Positions 1-64,000 of a stretch of DNA of 64,000 nucleotides are shown here, piece after piece. Location of the stretch: positions 62,001 to 126,000 of the forward strand of contig CADCIX010000002.1 of assembly GCA_902801565.1 (NCBI GenBank), written 5' to 3'. The stretch's first letter is position 1. Every line of letters begins with the position of its first letter. Below the pieces are notes generated by a model. The model did not search any database, was not told the DNA's origin, and was given only the letters and a program-made list of their open reading frames with translations. Origin of the DNA: an uncultured Veillonellaceae bacterium. GTDB taxonomy: Bacteria > Bacillota > Negativicutes > Selenomonadales > Selenomonadaceae. A program made the translations under genes and the position numbers.

Positions 1-1
1 A

Positions 2-280
2 TTTGGGGATAAGCTATACAGTATTATTCTTTATGGTTCTGTGGCTCGTGGTGAAGATATGGCTGAAAGCGATATAGATATAGCACTCTTGATGAAGGAA
101 AGTCTAGATGATGATACAAAGGAAAATTTTTTGTGTTGGAATGCTTCTATGGATATGAAATATAACAAGATATTCTCCATAATTGATATAGAAAAAAGTA
201 TTTTTGATAGGTGGGGAAATATTTATCCACTTTACCAAAACATCAAAAATGAAGGGATTGTGCTATGGAAGGCAGCCTAA
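2..280 (+). CDS. MNT-domain nucleotidyltransferase (MntA-like antitoxin), 5' truncated
   Basis: The reading frame is open from base 2, so the true start lies outside the window. Ninety-two codons remain. The minimal nucleotidyltransferase signature is visible: GSVARGEDMAESDIDI, a GSxARG loop followed by the SDxDI metal-binding pair. In the MntA/HepT (type VII) toxin-antitoxin family this enzyme adds AMP to the HEPN partner and silences its RNase activity. The downstream HEPN gene starts 16 bases before this stop, the overlap typical of such pairs. Base composition is AT-rich compared with the rest of the window, as in many accessory modules. The antitoxin role is inferred from family and neighbour. 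Confidence 0.82.
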   Translation, partial: FGDKLYSIILYGSVARGEDMAESDIDIALLMKESLDDDTKENFLCWNASMDMKYNKIFSIIDIEKSIFDRWGNIYPLYQNIKNEGIVLWKAA

Positions 281-462
281 AGGATCTTGCTAAGATTAGA
301 CTCGAAAGAGCAGAAGAAATGCTTGCGTCAGCCAGAAAGAATTTTGAAATAGATGAACTAAAAACATCCTTAAATCGTTCGTACTATGCTATTTTTCATG
401 CCATAAGAAGTGTAAATTGTTTGGAGGGATTTGATTCATCAAAACATTCCGGTGTAATAGCT

Positions 463-470
463 CATTTTAA
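463..470. repeat. Target-site duplication, left copy
   Basis: CATTTTAA directly precedes the MITE and is repeated exactly at 604-611. Deleting one copy together with the element restores the HEPN reading frame. Confidence 0.85.
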
Positions 471-603
471 GTAACTGTTCAGTCGTACCTGTAAAAGTCA
501 AGGTTACATCACAATATATAGTCAGTTGTTCATCAAGTTAATACATGATATTGGGTAAAGGTCGAATTTTTTCATGAAATTTGGGGTACGACTGAACAGT
601 TAC
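471..603. mobile_element. 133-bp MITE with 19-bp terminal inverted repeats
   Basis: Bases 471-489 and 585-603 are perfect 19-nt inverted repeats, beginning GTAACTGTTCAG. The element is flanked by an 8-bp direct repeat, CATTTTAA, at 463-470 and 604-611. It has no coding capacity of its own. Eight-bp duplications are produced by several DDE transposase families; the parent transposase is not in the window. It was inserted in the HEPN gene. Confidence 0.88.
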
Positions 604-611
604 CATTTTAA
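604..611. repeat. Target-site duplication, right copy
   Basis: Second exact copy of CATTTTAA, directly after the right inverted repeat of the MITE. Confidence 0.85.
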
Positions 612-833
612 TCAATACACCTTGAAGCCTGGAAAAATGAATCCTCAATTATCAAATACGATTAAGAAGGCTATGTATTGTCGTGAGAAATCTGATTATG
701 ACGATTTTTATATTGTGTCGCGGAAAGAAACAGAACAACAGCTAATGCAAGCGGAAGATTTTTTGAAAACGGTAAGGGAATATCTTACTGATAAGATTTA
801 AGGTAATTATTCATCCCCAAAAGGAGCTTTCCT

Positions 834-2846
834 ATGTTTTCTCTCATCTTCGAAGGGCTTCAGCAGGATCTGCGCCTCGCCCTGCTGCCGCCTTTTTTCT
901 GTGCGGTCTTCCGTCTCGCCTTCATCCTCCTGTACCGTCCGAAGAAAACGCCTTCCGGCGAGTGGCGCAAGTGGTATCACTGCTTCCGCTATGGCTTCTG
1001 GTGGGGCATGGACATGAATGCTTATCCTTTCCTGGCGCTTCTCGTCCTGGTCACCCTGCCCGCAGCCATTCTTCCCTTCTGGCACGAAATCGGCAATATG
1101 CTTCGCATGGGGCTCATGGGAAGCTACCTGCTCCTCATCTACACGGCCTTCCTGGCAAAGCTCATCTTCTATTTCCACTTCCATGATATCTTCAACCATA
1201 CTGTCTGGCTTGGAAAGAATGCGGACAAACGCAACTTCGCCGACATCTTCTTCCACCAGAACCACGGCGGCTGGATTCTTCTCTCCTACCTTCCCTATGG
1301 GGCTCTTTGTCTTTTTGCCATGAAAGGGCTTCTTGCCCTTCCCTGTCTTTCCTGGCCGGAACTCTCTCCCCCTGGCCTTCAGTATGCGCTCGATGCCATA
1401 CTCGTCCCTGTCGCCATTGCCGTCTATTACTGGTTCCGTTATGGCGGCACTTTTCTCCATCGCAACAAGCCGGAATGGGACGAGGTTCCCGCCGTTGTGA
1501 AAGATGACATCTTCATGGCAAAAGCCACGCTGGATGACCTGGTAAACCTCAAGATCCTGCGCCGCCATGCTGTCCATCCCTCCCTCAAACACAGCGACGA
1601 GGAAGCGCGGGAGATCCTCTCTCCCATCCTGCCGGAATCCATTCTCACAGATGATGACCCCCTGCTTTATTTCCGCCGCAAGGCCCGGGGGCCGCGCATT
1701 CCAATGCCCCGGCACATCTTTCTTCTGTTCGCGGAGAGCCACGCCCAGAGCCCCCTGGACCCCCTCTACGAGTGCCTGCACATCGCTGACGGCGCACGCC
1801 GCTTCCGGAAGCTTCCCGGTACTGTCGCCTTCGACAATGTGCTCCCCGGAGGCATGATTTCCCAAACCTCCATCGTGAGCATGCTTTCTGGTATCTACGA
1901 CGTGGACATGGAACTCAACGAGAATCAGGAGTTCTGGAAGGGCACTCCCCGCACAGCCCTTGCCCTGCAGCTGAAGCGTCTTGGCTACCGCACAGCCCTT
2001 TGGTACGGCGGCAGCCTCACCTGGGGGAGCCTCCTGCATTATACGCCCGCAGCAGGCTTTGACGAAATGTACGACGGCATCAAGATCTGCCCTGCGGGAA
2101 GCCCGCGCACCTGGTTGGGTGTCTACGATCACATTTTTCTGGAGAATGTCGGACGCATCCTGAAAGAAAAAGAAGATGGGACCCCCGCCTTCCATTTCAT
2201 CTATACCACGTCCAACCATGGCCCCTATAACATTCCCGTGGAGGAATACGGTTTCGATGCGAGCAGCATCATGCCCGAGGCTCCCGCCATGGTGCGGGAA
2301 GACGAGGCCATTCGCCGCCAGCTTGGCTGCTACTGGTACACGGACAAGGTGCTCCATGACTTCATAGAAAAACTGCGGGCCGAATACCCCGACAGCCTCT
2401 TCATCATCACCGGGGATCACTCCATCGGTGTCATTCCCTTCTCCAGCGGCATTGTGGAGAGAAAAGAGCCCGCCCTTCGGGAAAGGCTCCTGACCTCCTT
2501 TGCCCTGCAGCATTCGGGGCTCTCCAAAGAGATGTTTGCCGGCAACACCATTGCCTGTCACATGAATCTCGCCGCCACCCTCATGGAACTTATCGCTCCC
2601 AAAGGCTTTGAGTACTATACGCTCTTTCCCTCTCTCACGGAGCCCATCGACCACATCGTAACCCCTTATTGCTGGATGAACTGTCGGGAACTCGGCCTTT
2701 ACGCCGACAAGATCTCCCAGTCCCTCTCGGTATCCGGCCCGGCCCTGCCCCTGAACCTGGAATCCGAGAAATACGCAGAAGAACGCGCCGCCTGGTGCGA
2801 ACTCACGGGCTGGATGGTACGGCATCCAAATCTTCTGCACCATTGA
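834..2846 (+). CDS. LTA synthase-like membrane protein with sulfatase fold
   Basis: 670 residues. The N-terminal third holds about four or five hydrophobic segments; the remainder is an alkaline-phosphatase/sulfatase-type domain. The probable catalytic nucleophile is Thr345 in GMISQTS, and metal-binding Asp528-His529 lie in ITGDHS. The GPYNIPV and SNHGP stretches also fit the LtaS/phosphoglycerol-transferase group. Such enzymes transfer phosphoglycerol or phosphoethanolamine groups on the outer face of the membrane; the exact substrate cannot be told. AAGGAGC lies nine bases before the ATG. The 3' end runs into a perfect hairpin that spans the stop codon. Confidence 0.72.
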   Translation: MFSLIFEGLQQDLRLALLPPFFCAVFRLAFILLYRPKKTPSGEWRKWYHCFRYGFWWGMDMNAYPFLALLVLVTLPAAILPFWHEIGNMLRMGLMGSYLLLIYTAFLAKLIFYFHFHDIFNHTVWLGKNADKRNFADIFFHQNHGGWILLSYLPYGALCLFAMKGLLALPCLSWPELSPPGLQYALDAILVPVAIAVYYWFRYGGTFLHRNKPEWDEVPAVVKDDIFMAKATLDDLVNLKILRRHAVHPSLKHSDEEAREILSPILPESILTDDDPLLYFRRKARGPRIPMPRHIFLLFAESHAQSPLDPLYECLHIADGARRFRKLPGTVAFDNVLPGGMISQTSIVSMLSGIYDVDMELNENQEFWKGTPRTALALQLKRLGYRTALWYGGSLTWGSLLHYTPAAGFDEMYDGIKICPAGSPRTWLGVYDHIFLENVGRILKEKEDGTPAFHFIYTTSNHGPYNIPVEEYGFDASSIMPEAPAMVREDEAIRRQLGCYWYTDKVLHDFIEKLRAEYPDSLFIITGDHSIGVIPFSSGIVERKEPALRERLLTSFALQHSGLSKEMFAGNTIACHMNLAATLMELIAPKGFEYYTLFPSLTEPIDHIVTPYCWMNCRELGLYADKISQSLSVSGPALPLNLESEKYAEERAAWCELTGWMVRHPNLLHH

Positions 2847-2880
2847 GCAGCGTCCTTGTGAGAGTTGCTCAATGGTGCAG
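2835..2880 (+). terminator. Perfect 15-bp hairpin over the stop codon; possible terminator without U-tract
   Basis: 2835-2849 and 2866-2880 are perfect inverted repeats (CTGCACCATTGAGCA) around a 16-nt loop. The TGA of the sulfatase-fold gene (2844-2846) lies within the left arm. The hairpin is followed by GAAATAGAAG rather than a run of T, so it is not a standard intrinsic terminator; 3'-end protection or a palindromic repeat are alternatives. Confidence 0.45.
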
Positions 2881-2966
2881 GAAATAGAAGAGGATGTGTC
2901 GAATATGTGCACTAGGTTTCAACGGTTATCATCATTTGCCAGATCATGAGGAGGTTGTTGATTGAA

Positions 2967-3920
2967 ATGGAAAATCCAAGTGACAAGTCAAGAGGAAAAT
3001 ATCTTTGGGTGCTTGTTTTTGTTCTGCTGATTGGTCTTTGTGGCGGATGTTCTTCCGACTCAGCCAAAAAGGATTCCGAATCGGTGCCCGCATCTTCGAA
3101 AACACAGGAAACAACAGAGAAGTCGAAGGTTGAGAAAATCAAGGCCAAAGCGGAGTTTGGTCTGGGGAAGGTTTCTTTGAACGACAGTTTGGACAGGGTT
3201 CATGAGGTGCTTGGGAAGGAAAAGAAGACGGAATCCAGGGCGGATGGCTCGACCGCGTATGTCTATGATGACGTGAATGTCATTGTCACCAATGGTATCG
3301 TGACAACGCTGGAGTCCAATACGGACAGGGTCGCAACGATAAAAGGAGTGAGCCAAGGGGATTCTCTCGAGAGTGTATTGGCAGCCTATGGGGAGGATGC
3401 AATCAAGAGCACCTATGAAAACCTTCAGCTTTACGAGTACGACAAGCCGGGATTCAATGGCACAACCTGTCGGATCCGTTTTGCAATCAACGGGAATCAA
3501 AGTGTGGAATATGTCAGTATCCGTCAACTGTCTCCCGATTCGGGAACAGAAGCGGAAGTGGGAGAAGAAGCAGGTGCAGAGTATGTAGGGGATACGGTAT
3601 ACCACAAGAATGCAACCATAGAGCTGCTGCTTCGATTCCACTTATATATCACACAGCATCGGCTGCATGAGGCGTATAACTGCCTGGGCCCCGATCTCCA
3701 GAGACAGATGCCCTATGGAGAGTGGGCTTCCGGGTTTGAAAACACGGTAAGCAGTACCGTATCGAATGTTTCTTTGACACCGGAAGACATCGATCGTGTT
3801 GTGCTTACGTATGATCTGACCGCAACCGATAATCCCGGGGGAACGCATTACTTCAAAGGAACTGCTACAATCGTGCTCGCCAAGGGTGGATGGAAGATCT
3901 ATGATATCGAGAACCGATAA
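2967..3920 (+). CDS. Predicted lipoprotein with two repeated N-terminal modules and an NTF2-like C-terminus
   Basis: 317 residues from ATG 2967, with GAGGAGG at 2948-2954; in-frame TTG codons at 2955 and 2958 are possible starts. A lysine-rich N-terminus and hydrophobic stretch end in GLCGGCSSDS, an imperfect lipobox, so lipid attachment at Cys is likely but not certain. Two related segments follow (GLGKVSLNDSLDRVHEVLG and GVSQGDSLESVLAAYG), the pattern of small SmpA-like folds. The C-terminal 100 residues (RFHLYITQHRLHEAYNCL to GGWKIYDIE) resemble an NTF2-like pocket. I do not recognise a named family; an envelope role is inferred. Confidence 0.6.
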   Translation: MENPSDKSRGKYLWVLVFVLLIGLCGGCSSDSAKKDSESVPASSKTQETTEKSKVEKIKAKAEFGLGKVSLNDSLDRVHEVLGKEKKTESRADGSTAYVYDDVNVIVTNGIVTTLESNTDRVATIKGVSQGDSLESVLAAYGEDAIKSTYENLQLYEYDKPGFNGTTCRIRFAINGNQSVEYVSIRQLSPDSGTEAEVGEEAGAEYVGDTVYHKNATIELLLRFHLYITQHRLHEAYNCLGPDLQRQMPYGEWASGFENTVSSTVSNVSLTPEDIDRVVLTYDLTATDNPGGTHYFKGTATIVLAKGGWKIYDIENR

Positions 3921-3969
3921 CCGATAATATGTGATAGGATTCTGCAAAGAATAGACTGGAGAGAGTCGG

Positions 3970-4434
3970 ATGGAAGCGAAAAAGCAGCAGCGCCCGGATT
4001 GGACGGAGTATTTCCTCGATATTGCCAAGGCTGTGGGGCGGAGGGCTACATGCCTTCGCCGCCGCTATGGGGCAATCATCGTGAAGGACAAGATCATCAT
4101 CAGCACGGGATACAACGGCGCACCCCGTGGGGAAGCCAACTGCATCGACACGGGAATCTGTGAGCGGGAACGGCTCCATGTCCCCAAGGGGCAGAACTAT
4201 GAGCTCTGTGTGGCAGTCCATGCGGAGCAGAACGCCATCATCAATGCCGATCCCATCCGCATGCAGGGGGCGACCATCTACATCGTGGGATTCAATGCGG
4301 ACGGGTCACTGGCCTCGGGCAAGCCCTGTCTGCTCTGCCGCCGCATGCTCCGCAATGCACAGCTGGCGAAGGCGGTCTATCTGGAAACCGATGGCAGCAT
4401 CGTGGAGTGCCGCCCGGATGAGATCCAGGACTGA
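3970..4434 (+). CDS. comEB: dCMP deaminase (ComEB family)
   Basis: 154 residues. The zinc-dependent cytidine/dCMP deaminase signature is complete: His84 and Glu86 in AVHAEQNA and Cys120/Cys123 in PCLLC. A second Cys/His set in GEANCIDTGICER resembles that of dCMP deaminases rather than cytidine deaminase. The enzyme would convert dCMP to dUMP for dTTP synthesis. In Bacillus the gene sits in the com operon, but here it stands alone between a lipoprotein gene and a terminator, so a competence role has no contextual support. CTGGAGAGAG provides the ribosome-binding site. Confidence 0.88.
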   Translation: MEAKKQQRPDWTEYFLDIAKAVGRRATCLRRRYGAIIVKDKIIISTGYNGAPRGEANCIDTGICERERLHVPKGQNYELCVAVHAEQNAIINADPIRMQGATIYIVGFNADGSLASGKPCLLCRRMLRNAQLAKAVYLETDGSIVECRPDEIQD

Positions 4435-4450
4435 GGGATTTCGATGCAGC

Positions 4451-4490
4451 ATAGCACATGTTGGCGTAATTGCAGCATGTGCTATTTTTA
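4451..4490 (+). terminator. Intrinsic terminator after dCMP deaminase
   Basis: A 10-bp perfect stem (4451-4460 with 4476-4485, ATAGCACATG) is followed by TTTTTA at 4485-4490. Confidence 0.75.
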
Positions 4491-4500
4491 TGGAACGTAA

Positions 4501-4528
4501 TTGTAAAATGCTTTATTTTTGATATAAT
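4501..4528 (+). promoter_or_regulatory. Promoter of the relB-yoeB operon
   Basis: TTGTAA at 4501-4506 and a consensus TATAAT at 4523-4528 are separated by 16 bases. The predicted start of transcription is about 4535, 25 bases before the antitoxin ATG. Confidence 0.7.
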
Positions 4529-4559
4529 ATGTATATATGATAGAAAGAAGGTGTTTTGC

Positions 4560-4829
4560 ATGGCACAGGTAGTAAGCGTAAATTTCAAGCTGGATTATGA
4601 TGTCAAGAAAAGCATGGAACTGGCTTGTGCAGACATGGGGCTGTCTATGTCTGCAGCATTTACGATTTTTGCCAAGAAAGTAGGCCGTGAGCGAAGAATA
4701 CCCTTTGAAGTGTCAGCGGATCCTGACCTGTTTTACTCGGATAACAATGTTCGTTATTTGGAGCGGAAGATGGAAGACTATAAGGCTGGCAGGATGAAAC
4801 TGGCCGAACATGAGCTGATCGAGGATTGA
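4560..4829 (+). CDS. relB: RelB/DinJ-family antitoxin
   Basis: 89 residues from ATG 4560, with GAAAGAAGGTG as ribosome-binding site. The N-terminal QVVSVNFKLDYDVKKSMELACADMGLSMSAAF segment is the ribbon-helix-helix DNA-binding region of RelB/DinJ proteins, and IPFEVSADPDLFYS is the characteristic linker. The acidic C-terminus should wrap the toxin. The protein would bind and neutralise the downstream YoeB-like toxin and repress its own promoter. The stop lies two bases before the toxin ATG, so the genes are translationally coupled. Confidence 0.88.
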   Translation: MAQVVSVNFKLDYDVKKSMELACADMGLSMSAAFTIFAKKVGRERRIPFEVSADPDLFYSDNNVRYLERKMEDYKAGRMKLAEHELIED

Positions 4830-4831
4830 CC

Positions 4832-5098
4832 ATGCGGATAACCAGGTTAGAGTGGGATTTTGATGCGTGGGAAGATTATCTTTATTGGCAGACACAGGAC
4901 AAGAAGACATTGAAGCGCATTAACGCACTTATCAGGGACATAAAGCGGCATCCTTTTGAGGGAATTGGCATGGTGGAGCCGCTGAAGGGAAATCTGTCTG
5001 GATTTTGGAGCAGACGTATCGATGCTGCGAACAGATTGGTGTATGCCGTGGAAGAGGAGACCGTCATAATAGTGGCATGCCGAAACCATTACGATTAG
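4832..5098 (+). CDS. yoeB: Txe/YoeB-family mRNA interferase toxin
   Basis: 88 residues from ATG 4832; an in-frame TTG at 4826 would add two residues and overlap relB. The sequence carries the YoeB landmarks: WDDYLYW-like WEDYLYWQ, HPFEGIGMVEPLKGNLSGFWSRRI, RLVYAVE and the terminal CRNHYD. In YoeB the Glu, Arg and terminal His residues cleave mRNA in the ribosomal A site. Family length is about 85 residues, so the gene looks intact. YoeB usually pairs with a YefM/Phd antitoxin; here the partner is RelB/DinJ-type. Confidence 0.9.
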   Translation: MRITRLEWDFDAWEDYLYWQTQDKKTLKRINALIRDIKRHPFEGIGMVEPLKGNLSGFWSRRIDAANRLVYAVEEETVIIVACRNHYD

Positions 5099-5129
5099 GG
5101 GCATGCCTTTGATATCCTTGCTGTTGTCA

Positions 5130-5157
5130 TTGACAAATGGCGGCAGTGTTGTAAAAT
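5130..5157 (+). promoter_or_regulatory. Promoter of glyQS
   Basis: Consensus TTGACA at 5130-5135 and TAAAAT at 5152-5157 are 16 bases apart. The predicted leader is only about 57 nt, too short to contain a T-box. Confidence 0.75.
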
Positions 5158-5177
5158 AGTTCTGTATGTATAAATCT

Positions 5178-5195
5178 GCCCTGCAATTGCAGGGC
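5178..5195 (+). repeat. 18-nt perfect palindrome in the glyQS leader
   Basis: GCCCTGCAATTGCAGGGC is fully self-complementary and lies between the promoter and the ribosome-binding site. As DNA it could be an operator; as RNA it could form a short hairpin. No function is known to me. Confidence 0.55.
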
Positions 5196-5220
5196 CATTT
5201 CAGGAAGAGGAGTGTACCGA

Positions 5221-6102
5221 ATGAAATTTCAGGAAATCATCCTGGCCCTCCAGAAATTCTGGTCTGATCGGGGCTGCATCCTGTCGGAGCCTTATGATGT
5301 GGAAAAGGGTGCCGGCACGATGAATCCCGCCACATTCCTGCGGGTGCTCGGCCCGGAGCCTTGGAACGTTGCCTATGTGGAGCCTTCCCGCCGTCCGGCG
5401 GATGGGCGCTACGGCGACAATCCGAACAGGCTCTATCAGCATCATCAGTTCCAGCTCATCATGAAGCCCTCGCCGAACAATATTCAGGAGCTTTATCTTG
5501 AGAGTCTGGAGAGCCTTGGCATAGATCCGAAGCAGCATGACATCCGCTTCGTCGAGGACAACTGGGAATCCCCGACACTGGGCGCATGGGGGCTCGGCTG
5601 GGAGGTATGGCTCGACGGCATGGAGATCACCCAGTTCACCTATTTCCAGCAGGTGGGCAGCCAGGACGTGAAGCCCGTGGCCGTGGAGATTACCTATGGA
5701 TTGGAGCGTCTGGCCATGTACATCCAGGGCGTGGAGAACGTTTATGATGTCAAATGGACGGATGATGTGACCTATGGGGACGTGTTCCATCAGAACGAGT
5801 TCGAGCAGTCCACCTATGCCTTTGACCTGTCGGATGAGGCTCTTCTCTTTGACCTCTTTGAGAAATACGAGAAGGAAGCGGTGCGCATCATTGAGAAAGA
5901 ATGCGTGCATCCGGCCTATGACTATGTTTTGAAGTGTTCCCATACCTTCAATCTTCTGGATGCCCGGGGCGCCATCAGCGTCTCGGAGCGCACGGCCTTC
6001 ATCGGGCGCGTGCGGAAGCTTGCCCGCCTCTGCGCGGAATGCTACCTGAAGCAGCGTGAGGCGTTGGGATATCCTATGCTCAAAAGGGGGAAGAAGGCAT
6101 GA
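5221..6102 (+). CDS. glyQ: Glycyl-tRNA synthetase alpha subunit
   Basis: 293 residues from ATG 5221; GGAAGAGGAG precedes it, and family proteins begin with the same MxFQEIIL. The catalytic class II core is visible: FWSDRGCIL, [19 protein letters not shown], VEPSRRPxDGRYGxNPNR and FQLIMKPSP. It pairs with GlyS in the alpha2-beta2 enzyme that charges tRNA-Gly. The glyS ATG overlaps the stop (ATGA), giving strict coupling. There is a strong promoter upstream but no T-box, unlike many Firmicute aminoacyl-tRNA synthetase operons. Confidence 0.97.
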
Positions 6103-8156
6103 GCAAGAATTTGTTGTTGGAAATCGGCACGGAGGAGGTTCCTGCTCATGTGATGCCGGGAATCCTCAAGGAGCTCAAGGAGCATGCGGAGAAGGCATGC
6201 AAGGAACTCCGCATCGGCTTTGAGGAGGTCTGCACCATGGGGACGCCCCGCCGCACGGCGCTTGTCGTGAAGGGGCTTGCCGAAAAGCAGGAGGATGTGG
6301 CAAGTGAGAACCGCGGCCCCTCCGTGAAGATTGCCTTTGACGAGAACGGCAATCCCACCAAGGCCGCGCAGGGCTTTGCCCGGGGCCAGAAGGTAGACCC
6401 GAAGGATCTCGTGGTGAAGGATGGCTATGTCTATGCCATGGTGCATGAGGAAGGACAGGAAACCGCAACGCTTTTGGAAAAGCTCCTGCCGGAGCTCATC
6501 TGCGGGCTGAATTTCCCCAATAACATGCGCTGGGCAGACCTTGATTTCAAGTTCATCCGTCCCCTGCGCTGGATTGTGGCCCTCTATGGCAGTGATATCG
6601 TTCCCTTTGAGGTGGCAGAGGTGAAGTCCGGGCGGGTTTCCCGCGGGCATCGTTTCCTCTCCCAGGGGGATTTTGAGATTGCCGATGCGGACAGCTATGA
6701 GAAGGCCTGCGAGGAGCAGTTCGTCATTGTCGACCAGGAGAAGCGCAAGGCGATGATCCGCCAGCAGATCGAGGCGGTTGCGAAGGAAAACGGCGGCGTG
6801 GCGGATATCACGGAAGACCTTCTGGAGGAGGTTCTCTACCTCGTGGAGTATCCCACGGCTCTTTGCGGAAAGTTCGAGGACAAGTATCTGAAGCTTCCGG
6901 CAGAGGCGGTCATCACGCCCATGCGCGACCATCAGCGCTACTTCCCCGTGAAGAAGGCCGATGGCACCCTCATGCCGCTTTTCATCACGGTGCGCAATGG
7001 CGGAAAGGAATATCTGGATACGGTGCAGCACGGCAATGAGCGTGTCCTGAAGGCGCGTCTGGAGGATGCCCAGTTCTTCTTTGATGAGGACAGGAAGCAC
7101 AGCCTGGAGGAGCATCGGGAGAAGCTCAAGACCGTCGTGTTCCAGGAGGGGCTCGGCACGGTTTACGAGAAGTCCGAGCGCCTGGAGAAATTGGCGGCCT
7201 TCCTTTCGGATGCCCTTTCTGTGGACGAGAAGGCCAGGAAGCATGCCCTGCGGGCGGCGAAGCTCTGCAAGGCGGACCTTGTGACGGGCATGGTGACGGA
7301 GTTCACGGAGCTGCAGGGCGTCATGGGACGCGAGTACGCGAAACTGGACGGCGAGTGCGAAAAGGTTGCACTTGCCATTGATGAGCATTACATGCCCCGC
7401 TTTGCAGGGGACAGCCAGCCGAAGAGCACGGCGGGCCGCATCGTGAGTATTGCGGACAAGATGGATACCATTGTGGGAACCTTCAGCCGGGGCAAGATAC
7501 CGACGGGCTCCCAGGATCCCTTTGCCCTGCGCCGTCAGGCTCTCGGTCTCGTGAACATGATGGTGGAGGCAGAGTACAGTCTGAGCCTTTCTTCGCTGGT
7601 GGATCTCGCCATGGATCTCTATGGCATCAAGGACGAGGCCGCAAGGAAGAAGATGCAGCAGGATGTGGCGGATTTCATGCGTCTGCGCCTGAAGAATGTC
7701 CTTGCGGACAGGAAGGTCCGCTATGATGTGGTGGATGCCGTCCTTGCGGACGTGGATGATCTCTATGCCGTGACACTGCGCGCCGATGCCATGGCGAAAT
7801 TCGTTGCGACGGAGGGGGCGGAGAAGCAGATCCAGGCATTCGTTCGCGCAGGGAATCTTGCAAAGAACGCAGAGCGTGCAGAGGTGCAGGAGAGCCTCTT
7901 CCAGCAGGATGTGGAGAAATCCCTCTATCAGGCCTATGTTTCCACGGAGAGTTCCGTTGAGAGTCTTGTGGGCGGCAGGGACTACTATGGCGCCATTGAT
8001 GCCCTTACGGAACTGGCACAGCCCATTGATGCCTTCTTTGACGGCGTCATGGTCATGGACAAGGATGAGAAGATCAAGAACAATCGTTTGGGCCTCCTGA
8101 AGTCCATCGACTGTCTGATCGGACAGGTGGCGGATTTCGGCAAGATTGTCTTTTGA
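6099..8156 (+). CDS. glyS: Glycyl-tRNA synthetase beta subunit
   Basis: 685 residues, the normal size. The N-terminus [22 protein letters not shown] is diagnostic, followed by [22 protein letters not shown] and the HD-like region containing [10 protein letters not shown] and ITVRNGG. The C-terminal portion from about residue 570 corresponds to the anticodon-binding domain. It forms the tetramer with GlyQ and recognises tRNA-Gly. Its start overlaps the glyQ stop by four bases. The NCS2 permease follows 27 bases later with its own ribosome-binding site and may be co-transcribed. Confidence 0.97.
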
Positions 8157-8183
8157 AGATAGGAAGGAGAGGATGTTTCCTTT

Positions 8184-9515
8184 ATGAAAGCAGGAGGAAA
8201 CCAGGGATTCCTGGAGCGGTATTTCAAGCTTGCGGAAAAGGAGACCACCGTCCGCAGGGAAATGGTCGCAGGACTGACGACCTTTATCGCCCTCGCCTAC
8301 ATCATGTTCGTCAACCCGAACATCCTGGCAGATGCAGGAATCCCCAAGGAGGCAGCGGTTGCCTCCACCATTTGGATCGCGGCGATTTCCACCATGGCCA
8401 TGGGCGTGATTGCGAACTATCCGGTGGCACTGGCGCCGGGCATGGGGCTCAATGCCTTTTTCACCTATTATGTCTGTGGTGTGCTCGGCCTTCATTGGAC
8501 GGTGGCACTGGGAGCAGTATTCTTTTCCGGCGTGTTTTTCATGATTCTCACGGTGAGCCATATCCGGCAGGCCATCATCAATGCTGTGCCGGATAATCTC
8601 AAGAAGGCCATCGGCGTCGGCATCGGCCTCTTCATCGCCTTTATCGGCCTTAAGGGAACGGGCATCATCATCAGTGACCCGGCGACCTTCATCACCCTTG
8701 GCCATGTCACGCAGCCAACGGTGCTGCTCTCATTGATCGGGCTGATCCTCACGGCGGCTCTCATGGCCCATGATGTGCAGGGGGCAATCCTCATCGGCAT
8801 TGCGTTCATCACGGTTGTGTCGATGTTCTTGGGGCTCTCACCTGTTCCGCAGGGATTTGCGGATATCATCAGCACATCGATCCCGTATATGGGGGAGACC
8901 TTCGGGCAGCTGGATATTGCCGGGGCGTGGAACTATGGTATCATCTCGATCATCTTCACCTTCACGGTGGTGGAGCTGTTCGATAACATGGGGACGCTCA
9001 TCGGCCTGACTTCCAAGGCAAAGATGGTGAAGCCCAACGGGGAGATCGAGAATCTTGACCGTGCCCTCACCGTGGATGCGGCGGGTACCATGTGCAGCGC
9101 CGTGTTCGGCACATCGACGGTCACCTCCTATATCGAGAGTGCCGCCGGCATTGCGGCAGGGGGAAAGACGGGGCTCACGGCGGTCACCGTTTCCTTGCTT
9201 TTCCTCGTCGCCCTGTTCTTTGCGCCGCTCATCGGCCTCGTTCCGGGATTTGCGACGGCGCCGTCCCTGATTCTGGTGGGAGCTCTCATGATGTCGGAGG
9301 TGGGCAACATTGATTTCAAGGATTTCACGGAGGCACTTCCCGCCTTCCTGACCATCATCATGATGCCTTTGACCTCCAGTATCGCCAACGGCTTTGCCTT
9401 CGGATTTGTCAGCTATGCCTTCATCAAGACCCTGGCTGGCAGGCCCCGCGAGGTAAGCCCCATCATGTGGATTGTCTGCATTGCGTTCATTGTGAATTTG
9501 CAGCTGCGTCCATGA
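8184..9515 (+). CDS. NCS2-family purine permease (AzgA/PbuG-like)
   Basis: 443 residues with 12 or more hydrophobic segments. AGLTTFIALAYIMFVNPNIL near the N-terminus and FTFTVVELFDNMGTLIGL with FGTSTVTSYIESAAGI are hallmarks of the AzgA/PbuG branch that imports adenine, guanine or hypoxanthine by proton symport. Which base is carried cannot be read from the sequence. It lies 27 bases after glyS with GGAAGGAGAGG as ribosome-binding site. No purine riboswitch precedes it. A clean terminator follows. Confidence 0.85.
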   Translation: MKAGGNQGFLERYFKLAEKETTVRREMVAGLTTFIALAYIMFVNPNILADAGIPKEAAVASTIWIAAISTMAMGVIANYPVALAPGMGLNAFFTYYVCGVLGLHWTVALGAVFFSGVFFMILTVSHIRQAIINAVPDNLKKAIGVGIGLFIAFIGLKGTGIIISDPATFITLGHVTQPTVLLSLIGLILTAALMAHDVQGAILIGIAFITVVSMFLGLSPVPQGFADIISTSIPYMGETFGQLDIAGAWNYGIISIIFTFTVVELFDNMGTLIGLTSKAKMVKPNGEIENLDRALTVDAAGTMCSAVFGTSTVTSYIESAAGIAAGGKTGLTAVTVSLLFLVALFFAPLIGLVPGFATAPSLILVGALMMSEVGNIDFKDFTEALPAFLTIIMMPLTSSIANGFAFGFVSYAFIKTLAGRPREVSPIMWIVCIAFIVNLQLRP

Positions 9516-9545
9516 AAAGCGGAAACAAATAAAATAAACGATTGG

Positions 9546-9574
9546 CCCGCAGGTCTTTTGCCTGCGGGTTTTTC
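9546..9574 (+). terminator. Intrinsic terminator after the purine permease
   Basis: CCCGCAGG (9546-9553) pairs with CCTGCGGG (9561-9568) across a 7-nt loop and is followed by TTTTT. Confidence 0.88.
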
Positions 9575-9654
9575 TATGGTGCATGAGTAGGATTCCGGAA
9601 ATCTGACGTCGAATATCTTTTGAGGAGATGCATTGAAAAGGAGGAATTGCAGCC

Positions 9655-10800
9655 ATGAAAATCGTTATTGCCATTGATTCCCTCAAGGGGAGCCTTACTT
9701 CCCTTGAGGCGGGGGATGCTATTCGCGGGGGGATACTCAGGGTCTGTCCGGATGCAGCGGTTCAGGTGCGCCCCCTTGCCGATGGCGGTGAGGGGACCGT
9801 GGAGGCGCTTACCCTCGGCATGGGAGGGAGCATCCAGAAGGTTTCGGTCACAGGGCCTTTTGGCGAAAAGGTGGAGGCGGCCTATGGGATTCTGCAGGAT
9901 GGATGCACTGCCATTGTGGAGATGGCGGCGGCTGCAGGAATCACCCTTGTTCCCACGGAGGAGCGCAATCCCTATCGCACGACGACCTATGGCGTCGGGG
10001 AGATCCTGAAGGATGCCATGGGCAAGGGCTGCCGTCATTTCATTGTGGGCATTGGCGGCAGCGCGACAAACGACGGCGGCCTGGGCATGCTCCAGGCACT
10101 GGGCTATGGAATGCTGGATGCGGATGGCAGGGATGTGCCCTTTGGGGCGGAAGGCCTGCAGAGGCTGGCGCGGATTGAGACAGGGAAGGTCCTGCCGGAG
10201 CTGGGGCAATGCAGCTTCCGTATCGCCTGCGATGTCACGAATCCCCTTTGCGGGGGGAATGGCTGCAGTGCAGTCTATGGGCCGCAGAAAGGTGCGACAG
10301 CCGAAACCATTCCTCAGATGGACAAATGGCTTGCAGATTATGCGGCGCTTTCCCGCAAGACCTTTGCCCATGCCGACCCGAACTTTGCAGGAGCAGGAGC
10401 TGCCGGAGGAATGGGATTTGCGTTCCTTACCTATACCAATGCGGTACTGGAGTCCGGCATCCGGATTGTCCTGGAGGAGACAAGGCTGGAGGAGTACGTG
10501 CGGGAGGCGGATCTCGTCATTACGGGTGAGGGGCGGCTGGATGCCCAGACGGTTATGGGCAAGGCACCCGTTGGCGTTGCGGATATCGCGAAACGCCATG
10601 GAAAGCCTGTGCTGGCCTTTGCCGGATGCGTCACGCGGGATGCAACGGCATGCAATGCCCATGGCATCGATGCTTTCTTCCCCATCCTGCGGGGCGTGTC
10701 CACCCTGGAGGAGGCAATGGATGCAGACAATGCACGGCAGAATATGATGGATACGGTGGAGCAGGCCATGCGTTTGATCCAGGCCGGTATCCGGCTTTGA
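9655..10800 (+). CDS. glxK: Glycerate 2-kinase (GlxK/GarK family)
   Basis: 381 residues, typical of the type I glycerate kinase family. IAIDSLKGSLTSLEAG, RPLADGGEGTVEAL, GIGGSATNDGGLGMLQALG and TGEGRLDAQTVMGKAPVGVA are the diagnostic blocks of this fold. The enzyme phosphorylates D-glycerate, giving 2-phosphoglycerate in the better-studied bacterial members, and so feeds glycolysis. AAGGAGG precedes the ATG. It stands alone between a terminator and the rplU promoter, with no glyoxylate or galactarate genes nearby. Confidence 0.93.
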   Translation: MKIVIAIDSLKGSLTSLEAGDAIRGGILRVCPDAAVQVRPLADGGEGTVEALTLGMGGSIQKVSVTGPFGEKVEAAYGILQDGCTAIVEMAAAAGITLVPTEERNPYRTTTYGVGEILKDAMGKGCRHFIVGIGGSATNDGGLGMLQALGYGMLDADGRDVPFGAEGLQRLARIETGKVLPELGQCSFRIACDVTNPLCGGNGCSAVYGPQKGATAETIPQMDKWLADYAALSRKTFAHADPNFAGAGAAGGMGFAFLTYTNAVLESGIRIVLEETRLEEYVREADLVITGEGRLDAQTVMGKAPVGVADIAKRHGKPVLAFAGCVTRDATACNAHGIDAFFPILRGVSTLEEAMDADNARQNMMDTVEQAMRLIQAGIRL

Positions 10801-10808
10801 AGATATTA

Positions 10809-10837
10809 TTGACATACCCCCGCTGATATGCTATGAT
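10809..10837 (+). promoter_or_regulatory. Promoter of the rplU operon
   Basis: TTGACA at 10809-10814 and TATGAT at 10832-10837 have the ideal 17-base spacing. The predicted transcript begins near 10843. Confidence 0.82.
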
Positions 10838-10842
10838 TCTTT

Positions 10843-10971
10843 GATGTAGATGCCTGTATGGGGCATCTTGGCTGGATGTTTTTCATCCATCCCCAACCGC
10901 ACGATGAGGTTCCGAAAACGGGGACAAACTCCGTACCGAAGTCGGCGAGTAACCAATAGGGAGGTGTTTTC
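10843..10971 (+). promoter_or_regulatory. Candidate ribosomal protein L21 leader
   Basis: About 130 nt of untranslated RNA lies between the promoter and rplU. It contains several short hairpins (ATGCCTGTATGGGGCAT at 10851-10867 and GGATGTTTTTCATCC at 10873-10887). A structured L21 leader used for autogenous control is known in Firmicutes upstream of rplU; position and size match, but I could not test the covariance model. It continues to the AGGAGGTG-like site before the ATG. Confidence 0.55.
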
Positions 10972-11283
10972 ATGTACGCTATTATCAAGACGGGCGGCAA
11001 GCAGTACCGCGTTGCGGAGGGCGATGTCGTCATGGTGGAGAAGCTTGAGGCTGCCGAGGGCGATTCTGTTGTCTTCGACCAGGTGCTCACTGTTGTCAAC
11101 GATGGTGATGTCAAGGTCGGCAAGCCCCTCGTTGAGGGTGCCAGGGTGACGGGCAAGGTAGAGGCCCAGGGCAAGGCAAGGAAGATTCTCGTCTTCAAGT
11201 ACAAGGCGAAGTCGAACTATCGCCGTCGTCAGGGTCATCGTCAGCCCTTCACGAAAGTTGTCATTGAGAAGATTGAAGCCTGA
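10972..11283 (+). CDS. rplU: 50S ribosomal protein L21
   Basis: 103 residues. [18 protein letters not shown] and the basic C-terminal [20 protein letters not shown] are unmistakable L21. It binds 23S rRNA. It is the first gene of the canonical rplU-prp-rpmA-obgE operon, behind a strong promoter and a structured leader. Confidence 0.98.
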
Positions 11284-11285
11284 TC

Positions 11286-11612
11286 ATGATTGAGGTTTCC
11301 ATTTTTTTGAGTCAGGGAGAAAAGATATCCGGTTTCCAGGTCACGGGTCATAGCGGTACAGCAGCCAGGGGCAAGGATATCGTCTGCGCCGGGGTTTCGT
11401 CCCTTGCACAGACAGCGCTTTTGGGAATAGGGGAGTATCTGCATCGCGAAGTGGAGTATTCAGTAGCGAGCGGGAAGCTCTGCATGAAGTTGAAAGGCGC
11501 CCCTGATGATTTGACGGAAGCGGTTTTACAGACAATGCTTTTAGGGCTGATGGAGATTGAGAAGCTCAGCCCGAGAGCTGTACGGATCAAGAGAGTGCAG
11601 GAGGTGACATAG
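11286..11612 (+). CDS. prp: Ribosomal-processing cysteine protease Prp
   Basis: 108 residues between rplU and rpmA, the invariant position of this gene in Firmicutes. The catalytic pair is present at the same places as in the Staphylococcus aureus enzyme: His22 in TGHSG and Cys34 in DIVCAGVSS. Prp removes the N-terminal extension of L27, which is needed for ribosome assembly. The L27 encoded by the next gene carries such an extension, so enzyme and substrate are matched. Confidence 0.93.
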   Translation: MIEVSIFLSQGEKISGFQVTGHSGTAARGKDIVCAGVSSLAQTALLGIGEYLHREVEYSVASGKLCMKLKGAPDDLTEAVLQTMLLGLMEIEKLSPRAVRIKRVQEVT

Positions 11613-11909
11613 ATGTTCGTTTTTGATTTGCAATTGTTCGCCCACAAGAAGGGCGTGAGCTCCACCCGCAACGGCCGCGACAGCCATTCGAAGCGCCTTG
11701 GGGTCAAGGAGCAGGCCGGCACGATGGTTACGGCGGGCAGCATTCTGGTTCGCCAGAGGGGAACCCACTTCCATCCGGGGCATAACGTGGGGATTGGCAA
11801 GGATGATACGCTTTTTGCCAAGGTTCGTGGCAAGGTTGCTTTTGAGCGCAAGGGAAAGTATCATCGCCAGGTCAGTGTCTACACTGAAGAAGAACAACAT
11901 GCCGTGTAA
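11613..11909 (+). CDS. rpmA: 50S ribosomal protein L27 with Prp-cleaved extension
   Basis: 98 residues. [22 protein letters not shown] and [14 protein letters not shown] identify L27. The protein begins [14 protein letters not shown]: the stretch before AHKKG resembles the LxLQxFA Prp recognition motif, so cleavage after Phe9 is predicted, exposing the mature N-terminus that reaches the peptidyl-transferase centre. The ATG follows GGAGGTGACATAG. Confidence 0.97.
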
Positions 11910-12031
11910 TTGGGATTATCATGCCTGCGCTGCCTTCGGGATGGCGCAGGTATTGTTGTATTGGGAGCTGGCATTGCGCAGGCGATACCGGCTTTTTCCA
12001 CATCCTGCGGGAACTTTGAAAGGAACGGGTC

Positions 12032-13312
12032 ATGCAATTCATCGATCGGACGAAGATCATCGTCAAGGCGGGGGATGGCGGTCATGGGAAATCGGCATTC
12101 CGCCGGGAGAAATTTGTGCCGAAGGGCGGCCCCTCCGGTGGCGATGGCGGCCGTGGCGCCGATGTCATCCTTGAGGTGGACCGGAACATGAACACCCTGC
12201 TGGATTTCCGTTATCATCGGAAGTTCAAGGGCGAAAACGGCGAGAACGGGGATATCAAGAACCAGTACGGGCACAATGCCCCGCCCTGCATCGTGAAGGT
12301 TCCCGCGGGAACGGTGGTCAGGGATGAGGAGACGGGCGAGCTTCTCGCCGATCTCACGGAGATCGGGCAGCAGGCTGTGGTGGCACGGGGTGGCCGCGGC
12401 GGCCGTGGCAATGCGAAATTCGCGAATGCAGCCAATCGCGCTCCGACCTTTGCGGAGTTTGGGGAGCCGGGGGAGAGCAGGACGCTCCTGCTGGAACTCA
12501 AGCTCCTGGCGGATGTTGGGCTTGTGGGCTATCCCAGCGTGGGAAAATCCAGCCTCGTCGCTGCTGTTTCGGCAGCAAGACCGGAGATTGCTGACTACCA
12601 TTTCACGACGATTACCCCGGTGCTGGGCGTGGTCCAGACGGACTATGAAAAGAGCTTTGTCATGGCGGATATCCCCGGGCTCATCGAAGGCGCCGCGGAT
12701 GGTGTCGGATTGGGGCATGATTTCCTGCGCCATGTGGAGCGGACGAAGCTCATCCTCCATATCGTGGATGCCTCCGGCATGGAGGACCGTGACCCCGTGG
12801 AGGACTACCACAAGATCAACGCAGAACTCAAGAAGTACAGCGAAAAGATTGCCCGTCGCAAGCAGATCCTCGTGGCGAACAAGATGGACCTCCCCCAGGC
12901 GAGGGAGAACTATCCCCGTCTGGAAAAGCTGGCGGAGGAGGAGGGCATCCGCATCTTCCCCATTTCGGCAGCCACGAGGCAGGGTTTGAAGGAACTCATT
13001 GCCTGTGTCGGGGAGGAACTGGAGAATTACGTAGAGGAACCGGAGGCCGAAGAGGAAGCCAGGGTCTATGACGAAAGTAGCGAGGACCCCGAGCGCATCA
13101 CGATTTCCCGCAATGACGCAGGGGATTTCATCGTGTCGGGGAAGGCCTTGGAAAAGCTGGTTGCCATGACGAATTTCAACAACGATGAGGCTGTGCGCCG
13201 TTTCCAGTATATCTGGCGCCTCAAGGGAATCGACGAGAAACTGAGGGAACGGGGCATCAAGGAAGGCATGACGGTGCATATCGGCGAGATGGAGTTCGAG
13301 TACCGCGAATAG
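12032..13312 (+). CDS. obgE: GTPase Obg
   Basis: 426 residues in three parts: the glycine-rich Obg domain (about 1-158, with GDGGHGK, GGPSGGDGGRG and RGGRGGRGN), the G domain (Walker A GYPSVGKSS at 166-174, DIPGLIEGA as G3, NKMD as G4), and the C-terminal OCT domain. Obg acts in 50S subunit maturation and the stringent response. It lies 122 bases after rpmA, with AAAGGAACGGG as ribosome-binding site; that gap contains only a weak CCTGCGC/GCGCAGG hairpin. Confidence 0.97.
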   Translation: MQFIDRTKIIVKAGDGGHGKSAFRREKFVPKGGPSGGDGGRGADVILEVDRNMNTLLDFRYHRKFKGENGENGDIKNQYGHNAPPCIVKVPAGTVVRDEETGELLADLTEIGQQAVVARGGRGGRGNAKFANAANRAPTFAEFGEPGESRTLLLELKLLADVGLVGYPSVGKSSLVAAVSAARPEIADYHFTTITPVLGVVQTDYEKSFVMADIPGLIEGAADGVGLGHDFLRHVERTKLILHIVDASGMEDRDPVEDYHKINAELKKYSEKIARRKQILVANKMDLPQARENYPRLEKLAEEEGIRIFPISAATRQGLKELIACVGEELENYVEEPEAEEEARVYDESSEDPERITISRNDAGDFIVSGKALEKLVAMTNFNNDEAVRRFQYIWRLKGIDEKLRERGIKEGMTVHIGEMEFEYRE

Positions 13313-13324
13313 GGAGGAAACATT

Positions 13325-13627
13325 TTGATACGCAATTCGTTGACGGGAAAGCAGAAGAGCTTTTTGCGGTCTTTGGGAATGAAGCTGGAACCAGTGGTGA
13401 ACATCGGCAAGGAGGGCCTGACACCCACTGTCGTTGCGGCAGCGCGTGAGGTAATCAGGAAGAGGGAGCTCATCAAGGTGCGGGTCTTGCAAAACTGCGC
13501 GGAGCTGCCCAAAGACATCATCACCATACTGGCGGAGAGGGCGGATGCCAATCTCGTGCAGGTCATCGGGCGCAATGGGCTGCTTTACCGGAAGAACGAG
13601 GAGAAGCCAAAGATTGAACTGCCGTGA
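13325..13627 (+). CDS. yhbY: CRM-domain ribosome assembly RNA-binding protein YhbY
   Basis: 100 residues starting at TTG 13325, chosen because GGGAGGA lies seven bases upstream and family proteins begin LTGKQKxFLR. The motif GKEGLTPTVVAA and the RELIKVRVL strand typify the YhbY/CRS1 fold that binds pre-50S rRNA. Its place directly after obgE is conserved in Firmicutes. The stop overlaps an in-frame GTG of proB. Confidence 0.93.
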   Translation: MIRNSLTGKQKSFLRSLGMKLEPVVNIGKEGLTPTVVAAAREVIRKRELIKVRVLQNCAELPKDIITILAERADANLVQVIGRNGLLYRKNEEKPKIELP

Positions 13628-13641
13628 GGGGGCGACTGCGA

Positions 13642-14769
13642 ATGGATGCAAGAGCGAGGCTGAGAGAGGCCGGGCGCATTGTCGTCAAGGTGGGGACGAG
13701 CACACTGGCCTATGGGCCGGGAAGGCTCAATCTCCTGCGCATTGAAAAGCTCATCCGGGAACTGGTGGATCTCTCGAACCAGGGCAAGGAAGTCCTGCTG
13801 GTTTCCTCCGGTGCCATTGCGGCCGGACTGGGAAAGCTTGGGCTCGACAAGAAGCCGGATTCCATTCCGGGGAAACAGGCAGTGGCCGCCATTGGGCAGG
13901 GAATGCTCATGCACGTGTATGAGAAATTCTTTGCGGAATACGGCAAGGTCATGGGCCAGCTCCTGCTCACGAAGGAAAATGCCGCACGGCACCATCAATA
14001 TATTCATTCCCGTAATGCTTTGCTGGCACTTCTTGAGATGGGAGCCATCCCCGTCATCAACGAGAATGATGCGGTGGCGGTGGATGAGATCAAGATTGGC
14101 GACAACGACAGCCTTTCTGCCATGGTGGCGACCCTTGTGGACGCAGATGCACTGATCATCCTTTCGGATATTGACGGGCTGTATACGGGAAATCCCCAGA
14201 AGGATCCCGAGGCACGGCTGATTGAGGAGATACGGGAAATCACACCGGAGGTCGAGGCCCTTGCTGGTGGAGCTGGATCCACGATGGGAACCGGTGGCAT
14301 GATGACGAAGATCGATGCGGCAAAGGTTGCCATGAATGCAGGCGTGACCATGGTCATCGCCCCCGGCCAGAAAGACGGTGTCCTCCATCAGGTATTGGAT
14401 GGGGAACCGGTTGGAACCGTGTTTCCGGCGAAGCCGTCCCATTTGCGCCTGCGGAAGAGCTGGCTGGCTTTTGGCAAGCGGCTCGCCGGCGATATCGTCG
14501 TGGACGAGGGCTGTGTCCGTGCTATGAGGGATCAGGGCGCAAGCATCCTTGCGGCGGGAGTCACGGAATGCGAGGGCGAGTTCCAGCAGGGAAATACGGT
14601 GCGTGTTTTGGGGCCGAACCGGCAGGAAATTGCTCGTGGCATCGTGAATTATGATATAGAAACCCTCAGGAAGATTCTCGGGCGGCAGACAAGGGAATTT
14701 CCCGATCTGTTGCAGGGGAAGATCCATGAGGAAGTCATTCATAGGGATAATATGGTGTTAATGGTTTAG
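13642..14769 (+). CDS. proB: Glutamate 5-kinase with C-terminal PUA domain
   Basis: 375 residues from ATG 13642, which has GAGGGGG nine bases upstream; a GTG at 13624 would give six more residues and overlap yhbY. The amino-acid-kinase domain shows VVKVGTSTL, SSGAIAAG, NENDAVAVDEIKIGDNDSLSAMVA and GTGGMMTKIDAA. Residues from about 275 form the PUA domain (AKPSHLRLRKSWLAF onward). It makes glutamyl-5-phosphate, the first step to proline, and is paired with proA. Confidence 0.97.
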   Translation: MDARARLREAGRIVVKVGTSTLAYGPGRLNLLRIEKLIRELVDLSNQGKEVLLVSSGAIAAGLGKLGLDKKPDSIPGKQAVAAIGQGMLMHVYEKFFAEYGKVMGQLLLTKENAARHHQYIHSRNALLALLEMGAIPVINENDAVAVDEIKIGDNDSLSAMVATLVDADALIILSDIDGLYTGNPQKDPEARLIEEIREITPEVEALAGGAGSTMGTGGMMTKIDAAKVAMNAGVTMVIAPGQKDGVLHQVLDGEPVGTVFPAKPSHLRLRKSWLAFGKRLAGDIVVDEGCVRAMRDQGASILAAGVTECEGEFQQGNTVRVLGPNRQEIARGIVNYDIETLRKILGRQTREFPDLLQGKIHEEVIHRDNMVLMV

Positions 14770-14786
14770 GAACTAGGGGAAGGCAA

Positions 14787-16043
14787 ATGGATATCAAAAA
14801 CGAGATCATCAAGAAGGCCGAGGCGGCAAAGGCAGCCTCCTATCAAATGGCAATTTTGCCTACGGGCATCAAGAACAAGGCACTTCATGCCATGGCAGAT
14901 GCTTTGGAACGACGGGCGGAGATGATATTGGAGGCCAATACCCAGGACTTGGAGGATGCACGTCAGAAGGGGCTCAAGCGTTCCTATCTGGATCGCCTCA
15001 TGCTCAATGAAACGCGCATTGCACAGATGGCGGAGGGGCTCCGCCAGACGGCGGCATTGCCGGATCCGGTGTCCCAGGGAGACTGGTCCACGGTGCGCCC
15101 CAATGGCATGGAGATTCGCCGCATCCGGGTTCCCCTGGGGGTCATCGGCATCATCTATGAGGCACGTCCCAATGTGACCGCAGATGCAGCAGCCCTTTGC
15201 CTGAAATCCGGCAATGCCGTGGTTCTGCGCGGCGGGTCGGAGGCAGTTCGCTCCAACACCGCCATCAGCTCTGTGCTGTCCAAGGCTGCGTATAAGTCGG
15301 GAGTACCGGAGGGGGCATTGCAGTTTGTGGAGTTCACGGACCGGGAGGCCGTGGATGTCATGGCGCATTTGCCCGGGTACATCGATGTGATCATTCCTCG
15401 CGGCGGAGCAGGGCTCATACGGCGCATTGTCGAGAACAGCTCCGTGCCGGTCATCGAGACGGGAACAGGGGTCTGCCATACCTTTGTGGACGAGTCGGCA
15501 GATTTCGACAAGGCGATTGCCATTGCCGTCAATGCGAAAACCTCCCATCCCTCTGTCTGCAATGCCATGGAAACCCTGCTGGTGCATCGTGCCATCGCCG
15601 GGGAATTCCTGCCGAGGCTGGCGGAAGCGATGAAGGAAAAGAAGGTGGAGCTCAGGGGCTGCGAGGAGGCCCGCGCCATCTGTCCCGACATGAAGGAGGC
15701 AACGGAGGAGGACTGGTCCACGGAGTATGGCGATCTCATCCTCTCTGTCAAGGTGGTGGAGGATCTTGATGCTGCCATCCGCCACATCAATCGCTACAAT
15801 ACGGGGCATTCCGATGCCATTGTCACGAGGAATCTCGAGAGCGCCCATCGCTTCCAGCGGGAAGTGGATGCGGCAGCCGTTTATGTGAACGCCTCCACGA
15901 GGTTCACGGATGGTTTCGAGTTTGGGTTTGGCGCGGAGATCGGCATCAGTACGCAGAAACTTCACGCCCGTGGTCCCATGGGACTGGAAGAGCTCACCAG
16001 CACGAAATACCTCATCTGCGGGGATGGGCAGGTCCGGGTGTGA
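14787..16043 (+). CDS. proA: Glutamate-5-semialdehyde dehydrogenase
   Basis: 418 residues, the family length. IYEARPNVTADAAALCLKSGNAVVLRGG and the catalytic-Cys region TGVCHTFVDESADFDKAI are typical, as is ASTRFTDGFEFGFGAEIGISTQK. It reduces glutamyl phosphate with NADPH to the semialdehyde that cyclises to pyrroline-5-carboxylate. It follows proB by 17 bases. Its last bases overlap the start of a 52-codon gene. Confidence 0.97.
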   Translation: MDIKNEIIKKAEAAKAASYQMAILPTGIKNKALHAMADALERRAEMILEANTQDLEDARQKGLKRSYLDRLMLNETRIAQMAEGLRQTAALPDPVSQGDWSTVRPNGMEIRRIRVPLGVIGIIYEARPNVTADAAALCLKSGNAVVLRGGSEAVRSNTAISSVLSKAAYKSGVPEGALQFVEFTDREAVDVMAHLPGYIDVIIPRGGAGLIRRIVENSSVPVIETGTGVCHTFVDESADFDKAIAIAVNAKTSHPSVCNAMETLLVHRAIAGEFLPRLAEAMKEKKVELRGCEEARAICPDMKEATEEDWSTEYGDLILSVKVVEDLDAAIRHINRYNTGHSDAIVTRNLESAHRFQREVDAAAVYVNASTRFTDGFEFGFGAEIGISTQKLHARGPMGLEELTSTKYLICGDGQVRV

Positions 16044-16198
16044 GGAATCTGCCCGGCTATCTTCGGACACTCCGGAACTATGTGCATACGCCAAAGGGCG
16101 GGCATGATGTCCGTGACTATCTGAGGGCGACGGCCTGGATTCTCCTGACCATTCTGCTGGTTGTTGGCATCCTGCATTTCGCAGTGGCGGTGAGATGA
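16040..16198 (+). CDS. 52-residue single-pass membrane protein, uncharacterised
   Basis: A GTG at 16040 overlaps the proA stop (GTGTGA) and the frame ends at TGA 16196-16198, which in turn overlaps an ATG of nadD (ATGA). The tight four-base and one-base overlaps on both sides are a good sign of a real coupled gene. The product has a basic N-terminal half (NLPGYLRTLRNYVHTPKG) then a single transmembrane helix (WILLTILLVVGILHFAVAV). I recognise no family. It could anchor or recruit a partner at the membrane; that is conjecture. Confidence 0.6.
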   Translation: MRNLPGYLRTLRNYVHTPKGGHDVRDYLRATAWILLTILLVVGILHFAVAVR

Positions 16199-16827
16199 GG
16201 CGAATGAGGTGTATGATGGAGAGCAAACATCGGATCGGTATTCTTGGCGGAACCTTCGATCCCATTCATTTAGGGCATCTCCTGACGGCAGAGGCGGTGC
16301 GTGATGCCCTGGGACTGGACGAGATTCTCTTCATTCCAGCGGCAATCCCTCCCCACAAGCGGGGACGGGAGATTGCCCCTTCGGAGCACCGCCTCAGGAT
16401 GACCGTGCTTGCCACGGCAGCAAATCCCTATTTCCGGGTATCGGATATCGAGCTTCACAGGGAAGGCCCCTCCTATACGGTGGATACCATAGATGCCCTG
16501 CAGGAACAGCGGGGGAACATGGCGGAGTTCTATTTCATCACTGGGGCAGATGCCATCAATGAGCTGGCGACCTGGCATGATGTGCATTCCCTTTTGCAGA
16601 AATGCCATTTCGTTGCTGCCACGCGGCAGGGGACGGCGTTGGCCAGGGAGTCCCTTCACAGGGAATTCGGTGCCATTGCCCGGGAACATATCCATGAGGT
16701 TCCCACGCCGGAGATGGAGATTTCCTCCACGGAGATTCGCAGACGGATCCGGCAGGGGGCATCCATACGCTACATGGTTCCCGATGCCGTGGCGGAATAT
16801 ATCTACAAAGAGGGACTGTATCGATGA
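16195..16827 (+). CDS. nadD: Nicotinate-nucleotide adenylyltransferase
   Basis: 210 residues from ATG 16195; ATG 16216, six bases after a GAGG, would give the more typical beginning MESKHRIGILGGTFDPIH. The nucleotidyltransferase signature GGTFDPIHLGHL and the C-terminal ISSTEIRRRIRQG are intact. It adenylylates nicotinate mononucleotide in NAD synthesis. The order proB-proA-nadD-yqeK-rsfS is common in Firmicutes. Confidence 0.96.
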   Translation: MRRMRCMMESKHRIGILGGTFDPIHLGHLLTAEAVRDALGLDEILFIPAAIPPHKRGREIAPSEHRLRMTVLATAANPYFRVSDIELHREGPSYTVDTIDALQEQRGNMAEFYFITGADAINELATWHDVHSLLQKCHFVAATRQGTALARESLHREFGAIAREHIHEVPTPEMEISSTEIRRRIRQGASIRYMVPDAVAEYIYKEGLYR

Positions 16828-17405
16828 GCATTTCCATGACAATGGATGAGATGAAGGCGATCCTGAAATCGCGCCTGAAACCGGGCCGTTACCGTCATTC
16901 CCTCGGCGTGGCAGATACAGCGGCCTTTCTGGCAAGGCGGTTTGGGGTGAACGAGGAAAAGGCGTATATCGCGGGGCTCCTTCATGACTGTGCAAGGGAA
17001 TATTCCAATGACGCTATGAAGGAGGAGGCTGCCCGGAGGAACATTCCCATTGGTGCGGTGGAGGAGGCCATGCCCCTGTTGCTGCATGCTTACATAGGTG
17101 CGCACCGTATTGCGGAATGCTATGGCGTGGAAGACGAAGAGATTGCGCAGGCCGTCTGGCGGCATACCGTTGGCGGGGCCGGTATGACGGATCTGGACAA
17201 GATCATCTATTTTGCCGATATGATTGAACCGAACAGGGACTATCCGGAAGTGGAGGAACTCAGGCAGTTTGCCCGGGAAAAATCTTTGGACGAGATGCTG
17301 CTCAAGGGACTCAGCGAGTCCATTATCTTCGTGATTCAGAAGGGGAGCCTTGTCCATCACGACACGGTGAGGGCCCGCAACGAGATCCTCTTGAGAAACC
17401 GCTGA
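16824..17405 (+). CDS. yqeK: HD-domain phosphohydrolase YqeK (Ap4A hydrolase)
   Basis: 193 residues overlapping nadD by four bases. HD-domain metal ligands are visible: the first His in RYRHSLGVADTA, the HDCAR pair in AGLLHDCAREYS, and further His in LLHAYIGAHRI. The family splits diadenosine tetraphosphate symmetrically to ADP. The nadD-yqeK-LCP-rsfS arrangement is conserved. Confidence 0.9.
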   Translation: MSISMTMDEMKAILKSRLKPGRYRHSLGVADTAAFLARRFGVNEEKAYIAGLLHDCAREYSNDAMKEEAARRNIPIGAVEEAMPLLLHAYIGAHRIAECYGVEDEEIAQAVWRHTVGGAGMTDLDKIIYFADMIEPNRDYPEVEELRQFAREKSLDEMLLKGLSESIIFVIQKGSLVHHDTVRARNEILLRNR

Positions 17406-17429
17406 GGGATGGACCCATGAGGGAGCGCT

Positions 17430-18449
17430 ATGGAGAACAAGACGCGTGAAAACATCATACGCAAGCGCAAGATTCGGCGGCGAAGGCGGCGTGTGGCCTT
17501 TTTCCGTCTGCTGTTCCTGCTCGTAGTCTTTGGACTGGTGGCATCTGCTGTGCTCTTTGTCGGTTATGCCGTGTACAACTGGTGCAGCCACATGTATTAT
17601 GAGTATCAGACCATGTACCAGGACTACACCCAGAGACAGGAGATGAAGCGGGGTTCCGTTGATTCCAGGTTTGACGGTTATACGAATGTCCTGGTCCTTG
17701 GAGTTGATGATGGCGTTTCCGAGGATGGTGTGGAGGGCGCCCATGCCGATACCATCATGCTCCTGAGCATGGTGCATGAGACCGGTCGTGTGCGCGTCAT
17801 AACGATACCGCCGGATACCTGGGTGACCATGCCTGGGACCGGGGAGGCAAATCGTATCTCTGCCTTCTATCCCGTCGGGGGTGCTCCCCTCATGGTTCGT
17901 GCAGTGTCCTCGCTTCTGGGGATATCCGTCCATCAGTACATCGCGATTGACATGAGGACCTTTGTAGACCTTATTGATATCCTCGGCGGCATTGATGCCT
18001 ATGTGGAAGAGGATATGAACTATGATGATCCGGAATCCGGGCTTTCCATTCATTTGCAGAAGGGATACCAGCACATGGATGGGGAGACGGCACAGAAATA
18101 TCTGCGCTATCGCGGCACCGGGCTTGGGGATATCGGAAGGGTGCAGCGTCAGCAGAAGTTCATCAAGGCACTCTATCAGAAGGCTCTGCAGCTGGATACG
18201 GTTCCAAAGCTGCCGGAAATCGCAGATCTTTTCCAGCATCGCATGACGACCAGTGCGGAGATTTTCGATTCGGCCCATCTTGCCAATGTGCTCCGCCAGA
18301 TGAGCAGCGATGCGCCGACGACGATGATGCTGCCGGGTGAGGCTGCGGCGGATAACGAGCGCATCTGGATTCCCAACCAGAACGAAATCGATATGAAAAT
18401 ACGGGAACTTTTCCCGGTTCACGAGATCAACCAGAATGATGAGGAATAG
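17430..18449 (+). CDS. LytR-CpsA-Psr (LCP) family protein
   Basis: 339 residues. A very basic cytoplasmic start (RKRKIRRRRRRV) precedes one transmembrane helix (FFRLLFLLVVFGLVASAVLFVGYAV). The extracellular LCP domain follows: VLVLGVDDG, ADTIMLLSM, RVITIPPDTWV, and RYRGTGLGDIGRVQRQQKFI with the conserved Arg residues. LCP enzymes attach glycopolymers to peptidoglycan in Gram-positive cells; the role in a diderm Negativicute is less clear. It lies between yqeK and rsfS as in many Firmicutes. Confidence 0.9.
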   Translation: MENKTRENIIRKRKIRRRRRRVAFFRLLFLLVVFGLVASAVLFVGYAVYNWCSHMYYEYQTMYQDYTQRQEMKRGSVDSRFDGYTNVLVLGVDDGVSEDGVEGAHADTIMLLSMVHETGRVRVITIPPDTWVTMPGTGEANRISAFYPVGGAPLMVRAVSSLLGISVHQYIAIDMRTFVDLIDILGGIDAYVEEDMNYDDPESGLSIHLQKGYQHMDGETAQKYLRYRGTGLGDIGRVQRQQKFIKALYQKALQLDTVPKLPEIADLFQHRMTTSAEIFDSAHLANVLRQMSSDAPTTMMLPGEAAADNERIWIPNQNEIDMKIRELFPVHEINQNDEE

Positions 18450-18460
18450 GAGGGATTTTC

Positions 18461-18805
18461 TTGACGGAACAGGAACTCAGCCTTGCCATCTGCAAGGCGG
18501 CAAGCGACAAAAAGGCAAGGGATATCGTGACCATGGACATGCAGGGGCTCATGTCCTCGACGGATTATTTCGTTATATGCTCTGCCAATACGGCGACACA
18601 GGTGCGGGCAATTGCGGACAATATCGAGGAGGAACTGGACAAGGCCGGCGTATCTTTCCTGCACAAGGAGGGCTACCGCGAGGGCGAGTGGGTTCTTTTG
18701 GACTATGGAGATGTGGTAGCGCATGTCTTCCGCCAGGAAAGCCGCGAGTATTACGCATTGGAGCGTCTCTGGGGTGATGCAAAACTCACTCCCTATGAGG
18801 ATTGA
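18461..18805 (+). CDS. rsfS: Ribosome silencing factor RsfS
   Basis: 114 residues from TTG 18461, with AGGAGGG just upstream. The motif SSTDYFVICSANTATQVRAIADNIEEEL followed by GEWVLLDYGDVVAHVF and YALERLW is diagnostic. RsfS binds L14 on the 50S subunit and blocks joining of subunits during starvation. The stop lies two bases before the next gene's start. Confidence 0.95.
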   Translation: MTEQELSLAICKAASDKKARDIVTMDMQGLMSSTDYFVICSANTATQVRAIADNIEEELDKAGVSFLHKEGYREGEWVLLDYGDVVAHVFRQESREYYALERLWGDAKLTPYED

Positions 18806-18806
18806 A

Positions 18807-19673
18807 ATGGACGAGCAGAAAACGCGCAAATACGGCCCAAGCACAGTGGCGACACTCAAGGTGGCAAGGATCTCGGAGATGGGGGCATTCCTTGATGCAC
18901 AGACGGGGAACACTTCCGATGACATCCTCCTCCATGTGACACAGCAGACAGCTCCCGTGGCCGTGGGGGATGAGGTGACGGTATTCCTCTATCTTGACCC
19001 CAAGCATCGCTTGACAGCCAGCATGCGGGTGCCGAGGATGAAGGAAGGGCAGGTTGCCCGTCTCAAGGTCATCAACGTGAGCAAGGATGGCGCATTCCTC
19101 GATGTGGGGGCGGAGCGGGGAATCTTTCTTCCCTATGCCGGCATGCGTGGCCGCCCGCAGATTGGCGAGGTGGTCTGGGCAAAGCTTTACACCGACAAGT
19201 CGGGACGATTGGCGGTCACCATGGAGGTGGAGGATGAACTGCGTCGCGCTTCCCGTCCTGCGGAAGGGGTGAAGGTTGGCGATATCCTTCATGGTTCCAT
19301 CTACAACTTTACGGACAAGGGTGCCTTCCTTTTCAGCGATGAGCGCTACATCGTCTTCATCGCCAACAAGGAGATGGGCGTGCGCCCCCGCGTGGGGGAG
19401 GAGGTATCCGTCCGTGTGACCTATATACGTCCGGACGGGCGCCTCAACGCTTCCCTTCGGGAGGCAAAGGAGAAGGCGATGGTGACGGATGCCCGGCGCA
19501 TCCTGGAACTTCTGGAAAACCGCAATGGCCGCATGCCCTATAGTGATGAGACATCTCCCGATGTCATCCGGGACAAGTTCCATATCAGCAAGGCCGCATT
19601 CAAGAGGGCCCTGGGGCATCTGATGAAAGAAGGCCGGATTGAGGCAAAGGATGGATGGACCTATCTTAAATGA
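18807..19673 (+). CDS. cvfB: S1 RNA-binding protein of the CvfB/YitL family
   Basis: 288 residues from ATG 18807, with GAGG at 18797-18800; ATG 18795 inside rsfS is possible. Three consecutive S1-like modules can be followed, the middle ones beginning GQVARLKVINVSKDGAFLDVG and VGDILHGSIYNFTDKGAFLF. The C-terminus (SPDVIRDKFHISKAAFKRALGHLMKEGRIE) is the winged-helix domain of CvfB. CvfB affects virulence-gene expression in staphylococci; its RNA target is unknown here. Confidence 0.88.
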   Translation: MDEQKTRKYGPSTVATLKVARISEMGAFLDAQTGNTSDDILLHVTQQTAPVAVGDEVTVFLYLDPKHRLTASMRVPRMKEGQVARLKVINVSKDGAFLDVGAERGIFLPYAGMRGRPQIGEVVWAKLYTDKSGRLAVTMEVEDELRRASRPAEGVKVGDILHGSIYNFTDKGAFLFSDERYIVFIANKEMGVRPRVGEEVSVRVTYIRPDGRLNASLREAKEKAMVTDARRILELLENRNGRMPYSDETSPDVIRDKFHISKAAFKRALGHLMKEGRIEAKDGWTYLK

Positions 19674-19804
19674 TAAATGAACAAATTTTCTTCTATTTTT
19701 TGCAATCCAAGAAGGATTTTGCGCCTTTATAACGAATAAAACCTATAAACAAGTCTTGATAGGAAGATAAGGGAATATTCGATTCCAAATATGGGGGCGA
19801 TTTG

Positions 19805-20752
19805 ATGGCAGATAAAAAAGGAGAAAACAAAGGAATCCTTCTCGAGACGGGTACCAACGAGTTTGAGATTGTAGAGTTCAGCATCGGCAAGGTGAACTAC
19901 GGCATTAACGTGGCAAAGGTGCGCGAGGTCATTACGCGGACACCGATCACGGAGATGCCCCAGGCGCATCCCTATGTGGACGGGCTCTTTACCTTGCGCG
20001 GCAAGGCGATTCCGTTGGTCAATCTGCCACGCTGCCTGAACGTGCCGTCCTCGGATGTGCCGAAGAACATCATCGTGACGGAGATCAACAACTACGATAT
20101 CGGATTCCTGGTAGAGAATGTCTATCGCATCCACCGCATTTCGTGGCGGGATATGGAACCCGCGCCGGAGGTGGGTGACCAGTCCCGCGTCGTGGGCATC
20201 ATCAAGATGGAGGATCGCATTGTCCTGCTTCTCGATTTCGAGACGATCATTGCGGAGATCAATCCGGAAATCAATGCGAAGCTTACGACCTTCGAGGAAG
20301 CCACGGAGGATGTCAAGGACCAGCGTGCCGATGTCCATGTGGTGGTGGCAGAGGACTCTGCCATGTTGCGTGACCTTCTGGTTACGACGCTCCATGAGTC
20401 GGGCTATCGCTTCGTGCGCGATTTCGGCAATGGGCAGGATGCATGGGAATATCTTCAGTCCCTGGCAGCGAAGAGCGGTCCCATCGAGAACCATGTGCGG
20501 GTCATCGTCTCCGATGTGGAGATGCCCAAGATGGACGGCCATCGCCTTTTGAAACTGGTGCGCGAAAACGAGCGTTTGGGCAGAGTGCCCTTCGTGCTGT
20601 TCTCTTCGCTCATCAGCGAGGAAATGCGCCGCAAGGGCGAGGATCTCGGGGCCAGCGGGCAGATTTCCAAGCCGGAGATCAACCAGCTCATCGGTCTGCT
20701 GGACAATCTCATCTTTGGAAAGCCCATCCGTGCGTCGGAAAAGGATGACTGA
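19805..20752 (+). CDS. cheV: Chemotaxis coupling protein CheV
   Basis: 315 residues from ATG 19805. An N-terminal CheW domain (FEIVEFSIGKVNYGINVAKVREVI to about 165) is joined to a response-regulator receiver domain whose phospho-acceptor is Asp237 in VSDVEMPKMDG. The acidic pair in VVVAEDSAMLRD and the C-terminal Lys in GQISKPEI are present. CheV couples receptors to CheA and helps adaptation. No other chemotaxis genes are in the window. The 130 bases before it are AT-rich with no promoter I can fix. Confidence 0.93.
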   Translation: MADKKGENKGILLETGTNEFEIVEFSIGKVNYGINVAKVREVITRTPITEMPQAHPYVDGLFTLRGKAIPLVNLPRCLNVPSSDVPKNIIVTEINNYDIGFLVENVYRIHRISWRDMEPAPEVGDQSRVVGIIKMEDRIVLLLDFETIIAEINPEINAKLTTFEEATEDVKDQRADVHVVVAEDSAMLRDLLVTTLHESGYRFVRDFGNGQDAWEYLQSLAAKSGPIENHVRVIVSDVEMPKMDGHRLLKLVRENERLGRVPFVLFSSLISEEMRRKGEDLGASGQISKPEINQLIGLLDNLIFGKPIRASEKDD

Positions 20753-20782
20753 GGTCGAAGGGGATTTACAGGGTGCAGGAAG

Positions 20783-20819
20783 AGGCTGTGCATATCTATC
20801 GTTAGGGTATGCACAGCCT
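20783..20819 (+). terminator. Probable terminator after cheV
   Basis: A perfect 12-bp stem, AGGCTGTGCATA (20783-20794) with its complement at 20808-20819, has a 13-nt loop and is followed by TTGGTATGTTTTG, a broken T-run. Confidence 0.6.
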
Positions 20820-21187
20820 TTGGTATGTTTTGCCTATGGCAAACTCCGTGCGAAACGGTGTTTCGCACTACGCCCTTACACGAAATCTAACCGATTCTGC
20901 GCCCTTCGAGCTTGACTCGCTAAGATTTCATAGTAAAACTTGAATCCCCTGCGGGGACTAGTGTCCCACCTCGTTCAGAAACATAAAAATAATTGTTCGA
21001 GATGTAGTCAGATGCTAGGAAGAGGAGGGCGGCGTAGCGGTGGCTACGCCCGTCGCAATTGCGTTATGACGAGGCATGCGCCTCGTCGAAACGCTAATCG
21101 GTATGTTTTGCCTATGGCAAAACTTGAACAATTGCGTTATAATACTTACATGTTGGTGTAGGCGTAGCTTTGTTTGGAGGTTGGGAG
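20820..21187 (+). repeat. Gene-free spacer with serial hairpins and direct repeats
   Basis: No plausible gene is visible in this 370-base stretch. It holds hairpins at 20848-20868 (GTGCGAAAC), 21031-21050 (GGCGTAGC), 21068-21087 (GACGAGGC) and 21104-21122 (GTTTTGCC). A 22-bp segment at 20822-20843 is repeated exactly at 21100-21121, and AATTGCGTTAT occurs at 21057-21067 and 21130-21140. A TATAAT at 21138-21143 may be the -10 box of the next gene, but no good -35 box is present. Confidence 0.6.
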
Positions 21188-22228
21188 ATGCGGCGTTATA
21201 CATCCTTGCTTTTGACGGCATTTGCATTGTTTCTTGTCGTGCTGTGCGGTTCGGCTTATCTGGCGGGGGCGGACGATGCGCAGAAGCAGCGTCCCATGCG
21301 GGAAATCCTTGCATATACCACGTTGCCGCCGGCGCAGGTAGAGATGCTGTCGGAGGAATATGAGAAATCCAACCGGGTGCGGGTGAATTTTGTGCCTCTG
21401 TCCCAGCAGGACTTGCTTGAGCGGCTCAAGGAGCAGGAGGCAGATGCCAAAAACGGCGCTGCTGTTGTGCTGGCGGACAAGGATACCTTGTCCAAGGCTG
21501 CGAAGGATGGATGTTTCACACCTTATATTTCCGAGGCCGGTGATGCGGCGGCGGAGATGTTCAAGGATCCGAACGGTCTGTGGACAGGCGTATGGTACGA
21601 TCCTGTGGTGTTCTGTGTGAACCGCGACTATCTGAAACAGCAGCAGGTGATTACCGATACCTGGACCGGCTTGTCAGAGCTCAATGATGCCCGCATCGGC
21701 GTTACGGATTTTCTGGCGGCGGATGCCTCTGCCAACCTGCTCATCTCCATGATCGGGCAGTACGGTGATGCGGCGACTTATCAGATATGGCGTCAGATTC
21801 ACCCTCATGTGGTGCAATATGCGAAATATCTCAACAATCCTGTGCGCCAGGCCGGCATGGGAGAGGTTGACATCTCTGTGGCGGTTCAGAGCGAGACGTT
21901 GCGCTATCTGAATGACGGCTATCCCGTAAAGATTATCTATCCTGCAGATGGTACGGCCTACATGCTGATGGGCACGGGCATTGCGAAGTCTATGCCGGAG
22001 GATCAGACTGCAGCAGCCGAGGCTTTTGCCGACTGGCTGCTCACGGATGAGACTCAGCAGCTGTTGCAGAGGAATGGGTTCTATTTCATGCCGACAAATC
22101 CCGCGACCCTGGCATACAAGAGTTTTGCGGGAAAGAATCTCGTGCTCTTCGATCAGTCCGTGGATTTTACGCCACAGCAGCGGCACGATTTTCTCGATCG
22201 TTGGGTGAAATACATAAGGCTGAATTGA
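21188..22228 (+). CDS. Periplasmic solute-binding protein (type 2, Fe3+/thiamine-like)
   Basis: 346 residues. A signal sequence (RRYTSLLLTAFALFLVVLCGSAYLAGA) precedes the mature domain. ILAYTTLPPAQVEMLSEEYEKSNRVRVNFVPL, DPVVFCVNRDYL, and VDISVAVQSETLRYLNDGYPVKIIYPADGTAY followed by AFADWLLTDETQQLLQRNGFYFMPTNP are the pattern of the FbpA-type extracellular binding proteins. No permease or ATPase is adjacent, so the ligand and transporter are unknown. TTTGGAGGTTGGG provides the ribosome-binding site. Iron, 2-aminoethylphosphonate or sugar phosphates are all possible ligands. Confidence 0.75.
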   Translation: MRRYTSLLLTAFALFLVVLCGSAYLAGADDAQKQRPMREILAYTTLPPAQVEMLSEEYEKSNRVRVNFVPLSQQDLLERLKEQEADAKNGAAVVLADKDTLSKAAKDGCFTPYISEAGDAAAEMFKDPNGLWTGVWYDPVVFCVNRDYLKQQQVITDTWTGLSELNDARIGVTDFLAADASANLLISMIGQYGDAATYQIWRQIHPHVVQYAKYLNNPVRQAGMGEVDISVAVQSETLRYLNDGYPVKIIYPADGTAYMLMGTGIAKSMPEDQTAAAEAFADWLLTDETQQLLQRNGFYFMPTNPATLAYKSFAGKNLVLFDQSVDFTPQQRHDFLDRWVKYIRLN

Positions 22229-22301
22229 AGTGGGGAGGCTGCCTTGTGAACAGGCAGTGTCCTCTTTCCTGGTTTTCCGGGATATTTTGGGAGGCATTTT
22301 T

Positions 22302-23645
22302 GTGAAAGCTGGCTTTATCAGTCTTGGCTGTGCCAAGAATCTCGTGGATACGGAAGTGATGCTTGGCATCTTGATGGCCCATGGCATTGAGCTTACGTCA
22401 AATCCCGCAAAAGCGGACATCCTCATCGTCAATACCTGCGCCTTTATCCAGTCGGCGAAGGAGGAGTCCATCACAACCATATTGAACATGGCGGATTACA
22501 AGGAGAGCGGAAAATGCCGCTCCCTCATCGTGGCGGGCTGCCTCGGGCAGCGTTATGCGAAGCTGCTTCTGGAGGAGCTTCCGGAGGCAGATGCCATTCT
22601 GGGGACCGGAGCCTGGCACCGCATCATGGAGGCCGTGGAGGAGACCTTGAAGGGACGGCGTCTGATCATCGACGGGGATGGGGATATCATCTACGATGCA
22701 AAGACTCCCCGCATCACCACGACGCCGAAATATACGGCATATCTCAAGATTGCGGAGGGCTGCAACAACCGTTGCGCCTTCTGTGCAATCCCCTTGATTC
22801 GCGGGCGTTACCGCAGCCGCACCATAGAGGATATCTGTGAGGAGGCCCGCCGTCTTGTGGAGGACGGCGTGAAGGAAATCAATCTCATCGCCCAGGACAC
22901 GACGAACTATGGACACGACCTTTACGGCGCTCCAAGTCTTGCAAGGCTGCTCAGGGAACTGGTGAAGATCGAGAAGCTTCAATGGGTGCGGGTTCTCTAC
23001 TGCTATCCCAAATTCTTCACGGATGAGCTCATCGACACCATTGCCAGCGAGCCGAAGATCTGCAAGTATGTGGATCTGCCGCTCCAGCATGCGGACAATG
23101 GCTTGCTCAAGGCCATGCGGCGTCCCGATACCTGCGAGGAGGTCGAGGCACTGTTGGGGAAGATACGGGACAGGATTCACGGGGTATCCATCCGCACGAC
23201 CTTCATTGTGGGATTTCCGGGGGAGACGGAGGAACAATTCCGGACCTTGTGCGATTTCGTCCAGCGGCAGCGCTTTGACAAGGTGGGAGTGTTCACCTAT
23301 TCGCGGGAAGAGGATACGCCGGCCTATGACCTGCCGGACCAGGTTTCCGAGGAGGTCATGCAGGAGCGGTACCATGAACTCATGAGCATCCAGAGCAAAA
23401 TTTCCGAGGGCAGGAACCAGGAACTGGAAGGCAGGGTCCTGGACGTGCTCATTGAGGGGCGCGACGAGGAGCAGGAGAACATCACCGGAGGTCGTTCCTA
23501 CAGGGAGGCGCCGGAGGTGGATGGGCAGGTCTACGTCGAAGGGGATGCGGACAGCCAGCCCGGTGACATCATTAAGGTGAAGGTGCTGCAAGGATTCACT
23601 TATGATATCGTCGGAGAGAAAATCAACGAGACGGGAAGCAACTAA
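22302..23645 (+). CDS. rimO: Ribosomal protein S12 methylthiotransferase RimO
   Basis: 447 residues from GTG 22302, after TTGGGAGGC. The N-terminal cluster-binding domain (AGFISLGCAKNLVDTE, INTCAFI-like VNTCAFIQSAKEE), the radical-SAM motif Cys154-x3-Cys158-x2-Cys161 (CNNRCAFCAIP), and a C-terminal TRAM domain with EGDADSQPGDIIKVKV are all present. It adds a methylthio group to Asp of S12. The next gene, pncC, starts three bases after the stop. Confidence 0.96.
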   Translation: MKAGFISLGCAKNLVDTEVMLGILMAHGIELTSNPAKADILIVNTCAFIQSAKEESITTILNMADYKESGKCRSLIVAGCLGQRYAKLLLEELPEADAILGTGAWHRIMEAVEETLKGRRLIIDGDGDIIYDAKTPRITTTPKYTAYLKIAEGCNNRCAFCAIPLIRGRYRSRTIEDICEEARRLVEDGVKEINLIAQDTTNYGHDLYGAPSLARLLRELVKIEKLQWVRVLYCYPKFFTDELIDTIASEPKICKYVDLPLQHADNGLLKAMRRPDTCEEVEALLGKIRDRIHGVSIRTTFIVGFPGETEEQFRTLCDFVQRQRFDKVGVFTYSREEDTPAYDLPDQVSEEVMQERYHELMSIQSKISEGRNQELEGRVLDVLIEGRDEEQENITGGRSYREAPEVDGQVYVEGDADSQPGDIIKVKVLQGFTYDIVGEKINETGSN

Positions 23646-23648
23646 GCC

Positions 23649-24128
23649 ATGGAGAATCTGGAAGTTTCGGTAGGAGAGGCGCTCCGGCAAAAGGGCATGA
23701 CGGTTTCCTGCGCGGAATCCTGCACCGGGGGTCTCCTGACCAGCCGCCTGACCGATGTGCCGGGCAGCTCTTCCTATGTGCGCGGTTCCGTGGTGTCCTA
23801 TTCCTGCGAGGTCAAGGAGCGCCTGGTCCAAGTGCGCCATGAGACCTTGCAGCGCATGGGAGCGGTGAGTGCGGAAACGGCGCAGGAGATGGCAGAGGGC
23901 ATCCGAAAGGCCATCGGCACGGATATCGGCATCGGCATCACCGGTTTTGCAGGACCTGGCACCGATGAGCCGGGCAAGCCGGTAGGGCTTGTTTACATTT
24001 CCATTTCAGGAAAGAATGGTACCATCGTCGAGGAAAATCATTTTCATGGAACCCGTGTGGAGATCAAACAGCAAAGCACGGAAAAGGCCTTGGAAATTCT
24101 GCAAGGCTACATAGGAGGGATTTCGTAA
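23649..24128 (+). CDS. pncC: Nicotinamide-nucleotide amidase (CinA C-terminal domain family)
   Basis: 159 residues. SCAESCTGGLLTSRLTDVPGSSSYVRGSVVSYSCEVKERLV and GIGITGFAGPGTDEPGKPVGLVYI are the PncC/CinA-C signatures, including the catalytic Ser/Lys region. The enzyme recycles NMN to nicotinate mononucleotide. It is a stand-alone version without the N-terminal MoeA-like domain of CinA. It follows rimO directly and its stop overlaps the next ATG. Confidence 0.93.
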   Translation: MENLEVSVGEALRQKGMTVSCAESCTGGLLTSRLTDVPGSSSYVRGSVVSYSCEVKERLVQVRHETLQRMGAVSAETAQEMAEGIRKAIGTDIGIGITGFAGPGTDEPGKPVGLVYISISGKNGTIVEENHFHGTRVEIKQQSTEKALEILQGYIGGIS

Positions 24129-24811
24129 TGAAGATGAATAAGAATAAGAAAATCGTTGCTGCCGTCCTTTTGGGCGCAGCTGTTTGGGCGCTTCCCGCTG
24201 CGCAGGCTCCCGTAGATGCGGCGGAAAGCAGCACGGCCCAGCCTGCTGCTGCCGAGGCGGAAAAGAAGGTATATGCCTATGTCAGTGAGGAATATGGCTA
24301 TGGGATTCTCTGTCCCGCGAAGCCTAATGTCGTTCCTGCCAGCATGTTCTATGGGGACGAAACCAGGAAAGGGGAAGTGCTCATCTTTGACAACGATGGC
24401 TACAATGTCAAGCATGCATGGGTTGTCCTCGTAGATGCTTTCGATGACAAGGGTGTGCCGGATCTCAACAAGCTGTCGGAGGAGGAAGCGAAGGAGCAGC
24501 TGACGAAAATCCAGCAGAGCAATGGCTATGAGGGGATTGCTCTCTTGAATATCAGCGAGAACAACAAGGCGATTTTTGCCGTGACTGCCAAGGAAGTGGA
24601 AATCGACACGGATGGCGATGGGGAGCCGGATACGACAGCCGTTGCGGATACGCAGATGGCGGTTTCCTTCTTCCGTGGTCCGAAGGGCGGTCGTTACAGC
24701 GTCCAGCTCATCGACAATCCTGTCTTGCGGCAGGAAGCCATCGACGAATATCAACTGGGCATTTCTTCCTTCCAGGAATTGGACAAGAATGCGAGTGACG
24801 TGAAAAAATAA
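24128..24811 (+). CDS. Secreted protein with a DxDxDG loop, unknown function
   Basis: 227 residues. A classical signal peptide (KKIVAAVLLGAAVWALPAAQAPVDAAES) with cleavage near AQA or DAA is followed by about 190 residues. The start YVSEEYGYGILCPAKPNVVP resembles small secreted proteins of Negativicutes. DTDGDGEPDTT is a calcium-binding-like loop without an EF-hand partner. AGGAGGG at 24112-24118 serves the ATG, which overlaps the pncC stop. I recognise no named family. A strong terminator follows. Confidence 0.72.
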   Translation: MKMNKNKKIVAAVLLGAAVWALPAAQAPVDAAESSTAQPAAAEAEKKVYAYVSEEYGYGILCPAKPNVVPASMFYGDETRKGEVLIFDNDGYNVKHAWVVLVDAFDDKGVPDLNKLSEEEAKEQLTKIQQSNGYEGIALLNISENNKAIFAVTAKEVEIDTDGDGEPDTTAVADTQMAVSFFRGPKGGRYSVQLIDNPVLRQEAIDEYQLGISSFQELDKNASDVKK

Positions 24812-24845
24812 GGAAAGGCCACCGGCATGTCGGTGGCCTTTCCTT
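24810..24845. terminator. Bidirectional terminator between convergent genes
   Basis: A perfect 15-bp stem (24810-24824 with 24831-24845, AAGGAAAGGCCACCG) and a 6-nt loop lie between the secreted-protein gene and deoC. A/T-rich arms on both sides let it work in both directions. Confidence 0.82.
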
Positions 24846-24880
24846 ATGGGGAAATCGGGCGAGGTTTAGAGGGTCTTTTC

Positions 24881-25516
24881 TCAAAGGAGCTTCATACCAT
24901 CGCCGGCGCCGATGCGGTCTGCTCCTGCTTCCACCAGTTCGGCGGTGAACTCCGGCGTGCGGATGCCGCCGCTTGCCTTTATCTTTGCCTTGCCGTCTAC
25001 GGCTTGTTTCATCAAGGCCACATCATGGACCGTGGCTCCGCCTGTGCTGAATCCTGTGGAGGTCTTGACGAAAGCCGCCCCTGCCTGCACGGAGGTCTTG
25101 CAGGCGGCAATCTTTTCCTCATCCGTTAGCAGGCAGGTCTCGATGATGACCTTGACGATGGCGGGCTTTGCCGCTTCCACCACGGCGCGGATGTCCTTCT
25201 CGACGTAGTCCATGCGCCCGTCCTTGATGGCGCCGATGTTGATGACCATGTCCACTTCCCCGGCACCGTCCGATACCGCCTGCCTGGCCTCGAATGCCTT
25301 TGCAGCAGTGCTCATGGCTCCCAGGGGAAAGCCGACAACGCAGCAGGTGTTTATGGGGGTGCCCTTGAGCTCTGTAGCCACCAGGGGAACCTGGCAGCTG
25401 TTTACGCAAATGGAGGCAAAGCCCTGTTCCTTTGCCTCAGCGCAGTAGCGTTTGATGGTTTCCTGGGTGGCATCTGCCTTCAGCATCGTATGGTCGATAA
25501 TTCCTGCAAAACTCAT
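24881..25516 (-). CDS. deoC: Deoxyribose-phosphate aldolase
   Basis: 211 residues on the - strand, reading from 25516. IDHTMLKADATQ, VNIGAIKDG, VKVIIETCLL (with the Schiff-base lysine), FVKTSTGFSTGGAT and IKASGGIRT are the complete catalytic set. It splits deoxyribose-5-phosphate to acetaldehyde and glyceraldehyde-3-phosphate in nucleoside breakdown. TAGGAGGATG precedes the start. It lies downstream of the DUF4127 gene with a 78-base gap and may share its transcript. No other deo genes are present. Confidence 0.96.
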   Translation of the reverse strand: MSFAGIIDHTMLKADATQETIKRYCAEAKEQGFASICVNSCQVPLVATELKGTPINTCCVVGFPLGAMSTAAKAFEARQAVSDGAGEVDMVINIGAIKDGRMDYVEKDIRAVVEAAKPAIVKVIIETCLLTDEEKIAACKTSVQAGAAFVKTSTGFSTGGATVHDVALMKQAVDGKAKIKASGGIRTPEFTAELVEAGADRIGAGDGMKLL

Positions 25517-25594
25517 TTCAGATCATCCTCCTATCATAGAATCCTGTTCTTCTGCAATATATCTTGAAAAGGGAAGGGAGTCAAGGGCTTTTCG

Positions 25595-27274
25595 TCATGG
25601 CCCCAGTTCCTCCAACCGGATGCTGCTCTGCAGGTTGATCTCGAAGGTGCGGGGCCAGGGGTAGCTCGTGTCGGCGGTGATATCGGCGATGCGGAGGGTT
25701 GTCCTGCCTGTGGGGGTGGCAAAGGAGACGGGCTGGCGGAAGGCACTGGTTTCCTTGTAGACATGGATGCGTTCCTTCATGGCATGTTGCAGCATGGCGT
25801 TTGCCCAGCGGGCATTGTGCTCCAGATCCAGGTCGGCGGTATTGGTATAGCCCGCCTTGATGAGGGAGGTGTTCACGAGATCGATGACGTCTTTTAAATA
25901 GAAGGCATCTTCTAGAAATCGGTTTTGCAGGAAGGTGAGATTGGCGGCGTAGAGGTTGATGGCATCTTGCGTGGTGGATGCCTCTTTTTGCTGCGCCAGG
26001 AAGAGACAGGACTGGGCAAGGGCCGTGCCGATGGAGTTGCTTGCCGTGTTCCAGCCTGCATAGGCGATCAGGGAGTTTATGGGATAGTTTTCGCGGATGA
26101 GCTGGGGCAGCAGGATCTCTGAGGCGAAGAAATGCTTGCTGAGATCCACGAGGGCTACCGGCTGGTCCTGTTCCCGGGCCTGCTGCAGGTATCGGACAGA
26201 TGTTGCCCTGCTGCCGAGGGTGTCCTCATCGCTGTTGTTGGTGGAGACGAAGAGGGTGAGATCGGCCTCCTCCGGCGAGGGGGCGGGGACAGCGTTCATC
26301 ATGTCGAGCTTTTCCTGCACGGTTTCTCCTGTGGAAATTGCCATGTAGGGCATGATGCGGCCTTCGCTTTTTTCATTGTTGTATTTCACGAAGATGCGGG
26401 GAACCAGATGGGTTTCCCGCATTTTGATTTCCGCCAGCAGCGTCAGGGCAATCTCGTCTGCCCCATGGGTGAGGAAGACCTGCTCCTCCGATATGCCCTT
26501 CTCTGCCAGATAGCGTCGCAGGGCCTCTTTTTCGATGTTGGGGATGCTGTAGGCCTCCCCGTCGTCCTGCCCAAGGATGAGGCGCGCCAGCACACCTTCT
26601 TTTGACAGTTCGGCAAGCTGCTTGTTGAGGGCGGTGCTCCCGCGGAAATGAGAAAGGTATTTTTCCATGCTTTCTGAGGATATCTTTGCCTCCAATGAGG
26701 CAATCTTCTCATCGTCCACGGGGAGACCGGCGGCTTTTTTCCCCACGAGGCGGGAATATTCCATGAGCCATCGCTTTTCGTAATAGCCGTCGATGGTGTC
26801 CTGCGGGGTGAGGCGAGGCAGGATGCTGAAGGCGTAGATGGGAACGTTGGGATGGTCGGCATGGAGTTTCCTGAGGAAGGCAAGCATGACAGAGATTTCC
26901 TCTTGGGAGGCATCCTTTTCCCGTGCTGCGAGAAGGCCGCCGTAGAGGAGCTGGTCGATGGAGAGGATCAGGGCATCGGCCTGCCCTATATTTTCCTGCA
27001 GCCATGACTGGAGGGCAGCCGTATTTCCCGGCAGGGAATAGTAGTCCTGGATTTCCGAGGGCGGGGGGATGACCTCATAGCTCGCGATGCGCCCGGCATC
27101 CATGACGAACTGGCGGCAGGGCGGCCGTCCGTCCAGCGGTACCAGAAGTATCTTCTTTGTGGGAGAAAATTGCGGTTGCACCGGGTGGCCGTGATAAAAG
27201 GGATGGAAAATATATTGGTAGAAAAGCAGCATGGCAAATACGCAGGACAGCAGACAGAAAACTCTTTTTTCCAC
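25595..27274 (-). CDS. DUF4127 family membrane-anchored or secreted protein
   Basis: 559 residues on the - strand. One N-terminal hydrophobic segment (CLLSCVFAMLLFYQYIF) is followed by the DUF4127 signature ILLVPLDGRPPCRQFV near residue 43. Other recognisable blocks are SIDQLLYGGLLAAR, YAFSILPRLTP, LTHGADEIALTLLAE and IAYAGWNTASNSIGTALAQ. The function of the family is not established. The ribosome-binding site is AGGAGGTTCC. Upstream lies a long imperfect hairpin element. Confidence 0.82.
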   Translation of the reverse strand: MEKRVFCLLSCVFAMLLFYQYIFHPFYHGHPVQPQFSPTKKILLVPLDGRPPCRQFVMDAGRIASYEVIPPPSEIQDYYSLPGNTAALQSWLQENIGQADALILSIDQLLYGGLLAAREKDASQEEISVMLAFLRKLHADHPNVPIYAFSILPRLTPQDTIDGYYEKRWLMEYSRLVGKKAAGLPVDDEKIASLEAKISSESMEKYLSHFRGSTALNKQLAELSKEGVLARLILGQDDGEAYSIPNIEKEALRRYLAEKGISEEQVFLTHGADEIALTLLAEIKMRETHLVPRIFVKYNNEKSEGRIMPYMAISTGETVQEKLDMMNAVPAPSPEEADLTLFVSTNNSDEDTLGSRATSVRYLQQAREQDQPVALVDLSKHFFASEILLPQLIRENYPINSLIAYAGWNTASNSIGTALAQSCLFLAQQKEASTTQDAINLYAANLTFLQNRFLEDAFYLKDVIDLVNTSLIKAGYTNTADLDLEHNARWANAMLQHAMKERIHVYKETSAFRQPVSFATPTGRTTLRIADITADTSYPWPRTFEINLQSSIRLEELGP

Positions 27275-27295
27275 AGGAACCTCCTTAGCCGGGGC

Positions 27296-27449
27296 GTGTT
27301 GAAAAACTCCGTTAGCACACTACAGCGGCCATTTTTCCGTCTGCCAGCGTCTTCGAAATCTTGACGTAGCTCTGCTACGACTGCGATTTCGCTTCCTTGC
27401 CATACGAAAAACTATCTCGCTGTAGTGCACAGCCTCCGTTTTTCAACAC
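27296..27449. repeat. 154-bp imperfect inverted-repeat element
   Basis: The ends are perfect 12-nt inverted repeats (GTGTTGAAAAAC at 27296-27307 and its complement at 27438-27449). Further in, CACTACAGCG (27318-27327) pairs with 27418-27427, and CGAAATC...CGTAG pairs with CTACG...GATTTCG around the centre. The whole element can fold on itself. There is no open frame. It resembles a MITE or large palindromic repeat; no target duplication is obvious. Confidence 0.62.
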
Positions 27450-27487
27450 ACCCAAATGGTTTTTTATCATTATAACCCGGGGACAGG

Positions 27488-27516
27488 TTCACGAAAAGGA
27501 AAAAGTATGGTAAAAT
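27488..27516 (+). promoter_or_regulatory. Possible promoter of rsmD
   Basis: TTCACG at 27488-27493 and TAAAAT at 27511-27516 are 17 bases apart, giving a leader of about 30 nt. Confidence 0.5.
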
Positions 27517-27550
27517 GGGAATGCTGAATCTGTTTTTTGGGGTGGAGTGC

Positions 27551-28123
27551 ATGAGAATCATCACGGGAAGGGCAAAAGGCTGCCGCTTGAAGACCCCGAA
27601 GGGGCAGGAAACCCGCCCGACGGCAGATCGCATCAAGGAATCCTTGTTCAACATTCTGGGAAACAAGGTTTCTGGCAGGAATGTGCTGGACCTCTTTGCA
27701 GGGACGGGGAGCCTCGGACTTGAGGCGCTTTCCCGTGGGGCGGCGCATGCGGTTCTGGTGGATCAGGCAACTGCTGCGATTCTCAGGGAAAATGCCCTGC
27801 ATACAAGATTGGAAGAGTGTGCCGAGATATGGAAGGGCGATGTCTTTTCAGCCATGGCAAGGATGGCTGGGGAGCAGAGGGTGTTTGACCTGGTTTTTTG
27901 CGATCCTCCCTATCGTCGGGGGCTTTGGGAAAAGGTGCTTTGTTTTCTGGATGCTTCTGACCTTTTTGCGGAGAATGGCATCCTGGTGGTGGAGCATGGT
28001 GCGGATGAGGTCGATATGCCGGTGCTTGACAGTCTCGTCTGTGTGCGGGGGGAGCGCTATGGGCATACGACACGGCTCAGCTTTTTTCAGCGTCGAAGCT
28101 ATGTGGGAGGCGATGGGGATTGA
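27551..28123 (+). CDS. rsmD: 16S rRNA (guanine-966-N2) methyltransferase
   Basis: 190 residues from ATG 27551. MRIITGRAKGCRLKTPKG and RPTADRIKESLFNIL are conserved starts of this family; LDLFAGTGSLGLEALSRGA is the SAM site and FCDPPY the catalytic NPPY-like motif. It methylates G966 of 16S rRNA. The stop overlaps the coaD start, an arrangement conserved in Firmicutes. Confidence 0.95.
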   Translation: MRIITGRAKGCRLKTPKGQETRPTADRIKESLFNILGNKVSGRNVLDLFAGTGSLGLEALSRGAAHAVLVDQATAAILRENALHTRLEECAEIWKGDVFSAMARMAGEQRVFDLVFCDPPYRRGLWEKVLCFLDASDLFAENGILVVEHGADEVDMPVLDSLVCVRGERYGHTTRLSFFQRRSYVGGDGD

Positions 28124-28599
28124 GACGTGCAGTTTGTTCCGGGAGTTTTGACCCGGTGACAATGGGGCATCTCGATATTTTTGAGCGTGCCAGCCGGATG
28201 TTTGACGAACTTATTGTCTGTGTGTTCCACAATGTGAAGAAAAAGCCTTTTTTTCCTGTGGAGCAGCGTGTGGCATTATTGCAGGAGGCTTCGGCACATA
28301 TTCCCAACCTGAGAGTGGATTCCTTTTCCGGTCTCTTGACAGACTATATGAGGGAGCATGAGGCGCAGATTATCGTGCGTGGTGTGCGCTCGGTGGCGGA
28401 TCTGGAATACGAGAGGAACGAGTCCAGGATGATTGCCCATCTGGATCCGAAGGTGGAGACGGTGTTTCTCCTGACGAGCACGCAGTATTCCTTTGTCAGT
28501 TCCTCCGGCATCCGCGAATTGGTCACTTTTGGTGCCAGTGTCCGGGGGCTTGTGCCGGATTGCGTGGAGCGTGCCATTGCTTCACGGCAGGATGGATGA
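28120..28599 (+). CDS. coaD: Phosphopantetheine adenylyltransferase
   Basis: 159 residues from TTG 28120, which overlaps the rsmD stop; GGGAGG at 28105-28110 is well placed. VCSGSFDPVTMGHLDIFERA and the C-terminal YSFVSSSGIRELVTFGASV are the CoaD landmarks. It makes dephospho-CoA from phosphopantetheine and ATP. Pantothenate synthesis genes (panC, panD) lie 22 kb away in the same window. Confidence 0.96.
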   Translation: MRRAVCSGSFDPVTMGHLDIFERASRMFDELIVCVFHNVKKKPFFPVEQRVALLQEASAHIPNLRVDSFSGLLTDYMREHEAQIIVRGVRSVADLEYERNESRMIAHLDPKVETVFLLTSTQYSFVSSSGIRELVTFGASVRGLVPDCVERAIASRQDG

Positions 28600-28639
28600 G
28601 ATGATATTAAATTAAACTATATAAGAAGGTAGTGAGAGC

Positions 28640-29245
28640 ATGTCTGTACGGGATATATTGGACAAGATAGAGAATTTGGTGGCAGGGGCATCCCATGTTC
28701 CCCTTTCCGGCAAATGCATGATTGATGAGAATGACCTGGTGCATCTTGTGGAAGAGCTCAGGAATGACTTGCCGAATGAGTTGTCCCAGGCAAACCAGAT
28801 CATGAAGGACCGGGAAAAGATTCTTGGCGATGCCCAAAAAGAAGCCGACCACATCGTGGATGAGGCAAAGAAGTATGCCCAGAGATTGACGAATGAGAAT
28901 GATATCGTGCGTCAGGCCAGGGAGAAGGAACGGACGATCCTGCAACAGACGCGGGAGCAGGAGCGCGAGATCATGGAGCGTACCCGCCAGAATTCTCAGC
29001 AGCTCCGCGATGATGCGGATCGCTACGCGAACCAGGTCTTCGACCAGCTCATCATGCATGTGTCGAATACTTTTCAAGGAGTACAGCAGGCGGAACAGGG
29101 ACTCCATCAGGCCCGTCAGGTGCTCCAGCAGGCAAAGGACCAGATGAACCGCAGCGCCCAGCAGCAGAACCCGCCAGTGGCTTCTGCGCAGCCTTCTGCA
29201 CAAGCTCCGGCACAGGCTCCTGCACAGTTGCCGAATCAGCAATAA
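28640..29245 (+). CDS. Coiled-coil protein with Gln/Pro/Ala-rich tail
   Basis: 201 residues. The first 60 residues form a short globular part (VRDILDKIENLVAGASHVPLSGKCMIDENDLVHLVEELRNDLP) that recurs in Firmicute coiled-coil proteins near coaD. Residues 60-165 are a long charged coiled coil rich in Q, E, R and D, and the tail is low-complexity (QPSAQAPAQAPAQ). It resembles DivIVA- or F0 subunit-b-like scaffold proteins by composition only. It has its own ribosome-binding site and ends in a terminator. Confidence 0.72.
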   Translation: MSVRDILDKIENLVAGASHVPLSGKCMIDENDLVHLVEELRNDLPNELSQANQIMKDREKILGDAQKEADHIVDEAKKYAQRLTNENDIVRQAREKERTILQQTREQEREIMERTRQNSQQLRDDADRYANQVFDQLIMHVSNTFQGVQQAEQGLHQARQVLQQAKDQMNRSAQQQNPPVASAQPSAQAPAQAPAQLPNQQ

Positions 29246-29273
29246 AAGTGTCACAAAGAGTATCATAAGCCCA

Positions 29274-29304
29274 AGCTCTTCCCGGTGGGAAGGGCTTTGT
29301 TTTT
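29274..29304 (+). terminator. Intrinsic terminator after the coiled-coil gene
   Basis: AGCTCTTCCC (29274-29283) pairs with GGGAAGGGCT (29287-29296), with one G-T pair, a 3-nt loop and TTGTTTTT behind it. Confidence 0.82.
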
Positions 29305-29333
29305 AAAAGCACGCCTTAGGGGAGGAGAATGTC

Positions 29334-30092
29334 TTGAAGGACGAGGATATCCGGGAATTGTTGCGTCAATATAAGGAAGGAAGCATCCAGGAAGAAGTCG
29401 TCATGCAAAGGATGCGGGACATTCCCTTTGAAGATATGGGTTTTGCCGAGGTGGATCATCATCGGGAGATGCGGCAGGGCTTTCCTGAGGTGATCTATGC
29501 CGAGGGAAAGACGAAGGAACAGGTTCTTTCCATCCTGCAGTCCCTTTACCGGAACAGCAGAGGGAATCTCATGGCGACGCGGGCGAGCAGGGAGAAATAT
29601 GAATTCGTGAAGAAACAGATGCCAGAGATGGAATATGATGAAGCGGCCCGTATCATCTATCTCGAGCGGGACAAAACAATTGTGCGGGATGAGGAACGCT
29701 ATGTTCTCGTGGTGACGGCGGGAACCAGTGATATTCCCGTGGCGGAGGAGGCCCGGCTCACGGCATGGCTTTGGGGGAATCTCGTGAAGACGTGCTATGA
29801 CTGCGGTGTGGCCGGGATTCATCGGCTCTTTGCCCATCTGGAGGAAATCCGCTCCGCCAATGTCATCATCGTCATTGCCGGCATGGAGGGCGCCCTTGCA
29901 AGTGTTGTGGGAGGGCTTACGGACAAGCCTGTGATCGCTGTCCCGACGAGCATCGGTTATGGCGCGTCCTTTCACGGATTGTCGGCCCTTCTCTCCATGC
30001 TCAACAGCTGCGCGTCGGGGGTGTCTGTGGTGAATATCGACAATGGGTTCGGTGCTGGCGTATTGGCCAGCAAGATCAACAAGATGAGGTGA
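29334..30092 (+). CDS. larB: Pyridinium-3,5-bisthiocarboxylate nickel cofactor synthesis protein LarB
   Basis: 252 residues from TTG 29334, after GGGGAGGAG; the nearby ATG at 29329 is out of frame. The N-terminal GFAEVDHHREMRQGFPEVIYAEGKT and the PurE-like C-terminal domain (VVTAGTSDIPVAEEA, VIIVIAGMEGALASVVGGL, PVIAVPTSIGYGASFHG) are typical. LarB carboxylates and hydrolyses nicotinic acid adenine dinucleotide to start the nickel-pincer cofactor. It is followed by larC at 4 bases; larA is 17 kb further on. Confidence 0.94.
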   Translation: MKDEDIRELLRQYKEGSIQEEVVMQRMRDIPFEDMGFAEVDHHREMRQGFPEVIYAEGKTKEQVLSILQSLYRNSRGNLMATRASREKYEFVKKQMPEMEYDEAARIIYLERDKTIVRDEERYVLVVTAGTSDIPVAEEARLTAWLWGNLVKTCYDCGVAGIHRLFAHLEEIRSANVIIVIAGMEGALASVVGGLTDKPVIAVPTSIGYGASFHGLSALLSMLNSCASGVSVVNIDNGFGAGVLASKINKMR

Positions 30093-30096
30093 GGAT

Positions 30097-31419
30097 ATGA
30101 AGGCGGTTTATCTTGACTGTTTTTCCGGCATCAGCGGCAATATGCTCTTAGGCGCATTTTTGCAGGCGGGTGTCCCCCAGGCGCATCTGGAAAAGGAGCT
30201 CAGGAAGCTCCCCGTGGAGGATGAGTACGTGCTGCATGTGGATTCCGTGAACAGGAACGGGATTCAGGCAGTCTATGTGAATGTAGAGCTTACGGGGCGA
30301 AAAATGGTTTCCATGGCAGAGCATGCGAATCGCCATCAGGAAGACCATCACCATGAGGAACATCATTGCCATGAAGACCATCCTCATGAGGATCATCACC
30401 ATGAGGAGCACCATCATCACGAAGAGCACCATCATCATGAGGGACACCACCATAGGACGATGGCTTCTATTCGCGATATGATCGAAAGATCTGCCCTGGA
30501 GGATGGCGTGAAGCAGAAGAGCCTTGCCATTTTTGAGGTTCTTGCGGAGGCCGAGGGAAAGGTGCATGGGAAGCCGAAGGATGAGGTGACGTTCCATGAA
30601 GTGGGAGCTGTGGATTCCATCGTGGATATTGTGGGCACGGCAATCTGCATGGAATATCTCGATGTCGATCGGGTGTTCACCTCGAAGCTCAATACGGGAA
30701 GCGGCTTCGTGAAGTGCGCCCATGGGCTCATGCCAGTGCCTGCCCCGGCGGTGGCGGAATTGCTGAAGGGATTCCCTTCCTATCATAAAGGAGCAGAAAA
30801 GGAACTTACCACACCTACGGGGGCGGCGGTGGTGAAAGCACTGGCCATCCATGAGGAGAGTCTGCCGGAGGATTTCACCGTGGAGACGATTGCCTATGGT
30901 GCCGGGACCTGGAAGCTGGAGATTCCCAATGTGCTTCGGCTCTACCTTGGGGAATACCAGGGGAAGCGCGAGAGCAAATGCTGCCTTTTGGAGACGAATA
31001 TTGATGACATGAATCCCCAGATTTATGGATACCTTTACGATTGCCTTCTCGGGGCAGGGGCGTTAGATGTCTGGGTGACAAACATCTACATGAAAAAGAA
31101 CCGTCCTGCTCAGACCCTTTCTGTCCTTGTGGACGAGGCCCATCAGGAGGCCTGCACGGAAATCGTGTTTCGGGAAACCACGAGCATCGGGATTCGGGTG
31201 CTCCCCATCGGACGGCGCATAGAAGCGGTGCGGCGCATCGCAAAGGTCGAGACAAGGCACGGCGATGTGCGGTGCAAGATCAGCGCCTATCGCGGGAAGA
31301 TCGTGTCTGTTTCGGCAGAATATGAGGACTGCAGGCAGATTGCAGAGAGGGAGAAGGTGCCGTTGAAGAATGTCCAGCAGGAGGCCTTGCGCATCCTCGC
31401 CGGACGCCTTGGCGAATAA
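30097..31419 (+). CDS. larC: Nickel insertion protein LarC, single uninterrupted frame
   Basis: 440 residues. YLDCFSGISGNMLLGAFL starts the protein; FHEVGAVDSIVDIVGTAICMEYL, LTTPTGAAVVKAL, and LLETNIDDMNPQIYGYLYD with RPAQTLSVLVDE complete the family pattern. LarC inserts nickel into the pincer cofactor using CTP. In Lactobacillus plantarum larC is split by a programmed frameshift; here it is one frame. Residues about 76-120 hold 24 histidines in runs (HHHEE, HHHHEE), probably a nickel-binding or storage loop. Confidence 0.95.
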   Translation: MKAVYLDCFSGISGNMLLGAFLQAGVPQAHLEKELRKLPVEDEYVLHVDSVNRNGIQAVYVNVELTGRKMVSMAEHANRHQEDHHHEEHHCHEDHPHEDHHHEEHHHHEEHHHHEGHHHRTMASIRDMIERSALEDGVKQKSLAIFEVLAEAEGKVHGKPKDEVTFHEVGAVDSIVDIVGTAICMEYLDVDRVFTSKLNTGSGFVKCAHGLMPVPAPAVAELLKGFPSYHKGAEKELTTPTGAAVVKALAIHEESLPEDFTVETIAYGAGTWKLEIPNVLRLYLGEYQGKRESKCCLLETNIDDMNPQIYGYLYDCLLGAGALDVWVTNIYMKKNRPAQTLSVLVDEAHQEACTEIVFRETTSIGIRVLPIGRRIEAVRRIAKVETRHGDVRCKISAYRGKIVSVSAEYEDCRQIAEREKVPLKNVQQEALRILAGRLGE

Positions 31420-31435
31420 GAAAGCAGTTTCTTTC

Positions 31436-31464
31436 TTGACAAAAGGAATTGCAGTCGTTATAAT
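31436..31464 (+). promoter_or_regulatory. Consensus promoter of yceD-rpmF
   Basis: TTGACA (31436-31441) and TATAAT (31459-31464) match the sigma-A consensus exactly with 17-base spacing. Transcription should start near 31470-31472, only about a dozen bases before ATG 31483. Confidence 0.88.
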
Positions 31465-31482
31465 GGTTTGAGGTTGATGCTG

Positions 31483-31995
31483 ATGATAGTGAATATTGCT
31501 GATTTGAATGTCGGTGCAGGGAAGGAAATTCCTTTTGCATTTGAGGTATCTGCGGAGGACATGGATGCTGTTTTCGATGACTGTGCCTTTGAGGGTGTGA
31601 TTGCCGTCAAGGGAAAGGTTGTGAATACAGGAACCTGTTATCGGGCAGAGGGAATCATTGAATGCAGGAGGACTTTTGTCTGTGACCGGTGCCTTGAACC
31701 GTGCGCGGAGGATCAGAGGATTGAATTCTCGGAGGATTTTCGGCGCATGTGCGATGGAATGACAGCGGATGATGAAGCGAATGTTTTCGACGGAGACGCT
31801 ATGGATATCACGGGCCTGGTTCGTGATACACTTCTGGCGGCACAGCCGCTCAGCAATATCTGCAAGCCTGACTGCAAGGGGCTCTGTCCTGTCTGCGGTG
31901 CGAACCTGAACCACGGCGATTGCGGCTGTGACAGGTTTGTTCCGGATCCGAGGCTTGCGGCATTGCAGCAATTCAGAAATATGGGAAGCGAATGA
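31483..31995 (+). CDS. yceD: YceD family (DUF177) rRNA accumulation protein
   Basis: 170 residues from ATG 31483; ATG 31477 and TTG 31468 are in frame, but GAGG at 31470-31473 favours 31483. CDRCLEP and CKPDCKGLCPVCGANLNHGDCGC are the cysteine motifs of the family. YceD precedes rpmF across bacteria and is needed for normal 23S rRNA levels in plants and E. coli. The mRNA start predicted from the promoter leaves almost no leader. Confidence 0.92.
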   Translation: MIVNIADLNVGAGKEIPFAFEVSAEDMDAVFDDCAFEGVIAVKGKVVNTGTCYRAEGIIECRRTFVCDRCLEPCAEDQRIEFSEDFRRMCDGMTADDEANVFDGDAMDITGLVRDTLLAAQPLSNICKPDCKGLCPVCGANLNHGDCGCDRFVPDPRLAALQQFRNMGSE

Positions 31996-32016
31996 TGTCA
32001 AGGAGGTGTATCTGGA

Positions 32017-32196
32017 ATGGCAGTACCAAAGCGCAAGATGTCAAAGGCTCGTCGCGATAAGCGTCGTGCCAATTGGAAACTGGAGACTCCCGGATTCACG
32101 GCCTGCCCGCAGTGCCACGAACCGAGGATGCCCCATCATGTATGCCCGGAATGTGGTTATTATGACGGCAAGCAGGTCATCCAGGAGGCTGAATGA
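32017..32196 (+). CDS. rpmF: 50S ribosomal protein L32
   Basis: 59 residues, MAVPKRKMSKARRDKRRANW onward. The four zinc cysteines are in CPQC and CPEC (the C+ form of L32). AAGGAGGTG lies eight bases upstream. It is coupled to yceD as in most bacteria and followed by a terminator. Confidence 0.97.
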   Translation: MAVPKRKMSKARRDKRRANWKLETPGFTACPQCHEPRMPHHVCPECGYYDGKQVIQEAE

Positions 32197-32206
32197 AATT
32201 TTTCAT

Positions 32207-32240
32207 GAGCAGGATGTAATTATGTCCTGCTCGTTTTCTT
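32207..32240 (+). terminator. Intrinsic terminator after rpmF
   Basis: GAGCAGGA (32207-32214) pairs with TCCTGCTC (32225-32232), followed by GTTTTCTT. Confidence 0.82.
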
Positions 32241-32348
32241 TATAATGCATTGTTCAATTATAGAGGCTTGGGGGACATTTCTTGCCTCGTTATATGAGCA
32301 GGAGTCTTTCGGATGGTGTCGCTGGAAGACAGGTAGGAGGGTACTTCA

Positions 32349-33377
32349 GTGAAAATCGCAGTGGATGCCATGGGAGGGGATTTTGCTCCAGAGCAGATCG
32401 TCTTCGGGGCAGTGCGGGCGGCCAGGAAATATCAATGTGAAATCGTTTTGGTGGGGGATGAGACTGCCATCCGCAGCGTTTTGGAGCGCGAGAAAGGATG
32501 GGAGGACCTGAATATCACGATTCACCATGCCAGTGAGGTCATAGGCATGGGGGAGCATCCGGCAGATGCCGTGCGGACGAAAAAGGATGCTTCTGTTGTT
32601 GTGGCGACGCAGCTTGTGAAGGACGGGGAATGTGATGCCGTGCTTTCCGCGGGCAGCACCGGGGCCGCGGTGACGGCAGCCCAGCTCATATTGAAGCGGA
32701 TACGCGGGATCGGGCGCCCGACCATTGCGACGCCAATGCCGACACCCAAGGGAGTCACGCTCCTGCTGGATTCCGGCGCCAACGTGGACAGCAAGCCCGA
32801 GCACCTCGTGCAGAGCGGAATGATGGGCGCTCTTTATGCCGAGCATGTTTTTGGCAAGGAGAATCCACGGGTGGGACTTCTGAACATCGGCGAGGAAGAG
32901 ACGAAGGGCAACGAGCAGGCAAAAGCGACCTATCAGCTTCTGAAGACGATGCGAACCATCAACTTCATCGGTAATGCGGAAGGCCGGGATGTTCCCAAGG
33001 GAAACTTCGATGTTGTAATTTGTGATGGATTTGTTGGCAATATTGTGTTAAAATTTGCAGAGGGACTGGCAAAAACGATTCTGAAACTTATCAAGGAAGC
33101 CATCAAGGATGGCGGGATTTTTGCCAAACTTGGTGCACTTTTGCTGATGCCGACGCTCAAGAAGCTCGGCAAGCGTCTGGATGTCACAGAATACGGTGGG
33201 GCACCGCTTCTTGGGGTTAATGGTTGCTGCATCATCAGCCATGGTTCCTCCAATGCCAAGTCTATTTGTAGCGCCATTGGTGTGGCGAACGAGTATGTCA
33301 AGAGCAATGTTCTCGGACATATCCGTGATGCATTGACAAAGGAGGAGATGCTGGCAAAGGACGGCGAAAACAGGTGA
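32349..33377 (+). CDS. plsX: Phosphate acyltransferase PlsX
   Basis: 342 residues from GTG 32349, after GTAGGAGGG. IAVDAMGGDFAPEQIVFGAVRA, VLSAGSTGAAVTAA, MPTPKGVTLLLDSGANVD and VGLLNIGEEETKGNE are diagnostic. It converts acyl-ACP to acyl-phosphate for phospholipid synthesis. It opens the fatty-acid gene cluster. No fapR lies upstream and fabH, which often follows, is missing. Confidence 0.96.
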   Translation: MKIAVDAMGGDFAPEQIVFGAVRAARKYQCEIVLVGDETAIRSVLEREKGWEDLNITIHHASEVIGMGEHPADAVRTKKDASVVVATQLVKDGECDAVLSAGSTGAAVTAAQLILKRIRGIGRPTIATPMPTPKGVTLLLDSGANVDSKPEHLVQSGMMGALYAEHVFGKENPRVGLLNIGEEETKGNEQAKATYQLLKTMRTINFIGNAEGRDVPKGNFDVVICDGFVGNIVLKFAEGLAKTILKLIKEAIKDGGIFAKLGALLLMPTLKKLGKRLDVTEYGGAPLLGVNGCCIISHGSSNAKSICSAIGVANEYVKSNVLGHIRDALTKEEMLAKDGENR

Positions 33378-33422
33378 TTCGTTGCCCCTGTGATATTCAT
33401 GGGTTAAGGAGGATTTATCTTT

Positions 33423-34370
33423 ATGTTTGAAAACAATGTGATCTGTAAATTGCTCAATATAAAATATCCCATCCTGCAGGGGGGCATGGCCTGGATTGGT
33501 ACAGCTGAACTGGCGTCGGCAGTATCCAATGCGGGAGGCCTTGGCATCATCGGCGCAGGACACATGCCTCCGGATGCCCTGCGTGCGGAGATCCACAAGG
33601 CCAAGGAGCGGACAGAAAAGCCCTTCGGTGTTAATGTCATGCTCATGAGCCCCTTCGTAAAAGAGGTTATGCAGGTCGTATTGGAGGAAAAGGTGCCGGT
33701 GGTGACTACCGGAGCTGGAAATCCAGGCGAGTACGTTCCTGCGCTCAAGGAGATCGGCACGAAGGTCATCCCCGTGGTGGCCTCTGTGGCATTGGCAAAG
33801 CGTCTTGTGCGCAGCGGTGCGGATGCGGTCATTGCGGAGGGTACGGAATCCGGCGGCCATATCGGTGAGATCACGACCATGGCGCTTGTGCCCCAGGTAG
33901 TGGATGCCGTGGATGTTCCCGTCATTGCGGCGGGTGGCATCGCGGATTCCCGCGGGGTGGCAGCGGCTTTTGCGCTGGGCGCCCATGCAGTGCAGATGGG
34001 CTCCCGCTTCGTGGTGAGCGAGGAGTGCATTGCCCATCCGAACTATAAGGAACTGGTATTGAAGGCGAAGGATCGTTCCACGGTGGTAACAGGACGTTCC
34101 CTCGGACATCCGGCTCGTGTCATCGCCAACAAGCTCTCCCGTCGTTACGAGGAGATGGAGGCGGCAGGCGCCTCGCCGGAGGAATTGGAAAAACTGGGTG
34201 TTGGAAGTCTGCATCGTGCTACCCATGAAGGGGATGTGGAGAACGGTTCCGTCATGATCGGGGAGATTTCCGGCATGCTCAAGGACATCAAGCCTGTCAA
34301 GGCCATCATAGAGGATATTGTGAACGGATTGCCGGACACCTTCAAGAGCATCGAGGCCAATGTGGATTGA
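33423..34370 (+). CDS. fabK: Enoyl-ACP reductase II (FabK)
   Basis: 315 residues. YPILQGGMAWIGTAELASAVSNAGGLGIIGAG, EGTESGGHIGE and AGGIADSRGVAAAFALGAHAVQMGSRF form the FMN-binding TIM-barrel pattern of FabK. It catalyses the last reduction of each elongation cycle, in place of FabI. Its position between plsX and fabD supports the fatty-acid role over a nitronate oxygenase one. AAGGAGG precedes the ATG. Confidence 0.93.
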   Translation: MFENNVICKLLNIKYPILQGGMAWIGTAELASAVSNAGGLGIIGAGHMPPDALRAEIHKAKERTEKPFGVNVMLMSPFVKEVMQVVLEEKVPVVTTGAGNPGEYVPALKEIGTKVIPVVASVALAKRLVRSGADAVIAEGTESGGHIGEITTMALVPQVVDAVDVPVIAAGGIADSRGVAAAFALGAHAVQMGSRFVVSEECIAHPNYKELVLKAKDRSTVVTGRSLGHPARVIANKLSRRYEEMEAAGASPEELEKLGVGSLHRATHEGDVENGSVMIGEISGMLKDIKPVKAIIEDIVNGLPDTFKSIEANVD

Positions 34371-34425
34371 TCGTGTCTTTGTTTGCTGTGATTTATGAGC
34401 CTGTTGCAGAAATGGGGGAAATGAA

Positions 34426-35370
34426 TTGAACAAGCTTGCATTTGTATTTCCAGGACAGGGCGCACAGACTGTCGGCATGGGCAAGGATTTTTGCGAGAAG
34501 TATGATGTGGCGAAGCGGCTCTTCAAGGAAGCCGATGAGGCTCTTGGGTATTCCATCCAGAAAATGTGTTTTGAGGGGCCGGCGGATGACCTGAAGCTCA
34601 CCGCCAATACACAGCCTGCCATTCTCACCATGAGCGTCATCGCCAATGAGATCCTCAAGGAGCATGGCATACAGCCGGACATTGCGGGCGGCCATAGCCT
34701 TGGGGAGTATTCTGCCCTCGTTGCGGCGGATGTCCTGAATTTCCAGGATGCAGTGCTTCTCGTGCACAAGCGCGGGCAGTTCATGCAGGAAGCAGTTCCC
34801 GTTGGGGAAGGCGGCATGGCGGCAATCATCGGCCTGGCAGACGAGGTGATTGTCGATGCCTGTGAGAAGGTGACAAGGAGTGCGGGCGAGGTCCAGGCGG
34901 TGAATTTCAACTGCCCGGGCCAGACGGTCATCGCCGGTTCGACAAAGGGCGTGGAGGCGGCTGTGGAAGCACTGAAGGAGGCAGGAGCCAAAAAGGCCGT
35001 GGTGCTGCCGGTCAGTGCCCCCTTCCATAGCACCCTCATGAAGCCCGCTGCGGAGAAGCTGGCGGCAGAATTGGACAAGGTGGAGATTCGCGATGCGAAA
35101 TTCCCCGTGGTTGCGAATGTCAATGGAAAATTGGAACAGAAGGCGGGCGAGATCAAGGAGAATCTCGTCGCGCAGGCGGCCAGTCCCGTGAAGTGGATTG
35201 ATTGTGTGATCGCCATGCGGGAGTTCGGTGCGGACACCTATGTGGAAGCCGGCCCGGGAAAGACCCTCTGCGGCTTCAACAAGCGGATTGACAAGGCTCT
35301 CGTCAGTATGAACGTGGAAAATATGGAAAGCCTGAAAAAAACCCTTGACTATTTCAAGGAGGTTCGATAA
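34426..35370 (+). CDS. fabD: Malonyl-CoA:ACP transacylase
   Basis: 314 residues from TTG 34426 (the nearby ATG 34421 runs straight into a stop). [17 protein letters not shown], the nucleophile motif [15 protein letters not shown] (GHSLG) and [10 protein letters not shown] are typical. It loads malonyl groups onto ACP. GGGGGAAATG supplies the ribosome-binding site. fabG follows directly. Confidence 0.95.
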
Positions 35371-35371
35371 T

Positions 35372-36115
35372 ATGCTTTTAGATGGAAAAGTTGCGCTTGT
35401 CACGGGAGGCTCCCGTGGCATCGGCAGGGCGATTGCCTTGAGACTGGCAGAGGAAGGGGCCAAGGTTGCCATCAACTATGCCGGGAATGTGAAGGCAGCG
35501 GAGGAAGTCAAGGCTGCCATTGAGGAAAAAGGCGGCAAGGCGATTCTTGTCCAGGCAGATGTGTCGGACAGTGAGGCTGCCGAGGGCATGGTTGCCTCTG
35601 TCGTGGAGGCTTTCGGCACGGTTGATATCCTTGTGAACAATGCAGGCATTACGCGGGATGCTATTTTTGCCCGCATGAAGGAAGAGGATTTCAATGCAGT
35701 GATCAACACGAACCTCAAGGGAGTGTTCCACTGCACGAAGGCTGTGACGAAGCTCATGATGAAGCAGCGGAGCGGGCGTATCGTGAACATGGCGTCTGTC
35801 GTGGGAGTTACCGGAAATGCGGGACAGGCGAACTACAGCGCAGCCAAGGCAGGGGTCATCGGATTTACGAAGTCTGTGGCAAGGGAACTGGCGGGACGCG
35901 GCATTACAGTGAACAGTGTCGCGCCGGGCTTTATCGAGACGGATATGACGGCGGTTCTTTCGGACAAGGTGAAGGAAGCCATGACAGAGGAAATCCCTTT
36001 GAAGCGTGCAGGAAAGCCGGAGGATGTGGCGAATGCGGTGCTTTTCCTCGCTTCGGACAATGCGGCTTATATCACAGGCCAGGTGCTCCATGTAGACGGC
36101 GGCATGGTTATGTGA
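35372..36115 (+). CDS. fabG: 3-oxoacyl-ACP reductase
   Basis: 247 residues from ATG 35372, two bases after the fabD stop; AAGGAGG is inside the end of fabD. It has the SDR fold signatures: [19 protein letters not shown] for [13 protein letters not shown], the catalytic Ser in [26 protein letters not shown] (YxxxK) and the C-terminal HVDGGMVM. It reduces beta-ketoacyl-ACP. Confidence 0.96.
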
Positions 36116-36184
36116 TATAACTATATATATGTGTGAATGTAAATCCCGTAATCATCGGAGATCATTGGAGGGAGGTGAGATGGC

Positions 36185-36415
36185 ATGGCAACTTTTGACA
36201 AAGTCCGGGATATCGTGGTAGAGCAGTTAGGCGTTGAGGCTGACGAGGTACAGATCGAGTCCACGTTCATTGATGACTTGGGAGCTGATTCCCTGGATAT
36301 CGTTGAGCTGATCATGGCTTTCGAGGAGGAATTCAATATTGAGATTCCTGATGAGGCTGCGGAGAAGATCAAGACCGTTCAGGATGTTGTGAACTATATA
36401 GACCAGAACAAATAA
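36185..36415 (+). CDS. acpP: Acyl carrier protein
   Basis: 76 residues. The phosphopantetheine serine is in [18 protein letters not shown], and the acidic helices are standard. It carries the growing acyl chain for all Fab enzymes here. GGGAGGTGAG precedes the ATG. The short 5' spacer of about 70 bases starts with an AT-rich stretch. A terminator follows. Confidence 0.98.
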
Positions 36416-36438
36416 GTTGAGCGTCTTGCCTTTAAGAG

Positions 36439-36470
36439 AATCCCGTGAAGATTGCTTCGCGGGATTTTCT
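36439..36470 (+). terminator. Terminator after acpP
   Basis: AATCCCGTGAAG (36439-36450) pairs with CTTCGCGGGATT (36455-36466), with one G-T pair and a 4-nt loop, then TTCTAAAAA. Confidence 0.75.
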
Positions 36471-36527
36471 AAAAAGGGATATGGGATGAGATTTCCTGAA
36501 TAGGCAGGATGGATGGGAGGAGTTACT

Positions 36528-37472
36528 TTGAAACTTCCAGAACTGAAAATTGGGGAAAAGATCGCAAGAATACCAATCGTTCAGGGGGGAATGGCGATCC
36601 GCCTCTCGACTGCCAGACTTGCAGCTGCGGTGGCAAATGAGGGCGGCATCGGGCTCATTGCTGCATCTGGCATGTCCCACGATGAACTTCGCTATGAGAT
36701 ACGCCTTGCCCGTTCGCTTACCTCTGGTATCATCGGGATCAACATCATGGTGGCAGCAAGGGATTTCGCTGAGGTCGTCAAGACGGCAATCAGTGAAGGA
36801 ATCGACCTTGTTGTGGCCGGCGCGGGGTTTTCCCGTGACATGTTCGGCCTTGGCAAGGATTCCGGAACTCCTATCGTGCCCATTGTATCTACGGCTAAAC
36901 TAGCGAAAATATCCGAACGTCTTGGCGCCTCGGCGGTCGTCGTTGAGGGAAAGGAAGCCGGAGGGCATCTCGGCACGGATACTTCCATACGGAAGATCAT
37001 TCCGGAGGTGCGCGCTGCTGTGAAACTTCCGATCATTGCAGCGGGCGGCGTTCTCACGGGCCAGGACATCGTTGATTTTATAAAGATGGGAGCAAATGGC
37101 GTCCAGATGGGATCGCGTTTTGCCTCCAGTGTTGAATCGAATGCGGCTCCGGCACTTAAGGAATATTACCTGAAATCGAAGCCGGAGGACATCGTGGTCA
37201 TTCATAGCCCTGTCGGCCTTCCAGGCCGTGCCGTGCGGACACCATTTTCACAGAAAGTACTGGAGGGTCCGGTACCGCCGAAGAAATGCGACAACTGTCT
37301 CAAGGCGTGCAAGCACAATTTCTGCATTATCCGTTCCCTCATACGGGCACAGCAGGGTGATGTGGAAACCGGTCTGGTATTTACGGGGGAATACATGCCG
37401 CGCATCGACAAGATCCTGTCGGTGAAGGAAATCTTTTCCAAGCTGAAAGCAGAGGCTGCGGCGGCAGTGTGA
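36528..37472 (+). CDS. FMN-dependent oxidoreductase, nitronate monooxygenase/FabK-like, with C-terminal Cys cluster
   Basis: 314 residues from TTG 36528; ATG 36513 would place the GGGAGGA ribosome-binding site inside the gene. IPIVQGGMAIRLSTARLAAAVANEGGIGLIAASG, EGKEAGGHLGTD and AGGVLTGQDIVDFIKMGANGVQMGSRF give the same fold as FabK. The C-terminus differs: CDNCLKACKHNFCIIRSL carries four cysteines that may bind a metal. It sits between acpP and fabF, where nitronate-monooxygenase-like genes of unknown substrate are often found. A second enoyl reductase is possible but not shown. Confidence 0.82.
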   Translation: MKLPELKIGEKIARIPIVQGGMAIRLSTARLAAAVANEGGIGLIAASGMSHDELRYEIRLARSLTSGIIGINIMVAARDFAEVVKTAISEGIDLVVAGAGFSRDMFGLGKDSGTPIVPIVSTAKLAKISERLGASAVVVEGKEAGGHLGTDTSIRKIIPEVRAAVKLPIIAAGGVLTGQDIVDFIKMGANGVQMGSRFASSVESNAAPALKEYYLKSKPEDIVVIHSPVGLPGRAVRTPFSQKVLEGPVPPKKCDNCLKACKHNFCIIRSLIRAQQGDVETGLVFTGEYMPRIDKILSVKEIFSKLKAEAAAAV

Positions 37473-37489
37473 CGAGAGGAGATGGAGTT

Positions 37490-38734
37490 TTGGGAACTCG
37501 GGTAGTGATTACAGGTTTGGGCGCGATTACGCCAATCGGCATCGGCAAGGAGGACTTCTGGAAGGGACTTCTTGAGGGGCGCAATGGCATTGCACGGATT
37601 ACCCGTTTCGATGCGGAGGGATTTGACGCGCAGATTGCCGGTGAGGTCAAGGACTTTGATCCCACGGCCTATATCGACAAGAAGGAATCCAAGCGCATGG
37701 ATCGCTGCACGCAGTTTGCGGTTGCTGCTGCCAGGCTTGCCATAGAGGATGCCGGGCTGGAGCTCGACAAGGAGAACCTCGAGAGGATTGGGACCTTTGT
37801 CGGTACGGGGATTGGCGGCATGGAGACCATGCACAGCCAGTATGAGAAGTTCTTTGCGAAAGGACCTTCCCGCATCAGCCCCTTCTTTGTGCCCATGATG
37901 ATTCCGAACATGCCTGCGGGGCAGGTGTCCATTGTCTATCATCTGCATGGCCCGTCCAGCTGCATGGCTACTGCCTGTGCTACGGGGACGAACTGCATTG
38001 GGGATGCCTTCCGCGTCATTCAGCGCGGGGATGCGGATGTCATGATTGCCGGTGGCACGGAGGCGGCGATTTCCCAGGCGCCTGTGGCCGGGTTCTCGGC
38101 GATGAAGGCCCTCTGCACGGATCACAATGATGACCCGGAGCACGCTTCCCGCCCCTTTGACAAGAACCGGAGCGGTTTTGTCATGGGTGAGGGCGCAGGG
38201 CTTGTGGTTCTTGAGTCCCTGGAGCATGCAGAGGCTCGCGGCGCCCATATCTATGCTGAGCTCGTAGGCTATGGTGTGAATTCCGATGCCTATCATATGA
38301 CGAGTCCTGCACCTCATGGGGAATATCAGGCGAAATGCATGCAGCTTGCGTTGGATGACGCCGGGATGAAGGCGGCAGATGTGGACTATGTCAATGCACA
38401 TGGCACGTCTACCCATATGAATGACGAGGGAGAAACGGAAGCCATCAAGACCGTCTGGGGAGATGCGGCGAAGGATGTGTCCGTATCCTCCATCAAGTCC
38501 ATGACAGGTCATCTTCTGGGTGCTGCCGGTGGCGTTGAGTGCATTGCATCTGCTTTGTCCGTGGAGAATGACATGCTTCCCCCTACCATCAACTACGAGA
38601 CGCAGGATGAGGGCATGGACCTGGATTATGTGCCGAATAAGGCGAAGGCAAAGACGGTCCGGGCGGCCATGTCGAATTCCTTTGGCTTTGGCGGGCATAA
38701 TGCCTGTCTGCTCTTGAAGAAATACGTGAAGTGA
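37490..38734 (+). CDS. fabF: 3-oxoacyl-ACP synthase II
   Basis: 414 residues from TTG 37490, with GAGAGGAG upstream, giving the usual beginning RVVITGLGAITPIG. The catalytic Cys is in SSCMATACATGTNC, and the two His in VNAHGTSTHMND and SMTGHLLGAAGG. It condenses malonyl-ACP with acyl-ACP. An in-frame ATG at 37469 would overlap the previous gene and is less likely. Confidence 0.96.
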   Translation: MGTRVVITGLGAITPIGIGKEDFWKGLLEGRNGIARITRFDAEGFDAQIAGEVKDFDPTAYIDKKESKRMDRCTQFAVAAARLAIEDAGLELDKENLERIGTFVGTGIGGMETMHSQYEKFFAKGPSRISPFFVPMMIPNMPAGQVSIVYHLHGPSSCMATACATGTNCIGDAFRVIQRGDADVMIAGGTEAAISQAPVAGFSAMKALCTDHNDDPEHASRPFDKNRSGFVMGEGAGLVVLESLEHAEARGAHIYAELVGYGVNSDAYHMTSPAPHGEYQAKCMQLALDDAGMKAADVDYVNAHGTSTHMNDEGETEAIKTVWGDAAKDVSVSSIKSMTGHLLGAAGGVECIASALSVENDMLPPTINYETQDEGMDLDYVPNKAKAKTVRAAMSNSFGFGGHNACLLLKKYVK

Positions 38735-38739
38735 AATCT

Positions 38740-39462
38740 ATGGGAAAAAGGATGTCAGCGGAACGGCAGCAGCAGTTGCTGGAGCTTTCCGGGCGCATGC
38801 AGGTGATGTTTCGCGATATTCATCTTTTGGATACGGCGTTGACCCATACTTCCTATGCCAATGAGGCGAAGGGGCGTGTGGTGCACAATGAGCGTATGGA
38901 ATTTCTTGGGGATGCTGTGCTGGAACTCGCATCCAGTACCTATCTCTATCAGTGCTTTCCGCATCTTCCGGAAGGGGAACTCACAAAGACGAGGGCCGGC
39001 ATTGTCTGTTCGGCTACCTTATCGAAACTGGCGAAAGCCCTTGGATTGGGGGACTGCCTGCTCCTGGGGCATGGAGAGGCCCAGGGCGGAGGACGTACCC
39101 GTGCTTCCAATCTGGAGGATGCCTTTGAGGCGGTCATTGGCGCGGTTTATCTTGACCAGGGCTGGGAGACCGCCCGTGATTATGTGCTGCGCCAGCTTGA
39201 TGGGGAGTTCCGCATGGTGAGGCAGGGCGGTGCCCTGCAGGATTGCAAGACGGTGTTGCAGGAGCTTGTGCAAAAGAAGCCGGGCAGCCAGGTGATTTAT
39301 GAATTGGTGAGTGCCACAGGCCCGGACCATGACAAGGAATTCGTCTTTTCCGTGAAGATCAATGGCGAGATTTTTGGCCATGGGCATGGAAGAAGCAAGA
39401 AGGAAGCGGAGCAGCATGCTGCCCGTGAGGCACTGGATCGTTTAGGAGCGAAGCCGAAATAA
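38740..39462 (+). CDS. rnc: Ribonuclease III
   Basis: 240 residues from ATG 38740; GTG 38731 and ATG 38752 are other options and none has a strong ribosome-binding site, so coupling to fabF is likely. The signature NERMEFLGDAVLELASS holds the catalytic Glu/Asp, with ASNLEDAFEAVIGAVYLD as the second site; the dsRNA-binding domain starts near DCKTVLQELVQKK. It processes rRNA and dsRNA. The fabF-rnc order is conserved in Firmicutes. Confidence 0.96.
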   Translation: MGKRMSAERQQQLLELSGRMQVMFRDIHLLDTALTHTSYANEAKGRVVHNERMEFLGDAVLELASSTYLYQCFPHLPEGELTKTRAGIVCSATLSKLAKALGLGDCLLLGHGEAQGGGRTRASNLEDAFEAVIGAVYLDQGWETARDYVLRQLDGEFRMVRQGGALQDCKTVLQELVQKKPGSQVIYELVSATGPDHDKEFVFSVKINGEIFGHGHGRSKKEAEQHAAREALDRLGAKPK

Positions 39463-39464
39463 CG

Positions 39465-39500
39465 AAAGCCCTGTCGCGGAATGCCGCAGCAGGGCTTTTT
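39465..39500 (+). terminator. Intrinsic terminator after rnc
   Basis: AAAGCCCTG (39465-39473) pairs with CAGGGCTTT (39490-39498), with an inner GCGG/CCGC stem and a run of five T. Confidence 0.85.
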
Positions 39501-39516
39501 GCAGTGAAAGGATGGG

Positions 39517-40332
39517 ATGCATATGCGTGAGCTTACGATGCTGGGGACGGGATCGGCCATGGTCACGAACTGTTTCAACACCTGTTTTGTCATCCAGATG
39601 GATGATGGGGAGTGCTTTCTCACGGATGCCGGGGGCGGGAATACCATCCTGCGGCAGCTGGAATTGGCAGGGGTGGACTACAAGCGGCTTCATCATATGT
39701 TTGTGACTCATGGTCATACCGACCATGTCCTGGGTGTCATATGGGTGATGCGAAAGATTGCCTCCCTCATCAACCAGGGCAAATATGGGGGACTGTTCCA
39801 TATCTATTGCCATGATGTGGTGAAGGAGATGCTGGAGGTCATGGCAGGGCTCACCCTCAAGAAGAAGGACCTGGACCAGCTGGGGAAGGGCATCCTCATC
39901 CATGAGATCAAGGATGGGGAGCAGGTGGAACTCCTGGGCATGAAACTCACGGCCTTTGACATTCTTTCCACGAAGGCGAAACAGTTCGGCTATGCACTGG
40001 AATTCCCCGATGGGTTGCGCCTCTGCTGCCTTGGGGATGAGCCCTATAACGAGCGTGCGGAAAAGTATGCCAGGGGCGTGGACTGGCTTCTCTCCGAGGC
40101 CTTCTGCCAGTACAAGGACAGGGAACGGTTCAAGCCCTATGAAAAGAACCACAGCACGGTAAAGGAGGCAGGAGAAATCGCCGAGAAGCTTAAAGTGAGG
40201 AACCTCATCCTTTATCACACGGAGGACAAGGACATGGAGCACCGCAAGGCGAATTACAGAGCCGAGGCAGAGGAGTACTTCAAGAGCGGGAATGTCTTTG
40301 TCCCGGATGACCTGGAAGTCATTGCTTTATGA
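39517..40332 (+). CDS. MBL-fold metallohydrolase, RNase Z-like
   Basis: 271 residues from ATG 39517; ATG 39523 is also in frame. The zinc motif FVTHGHTDHVLG (HxHxDH) and the N-terminal LTMLGTGSAMVTNCFNTCFVI resemble the ELAC/RNase Z branch. CCLGDEPYNERAEKYARGVDWLLSEAFC and LILYHTEDKD supply the other ligands. The flexible exosite arm of true RNase Z is not obvious, so a small-molecule or nucleotide phosphodiesterase is as likely. Its stop overlaps the next start. Confidence 0.8.
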   Translation: MHMRELTMLGTGSAMVTNCFNTCFVIQMDDGECFLTDAGGGNTILRQLELAGVDYKRLHHMFVTHGHTDHVLGVIWVMRKIASLINQGKYGGLFHIYCHDVVKEMLEVMAGLTLKKKDLDQLGKGILIHEIKDGEQVELLGMKLTAFDILSTKAKQFGYALEFPDGLRLCCLGDEPYNERAEKYARGVDWLLSEAFCQYKDRERFKPYEKNHSTVKEAGEIAEKLKVRNLILYHTEDKDMEHRKANYRAEAEEYFKSGNVFVPDDLEVIAL

Positions 40333-41216
40333 TGCAGTCACCGATGATAGAAATTAATTCCCTGGTGAAGCGTTTTCCCCACAAGGACGTGGAAAACAGG
40401 GATGCCTGGAAGACTGCCGTGGACGGGCTGAGTCTTTCTGTCCGGGAGGGGGAGATCTTCGGGCTGCTCGGACCGAATGGCGCAGGAAAGACTACGACCA
40501 TCCGTATGCTCACCATGCAGACGGCCCCCACGGAGGGGCGCGTGTTCTATGATGGGAAGGAGCTTCGGGAACATGAACGGGACATCAAGCGGCTCATCGG
40601 CGTGGTTCCCCAGCACGTGAATTTTGACCAGGATCTCACGGTGGGGGAGAACATGGAGCTCCATGCCCGCCTGCACCATATGGGAAAGGCGGAGCGAAGA
40701 GCACGCATCGGGGAACTGCTTCGGTATGTAGAGCTTTCCGAGGTGGTGAATGACAGGGTGCGCCAGCTTTCCGGCGGCATGAAGCGCCGTCTGCTCATCG
40801 TGCGGGCCCTCATCCATCGTCCGCGTATCCTCTTTCTCGACGAGCCCACCGTGGCTCTCGACCCCCAGGTGCGGCGCCGCATATGGGATCTTGTTCGCCG
40901 GATGGCGACGGATGGGGTGACGGTTTTCCTGACCACCCATTACATCGAGGAGGCGGAGGCTCTCTGCGACCGCGTGGCCATCATGAACAAGGGTAAATTG
41001 ATTGCTGTCGGGCAGCCCCTGGAGCTTTGCAGACAGATGGGCTCCTATACGGTGGAATGGGATGCGGCAGGGACGCGGGAATACAGGTTTTTCCCCCATA
41101 GGAATGAGGCGGCGGACTTTGCGGCGAAACTTGCGTCTGAGGAGAAGGTGCTGGTGCGCCGCACGAATCTGGAAGACGTATTCATCGAGCTTACGGGCAG
41201 GAAGGAAGGGCTTTGA
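40329..41216 (+). CDS. ABC-2 type exporter, ATP-binding protein
   Basis: 295 residues. Walker A GPNGAGKTTT, signature LSGGMKRRL, Walker B RILFLDEPTVALD and switch His TTHYIEEAEALCDR are all present. It is most like the DrrA/NodI-type group that powers drug or polysaccharide efflux. ATG 40329 overlaps the preceding stop; ATG 40332 is adjacent. The C-terminal 65 residues form a small extra domain. It pairs with the permease that overlaps its stop. Confidence 0.9.
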   Translation: MMQSPMIEINSLVKRFPHKDVENRDAWKTAVDGLSLSVREGEIFGLLGPNGAGKTTTIRMLTMQTAPTEGRVFYDGKELREHERDIKRLIGVVPQHVNFDQDLTVGENMELHARLHHMGKAERRARIGELLRYVELSEVVNDRVRQLSGGMKRRLLIVRALIHRPRILFLDEPTVALDPQVRRRIWDLVRRMATDGVTVFLTTHYIEEAEALCDRVAIMNKGKLIAVGQPLELCRQMGSYTVEWDAAGTREYRFFPHRNEAADFAAKLASEEKVLVRRTNLEDVFIELTGRKEGL

Positions 41217-41953
41217 TGCTGTACGATATATGGACGGTTTTCTGGAGGGACTGGGTGGTGCTGAAGCGCCGCATGGTGAAGTTCCTGTTGAGCCGTATGG
41301 TGGCGCCCATGCTCTATCTTGTCGCCTTTGGATGGGGATTGGGGCGAAGCATTGATGTGGGGGGCGGTTCCTATCTTGATTTTCTTGTGCCGGGCATCCT
41401 CGCCCTGAATTCCATGAACATCAGCTTCAACAGCATCATCCCCGTGCATGCGGAGCGCGTCTATCACAAGAGCCTTGAGGAGTACATCATTGCGCCCATC
41501 TGCCCACAGTCCTTCGTCATCGGCAAGGTCCTGGCTTCCGTTCTTCGCGGCTTGCTTTCCTCGGCCATCATCGTCGGGCTGGCAGTCCTTTTCGGTGCCC
41601 GGTTCACGGTTACGCCGTTGTTTCTTCTCGTGCTCGTCCTGAACTGCGTCATTTTCGCGGAAATTGGTTTCTGGGCGGCAATGGTGATCCAAACCTATGA
41701 GGAAATGGGGCAGGTGAATACCTATATCCTGCTTCCCATGTCCTTCCTCTGTGGCACCTTTTTTTCCACGAATGCGCTGCCGGATGTCCTTCGCTGGTTC
41801 ATCGAGCTTCTGCCCCTCACCCATACGAGCGGGCTTTTGCGGTGCATCGGGAGTGGCGGTGATGGGGCGATGGGGTCGGTTCTTGTTCTGATGATTTACG
41901 CTGTTCTTTGTTTCTTTTTGGGCAATCGGGCGTTTTTGCGGCTTCGTCGTTAA
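41216..41953 (+). CDS. ABC-2 type exporter, permease
   Basis: 245 residues from ATG 41216, overlapping the ATPase stop by one base. About six hydrophobic segments are visible (MVAPMLYLVAFGWGLGRSI, SYLDFLVPGILALNSMNISFN, VLASVLRGLLSSAIIVGLAVLFG and others). DFLVPGILALNSM and FLCGTFFSTNALPDVLRWFIELLPLTH are typical of NodJ/ABC-2 permeases. The substrate is unknown. Confidence 0.88.
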   Translation: MLYDIWTVFWRDWVVLKRRMVKFLLSRMVAPMLYLVAFGWGLGRSIDVGGGSYLDFLVPGILALNSMNISFNSIIPVHAERVYHKSLEEYIIAPICPQSFVIGKVLASVLRGLLSSAIIVGLAVLFGARFTVTPLFLLVLVLNCVIFAEIGFWAAMVIQTYEEMGQVNTYILLPMSFLCGTFFSTNALPDVLRWFIELLPLTHTSGLLRCIGSGGDGAMGSVLVLMIYAVLCFFLGNRAFLRLRR

Positions 41954-41973
41954 GACAGGGGGAGGAAAGGCTA

Positions 41974-42768
41974 TTGTTCAAGGCGATATTGCATCATCGC
42001 GCTGCTTCCTGTGAGGATTGCAGCGGTCTCTGCTGCACAAAGATTGAGGATTTCAGCGTGAAGGCAGGCCAGCTGGAGATTTTTTCCCATGTCAATCTGC
42101 ACATCCATTGCGGGCAGCTTACCGCCATCATCGGCCCCAACGGGGCGGGGAAGAGCACGCTCCTGCGGGCGATTCTCGGGGAGGTTCCCCATACGGGACG
42201 CCTGCGTTATGTGGATGCCAAGGGGAAGCATACGGGGCACCCTGTCATCGGCTATGTGCCGCAGTACCTGCGTTTTGATGTCAGTGCGCCGATCAGTGTC
42301 ATGGATATTTTCATGGCATGTCTGTCAAAGCGTCCTGTCTGGCTCTGCTCCGGCAGCAGTTTGCGCCCGATGGTGCTGGAACAGCTGGCGAGGGTCAAGG
42401 CGGAGCATCTCATCGACCGCCGCCTCGGGGCCCTGTCCGGCGGGGAACTGCAGCGTGTGCTTCTGGCCCTGGCCCTGGACCCTATGCCGGATCTTTTGCT
42501 TCTCGATGAGCCGGTGTCCGGCGTGGACAGGAATGGCAGGGAACTCTTCTACGAGATCGTGGCAGACCTTCGGGCGAAGGAAGATATGGCAATCCTTCTG
42601 GTTTCCCATGACCTTGGCCTTGTGGCGAAGCATGCGGACCAGGTGGTGCTCATGGACAAGGGCGTTCTCGTGAGCGGAACCCCGGAAGACGTGTTCCGGG
42701 ATGCACGGACCAGGCAGGTCTTTGGCATGGTGGATGGTATTGAGGCAGGAGAAGGAGGGCTTGCCTGA
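41974..42768 (+). CDS. Zinc/manganese-type ABC transporter ATPase with Cys-rich N-terminus
   Basis: 264 residues from TTG 41974, after GGGGGAGGAAAGG. Walker A GPNGAGKSTLL, signature LSGGELQRVLLALAL, Walker B LLLLDEPVSGVDRNG and SHDLGLVAKHADQVVLMDKGVL match the ZnuC/MntB/TroB group. The first 21 residues carry His7, His8, Cys13, Cys16, Cys20 and Cys21, a metal-binding-like pattern that I do not know from the usual ZnuC proteins. The permease gene overlaps the stop by one base; no binding-protein gene is adjacent. Confidence 0.85.
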   Translation: MFKAILHHRAASCEDCSGLCCTKIEDFSVKAGQLEIFSHVNLHIHCGQLTAIIGPNGAGKSTLLRAILGEVPHTGRLRYVDAKGKHTGHPVIGYVPQYLRFDVSAPISVMDIFMACLSKRPVWLCSGSSLRPMVLEQLARVKAEHLIDRRLGALSGGELQRVLLALALDPMPDLLLLDEPVSGVDRNGRELFYEIVADLRAKEDMAILLVSHDLGLVAKHADQVVLMDKGVLVSGTPEDVFRDARTRQVFGMVDGIEAGEGGLA

Positions 42769-43610
42769 TGGAAGGAATCTACTCGTTGATGGATATTCTT
42801 TTGCCCTTTCAATGGGCAAGCCATACCTTCATGAGGAATGCTTTTCTGGCGGTGCTTCTGGTGACGCCTCTTTTTGGGATATTGAGCACCATGGTGGTGT
42901 CGAACCGCATGGCCTTCTTTTCGGATTCCCTGGGGCATGGAGCCTTTACCGGCATTGCCATCGGTGCCCTGCTGGGGATCTTCTCTCCCATGGCATCCCT
43001 GGTGGCATTTTCTGTGTTGTTTGCGCTTTTCATCACCTATATCAAGAGCAAGAGCAGCGTTTCCACGGACACGATCATCGGGGTGTTTTCCTCCACGGCG
43101 ATTGCCCTTGGCCTCATGCTCATGTCCCGTGGCGGGAGTTTCAATAAATTTTCCTCTTATCTCATCGGGGATCTGTTGAGCATCACGCAGGAGGATCTCG
43201 CCGCTCTTTTGCTGGTATTTCTTGCAGTGCTGGTTCTTTGGGCATTGCTCTTCAATCGTCTGCTGGTTTTGTCCGTCAATGCCGCCTTTGCCAGCAGCAG
43301 GGGCATCTCTTCTCTTTTGGCGGAGAGCGTATTTGCCGCAATCCTTGCTGTGGTCGTGGCCATCAGCATCCAATGGGTGGGAATCCTCATCATCAATTCC
43401 CTGCTGGTGCTGCCGGCGGCAGGGGCGAGGAACATCACCAACGATGTGAAGCACTATCATCTCGTTTCCGTCCTCATTGCCCTGGTGTCCGGAATCAGCG
43501 GGCTCATTCTGGCATATTACTTCAATATGGCAGCAGGGGCGACCATCGTGGTCATTGCCTCGGCAATTTTCTTTCTGACATTGCTGCTCAAACCATATTT
43601 CGTTAGGTAA
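42768..43610 (+). CDS. Zinc/manganese-type ABC transporter permease
   Basis: 280 residues with about eight hydrophobic segments. FLAVLLVTPLFGILSTMVVSNRMAFFSDSLGHGAFTGIAIG is the conserved ZnuB/TroC region. DTIIGVFSSTAIALGLMLMS and IQWVGILIINSLLVLPAAGARNI are also typical. It works with the preceding ATPase to import zinc, manganese or iron. A terminator closes the unit; the usual binding protein (ZnuA type) is missing from the window. Confidence 0.88.
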   Translation: MEGIYSLMDILLPFQWASHTFMRNAFLAVLLVTPLFGILSTMVVSNRMAFFSDSLGHGAFTGIAIGALLGIFSPMASLVAFSVLFALFITYIKSKSSVSTDTIIGVFSSTAIALGLMLMSRGGSFNKFSSYLIGDLLSITQEDLAALLLVFLAVLVLWALLFNRLLVLSVNAAFASSRGISSLLAESVFAAILAVVVAISIQWVGILIINSLLVLPAAGARNITNDVKHYHLVSVLIALVSGISGLILAYYFNMAAGATIVVIASAIFFLTLLLKPYFVR

Positions 43611-43614
43611 TTTG

Positions 43615-43648
43615 ACCTGTTTTGCGTGATGCAGGCAGGTTTTTTTCC
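43615..43648 (+). terminator. Probable terminator after the metal transporter
   Basis: ACCTG (43615-43619) pairs with CAGGT (43636-43640), with a short inner TGC/GCA pairing, followed by seven T. Confidence 0.62.
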
Positions 43649-43738
43649 TTTTCTGTCGAAATACCTCAGATATATGCGTAAGCTATAAACGTATATGTTA
43701 TGTGGAAGGGTTATGGCATGGAAAAGGAGGGAGCCTTC

Positions 43739-44785
43739 ATGTTGCGGCGTTGCCTGGCATCTGTTTTTGTTCTGCTGACAGTGTTGGCTCTTTTTGATGG
43801 GTGTGTCAAACAGCAGGAGGAATCTCCGATAGCAGGGGGAGAATACGAGAAGGTACGGCTTGTCATGACCGCAAACGGGACGGATATCGGCATTGAGACG
43901 CTGACCGCACGGCGCTTTGCGGAACTGGTGGAGAAGGAGTCCGGCGGGAATGTGCATATCGAGGTCTATCCCAACGATGAATTGACGGGAGGAAATACCA
44001 ACGAGGCAGTCCGATCCCTGACAGAGGGGTATGTCGATCTCGGCGCCTATGTATCGGGAACCATGTCGCTGCTCGACCCGCGGCTGGAGGTTGCGACGAT
44101 TCCCTGGTCCTTTTCCAGTTACCAGGAGGCACGACAGGTGATTGACGACACCGGGGGAGCCTATTACGAGAAGATTCTTGCCGAATACGGCCTGGTGTAT
44201 CTCGGTTCGGCACATAATGCCATGCGCCAGCTGACCAGCAACCGCAATCCTATACGGACTCCCGAGGACCTTCAGGGTATGAGGATCCGTGTGCTGGGTG
44301 GCGAGGTCTATCGGCTCTTCTTTGCGGCGCTTGGGGCGGAGCCGATTCCCTTGGGCTGGAGTGAGCTCAATATCGCCATCCGACAGGGGTTCATCGAAGG
44401 GCAGGAAAACGGTTTTTTCCTCATGAAATCCGGCCACCTCAACGAGATACAGAAGTACATGACGGTCTGGAACTATCTGTACGAGAATTATCTTTTCGTT
44501 GCCAACCGCAAGACCTTTGACCAACTGGAGCCCAAGACACAGGCGCTGCTTCGCGCAAAGATGCGGGAGGCATGTGAGTGGGGACGGGATTATCTGGAAG
44601 CGGAGGAAACGAAGATCCGGGTGCAGTTCGCCGAGGATGGTCTGGAAATCACGGACCTCACGCCCGAGGAACTGGAGGTCTTCAAGGCGCGGGTACGCCC
44701 TCTGCGGGAACAGCTCAAAAAGAAATACGGCGCAGAGGCATGCAAGGCCTTTCGCATTGATATGGATGAGGAGGGTGGCATGTGA
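43739..44785 (+). CDS. TRAP-type dicarboxylate-binding protein (DctP family), orphan
   Basis: 348 residues from ATG 43739, with AAGGAGGG upstream. A short signal (CLASVFVLLTVLALFDGC) suggests a lipoprotein with Cys14 or thereabouts. The DctP core is clear: LTGGNTNEAVRSLTEGYVDLG, IRTPEDLQGMRIRVLGG (with the ligand-binding Arg) and AEPIPLGWSELNIAIRQGFIEGQENG. No TRAP permease (DctQ/DctM) is present. The stop overlaps the start of a diguanylate cyclase, so I infer a ligand-sensing role rather than transport. Confidence 0.9.
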   Translation: MLRRCLASVFVLLTVLALFDGCVKQQEESPIAGGEYEKVRLVMTANGTDIGIETLTARRFAELVEKESGGNVHIEVYPNDELTGGNTNEAVRSLTEGYVDLGAYVSGTMSLLDPRLEVATIPWSFSSYQEARQVIDDTGGAYYEKILAEYGLVYLGSAHNAMRQLTSNRNPIRTPEDLQGMRIRVLGGEVYRLFFAALGAEPIPLGWSELNIAIRQGFIEGQENGFFLMKSGHLNEIQKYMTVWNYLYENYLFVANRKTFDQLEPKTQALLRAKMREACEWGRDYLEAEETKIRVQFAEDGLEITDLTPEELEVFKARVRPLREQLKKKYGAEACKAFRIDMDEEGGM

Positions 44786-47178
44786 AACAGGGAATCTATC
44801 GGTTTTGCCTGTCAGCCTTCTTGTACTGGCTGGTTGCAGCATATGCGGGCCAGGTGTTCGTGCTTCCCCCAAAGATCATCGGACTTGCCACGTTCCTGCC
44901 GCCTGTTCTGGGGCTTATGTGGGGGCCGGTGGCAGCAGTTGGCGTGTACGTGGGAGGATTGCTTGCAGCACCGGAGTTCGATGGGCTTTCTTCTGCAGGG
45001 ATTGGAAGCGGGCTTTCGGTCTTTTGGCGGGGAGCCTGGGTATTTCTCGCAGGGTATCTGCCATATTTCCTCTGGCACAGATGGCCTGCCAGGCAAGGGG
45101 AAACGGCATTTCCCCTTACAACGTATACACTCAGGAAGTTTCTTGTATGCCTGCTCATCACCTTTCTCGTGACATCAGCCTTCCGTACACTGACAGCCTC
45201 CCCTTCAGAACTGGAGGCGCTTGCCGGCTGGCTTAGCTCGGGAAAGACTGCGACGCTTTCGGAGTATATGCTCGCCTGCTTCATCAATGATTTCTTTTTG
45301 GCGGTATTCTTTGGGCTTGCCGGATTTTTCTTCCTTGTCAGCAAGGGCTATGGCTTTTATTGTCCGAAGAAGGAATCTGTGGAACAGGAAGCTTCGCAAA
45401 ACAGCCAGGCCAAGGGCAGGATCTACAAGGCATGGGTCATGGCACTGGGGTTTTATGTCCTGTTCCCGGCGGTTGTCATTTATATGGATGTCTATCAGAT
45501 CTATGGGATGAATTACATGGGGACTTGGCTGCATTTCCTTCTGGAATGCATTGCCATGATGGACATGTATCTTGTCCTGATGCTCTATCTGCTGCTGCGC
45601 TACCGACGTTCCATCATGATGGAGGTCGTGTTTCTGGTGGCGCTGACGGTGTTCCTGCTGGCAGCAGTATTGGGCTGGGGAAGCTCTGCAGCCATGAGCC
45701 ATCTCGTGGAATCCCATGCGGATGATTCCCTGCATGCCATGAGTGTCATCTGCCGCGAACGGCTGAACCGTACCTTTTTCTGTGTGCGGCAGGCAGTGAA
45801 TGGCATGAAGCTTCAGGTGGTCAATGGCATTGAAAGCTATGAGAGGCTGGCGGGGGATGCTGCCTATCGGGAAAACTACCTCAAGGCCATGGAGAAGAGC
45901 TTCAGTGCCATTGCTTATGGGACGGATGGGAGCATTGCCTACTATTTGCGGCTGGCACCGGAAATTGCCGGGACCAAGGGCGGTTTTTCCATGGGGCGTG
46001 AAGATGTTCGTTGGGAAGGGGCGCTGCCGTCTTTCGTGGAACGGGATCCCATCGACCTCGCCCTCTATTCCTCCGATGATGCGAGGAGTGTTGGCTGGTA
46101 CTATATTCCCATCAGGAGCAAATGCGCCACATGGATTGAGCCCTATGTGGATCCCACAGCCAAGTCCTATGTCATCTCCTATGTGGCGCCCATCTTTGTC
46201 GAAGGCAAGACGGTTGGGGTTATCGGCATGGACATCGACTTCAATTTCATCATTCAGGAACTGCGGCGCATGTCCATCTATGACTATGGCTATGTCTACA
46301 TCATGAACCGCAACGGCGTCGTGCTCTACCATCGGGATCGGCCCCAGGGCTCCCTGTTCCAGCCGAACCCGGAATTCCAGGAGATTGAGATCTATCTTGC
46401 CAATGGCATGTGGCTTGGTATTGCGACGCCTTTGAGCAAGGTGCATGACGAGCGCAACCGCATCCTGATGCATCTGGTGGCGGCCATCCTCATCGTTGCG
46501 ATGCTGGTATCCCTGGGAAGCATTGCCCTGGCATCCTATGCCATCCATCCACTGGCAGGAATGACGGAGGCAGCGAAACGCATTGCCTCCGGGGACCTCA
46601 GTGTGGAGATTTCCTATGAGTCCGGCAATGAACTGGGACTTCTGGTGCGGAGCATCCGTGAAATGGCTGCGAAGCTGGAGATCTATGTCTACCGCGACAA
46701 GCTGACGGGCCTTCGAAATACCGCGGCCTATATGAGCAAGGGCGGGGAACTGGATGCCCAGAAGAAAGTGGGTTCCGGCCTTGCCTATGGTGTGGTCATC
46801 TTCGACGTGAATTTCCTGAAGAAGGTCAATGACCAATATGGCCATGAGTCGGGCAATGTGCTTCTCCGCCATGCCTCCCAGGTCATCTGCAAGGTGTTCG
46901 ACCACAGCCCCGTTTACCGCATCGGCGGCGATGAGTTTGCGGCCATCCTGGAGCGTCAGGACTATGAGAACCGGGAGGAACTTCTTCGCATCTTTGATGA
47001 AAAGATTGCGCAGGAGCATTTCGAGGCGGCAGGGGATACCCTTGGCGTATCTGTGGCCCGTGGCCTTGGTGTCTACGAAGAGGGCATGGATTTTTCTGCC
47101 GTGGCAAAGAAAGCCGATGTCGCAATGTACAGCCATAAGACAGCCATTAAGGCAAAATATGGCGAGGATGTGCGGTGA
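44782..47178 (+). CDS. Polytopic membrane diguanylate cyclase (multi-TM, Cache, HAMP, GGDEF)
   Basis: 798 residues from GTG 44782. Roughly eight transmembrane segments fill residues 5-300; this region recalls MASE or S-component modules (FLPPVLGLMWGPVAAVGVYVGG) but I cannot name it. A periplasmic Cache-like domain spans about 305-560 (VGVIGMDIDF near 479), then a TM helix, HAMP (HPLAGMTEAAKRIASGDLSVEI from about 590) and a GGDEF domain: DKLTGLRN near 639, metal Asp675, intact GGDEF at 715-719. No RxxD inhibitory site precedes GGDEF. It would make c-di-GMP in response to an outside signal, perhaps relayed by the overlapping DctP protein. Confidence 0.88.
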   Translation: MKQGIYRFCLSAFLYWLVAAYAGQVFVLPPKIIGLATFLPPVLGLMWGPVAAVGVYVGGLLAAPEFDGLSSAGIGSGLSVFWRGAWVFLAGYLPYFLWHRWPARQGETAFPLTTYTLRKFLVCLLITFLVTSAFRTLTASPSELEALAGWLSSGKTATLSEYMLACFINDFFLAVFFGLAGFFFLVSKGYGFYCPKKESVEQEASQNSQAKGRIYKAWVMALGFYVLFPAVVIYMDVYQIYGMNYMGTWLHFLLECIAMMDMYLVLMLYLLLRYRRSIMMEVVFLVALTVFLLAAVLGWGSSAAMSHLVESHADDSLHAMSVICRERLNRTFFCVRQAVNGMKLQVVNGIESYERLAGDAAYRENYLKAMEKSFSAIAYGTDGSIAYYLRLAPEIAGTKGGFSMGREDVRWEGALPSFVERDPIDLALYSSDDARSVGWYYIPIRSKCATWIEPYVDPTAKSYVISYVAPIFVEGKTVGVIGMDIDFNFIIQELRRMSIYDYGYVYIMNRNGVVLYHRDRPQGSLFQPNPEFQEIEIYLANGMWLGIATPLSKVHDERNRILMHLVAAILIVAMLVSLGSIALASYAIHPLAGMTEAAKRIASGDLSVEISYESGNELGLLVRSIREMAAKLEIYVYRDKLTGLRNTAAYMSKGGELDAQKKVGSGLAYGVVIFDVNFLKKVNDQYGHESGNVLLRHASQVICKVFDHSPVYRIGGDEFAAILERQDYENREELLRIFDEKIAQEHFEAAGDTLGVSVARGLGVYEEGMDFSAVAKKADVAMYSHKTAIKAKYGEDVR

Positions 47179-47188
47179 AATGGTCAAT

Positions 47189-47254
47189 GTTTCAATGCTG
47201 CCGGAAGGCAGCATTGAAACCTATATATTGAAATCTATCTATTGAAACACAAGA
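47189..47254 (+). promoter_or_regulatory. Hairpin and three 14-bp direct repeats before larA
   Basis: 47189-47202 and 47207-47220 form a perfect 14-bp stem (GTTTCAATGCTGCC) with a GGAA loop. ATTGAAA recurs at 47213, 47227 and 47241, exactly 14 bases apart, and the inverse GTTTCAAT begins the hairpin. The hairpin could end the preceding transcript, though no T-run follows; the repeats look like an operator array for larA. Confidence 0.5.
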
Positions 47255-47271
47255 ACAAAGGAGTGGATTGC

Positions 47272-48540
47272 ATGAAACTGAAGATTCCCTATCACAAATC
47301 CCATGTTCCCATTGAAATTCCGGACCACAATTTCCTTGGGGTCCTGGAATCCGATTCCGGAAGCACAAAGATGGAGGGCTCCCAGGAGGAGATTGTCGAG
47401 CGTGCCATGGACAACCCCATCGGCAGCGCAAAGCTGGAAGACCTGGTCAAGGGGAAGAAGCGTATGGTCATCATATCCAGCGACCATACGCGCCCGGTGC
47501 CCAGCAAGGTGACCATGCCGATCCTGCTGCGCCGCATTCGCGAGGCAAATCCCGACATTGATATCACCATTCTCATTGCCACCGGTTTCCATCGTCCGAC
47601 AACCCATGAGGAGCTGGTGCAGAAATATGGGGAAAAGATCGTCAAGGAGGAGCACATCGTCATCCATCGTTCCCAGGAGGACGAGATGGCGGATCTCGGG
47701 ACCTTGCCCTCCGGCGGCAAGCTGCTCATCAACAAGGTCGCTGTGGATACCGACCTGCTCATTGCGGAAGGATTCATTGAGTCCCATTTCTTTGCAGGTT
47801 TTTCCGGCGGACGGAAATCCATCCTGCCCGGCATTGCATCCGCCACAACGGTTATGGCGAACCATTGCAGCGAGTTCATTGCCAGCCCCTATGCGCGTAC
47901 GGGCATTCTGGAGAACAATCCCATCCACAAGGATATGCTCTATGCTGCCGAGCAGGCAAAATTGGCCTTCATCCTGAATGTCGTGATTGACGCGGAGAAA
48001 AAGGTGATTGCGGCTTTTGCGGGAGACAGGGTAAAGGCTCATCTTACCGGCTGCGATTTTGTGATGAAGATGGCAGAGGTCAAGAAGCAGCCCGCCGATA
48101 TTGCCATCACGACCAACGGGGGCTATCCTCTCGACCAGAACATCTACCAGTCCGTCAAGGGCATGACCGCCGCCGAGGCGACCTGCAAGGAGGGCGGCAT
48201 CATCATCATGGTTTCGGCCTGCAATGACGGCCATGGAGGGGAGTCTTTCTACCGGACCCTCAAGGAAGCCGAGTCGCCGCGGGCTCTGCTGGACCGGATT
48301 GCCAAGGTTCCGCGCAACGAGACCATTCCGGACCAATGGGAGATGCAGGTCCTTGCCCGCATCCTTGACAAGTACACGGTGATTCTCGTGACGGATATGT
48401 GCGACCCGCAGATGATACGCGATATGCACATGCAGCATGCCGCAACCTTCGAGGAAGCCTTCCGGCGCGCCATGGAAATCAAGGGGAAAGATGCCTCTGT
48501 GGTTGTCATACCGGATGGCGTTTCCGTGATTGTCCGTTAA
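47272..48540 (+). CDS. larA: Nickel-dependent lactate racemase LarA
   Basis: 422 residues from ATG 47272, after AAAGGAGTGG. The motif SSDHTRPVPSKVTMPILLRRI, the catalytic GFHRPTTHEEL histidines (HRPTTHEE), and ESHFFAGFSGGRKSILPGIAS with the cofactor-linking lysine are characteristic. It interconverts D- and L-lactate or a related 2-hydroxy acid using the nickel-pincer cofactor built by LarB, LarC and LarE. LarB and LarC are encoded 16 kb upstream; larE is not in the window. Confidence 0.94.
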   Translation: MKLKIPYHKSHVPIEIPDHNFLGVLESDSGSTKMEGSQEEIVERAMDNPIGSAKLEDLVKGKKRMVIISSDHTRPVPSKVTMPILLRRIREANPDIDITILIATGFHRPTTHEELVQKYGEKIVKEEHIVIHRSQEDEMADLGTLPSGGKLLINKVAVDTDLLIAEGFIESHFFAGFSGGRKSILPGIASATTVMANHCSEFIASPYARTGILENNPIHKDMLYAAEQAKLAFILNVVIDAEKKVIAAFAGDRVKAHLTGCDFVMKMAEVKKQPADIAITTNGGYPLDQNIYQSVKGMTAAEATCKEGGIIIMVSACNDGHGGESFYRTLKEAESPRALLDRIAKVPRNETIPDQWEMQVLARILDKYTVILVTDMCDPQMIRDMHMQHAATFEEAFRRAMEIKGKDASVVVIPDGVSVIVR

Positions 48541-48581
48541 AGATCCTTTCCTTAAGCAAATAAAGTAAGTATGTCGATATC

Positions 48582-48610
48582 TTGCATTTACCCTCCTTGT
48601 GTGATAGCAT
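48582..48610 (+). promoter_or_regulatory. Promoter of the panS-panC-panD leader
   Basis: TTGCAT at 48582-48587 and TAGCAT at 48605-48610 are 17 bases apart. The transcript would begin about 48617, some 220 bases ahead of the first gene. Confidence 0.58.
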
Positions 48611-48616
48611 AGGGGC

Positions 48617-48838
48617 ATGGCAAAAGATGACATCCCGCCTTCGGTGTGAGTCATACTTTTCAAGGCACTTTTCATGCAATGCAAACTGCTGCTTGGATCT
48701 GGTTGCAGACCGAGACAGGAGAGGGTAACTGCGCTCTTTTTGAAGGATACGTATGCACCTTTCAGGTCTGGCCTGAAAGGTGCATTTTTGCGTCTTTTGC
48801 CAAGGTGTGTTGGAAATCTTTGGTAGGAGGGTTTTGCT
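48617..48838 (+). promoter_or_regulatory. Candidate cis-regulatory leader RNA with terminator, before panS
   Basis: There is no plausible gene in this stretch of about 220 bases. An early hairpin (GATGAC around 48628 with GTCAT around 48650) is followed by a structured middle and then a strong terminator. TGAAGG at 48741-48746 can pair with CCTTTCA at 48758-48764, which overlaps the left terminator arm, giving a possible antiterminator. The layout suggests attenuation or a riboswitch; no known class was recognised by eye. Confidence 0.5.
48753..48790 (+). terminator. Intrinsic terminator inside the panS leader
   Basis: A perfect 14-bp stem (48753-48766 with 48772-48785, ATGCACCTTTCAGG), a 5-nt loop and a T-run lie about 50 bases before panS. 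Confidence 0.85.
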
Positions 48839-49792
48839 GTGAGAAATCTGATCAAGAAACTGGTTGACAACATGGCGCTTTTGGTGATTGCCGTGGCAGT
48901 GCTGGGGGCTGTCCGTCCGGAGACGCTTTCCTGGATCGGCCCTTATGTGTCCTGGATGCTCGGGGTTGTCATGTTCGGAATGGGAATGACGCTTCGAGTG
49001 GAGGACTTCCGCAATGTGCTGCGGCATCCCTGGGAGGTTGGCATCGGAGTGATGGCGCAATTCATCATTATGCCATTGGCGGCACTGGCGCTCATCAGGC
49101 TCTTTGCGCTGCCGCCGGAGCTCGCCATCGGCGTGGTTCTGGTGGGGACCTGCCCGGGCGGCACGGCCTCGAATGTCATTTCCTATCTGGCGAAGGGGGA
49201 TGTGGCCCTGTCGGTCTCGATGACCATGACGACGACACTGCTGGCTCCCCTTGTGACGCCCTTTTTGACCTGGGCCTTGGCCGGTGCCTGGATTGACGTG
49301 TCCTTTACGGCAATGATGATCTCCATTGCGGAAATGGTGCTGGCCCCTGTCCTCTTGGGCCTTCTTGCGCATCATTTCGCGGAGCGCCAGGTGGAGCGAG
49401 TGATGCCCGTCATGCCCCTGGTGTCGGTCATCTGCATCGTCCTGCTGGTGGGCTGCGTCGTGGCGCTTTCCTCCGGCAAGCTCCTTGAGGTTGGGCCGGG
49501 CATGGCCATGGTGGTCATACTGCACAATCTCTTCGGTCTCCTGCTCGGCTACGGTGCCGCGAAGGCAATGCACATGAATCCGCAAAAGTCCCGCACGGTG
49601 GCCATTGAGGTCGGCATGCAGAACTCCGGCATGGCAGCCAGTCTTGCCATCCTGTATTTCAATCCGGCAGCGGCGCTGCCCGGGGCAATCTTCAGCGTAT
49701 GGCACAATATTTCCGGTTCCCTTTTGGCGAATTTTTTCGCTCGCAGGAATGAGAAGGAAACATTGGAATTGACAGAGGCAAAGGCTTCGTGA
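48839..49792 (+). CDS. panS: BASS-family transporter, probable ketopantoate/pantoate importer (PanS-like)
   Basis: 317 residues from GTG 48839, after GTAGGAGGG. About nine or ten hydrophobic helices are visible, with LVGTCPGGTASNVISYLAKGDVALSVSMTMTTTLLAPL and VEVGMQNSGMAASL-like IEVGMQNSGMAASLAIL, the two crossover motifs of bile-acid:sodium-symporter relatives. PanS of Salmonella is a member that imports ketopantoate. Its position directly before panC and panD makes that role the best guess; other anions remain possible. Confidence 0.75.
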   Translation: MRNLIKKLVDNMALLVIAVAVLGAVRPETLSWIGPYVSWMLGVVMFGMGMTLRVEDFRNVLRHPWEVGIGVMAQFIIMPLAALALIRLFALPPELAIGVVLVGTCPGGTASNVISYLAKGDVALSVSMTMTTTLLAPLVTPFLTWALAGAWIDVSFTAMMISIAEMVLAPVLLGLLAHHFAERQVERVMPVMPLVSVICIVLLVGCVVALSSGKLLEVGPGMAMVVILHNLFGLLLGYGAAKAMHMNPQKSRTVAIEVGMQNSGMAASLAILYFNPAAALPGAIFSVWHNISGSLLANFFARRNEKETLELTEAKAS

Positions 49793-49812
49793 GTTTGGAA
49801 GGAGACAGGGAA

Positions 49813-50670
49813 ATGAAAGTATTGCGTACCGTTCAGGAGATTCGTGATTTTGCCGGGGAACAGAAAAAGGCCGGCAAGCGAATTGGTCTGGTGCCGACGA
49901 TGGGAGCCCTGCATGAGGGGCATCTCTCGCTGATGCGGGCAGCAAGGGAAAAATGCGATGTGGTGATTGCATCGGTCTTTGTCAATCCGACGCAGTTCGG
50001 CCCCAATGAGGACTATGATGCCTATCCCCGCCGGTTCGAGGAGGATTGCAGGCTGCTGGAGGGGATTCCCGTGGATGCAGTGTTCCACCCGGAGCCTTCG
50101 GAGATGTATCCGGAAGGCTATTGCACCTATGTGCAGGTGGACGGCGATATCACGAACAAGCTCTGCGGGGCGCAGCGCCCGGGGCATTTCCGCGGGGTGG
50201 CCACTGTGGTCACGAAGCTCATCAATCTCTCCCGTGCAGATGAGGCTTTCTTCGGGCAGAAGGATGCGCAGCAGGTGGTGGTGATCCGCCGTTTCGTGGA
50301 AGACCTGAATCTCAACGTGCATATCAACATGGTTCCCATCGTGCGGGAGGAAAGCGGGCTGGCAAGGAGCTCACGCAACACCTACCTGTCGCCGGAGGAA
50401 AAGGAGGCAGCCTGTGTCCTGTCGCGCAGCCTGCAGAATGCAAAAAAAGCCTTCGAGGGCGGAGAAAGGGATGCGGAAGCGCTCAAGGGACTTGTGGCGA
50501 AGGAAATCCAGGGAGAGCCCCTGGCATCCATTGATTATGTGGAACTCTTTTCCTTTCCTGCCCTGCATCCCATGGAAAAGGTCACGGAGGATGCGCTGCT
50601 GGCAATCGCCGTGAAGATTGGGAAGACCCGGCTGATTGACAATGTGATTCTGGAAGGAGGCCGGGGATAA
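49813..50670 (+). CDS. panC: Pantoate-beta-alanine ligase
   Basis: 285 residues from ATG 49813. VPTMGALHEGHLSLMRAARE (HxGH-type), SVFVNPTQFGPNEDYDAYPR, GATRPGHFRGVATVV-like GAQRPGHFRGVATVVTKL, and FFGQKDAQQVVVIRRFV are diagnostic. It joins pantoate and beta-alanine to pantothenate. It follows the PanS-like transporter by 20 bases and precedes panD by 3. panB is not in the window. Confidence 0.96.
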   Translation: MKVLRTVQEIRDFAGEQKKAGKRIGLVPTMGALHEGHLSLMRAAREKCDVVIASVFVNPTQFGPNEDYDAYPRRFEEDCRLLEGIPVDAVFHPEPSEMYPEGYCTYVQVDGDITNKLCGAQRPGHFRGVATVVTKLINLSRADEAFFGQKDAQQVVVIRRFVEDLNLNVHINMVPIVREESGLARSSRNTYLSPEEKEAACVLSRSLQNAKKAFEGGERDAEALKGLVAKEIQGEPLASIDYVELFSFPALHPMEKVTEDALLAIAVKIGKTRLIDNVILEGGRG

Positions 50671-50673
50671 GCC

Positions 50674-51057
50674 ATGATGTTGAATTTGCTTAAGGGAAAG
50701 ATCCACTGTGCAACGGTCACGGAGGCAAATCTCCAATATATGGGAAGCATCACCATCGATGAGGAACTCATGGAGCAGGCAGGTATCCTGCCGAATGAGC
50801 GGGTGCAGGTGGTGGACAACAACAATGGTGCCCGCCTGGAGACCTACACCATACCGGGCCCCCGCGGTTCCGGCGTTGTCTGCCTGAATGGCGCGGCGGC
50901 CCGCTGTGTCCAGCCGGGGGATGTGGTCATTATCATGGCCTATGCCTTTTTCTCCGAAGAGGAGGCAAGAGGCTACCAGCCTCTGGTCGTCATGGTGGAT
51001 GAGAAGAACAAGGTGCGGGAGGTTCGCCGGGTGGAATACCACGGGCAGACCGCCTGA
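50674..51057 (+). CDS. panD: Aspartate 1-decarboxylase
   Basis: 127 residues. The self-cleavage site Gly-Ser is in [12 protein letters not shown], giving the pyruvoyl group on Ser after processing; [14 protein letters not shown] and [14 protein letters not shown] are standard. It supplies beta-alanine to PanC. The 112 bases that follow hold no gene. Confidence 0.96.
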
Positions 51058-51169
51058 GGATGCCCTGCTCCCATGCCTTGCCGATGCAGAATACCGCACT
51101 GCAGGAGAAAAATATCTGCCTTGAGCGCAAGGCGGAAAAATGGTAGGATAATGGCGGAGGGATGCAGTG

Positions 51170-51982
51170 ATGCAGTTGGAGGAACTTATCAATCGACATC
51201 GAAAGGATCTGGGAGATACCGATATGGCCATCTGGAAGTACATATTCCAGCACCGGAAAGAGGTACGCCATATATCCATTCATAAATTGGCGCAGGAATG
51301 TGCCGTATCCAGCACAACGGTGGTGCGCTTTGCCCAGAAGCTGGGCTTTGACGGCTTTGGGGAATTGAAGGCGCGGCTCAAGATGGAGGCACCGGCAGAA
51401 ATCCATTCCCATGAGGATGTGCTGAAGGATCTACGGGAATTTTATGCGCAGACATCGGCAAAGATTTTCCAACGCAATTTTGATGCGGCCAGCCGTCTGG
51501 TCCATGAGGCAAATCGTGTGTTTGCCTTTGCCTCGGGTTATGTCCAGAGCAATGTAGTGCAGGAACTGAAGCGCCTTTTTTTCTATGACAACGTACTGAT
51601 TTATGAAGTAGCGGGAAAGGAAGAGTTTTATTCCATCGCGCAGGATCTGACGAAGGATGATCTGTTCATCTTTGTGTCTCTTTCCGGGGAGACGCCTTTG
51701 GTTGTTGAGTTCGCACGTCAACTGCAGCTGCAGGAAATCCCGTTCCTTTCTATTACGAAGCTTCACGACAATACACTGGCCAGCCTGTCCACGGCAAATC
51801 TTTATGTATCGCCTGCCGGTTTCCAAATTTATGAGAGAGAGGATAATCGCACTCCCTTCCAGTCCATGCTGCCGTATTTCATGCTGGTCGAGGTATGGTA
51901 TGTGAAGTACCGTCTTTATCTTGATGGCATCCATGAAGGGCCATGTACCAAAGTACAGGAAACGAACCAAATACCAAAGTGA
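51170..51982 (+). CDS. RpiR/MurR-family transcriptional regulator
   Basis: 270 residues from ATG 51170, with GGCGGAGGG upstream. The N-terminal helix-turn-helix (ISIHKLAQECAVSSTTVVRFAQKLGFDGFGELK) is followed by a SIS sugar-phosphate-binding domain (VFAFASGYVQSNVVQELKRL, DDLFIFVSLSGETPLVVEFAR). Such proteins sense phosphosugars. It precedes an alpha-glucoside PTS and glucosidase and is separated from them by a terminator, so it is their likely regulator. Possible promoter boxes TTGAGC and TAGGAT lie at 51121 and 51144. Confidence 0.9.
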   Translation: MQLEELINRHRKDLGDTDMAIWKYIFQHRKEVRHISIHKLAQECAVSSTTVVRFAQKLGFDGFGELKARLKMEAPAEIHSHEDVLKDLREFYAQTSAKIFQRNFDAASRLVHEANRVFAFASGYVQSNVVQELKRLFFYDNVLIYEVAGKEEFYSIAQDLTKDDLFIFVSLSGETPLVVEFARQLQLQEIPFLSITKLHDNTLASLSTANLYVSPAGFQIYEREDNRTPFQSMLPYFMLVEVWYVKYRLYLDGIHEGPCTKVQETNQIPK

Positions 51983-51995
51983 GGACAATGTGCCG

Positions 51996-52031
51996 AAACC
52001 CCGTGAAACTATTGCGTTCGCGGGGTTTTTA
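51996..52031 (+). terminator. Intrinsic terminator after the RpiR gene
   Basis: AAACCCCGTGAA (51996-52007) pairs with TTCGCGGGGTTT (52017-52028), with one G-T pair, and ends in a T-run. Confidence 0.85.
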
Positions 52032-52043
52032 CGTTAAGATTGG

Positions 52044-52063
52044 ACTACAAGATATCTTGAAGT
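52044..52063 (+). promoter_or_regulatory. Palindromic candidate operator before the PTS gene
   Basis: CAAGATATCTTG (52048-52059) is a perfect palindrome, extended by ACT and AGT on the outside after one unpaired base on each side. It lies between the RpiR terminator and a weak promoter (TTGTTG 52069-52074, TGTAAT 52092-52097). It is a reasonable operator for the RpiR protein. Confidence 0.45.
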
Positions 52064-52113
52064 ACGGATTGTTGAATCCACAACGGTGGAATGTAATTTG
52101 GGAGGGAATGAAA

Positions 52114-54234
52114 ATGACACTCAGCAAAGACCGTGTCATGCAGGGAATGCAGAGATTCGGCGGAGCTATGTATACCCCGGTCATCCTGTTCGCCTTCTTC
52201 GGACTTGCCGTGGCAATATCCATTGTCTGCAAGAACGAGGGGCTGTTTGGTTCTTTTGCAGCGCCGGGAACCCTATGGTATGATTTCTGGTTTGTGGCAG
52301 AGCAGGGAGCCTGGACGGTGTTTGCCCAGATGCCGATCCTGTTCGCGATTGCCGTGCCGATTGGCTTTGCAAAGAAGGAGCCTGCGCGCTGCGCCATGGA
52401 ATCCTTTGTCATCTACATGCTGTTCAATTACTTCATTTCAGGTTTTCTGACATTGCATGGCAGCTTTTTTGGAGTGGACTTCTCCCAGAATGCCGGGCCG
52501 GGAACGGGGCTGGCCATGATCGCCAACATCAAGACTCTGGACATGGGCATGCTCGGCTCCATCTTCATTGCCTGCATCACGGCATGGCTCCACAATCGCT
52601 TCTATGATACGGATATCCCGGACTGGCTCGGTATTTTCAAGGGGCCTGCCTTCGTGGTGGCCATCGGGTTTGCTGTCATGATTCCCATGGCTTTCCTGTT
52701 CTGCCTGGTCTGGCCATCGATTCAGCATGTGATCATGCAGTTCCAGGATTTCCTCAAGACCAGTGGCATTGTCGGCGTTTGGGCCTATACCTTTTCGGAG
52801 CGCATCCTGCTTCCTGCGGGACTCCATCATTTCATCTATCTTCCCTTCATCTTTGGCCCTGCGGTCTGTGATGGCGGTATCCAGGCATATTGGCTTCAGC
52901 ATTTGAATGATTTTGCGACCAGTGCCCACAGCCTCAGTGAGATGTTCCCGGAAGGCGGCTTTGCCCTCCATGGCAGTTCAAAGATCTTCGGTCTTCCCGG
53001 TGCGGCGCTCGCCATCTATGTGTGCGCGAAACCGGAGAAGCGAAAAAAGACGGCGGCTCTCCTGATTCCTGCAACTTTGACCGCCATGCTTTGCGGCATC
53101 ACGGAGCCTCTGGAATTCACCTTCCTCTTTGTTGCGCCCCTTCTTTATTTCGTTCATGCCACACTCGCGGCTACCCTTTCCGCAACCTTGTATTTCATCG
53201 GGCTTTCCGGCAACTTCGGCGGCGGCCTGATTGATGCCTTTGTGCAGAACTGGATCCCCCTGTTCCCTTATCATGCGGGTACTTACCTGATGCAGATCGG
53301 CATAGGTCTCTGCTTCACGGCCATCTACTTTTTCGTGTTCCGCTTCCTCATCCTGAAGAATGATTATCCCACCCCGGGACGTACGGCGGATGATGTGGAG
53401 GACAAGCTATTTTCCAAGGCGGAGTACGAGGCCAAGAAGGAAATGGAGGAAATGGGTCTTGCGGACAACGCCCTTGCCATCAAGGCGAAAGTATTCCTCG
53501 ACAATCTCGGCGGCCCAGGCAACATCAAGGAGGTCACGAATTGCGCGACGCGACTGCGGGTGACGGTTGCCAATCCAGACAAGGTCGCTGCCGTGTCGAA
53601 ATTCACGAAAGCAGGTGCCTTCGGACTGGTCAAGAACGGCCATGCCATTCAGGTGATTGTGGGGCTTTCTGTCCCCCAGGTGCGCGGATATTTCGACGCA
53701 TTGCTGAAAGGGGAATCCATTGAGGCGGTGCCGACGATGGCAGAGACGAAGAACGAAGCGGCGGCAGGCAGCAAGGATCTGTCCATGAAGCTGCAGGCCT
53801 TTGTTTCCGGCAAACTGATGGATATGACGGAAGTGGAGGATGATATGTTCTCCCAGAAGATGATGGGGGATGGCGTTGCAATCGAGCCAACCAGCGACAC
53901 GGTGGTTGCCCCGGCGGATGCGGAGGTCACGATGATTATGGAGGAAAGCCTCCATGCTGTCGGACTTCGTCTGGAGAACGGTGCGGAGCTTCTGATCCAT
54001 ATCGGCATTGATACGGTAAAACTTCAGGGCCAGGGCTTCCAGGTCTTGACGGAACAGGGTGCCCATGTAAAGGCCGGCACGCCTTTGATCCGGTTCGATG
54101 CAGATGTGATTCGCAAGGCCGGGTACAAGAACACGGTCATCATGGCGGTCACGAATTCTGCCGACTACATGCAGATGGCCAAGAGCAGGAACCAGGAGGT
54201 CAAGGCAGGGGAGACGGAAATCCTGAGCTTCTGA
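52114..54234 (+). CDS. PTS glucose/alpha-glucoside transporter IICBA, three domains fused
   Basis: 706 residues from ATG 52114, with GGAGGG seven bases upstream; ATG 52108 is too close to that site. IIC occupies about 1-430, with many helices and the conserved GITEPLEFTFLF. IIB follows with phospho-Cys477 in NCATRLRV. IIA is at the C-terminus with phospho-His629 in HIGIDTV. It takes up and phosphorylates a sugar, using phosphoenolpyruvate. The neighbouring GH13 gene suggests a disaccharide such as maltose, isomaltose or trehalose. Confidence 0.92.
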   Translation: MTLSKDRVMQGMQRFGGAMYTPVILFAFFGLAVAISIVCKNEGLFGSFAAPGTLWYDFWFVAEQGAWTVFAQMPILFAIAVPIGFAKKEPARCAMESFVIYMLFNYFISGFLTLHGSFFGVDFSQNAGPGTGLAMIANIKTLDMGMLGSIFIACITAWLHNRFYDTDIPDWLGIFKGPAFVVAIGFAVMIPMAFLFCLVWPSIQHVIMQFQDFLKTSGIVGVWAYTFSERILLPAGLHHFIYLPFIFGPAVCDGGIQAYWLQHLNDFATSAHSLSEMFPEGGFALHGSSKIFGLPGAALAIYVCAKPEKRKKTAALLIPATLTAMLCGITEPLEFTFLFVAPLLYFVHATLAATLSATLYFIGLSGNFGGGLIDAFVQNWIPLFPYHAGTYLMQIGIGLCFTAIYFFVFRFLILKNDYPTPGRTADDVEDKLFSKAEYEAKKEMEEMGLADNALAIKAKVFLDNLGGPGNIKEVTNCATRLRVTVANPDKVAAVSKFTKAGAFGLVKNGHAIQVIVGLSVPQVRGYFDALLKGESIEAVPTMAETKNEAAAGSKDLSMKLQAFVSGKLMDMTEVEDDMFSQKMMGDGVAIEPTSDTVVAPADAEVTMIMEESLHAVGLRLENGAELLIHIGIDTVKLQGQGFQVLTEQGAHVKAGTPLIRFDADVIRKAGYKNTVIMAVTNSADYMQMAKSRNQEVKAGETEILSF

Positions 54235-54249
54235 GAGGAGAACATTGCT

Positions 54250-55965
54250 ATGGGACAGTTGAAATGGTGGCAGAAAACCCTGGTGTACCAGGTCTATCCG
54301 AAGAGTTTCCTGGACACGACGGGCAGCGGGCAGGGGGATATTCCGGGTATCACGAGCAAATTGGACTATTTGGGAAGCCTGGGTGTCGGGGCGGTCTGGC
54401 TCACGCCGGTCTACCCTTCCCCCATGGTGGACAACGGATATGATATTGCAGACTATACCGATATCGACCCTTCCTACGGGACGATGGAGGACATGGAAGA
54501 ACTCATTGCCGAGGCAGGGAAGCGGAATATCCGCATCGTCATGGATCTCGTTTACAACCACACATCAGATCGGCATGCATGGTTTCTGGAATCCAGGACA
54601 GGCCGCGATAATGGCAAGTCGGACTGGTATATCTGGAGAAATGCGAACCCTGATGGTTCCGCGCCCACGAATTGGCGCTCGATTTTCGGCGGCAGTGCCT
54701 GGACCTGGTGCGAGGAACGGCAGCAGTATTACCTTCACACCTTTGCCAAGGAACAGCCGGATCTGAACTGGGAAAATCCTGAGGTCCGGCAGGCTCTTTA
54801 CGATGCTGCGAATTTTTGGCTGGAGAAAGGTGTCGGAGGTTTCCGCATCGATGCCATCGTCTACATCAAGAAGCCGCAGGAATTTCGGGATGGCCCGCCG
54901 GACAGTGCGGATGGCATGGTAAATATCCATTCCATGACAGCGAATACCAATGGCATCCTCGATTTCCTGCGGGAATTCCGTGAGAAGGTCTTTGATGGGA
55001 AGGATATCTTCACGGTGGCAGAGGCCAACAGTGTCGGTCCGGAAGAACTCCATGACTGGGTGGGGGAGCTGGGGGTATTTGACATGCTCTTCGAGTTCAG
55101 CCATACGAATCTGGAGTTCACGAATGGGGAGATCTGGTGTCAGGCCACAGGATATCGGCCGGAAATCATCCCTGCCCTCAAGAAATGCCTGACGGCCAGC
55201 CAGAAAGCAACGGCGGACAATGGCTGGTATCCCATTTTCTTCGAGAATCACGATCAGCCACGGTGTGTTCGGCATTTCTTTCCCGATGATGCGGATCCCG
55301 TGCATGCTGCAAAGGCCATAGCGCTCCTGCTCTTCACCTTGCGCGGCACACCCTTTGTCTATGAGGGGCAGGAACTTGGCATGGACAATGTGTCATGGGG
55401 TTCCATCGAGGATTACAATGACATTTCCTCCCACGGGCAGTATGAACTGGCACGGGAGGAAGGCTATGCGGAGGATGTGGCGATGAGGTTCGTCCAAAGG
55501 TACAGCCGGGACAATGCCCGTACCCCCATGCAGTGGACGATGGAAAGACACGCAGGCTTTACGACAGGCGAGCCGTGGCTTCCCGTACATGAGGATTACG
55601 CGACATATTGCGTGGAAACGGAGTCTGTGGCGGAGGGGTCCGTCCTGTCCTTCTATCGCAAGCTCAGCCGCTTGCGCAGGTCAGGAAAAGCATCCGAGGT
55701 TCTGCAGCGGGGGAACTATGTGGAATGGACCGGGCTCGGGGATATGATCTATGCCTTCCGGCGCCAATGGGCAGGCAAGGAAGTCACGACATTGGTGAAT
55801 TTCGGCAGCGAGGAAGTACATTATGAGCCGCAAGGGATGGATCAGACAGAGCTGTTGGCTGCCACACATCCAATGCCGGCAAAAGGGGTTCTGCGTCCCT
55901 ATGAGGCGGTTTGCTGCATGGGGGACTGCCTTGCCGGCAGGGGGAAAGGAGTGCAAAAGTCATGA
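54250..55965 (+). CDS. GH13 alpha-glucosidase (oligo-1,6-glucosidase/phospho-alpha-glucosidase type)
   Basis: 571 residues. VYQVYPKSFLDTTGSGQGDIPGI starts the catalytic barrel. The three catalytic residues are Asp201 (GFRIDAI), Glu258 (VAEANS) and Asp335 (ENHDQPR). The family includes trehalose-6-phosphate hydrolase, oligo-1,6-glucosidase and dextran glucosidase. Co-localisation with a PTS makes a cytoplasmic phospho-disaccharide or a linked alpha-glucoside the likely substrate. Its stop overlaps the HAD gene start by four bases. Confidence 0.9.
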   Translation: MGQLKWWQKTLVYQVYPKSFLDTTGSGQGDIPGITSKLDYLGSLGVGAVWLTPVYPSPMVDNGYDIADYTDIDPSYGTMEDMEELIAEAGKRNIRIVMDLVYNHTSDRHAWFLESRTGRDNGKSDWYIWRNANPDGSAPTNWRSIFGGSAWTWCEERQQYYLHTFAKEQPDLNWENPEVRQALYDAANFWLEKGVGGFRIDAIVYIKKPQEFRDGPPDSADGMVNIHSMTANTNGILDFLREFREKVFDGKDIFTVAEANSVGPEELHDWVGELGVFDMLFEFSHTNLEFTNGEIWCQATGYRPEIIPALKKCLTASQKATADNGWYPIFFENHDQPRCVRHFFPDDADPVHAAKAIALLLFTLRGTPFVYEGQELGMDNVSWGSIEDYNDISSHGQYELAREEGYAEDVAMRFVQRYSRDNARTPMQWTMERHAGFTTGEPWLPVHEDYATYCVETESVAEGSVLSFYRKLSRLRRSGKASEVLQRGNYVEWTGLGDMIYAFRRQWAGKEVTTLVNFGSEEVHYEPQGMDQTELLAATHPMPAKGVLRPYEAVCCMGDCLAGRGKGVQKS

Positions 55966-56735
55966 AAATAGCTGCCAGCGACTATGATGGCACCTTGTTC
56001 CGCGAGGAGCGGATTTCCGCTGAGGATGTGGAGGGAGTTCGCCAATGGCGTGCCAAAGGGAATAAGTTCGGCGTGGTGACCGGGCGCGATTATGGCATGC
56101 TTGCCCCGCAGCTGCATCATTATGGTATAGGCTTCGACTATGTCGTCTGCAATAACGGCGGACTCATTTGCCGTGCCGACGGAACTCCCCTTTGGCAGGG
56201 GACGATTCCCTTGGATGCTTTGGCAGCGATGGTGAAAGATCCCGGTGTGCGCCGTTCCTTTCATTTTGCATTCTCAGCGGTGGATTGCACTTATCTCTAC
56301 CATGAAAGGGAGGGCTCATGGATTGCCCGTGAGGCGGGGCAGTGGGAGTTTCAGATCGTGAAGATCAGGGAACCGGATATCCCATGGCTGCCGCAGATCC
56401 ACCAGTTTTCCCTGGGGTATCCGGAACCGGAAGAGGCTGCGGCCGTCAGCGCGTCCATCAATGCACAGTTCGGGGAAATCGTCCATGCCTATCCCAATCG
56501 GTGCAGCCTGGACATTACGCCAAAAGGCATCAGCAAGCGCCAGGGCATTGAAAAGCTTGTGGAACTCATGGGATGGGAGTCCCCGGAAATCTATGCCATT
56601 GGTGATGAGACCAATGACCTTCCCATGCTGGAAGCCTTTCAAGGCTTCACGGTGGAAACTGCCCGGGAGGACATCAGGAAGAAGGCCCGGAAGGTTTACA
56701 GCAGTGTTGGGAGCATGCTTATCGATTGCTTGTGA
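55962..56735 (+). CDS. Cof-type HAD hydrolase
   Basis: 257 residues from ATG 55962, overlapping the glucosidase stop. The HAD motif I is SDYDGTLF (catalytic Asp pair), motif III the Lys in DITPKGISKRQGI, and motif IV IGDETNDLPML. Members remove phosphate from sugar phosphates. In this operon it may relieve sugar-phosphate stress or release glucose from its 6-phosphate. A 17-bp terminator stem follows. Confidence 0.9.
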   Translation: MKIAASDYDGTLFREERISAEDVEGVRQWRAKGNKFGVVTGRDYGMLAPQLHHYGIGFDYVVCNNGGLICRADGTPLWQGTIPLDALAAMVKDPGVRRSFHFAFSAVDCTYLYHEREGSWIAREAGQWEFQIVKIREPDIPWLPQIHQFSLGYPEPEEAAAVSASINAQFGEIVHAYPNRCSLDITPKGISKRQGIEKLVELMGWESPEIYAIGDETNDLPMLEAFQGFTVETAREDIRKKARKVYSSVGSMLIDCL

Positions 56736-56737
56736 CC

Positions 56738-56781
56738 AAGAAGGATGTTGCAGAGGTGATTCTGCAACATCCTTCTTTAAT
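56738..56781 (+). terminator. Terminator after the glucoside operon
   Basis: A perfect 17-bp stem (56738-56754 with 56761-56777, AAGAAGGATGTTGCAGA), a 6-nt loop and TAATT behind. Confidence 0.82.
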
Positions 56782-56918
56782 TAAGCGTGCTTCTGTTCGT
56801 CAATGTCAAGGGGGTCACTATGACCGCCCGTTTGATGGCCTTTGCTTCCCCTTCCGCTTCGCTGATATGTGCTGCTGCACAAGAGAATCAGGATAGAAAA
56901 ATTGATTGACAAATTCCC

Positions 56919-56947
56919 ATGACAAATCGTTCCCAATGTAGTAAAAT
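56919..56947 (+). promoter_or_regulatory. Promoter of the polyprenyl synthase-tat operon
   Basis: ATGACA (56919-56924) and TAAAAT (56942-56947) are 17 bases apart, with TTGACA also at 56906. The rest of the 56782-56977 spacer shows no gene or other structure that I can support. Confidence 0.6.
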
Positions 56948-56977
56948 GAATAAGTATGTTAATTTTTTTTGTAGGTG

Positions 56978-57955
56978 ATGGATTTGTCGAACGCGATGTT
57001 TGATACGATAAAGCGTGATTTGGAGCAGCTGGAGGATGAGCTTCTGGCGGCTGTGGACTCGCCGGTGGATATTGTGCAGGAGATCGGTGAGCATCTGGTG
57101 TCGGCCGGAGGGAAACGCATCCGTCCGGCACTTTGTCTGCTGGCAGCTCACGGAGGCCCTGATTTTGAGCTCAAGCGCCTGCTTCCTCTGGCTGCGTCTT
57201 TGGAGCTCATCCATACGGCTTCCCTCGTTCATGACGATGTCATCGATGAGGCCGGCACACGGAGAGGGGTTCCCACGGCCAACGCGAAATGGGGCAACCA
57301 GATTTCCATCCTGAGCGGTGATTACATCTTCGCCCAGGCCTTCCGGCTGGTGTCAGCGAAGGATTATGGCAATTATATCTACCATCGGCTGGCGGAACTG
57401 GTGGGAGACCTGAGCACGGGCGAGATCATCCAGAACCGCCAGGTGTACATGGCCTCGAGGGATGTGGAGGATTATTACAACCGCATCCAGAAAAAGACGG
57501 CAGATTTCCTGGAGATCTGCTGTGAGCTGGGCGGTGTTGTCTCCGGCATGCCGAAGGAGAAAACAAAGCGGCTGGCGGAGTATGGGCATTGCATTGGCAT
57601 GGCCTTCCAGATTACGGATGACATCCTTGATATTGAGCAGACGGAGGAGAAAATCGGCAAACCTGCCGGGAATGACATCCGGCAGGGCATTGTGACACTG
57701 CCTGTCATACGGGCCTTGAATGAAAGTCCGGACCGTGAGGAACTGGAACGGATTGTCACGGATTCTGATATGACGGATGAAATGCTGGAACGGGCGATTT
57801 CCATCGTCAAGGCCAGTGATGGGGTGGATTTCGCCAAGGCCAGGGCGGATGAGTATCTGCAGCGGGCCAGGGAAGCATTGCCCGAGGACTTGCCGGAAGA
57901 CATACGGGAAGCCTTCCTCATGGTGGCGGATTTCATTGCAGAGCGTGACTTTTAA
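56978..57955 (+). CDS. All-trans polyprenyl diphosphate synthase
   Basis: 325 residues from ATG 56978; GTG 56975 and TTG 56984 are possible. The two aspartate-rich motifs are HDDVIDEAGTRRG and TDDILDIEQ; GGKRIRPALCLLAA is the conserved lysine/arginine region. It extends farnesyl diphosphate with isopentenyl diphosphate. The product length cannot be told with certainty; a heptaprenyl/octaprenyl chain for menaquinone is likely, in line with the ubiD gene further on. Confidence 0.92.
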   Translation: MDLSNAMFDTIKRDLEQLEDELLAAVDSPVDIVQEIGEHLVSAGGKRIRPALCLLAAHGGPDFELKRLLPLAASLELIHTASLVHDDVIDEAGTRRGVPTANAKWGNQISILSGDYIFAQAFRLVSAKDYGNYIYHRLAELVGDLSTGEIIQNRQVYMASRDVEDYYNRIQKKTADFLEICCELGGVVSGMPKEKTKRLAEYGHCIGMAFQITDDILDIEQTEEKIGKPAGNDIRQGIVTLPVIRALNESPDREELERIVTDSDMTDEMLERAISIVKASDGVDFAKARADEYLQRAREALPEDLPEDIREAFLMVADFIAERDF

Positions 57956-57969
57956 GGAGAGACGATAAC

Positions 57970-58335
57970 ATGTTTGGGATTGGGCTGCCGGAATTCATAC
58001 TCATCCTCATCGTGGGGCTTATCGTTTTCGGTCCGAGCAAGCTGCCGGAGCTTGGGCGTGCCGTGGGCAAGGGCATGAGGGAATTCCGCAAGGCATCCAA
58101 TGCGCTTCAGGCGGCAATCAATGCGCCGGATGAACCAGTTGCAAGGCCTTCTGCGTCGGCTGCTGCCAGAGCCCCGGAAGTTGCGGAAACGGTGCCAAAG
58201 ACAGGGGAGGCAGCGGCTTCGCCCAGGGAAACAGCAGCCCGGGAGCCGGAAACTTCCGTATCGGTTGCATCGGGGTATCATCCTCCCACACAGGAGTCGG
58301 TGCGGGCGCAATTGGAAGAACAACAGAAGCTATGA
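57970..58335 (+). CDS. tatA: Twin-arginine translocase TatA/TatB-like protein, long tail
   Basis: 121 residues. FGIGLPEFILILIVGLIVFGPSKLPELGRAVGKGMREF is the TatA/B transmembrane and amphipathic helix pattern. The tail of 80 residues is rich in Ala, Pro and Glu. It may act as TatB or as a second TatA. A terminator follows, so the next tatA has its own promoter. Confidence 0.88.
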   Translation: MFGIGLPEFILILIVGLIVFGPSKLPELGRAVGKGMREFRKASNALQAAINAPDEPVARPSASAAARAPEVAETVPKTGEAAASPRETAAREPETSVSVASGYHPPTQESVRAQLEEQQKL

Positions 58336-58342
58336 GAGGAAC

Positions 58343-58370
58343 CGCCTTTGCATTTTGCAGGGGCGTTTTT
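58343..58370 (+). terminator. Terminator between the two tatA-like genes
   Basis: CGCCTTTGCA (58343-58352) pairs with TGCAGGGGCG (58356-58365), with two G-T pairs, followed by TTTTT. Confidence 0.78.
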
Positions 58371-58375
58371 CGTAA

Positions 58376-58404
58376 TTGAGATTTTCGCTTGTGCCATGTA
58401 TAAT
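58376..58404 (+). promoter_or_regulatory. Promoter of tatA2-tatC
   Basis: TTGAGA (58376-58381) and a consensus TATAAT (58399-58404) are 17 bases apart. Confidence 0.78.
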
Positions 58405-58458
58405 AATATGATAAGAAATAAGAAGAAATAGTGGAGATTTGCGATAGGAGGATTTTGT

Positions 58459-58665
58459 ATGTTTGGATTGGGTGTGCCGGAACTCTTGATCATTCTCGTC
58501 ATTGGCCTGGTGCTGTTCGGCCCGGGGAAATTGCCGGATGTGGGCAAGGCCTTGGGGAAAAGCATCAAGGAGTTCAAGCATGCGAACAAGGAGGACGACC
58601 CGGTGAATGTGACGGAGAAACCGCAGGCATTGGCGGCCAAGACGGAAGAGGCCGGGAAAAAATAG
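58459..58665 (+). CDS. tatA: Twin-arginine translocase TatA
   Basis: 68 residues, the normal TatA size. FGLGVPELLIILVIGLVLFGPGKLPDVGKALGKSIKEFKHANKE shows the TM helix, the FGPGKLP hinge and amphipathic helix. It forms the translocation pore with TatC, whose gene starts 19 bases later. AGGAGG precedes the ATG. Confidence 0.95.
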   Translation: MFGLGVPELLIILVIGLVLFGPGKLPDVGKALGKSIKEFKHANKEDDPVNVTEKPQALAAKTEEAGKK

Positions 58666-58683
58666 ACCGGGTAGGGAGCATCC

Positions 58684-59451
58684 ATGTCAGAAGAAAAGAT
58701 AATTGAGGCACAATTGCCTGAGACTGCGGAAGAGGAAACTTCATCGGAATCCTTGGATGATGGCAGCATGTCTCTGGTGAAGCATCTGGAGGAACTGCGG
58801 GCGCGCCTGATCCGGAGCTTGCTTGCCGTGGCTGTCGGCAGCGGTATTGCTTACTATTTCGTCGATGATATCATGCACTGGCTGACGCTGCCTGTGGGGA
58901 AGCTTTATTATATGCAGCCCTCGGAGGCATTCTTCACTTATTTGAAGGTGGCAGTCGTTGCGGGCTTCCTCATTGCCCTGCCTGTGGTCTTTTACCATGT
59001 CTGGCGCTTCTTGCTGCCAGCGTTGACACATCATGAGCGCAAGGTCATCGGGATTGTGGTGCCCGTTTCCGTTGTGCTGTTTTTCGGAGGGCTGGCATTT
59101 TCCTTTTTCTTCGTCCTGCCGGCGGCGGTCAAATTTTTCATGGGCTTTGGCGATGAGAACCTGGAGGCGATGTTTTCCGTCAACAAGTATTTCGATTTCG
59201 TCATCACCTTTGTCCTGCCCTTCGGGTTTGTGTTTGAACTGCCTCTCGCCATCACGATTCTGGGAAAACTTGGTATCATAGGCTCTGCCTTCCTGAAGAG
59301 GCACCAGCGCATGGTGATCTTCCTCTCCTTTGTGATCGGGGCGATTATCACGCCGACACCGGACATATTCACGCAGTCCATGCTGGCCTTGCCCATGATT
59401 CTGTTGTATGAGGTTGGATATCTTATTGTGCGCTATATTTTGAAGAAATAG
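58684..59451 (+). CDS. tatC: Sec-independent translocase TatC
   Basis: 255 residues with six helices. After a 27-residue acidic extension, MSLVKHLEELRARLIRSL opens the family domain; PSEAFFTYLKVAVVAGFLIALPVVFYHVWRFLLPALTHHERK, FGFVFELPLAI and GAIITPTPDIFTQSMLALPMILLYE are diagnostic. It recognises twin-arginine signals. GGGGAGGAA at 59451-59459 just after the stop looks like the ribosome-binding site of a following gene, now displaced by an IS element. Confidence 0.95.
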   Translation: MSEEKIIEAQLPETAEEETSSESLDDGSMSLVKHLEELRARLIRSLLAVAVGSGIAYYFVDDIMHWLTLPVGKLYYMQPSEAFFTYLKVAVVAGFLIALPVVFYHVWRFLLPALTHHERKVIGIVVPVSVVLFFGGLAFSFFFVLPAAVKFFMGFGDENLEAMFSVNKYFDFVITFVLPFGFVFELPLAITILGKLGIIGSAFLKRHQRMVIFLSFVIGAIITPTPDIFTQSMLALPMILLYEVGYLIVRYILKK

Positions 59452-59477
59452 GGGAGGAATTTTAAGTAACTGATTTT

Positions 59478-59494
59478 ATAGACAAAAGTGTATA
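59478..59494. repeat. Left inverted repeat of the IS607-family element
   Basis: 17 nt, perfectly complementary to 61475-61491. It contains the TAGACA -35 box of the tnpA promoter. Confidence 0.8.
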
Positions 59495-59507
59495 TTAGTG
59501 CTATAAT
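59479..59507 (+). promoter_or_regulatory. Promoter of IS607-family tnpA
   Basis: TAGACA (59479-59484) and TATAAT (59502-59507) are 17 bases apart. The -35 box lies in the terminal inverted repeat. Confidence 0.68.
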
Positions 59508-59529
59508 GTGCTTATGGAGGATTAACGCC

Positions 59530-60177
59530 ATGAACACATCAAATATCACTAATTACAAACCTAAAGAATTTGCTGAGCTTCTTAATGTTACGGTCAAGAC
59601 ACTTCAACGCTGGGACAGAGAGAAAACGCTTGTAGCAAACAGAACCCCCACGAATCGGAGATATTATACTTACGACCAGTATTTACAGTTCAAAGGCATT
59701 GGCAAAGACGCTGATTCTCGGAAAATAGTCATTTACGCTAGAGTGTCAACCAGGAATCAGACCGATGATTTAGAGAATCAAGTGGATTTTCTTCAGCAGT
59801 ATGTCAATGCCAAAGGGCTTATAGCTGATGATGTTATCAGAGATTACGGAAGCGGCCTTAACTACAACCGCAAAAAATGGAATCAGCTATTGGGCGAAGT
59901 CATGGAAAACAAAATCAAAATGATTCTTGTATCTCACAAGGATAGATTTGTTCGATTTGGCTTCGACTGGTTTGAGAAATTCTGCAACAAGTTCAATGTA
60001 GAGATAGTTGTTGTCAAAAATGAGAAACTGTCTCCACACGAAGAACTGGTACAGGACATAGTAAGTATTCTTCATGTATTTTCTTGCAGGCTGTATGGCT
60101 TACGGAAATACAAAAAACAGATTGAAGGGGACGAGACTATTGCTAAAGGCGTTCAAAACGGAGATAGCCCCGACTGA
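59530..60177 (+). CDS. tnpA: IS607-family serine recombinase TnpA
   Basis: 215 residues from ATG 59530, after GGAGG. An N-terminal MerR-like helix-turn-helix (YKPKEFAELLNVTVKTLQRWDRE) is followed by the resolvase catalytic domain with Ser73 in IYARVSTRNQTDDLENQ. SHKDRFVRFGFDWFEKFCNKF and the C-terminal SCRLYGLRKYKKQI are typical of IS607. It moves the element by a serine-recombinase route without target duplications. It looks intact. Confidence 0.93.
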   Translation: MNTSNITNYKPKEFAELLNVTVKTLQRWDREKTLVANRTPTNRRYYTYDQYLQFKGIGKDADSRKIVIYARVSTRNQTDDLENQVDFLQQYVNAKGLIADDVIRDYGSGLNYNRKKWNQLLGEVMENKIKMILVSHKDRFVRFGFDWFEKFCNKFNVEIVVVKNEKLSPHEELVQDIVSILHVFSCRLYGLRKYKKQIEGDETIAKGVQNGDSPD

Positions 60178-61339
60178 AGAACAGAAAGAAAAAATCATCC
60201 GTTCTATCGGCGTGGCGAGATTCATGTATAACCAGTATATAGCCTATAACCGCCGTCTATACAAGATGTATCAGCGTGGGTTGCTTGATGAGAAACAGAA
60301 ACATTTTGTTACTGCTAACGAGTTTGACAAGTATGTTAATCACAAGCTGAAGAAAGAACTGCCGTGGATTGACCAATGCGGTTCAAAGGCCCGCAAGAAA
60401 GCCTTAGTAAACGCAGAACAGGCATTTAAGCGATTCTTCGCTGGCGTATCAGGTTTTCCAAACTTCAAGAAAAAGGCAAATCAAGATGTGAAGCTGTATT
60501 TTCCAAAAAATAATAAAGGTGATTGGACAATATGGCGGTACAAATTGATGATACCGACTCTAAAACAGGTCAGACTGAAGGAATTTGGCTATCTGCCTAT
60601 AGGGGCTAAAGTGACTAACGGCACTGTTTCCTATGTAGCTGGTCGCTTCTATGTGTCCGTGGTCGTGGATATTGACGAAAAATCCAAGTACAACAATGAT
60701 TTGGAGTCATGTTACGCCATACGAACAGAAGGTATTGGCATAGATTTAGGTGTGAAAGACCTTGCTATCGTCAGCGATGGCAGAGTTTTCAAGAATATCA
60801 ATAAGAGTTCAAAGGTCAAAAGACTGGAGAAACGGCTTCGGAGAGAGCAGAGGCGCCTTAGCCGTAAATATGAGTTTAGAAAAAAGAAAGGTGGTAAACC
60901 TGCTACTGCCTCTGCAAACATAGAGAAGCAAAAGCTAAAGGTACAAAAGCTTCATCAACGCATAGCAAGAATCCGTAAGGATTACGAAAACAAAACTATC
61001 CATGAAGTAGTGAAGCAAAAACCACGCTTTATCACAATGGAAGATTTGAATGTTAAAGGCATGATGAAGAATCGGCACCTGGCAAAAGCGATAGCGGCAC
61101 AGAGGTTCAATCACCTGTTAGCCAAACTGGAACGCAAGGCTGAAATCATAGGCATTGAACTTCGGAAAGTTGACAGATTCTATCCCAGTTCCAAAACTTG
61201 CCATGCTTGCGGACATATACATAAAGGTCTGAAACTCAAAGACAGAGTGTATGTTTGTCCTGAATGTGGCTATACAGCGGACAGGGATTATAACGCTTCG
61301 CTAAATTTGCGGGATGCTAAAGAATATCGGGTAGCTTAA
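60140..61339 (+). CDS. tnpB: RNA-guided endonuclease TnpB
   Basis: 399 residues from TTG 60140, chosen because GAAGGGG lies nine bases upstream and TnpB proteins start KAFKTEI. The RuvC residues are Asp202 (IGIDLGVKDLAI), Glu301 (FITMEDLN) and Asp383 (ADRDYNASLNL); a zinc ribbon has CHAC and CPEC. It should be an active DNA nuclease guided by RNA from the element's right end. It overlaps tnpA by 38 bases. In-frame upstream starts exist but lack a ribosome-binding site. Confidence 0.92.
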   Translation: MLKAFKTEIAPTEEQKEKIIRSIGVARFMYNQYIAYNRRLYKMYQRGLLDEKQKHFVTANEFDKYVNHKLKKELPWIDQCGSKARKKALVNAEQAFKRFFAGVSGFPNFKKKANQDVKLYFPKNNKGDWTIWRYKLMIPTLKQVRLKEFGYLPIGAKVTNGTVSYVAGRFYVSVVVDIDEKSKYNNDLESCYAIRTEGIGIDLGVKDLAIVSDGRVFKNINKSSKVKRLEKRLRREQRRLSRKYEFRKKKGGKPATASANIEKQKLKVQKLHQRIARIRKDYENKTIHEVVKQKPRFITMEDLNVKGMMKNRHLAKAIAAQRFNHLLAKLERKAEIIGIELRKVDRFYPSSKTCHACGHIHKGLKLKDRVYVCPECGYTADRDYNASLNLRDAKEYRVA

Positions 61340-61491
61340 CAACAAAAGTTCCGATATGTGTACCGATGGCTAGTCGGGAATTTATGCCTTTGGAGTGCTA
61401 TAAAAAAACGCCAGTAGCTTGTCCTTTAGGGGCGGCGAGAGCGAGCACGATGAACAAGGAATTTTTCTAAGACATATACACTTTTGTCTAT
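61340..61491 (+). ncRNA. Candidate omega RNA (reRNA) at the right end of the IS
   Basis: The 150 bases after tnpB have no gene and several complementary blocks (CTTGT near 61419 with ACAAG near 61455; a GGCGGCGAGAGCG stretch between). TnpB guide RNAs derive from this place in IS200/605 and IS607 elements, with the guide taken from DNA just beyond the right end. The boundaries are inferred from position only. Confidence 0.45.
61475..61491. repeat. Right inverted repeat of the IS607-family element
   Basis: 17 nt, perfectly complementary to 59478-59494, ending about 20 bases before the ubiD start. Confidence 0.8.
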
Positions 61492-61511
61492 GTTTTTAGT
61501 AGCAGATAGTC

Positions 61512-62969
61512 GTGGCATACAAGGATTTACGCGAGTTTATCGAGGAATTGGAGAAGCGCGGCCTGCTCAGGCGGATACGGGCAGAGGTGGACTGCAATCT
61601 GGAGATCACGGAAATAACGGATCGCGTGTCGAAGATGGAGGGCAGGAAGAATGTCGCGCTCCTTTTTGAGAACGTGAAGGGATATGACATGCCTGTGCTC
61701 ATGAATGCCTTTGGGAGCTATGAGCGCATGGCGCTGGCCCTGGGGGTGGAGAAGCTGGACGATATCGGGGAGGAGATCCGGGAAATCCTCAAGCTTCCCT
61801 ATATTTCCCTGCAGAACAAGTTCAGCGTGGTTTCCCTGATTCCCATGGCGAAAAAGGCCGTCAATTTCCCCAAATATGTCAAGAATGCGCCCTGCCAGGA
61901 AGTGGTCATGGAGGAGCCGGATCTGGACAAGATTCCTATCCTCAAATGCTGGCCCCAGGATGGCGGGCCTTTTGTGACCCTGCCCCTGGTCTTCACGAAA
62001 AATCCTGCAACGGGCAAGCGCAATGTGGGAATGTACCGCCTGCAGAAATACGACAGCAGGACCACGGGGATGCACTGGCACATCCACAAGAACGGCGCGG
62101 AGAACTTCCGCGACATGAAGGCGAAGGGGGGGGAGCGCATCGAGGCAGCCGTTGCCATCGGAACGGACCCGGTGCTGACCTATGCGGCCACGGCTCCCCT
62201 TCCCAGGGATATCGACGAGATGGTCTTTGCGGGCTTCCTTCGCCACAAATCCGTGGAGATGGTGAAGTGCAAGACGGTGGATCTGGAGGTCCCGGCCCAT
62301 GCGGAAATCATTCTGGAGGGCTATGTGCGGACGGACGAGATGCGCCGCGAGGGGCCCTTTGGCGACCATACGGGCTATTATTCCCTGGCGGATGACTATC
62401 CCGTGTTCCACGTGACTTGCATCACCCATCGCAGGAATCCCATCTATTTCGCAACGGTGGTGGGAAAGCCGCCCATGGAGGACTGCTATCTGGCGAAGGC
62501 CACGGAGCGCATTTTCCTTCCGCTGCTCCAGCAGATGCTGCCGGAGGTTGTGGACATCAACATGCCCTTGGAAGGTGTGTTCCATGACTGCGTCATCGTC
62601 TCAATCAAGAAAAGCTTCCCGATGCAGGCGCGGAAGGTCATGCATGCCTTCTGGGGCATGGGACAGATGATGAACGTGAAGATGATCATCGTGGTGGATG
62701 CCCATGTGAACGTGCAGGACCTCAACGAAGTCTGGTGGCGCGTCTACAATAACATCGATGCCAAGCATGATCTGGAGATCGTGGAGGGGCCGCTGGATGT
62801 TCTCGACCATTCCTCCCCCATGGCGAAATGGGGCGCGAAGCTCGGCATCGATGCCACGAAGACCTGGCCGGAGGAAGGCCATTCCCGGGAGTGGCCCGAT
62901 GAGATCGAGATGACGGAGGAGATCCGCCGGAAGGTCGATGAAAAGTGGAGAGAACTGGGATTGGAGTAG
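61512..62969 (+). CDS. ubiD: UbiD-family decarboxylase
   Basis: 485 residues from GTG 61512. YKDLREFIEELEKRGLLRRI is the standard beginning; GMHWHIHKNGA, REGPFGDHTGYYSLADDYPVF with the catalytic Glu-Arg-Glu region, and MHAFWGMGQMMNVKMIIVVDAHVNVQD are diagnostic. It needs prenylated FMN from UbiX. With the polyprenyl synthase upstream, a menaquinone role (3-polyprenyl carboxylate decarboxylation) is likely. No good ribosome-binding site precedes the GTG; see the IS insertion. Confidence 0.93.
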   Translation: MAYKDLREFIEELEKRGLLRRIRAEVDCNLEITEITDRVSKMEGRKNVALLFENVKGYDMPVLMNAFGSYERMALALGVEKLDDIGEEIREILKLPYISLQNKFSVVSLIPMAKKAVNFPKYVKNAPCQEVVMEEPDLDKIPILKCWPQDGGPFVTLPLVFTKNPATGKRNVGMYRLQKYDSRTTGMHWHIHKNGAENFRDMKAKGGERIEAAVAIGTDPVLTYAATAPLPRDIDEMVFAGFLRHKSVEMVKCKTVDLEVPAHAEIILEGYVRTDEMRREGPFGDHTGYYSLADDYPVFHVTCITHRRNPIYFATVVGKPPMEDCYLAKATERIFLPLLQQMLPEVVDINMPLEGVFHDCVIVSIKKSFPMQARKVMHAFWGMGQMMNVKMIIVVDAHVNVQDLNEVWWRVYNNIDAKHDLEIVEGPLDVLDHSSPMAKWGAKLGIDATKTWPEEGHSREWPDEIEMTEEIRRKVDEKWRELGLE

Positions 62970-62987
62970 GAGTGGTTGGTGGAAGAA

Positions 62988-64000
62988 ATGAGTATTAAAG
63001 GGGAACAAGATTTTTATACATATTTGAATCGTCTCCATAAAATGTTGCCGGAAACATTTATTTTAATTGTGGCAAACAACACGCCTTGGGGCCCCTCTTT
63101 TACGCCTCAGGTATCAAATTTTTTTCGCAGAAGCATGGGTTTGCAGGCTGATTTATGTGATAAGTTTCGATTGGCATATGCGGCGGCTATTTATCGTGGC
63201 AATGTCGTGGTTGAACAACTATCGTCTCTCAGAGAAAAGAATATTGATATAACAATATCAAATAGCACAGATACGACAATAAGATTGTGCAGTGCTGGTT
63301 TTGAGGGAGTGCCAGAGAGAAATCTTGGTTTGATTGAAGTGAATGGGAAAAATGTTTCGCTCAATCGGCGTGGCTTGAATTTTGTCGTATTGAATGCATC
63401 GACATTGGACGTAGTAGACTCGTGTACGGTGGATACATTCATTAATGATTTTGTTTGTTATCGATCGAATGATGTTGATCAGAAATTGAAGGAATATAAA
63501 GATCTCCATCCTGATGTTACCTTGGTTTGCATGAGCGGACCTGTTTTTCCACGAGACCATTTAACGGAGAACGAGAAATTCATAAAAACACATGGTTTAG
63601 TAGATGGTATGGTGATGGACAATATTTTTCAGGATTTAGATACGTTGATTACATCACGCAAGATATCATTACTGGACTTCTATCCTGCGGGGGAAGAAGT
63701 TAAAGAAGTGCTTTCGCAACCGGACTCTTACACGGATTCATATGGCACGAGAAAATTTTTTGACAGGTCTGGAAAACATGTCAATACGGGAGGCGGTATC
63801 CGTGTAACGCATGGACAGCCCAAGCAGCATGAACGGGCAATTTTTCTGGTGGGGAGTTGCTGCGTTTTTGGTGTTGCGGCATCAGATGAGCATACAATAG
63901 CGTCTTTTTTGCAGAGTCGCTTGAACGAAGAGGCCAGCGATGAGAAATTCATAGTTTACAATTATGGTTACTATCTTATGGGTGGATTGAATCCTCCGTT
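62988..64000 (+). CDS. ILEI-like domain and SGNH-like protein, 3' truncated
   Basis: The frame is open from ATG 62988 to the window end, so at least 337 residues. GTG 62979 is an alternative start, six bases after AGGAG. Residues about 75-165 (DTTIRLCSAGFEGV to GRRGLNFVVLN-like NRRGLNFVVLNASTLDVVDSCTVDTF) resemble the ILEI/FAM3 fold found in some bacterial surface-glycan proteins. The later part (RAIFLVGSCCVFGVAASDEHTIASFLQ) has the GSxxxFG start of an SGNH hydrolase. The gene is AT-rich compared with ubiD. Both domain calls are by eye only. Confidence 0.62.
   Translation, partial: MSIKGEQDFYTYLNRLHKMLPETFILIVANNTPWGPSFTPQVSNFFRRSMGLQADLCDKFRLAYAAAIYRGNVVVEQLSSLREKNIDITISNSTDTTIRLCSAGFEGVPERNLGLIEVNGKNVSLNRRGLNFVVLNASTLDVVDSCTVDTFINDFVCYRSNDVDQKLKEYKDLHPDVTLVCMSGPVFPRDHLTENEKFIKTHGLVDGMVMDNIFQDLDTLITSRKISLLDFYPAGEEVKEVLSQPDSYTDSYGTRKFFDRSGKHVNTGGGIRVTHGQPKQHERAIFLVGSCCVFGVAASDEHTIASFLQSRLNEEASDEKFIVYNYGYYLMGGLNPP

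Follow-up and report, generated by a model that had tools for sequence, protein, structure and literature searches.

A DctP-type solute-binding lipoprotein and a membrane-bound, predicted diguanylate cyclase, encoded by overlapping genes in an uncultured member of the Selenomonadaceae, probably work as one sensory unit. The lipoprotein, anchored outside the inner membrane, would bind a carboxylate, perhaps a sugar acid, and, once loaded, would dock on the cyclase at its extracytoplasmic dCache domain; the signal would then pass through the last membrane helix and the HAMP domain to the GGDEF domain, altering c-di-GMP synthesis. A module at the N terminus of the cyclase, resembling ECF S-components, would act as a membrane platform or possibly as a second input. 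By analogy with known systems, we infer the docking, the docking site, the ligand and the direction of regulation.

A DctP gene overlaps the gene of a predicted diguanylate cyclase

The window, by which we mean the whole 64,000-nt stretch of DNA analysed, comes from a Selenomonadaceae genome (G000; 2.7 Mb, 99.8% complete). The pair and its surroundings comprise the following features:

43739-44785, + strand: DctP-type solute-binding lipoprotein, 348 aa (PF03480, TIGR00787, alignment)
44782-44785, + strand: 4-base overlap (GTGA) of the DctP stop and the cyclase start (sequence; recurs in most relatives)
44782-47178, + strand: membrane protein of 798 aa, predicted diguanylate cyclase (Pfam domains, AlphaFold model)
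44782-45366, + strand: 6-helix module, residues 1-195, resembling ECF S-components (QueT/RibU) (model, Foldseek, homologues)
45403-45681, + strand: three further membrane helices, residues 208-300 (AlphaFold model)
45682-46449, + strand: dCache_1 domain, extracytoplasmic, approximately residues 301-556, where DctP is proposed to dock (Pfam, PDB 9HVJ, Foldseek)
46528-46683, + strand: HAMP domain, residues 583-634 (Pfam, E = 3.1e-11)
46684-47166, + strand: GGDEF domain, residues 635-795 (Pfam, E = 8.9e-21)
46924-46938, + strand: GGDEF motif, residues 715-719 (motif counts)
47189-47220, + strand: 14-pair hairpin, probable transcript end, lacking a classic T-run (terminator-like match, RNA fold)

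The DctP gene ends in ATG-TGA and the cyclase starts at a GTG codon at 44782, so that the two share four bases, just as the earlier note had read them. A strong hairpin (-25.9 kcal/mol, z = -6.45) directly follows the cyclase stop codon, and the two genes are therefore probably carried on one transcript; a promoter scan of the locus gave no score above chance. Two PilZ-domain proteins are encoded in the same genome, which makes a c-di-GMP output plausible. Further downstream in the window (47242-51057) lie genes for the lactate racemase LarA, a PanS-like transporter, PanC and PanD. We dropped pantoate and lactate as candidate ligands, because this gene order was not found beside the pair in relatives.

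DctP exceeds the curated cut-offs of both family models (PF03480, E = 2.5e-62, 211.2 bits against 23.4; TIGR00787, 181.3 bits against 175.05). Its lipobox, Gly21-Cys22 (Cys codon at 43802-43804), is invariant across 20 aligned DctP sequences, and mean column identity in the DctP alignment (A2) is 80%. The family binding-site residues R163, R184 and N224 are intact: R184 is invariant in all 40 DctP sequences and N224 in those of type I and the transport homologues. We take R184 and N224, from knowledge of the family, to contact a carboxylate ligand.

The cyclase matches dCache_1 (E = 7.7e-16), HAMP and GGDEF (PF00990). The GGDEF motif is intact in each of the 48 family members whose sequences extend that far, and the RxxD inhibitory site is absent, with F706 and S709 in the window protein and Arg in none of the 48. 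Pfam models and motif counts thus agree with the earlier description of a Cache domain, a HAMP domain and an intact GGDEF domain lacking the inhibitory site, and motif and domain together predict a diguanylate cyclase. The eight or so membrane helices proposed earlier become about ten in the model, nine before the Cache domain and one after it. The full-length model (mean pLDDT 74, pTM 0.50) is too weak for placing the domains relative to each other.

The pair is conserved across changing gene neighbourhoods

A genome scan returned 22 loci in rumen Selenomonadaceae, with cyclase identities of 60-76%. One of these (L019) begins at a contig edge; DctP (74-83% identity) lies directly upstream of the cyclase in 20 of the 21 loci having upstream DNA. 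The exception, L013, is a second cyclase copy lacking DctP; its genome carries the pair as well. The 4-base overlap recurs in most of these relatives. By contrast with the pair itself, the flanks differ: 19 loci compared on the upstream side show 18 contexts, and 19 compared on the downstream side show 16. The gene-neighbour survey proposed in the earlier note thus found DctP-GGDEF pairs kept together while their neighbours change, so that the lack of conservation which would have refuted the note's proposal is not observed, and we conclude that the pair is very probably a sensor. At one relative (L017:1249-3983), a chemoreceptor gene overlapping that of a Peripla_BP_4-like binding protein lies directly upstream of the DctP-cyclase pair.

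Genuine TRAP permeases do not co-vary with the pair

Alternatively, DctP could be a conventional binding protein for transport that works with a permease encoded at another locus, its pairing with the cyclase being incidental. This reading draws on the subfamily itself, which includes proteins of DctPQM transport systems that are 54-55% identical to the window DctP and group among the paired ones, and on the presence of one DctM in the host genome. However, there is neither DctQ nor DctM beside the pair, and the only DctM of the genome is a 638-aa TAXI-type fusion adjoining a TAXI binding protein, the two forming a separate TAXI-TRAP system. The genome thus lacks a cognate DctQ and DctM for what is its only DctP, as the description of DctP as an orphan in the earlier note had implied. 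Among 32 receptor-bearing genomes, about 18 carry the DctP-receptor pair and lack a DctQM-type DctM, as judged by ORF size (DctM of 640-750 aa was counted as TAXI-type, and context was checked for the DctM of the host genome only); five of the genomes (G256, G290, G312, G318 and G348) gave no DctM match, and G258 gave a marginal one. Genomes that do have a real DctPQM system carry a separate DctP beside that permease; in G265, G276, G278, G279 and G283 this is a second DctP of the same subfamily. Genuine permeases elsewhere therefore do not co-vary with the paired DctP; such co-variation, had it been seen, would by the earlier note have refuted its proposal. We consider it extremely unlikely that DctP is there for transport.

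The transport homologues bear on the ligand. Within DctP type I, R163, R184, N224, W207, Y248 and E249 are invariant, and they are identical in the transport homologues. Since these expected pocket residues are shared, the ligand of the sensory DctP is probably of the same class as that of the transport homologues. In several genomes, the neighbours of the DctPQM systems include a split transketolase together with an SDR; at L144 they include RpiB and a D-2-hydroxyacid dehydrogenase. The 'dicarboxylate-like' ligand of the earlier note was taken from the family name and sits poorly with these sugar-phosphate enzymes; judged from gene context, a sugar acid would be a more likely ligand of DctP than a C4 dicarboxylate.

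The binding-protein partner follows the receptor clade

We assembled a family set of 50 non-redundant cyclases that carry the N-terminal module, one of which is without upstream DNA. Of the remaining 49 receptors, 33 are partnered by DctP, nine by a ChvE-like protein (including L063, where the ORF overlap is above the limit of our script) and seven have no adjacent binding protein. The host genome holds both kinds of pair, the DctP pair on contig C2 and a ChvE-like pair on contig C8. The latter (L055:5687-9108) joins a paralogue of the receptor, built from the same domains in the same order, to a sugar-binding lipoprotein resembling ChvE (Peripla_BP_4, E = 4.5e-56; ChvE, E = 1.9e-104). The only BPD_transp_2 permeases in this genome look like LivHM, so the ChvE-like protein also seems to be without a transporter.

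The ChvE-paired receptors form one clade (support 100/100), and partner labels change six times on the receptor tree, compared with 16 times in shuffles. On the tree of the Cache domain, the labels are distributed as they are on the full tree. Partner type therefore follows receptor clade, and the swap to a ChvE-like partner adds independent support for coupling between binding protein and receptor. The coupled pair that the earlier note had suggested is supported from three sides: conservation without neighbours, permeases that do not co-vary and partner swapping.

Between partner types, the largest fall in identity of any part is in the distal dCache region, from 71% within DctP type I to 37% to the ChvE type, compared with 70% and 56% for the GGDEF domain. 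Such a pattern would be expected if the binding protein is read by the Cache domain, although relatedness and a deletion found in the ChvE clade, and not docking, could account for part of the divergence.

Three further arrangements were observed. In the host genome, a Peripla_BP_4 binding-protein gene directly precedes a 4HB chemoreceptor gene on contig C14 (L160:3300-5979), and another stands ahead of genes for a HisKA_3 kinase and a LuxR-type regulator on contig C29 (L161:14120-17040). A solitary DctP gene belonging to the paired subfamily lies between glmU-like and hisG-like genes in G334 (L149:7033-8049), and the type III receptor of that genome (L064) has no adjacent binding protein; the two are possibly a split pair.

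The dCache domain keeps part of a uracil pocket

The nearest PDB entry to the dCache domain, 9HVJ (E = 3.9e-33), is also its top Foldseek match (E = 1.2e-15). The Arg of what we take to be the amino-acid dCache motif, two residues ahead of the Trp, is replaced by Val437, and we rejected that motif for the window protein. 9HVJ is a receptor of Roseburia for uracil and short-chain fatty acids, of the dCache_1UR type (PMC12415202). Although no solved Cache domain is closer by sequence or by fold, it differs from the window protein at its pocket: only four of its eight uracil residues (R116, W160, Y176 and D205) are kept there, and the uracil-specific T145, N178 and N180 are replaced. By these residues, the window protein does not fit the dCache_1UR uracil sensors, and we rejected uracil as its Cache ligand. 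Almost every receptor of the DctP type and of type III retains the same four residues. Those of the ChvE type retain Y176 and D205, a few of them one residue more, and have a deletion over T145 and W160; W160 is lost and R116 mostly so. L019, L039 and the pair L061/L062 deviate from the general pattern. Seven of the eight residues persist in the type IV receptors, which are unpaired; two such cyclases without a binding protein (L067:3559-6147 and L079:4353-6938) are, by their residues, candidate direct uracil sensors.

These residues bring in a second alternative, that a small molecule is sensed by the dCache domain itself, DctP being only a co-expressed accessory which concentrates or buffers the ligand near it without docking. 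Given the four pocket residues kept in the DctP-type receptors, the Cache domain may indeed bind a small molecule itself, and the seven receptors that have no binding-protein gene beside them (L013, those of type IV and most of type III) indicate that the binding protein is dispensable to the architecture; the type IV pair L067/L079, with its almost complete pocket, points the same way. Direct sensing, however, leaves unexplained why partner type follows receptor clade and why the ChvE-type receptors keep a binding protein despite the loss of W160 and, mostly, of R116. The uracil-specific residues T145, N178 and N180, moreover, are missing from the window protein. We regard this explanation as unlikely, and favour docking of loaded DctP on the dCache domain.

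The two modes of sensing could be stages of one history. We tentatively suggest, as a possibility that we rate below even, that a receptor family combining the S-component-like module with a dCache cyclase gave up direct, uracil-type sensing in favour of separate binding proteins, taking on a TRAP protein in some lineages and an ABC sugar protein in another, its own pocket decaying in step, from seven to four and then to two or three of the eight residues.

The N-terminal module resembles ECF S-components

Residues 1-210 were modelled with good scores (pLDDT 90, pTM 0.86). The best Foldseek match of the module is TmRibU (probability 0.99 but E = 0.066; TM 0.42-0.49), with PanT, FolT and transition-metal S-component entries ranking lower. 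Pfam searches of residues 1-300 and 1-210 gave no match, whether to QueT, to a MASE-type domain or to any other, and we dropped a MASE-type or other Pfam domain as a name for this region. The earlier note had been unable to name the module; its domain search indeed came back empty, but a likeness to S-components has emerged, to RibU in fold and, through homologous modules, to QueT. Seven of 35 aligned modules match Pfam QueT, and that of the SpoIIE-linked protein L070 does so at 39.4 bits, above the cut-off of 33.7. We therefore call the window module S-component-like, from its model and from its homologues, which falls short of proof of family membership.

We found the module in 35 of the 350 genomes of the class that were searched. 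It also heads SpoIIE phosphatases (L070:3508-5322, L071:4673-6406, L072:3512-5275 and L074:5670-9591), and at L070 and L072 short genes resembling an anti-sigma kinase and its antagonist adjoin the SpoIIE gene.

A third alternative places the sensor here: loaded DctP would dock on the module, or pass ligand to it, the module being the true sensor or transporter and the dCache domain an independent second input. S-components bind ligands, and the module is present in every receptor of the family. Nevertheless, within DctP type I the module changes faster than any other part (47% identity), it falls less than the Cache domain between partner types, and the SpoIIE proteins that carry it have no binding-protein gene beside them. 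We also know of no ECF S-component that uses a binding protein. Docking on the module is very unlikely in our judgement, and the dCache domain remains our proposed docking site.

Relation to known systems

Control of a membrane receptor by a separate binding protein is a mechanism of a known kind. In Agrobacterium, the sugar-binding protein ChvE signals through the membrane histidine kinase VirA and also serves an ABC transporter; the paralogous pair of our host genome likewise uses a ChvE-like protein, but in a genome whose only BPD_transp_2 permeases are LivHM-like. DctB of Bacillus subtilis is a TRAP-type binding protein. In the DctB-DctS-DctA system, it works as an accessory dicarboxylate co-receptor with the membrane sensor (PMC6978683); unlike in the window pair, the output is that of a histidine kinase and the transporter DctA takes part.

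Closer in output is NspS-MbaA of Vibrio cholerae, in which the genes overlap and the loaded binding protein controls a c-di-GMP enzyme (PMC8967002). The window pair shares with it a binding-protein gene, adjacent to and overlapping that of a membrane c-di-GMP enzyme, without a permease. NspS, however, binds polyamines and MbaA combines GGDEF and EAL domains, whereas the window pair has a TRAP-family protein, a cyclase with no Pfam match to EAL and an additional S-component-like module. In Salmonella, the dCache_1 diguanylate cyclase STM1987 requires the periplasmic binding protein ArtI for arginine sensing (PMC8846402), a dependence like the one that we propose; ArtI binds arginine, and neither a paired gene nor an S-component-like module is described there. 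The logic of NspS-MbaA and ArtI-STM1987 would explain the DctP-cyclase pair. We found no precedent for a TRAP-family binding protein with a diguanylate cyclase in the literature searched, within which the TRAP-family partner, the partner swap inside one receptor family and the S-component-like module are new.

If our model is correct, control of c-di-GMP by binding proteins extends to the TRAP family, in rumen Selenomonadaceae, a group whose nutrient sensing has been little studied. A membrane module common to these receptors and to SpoIIE phosphatases, and unrecognised by any Pfam model in the window protein, is now described. The DctP-paired, ChvE-paired and unpaired receptors make up a natural set in which the shift from a receptor that binds its ligand directly to one that reads a binding protein becomes testable.
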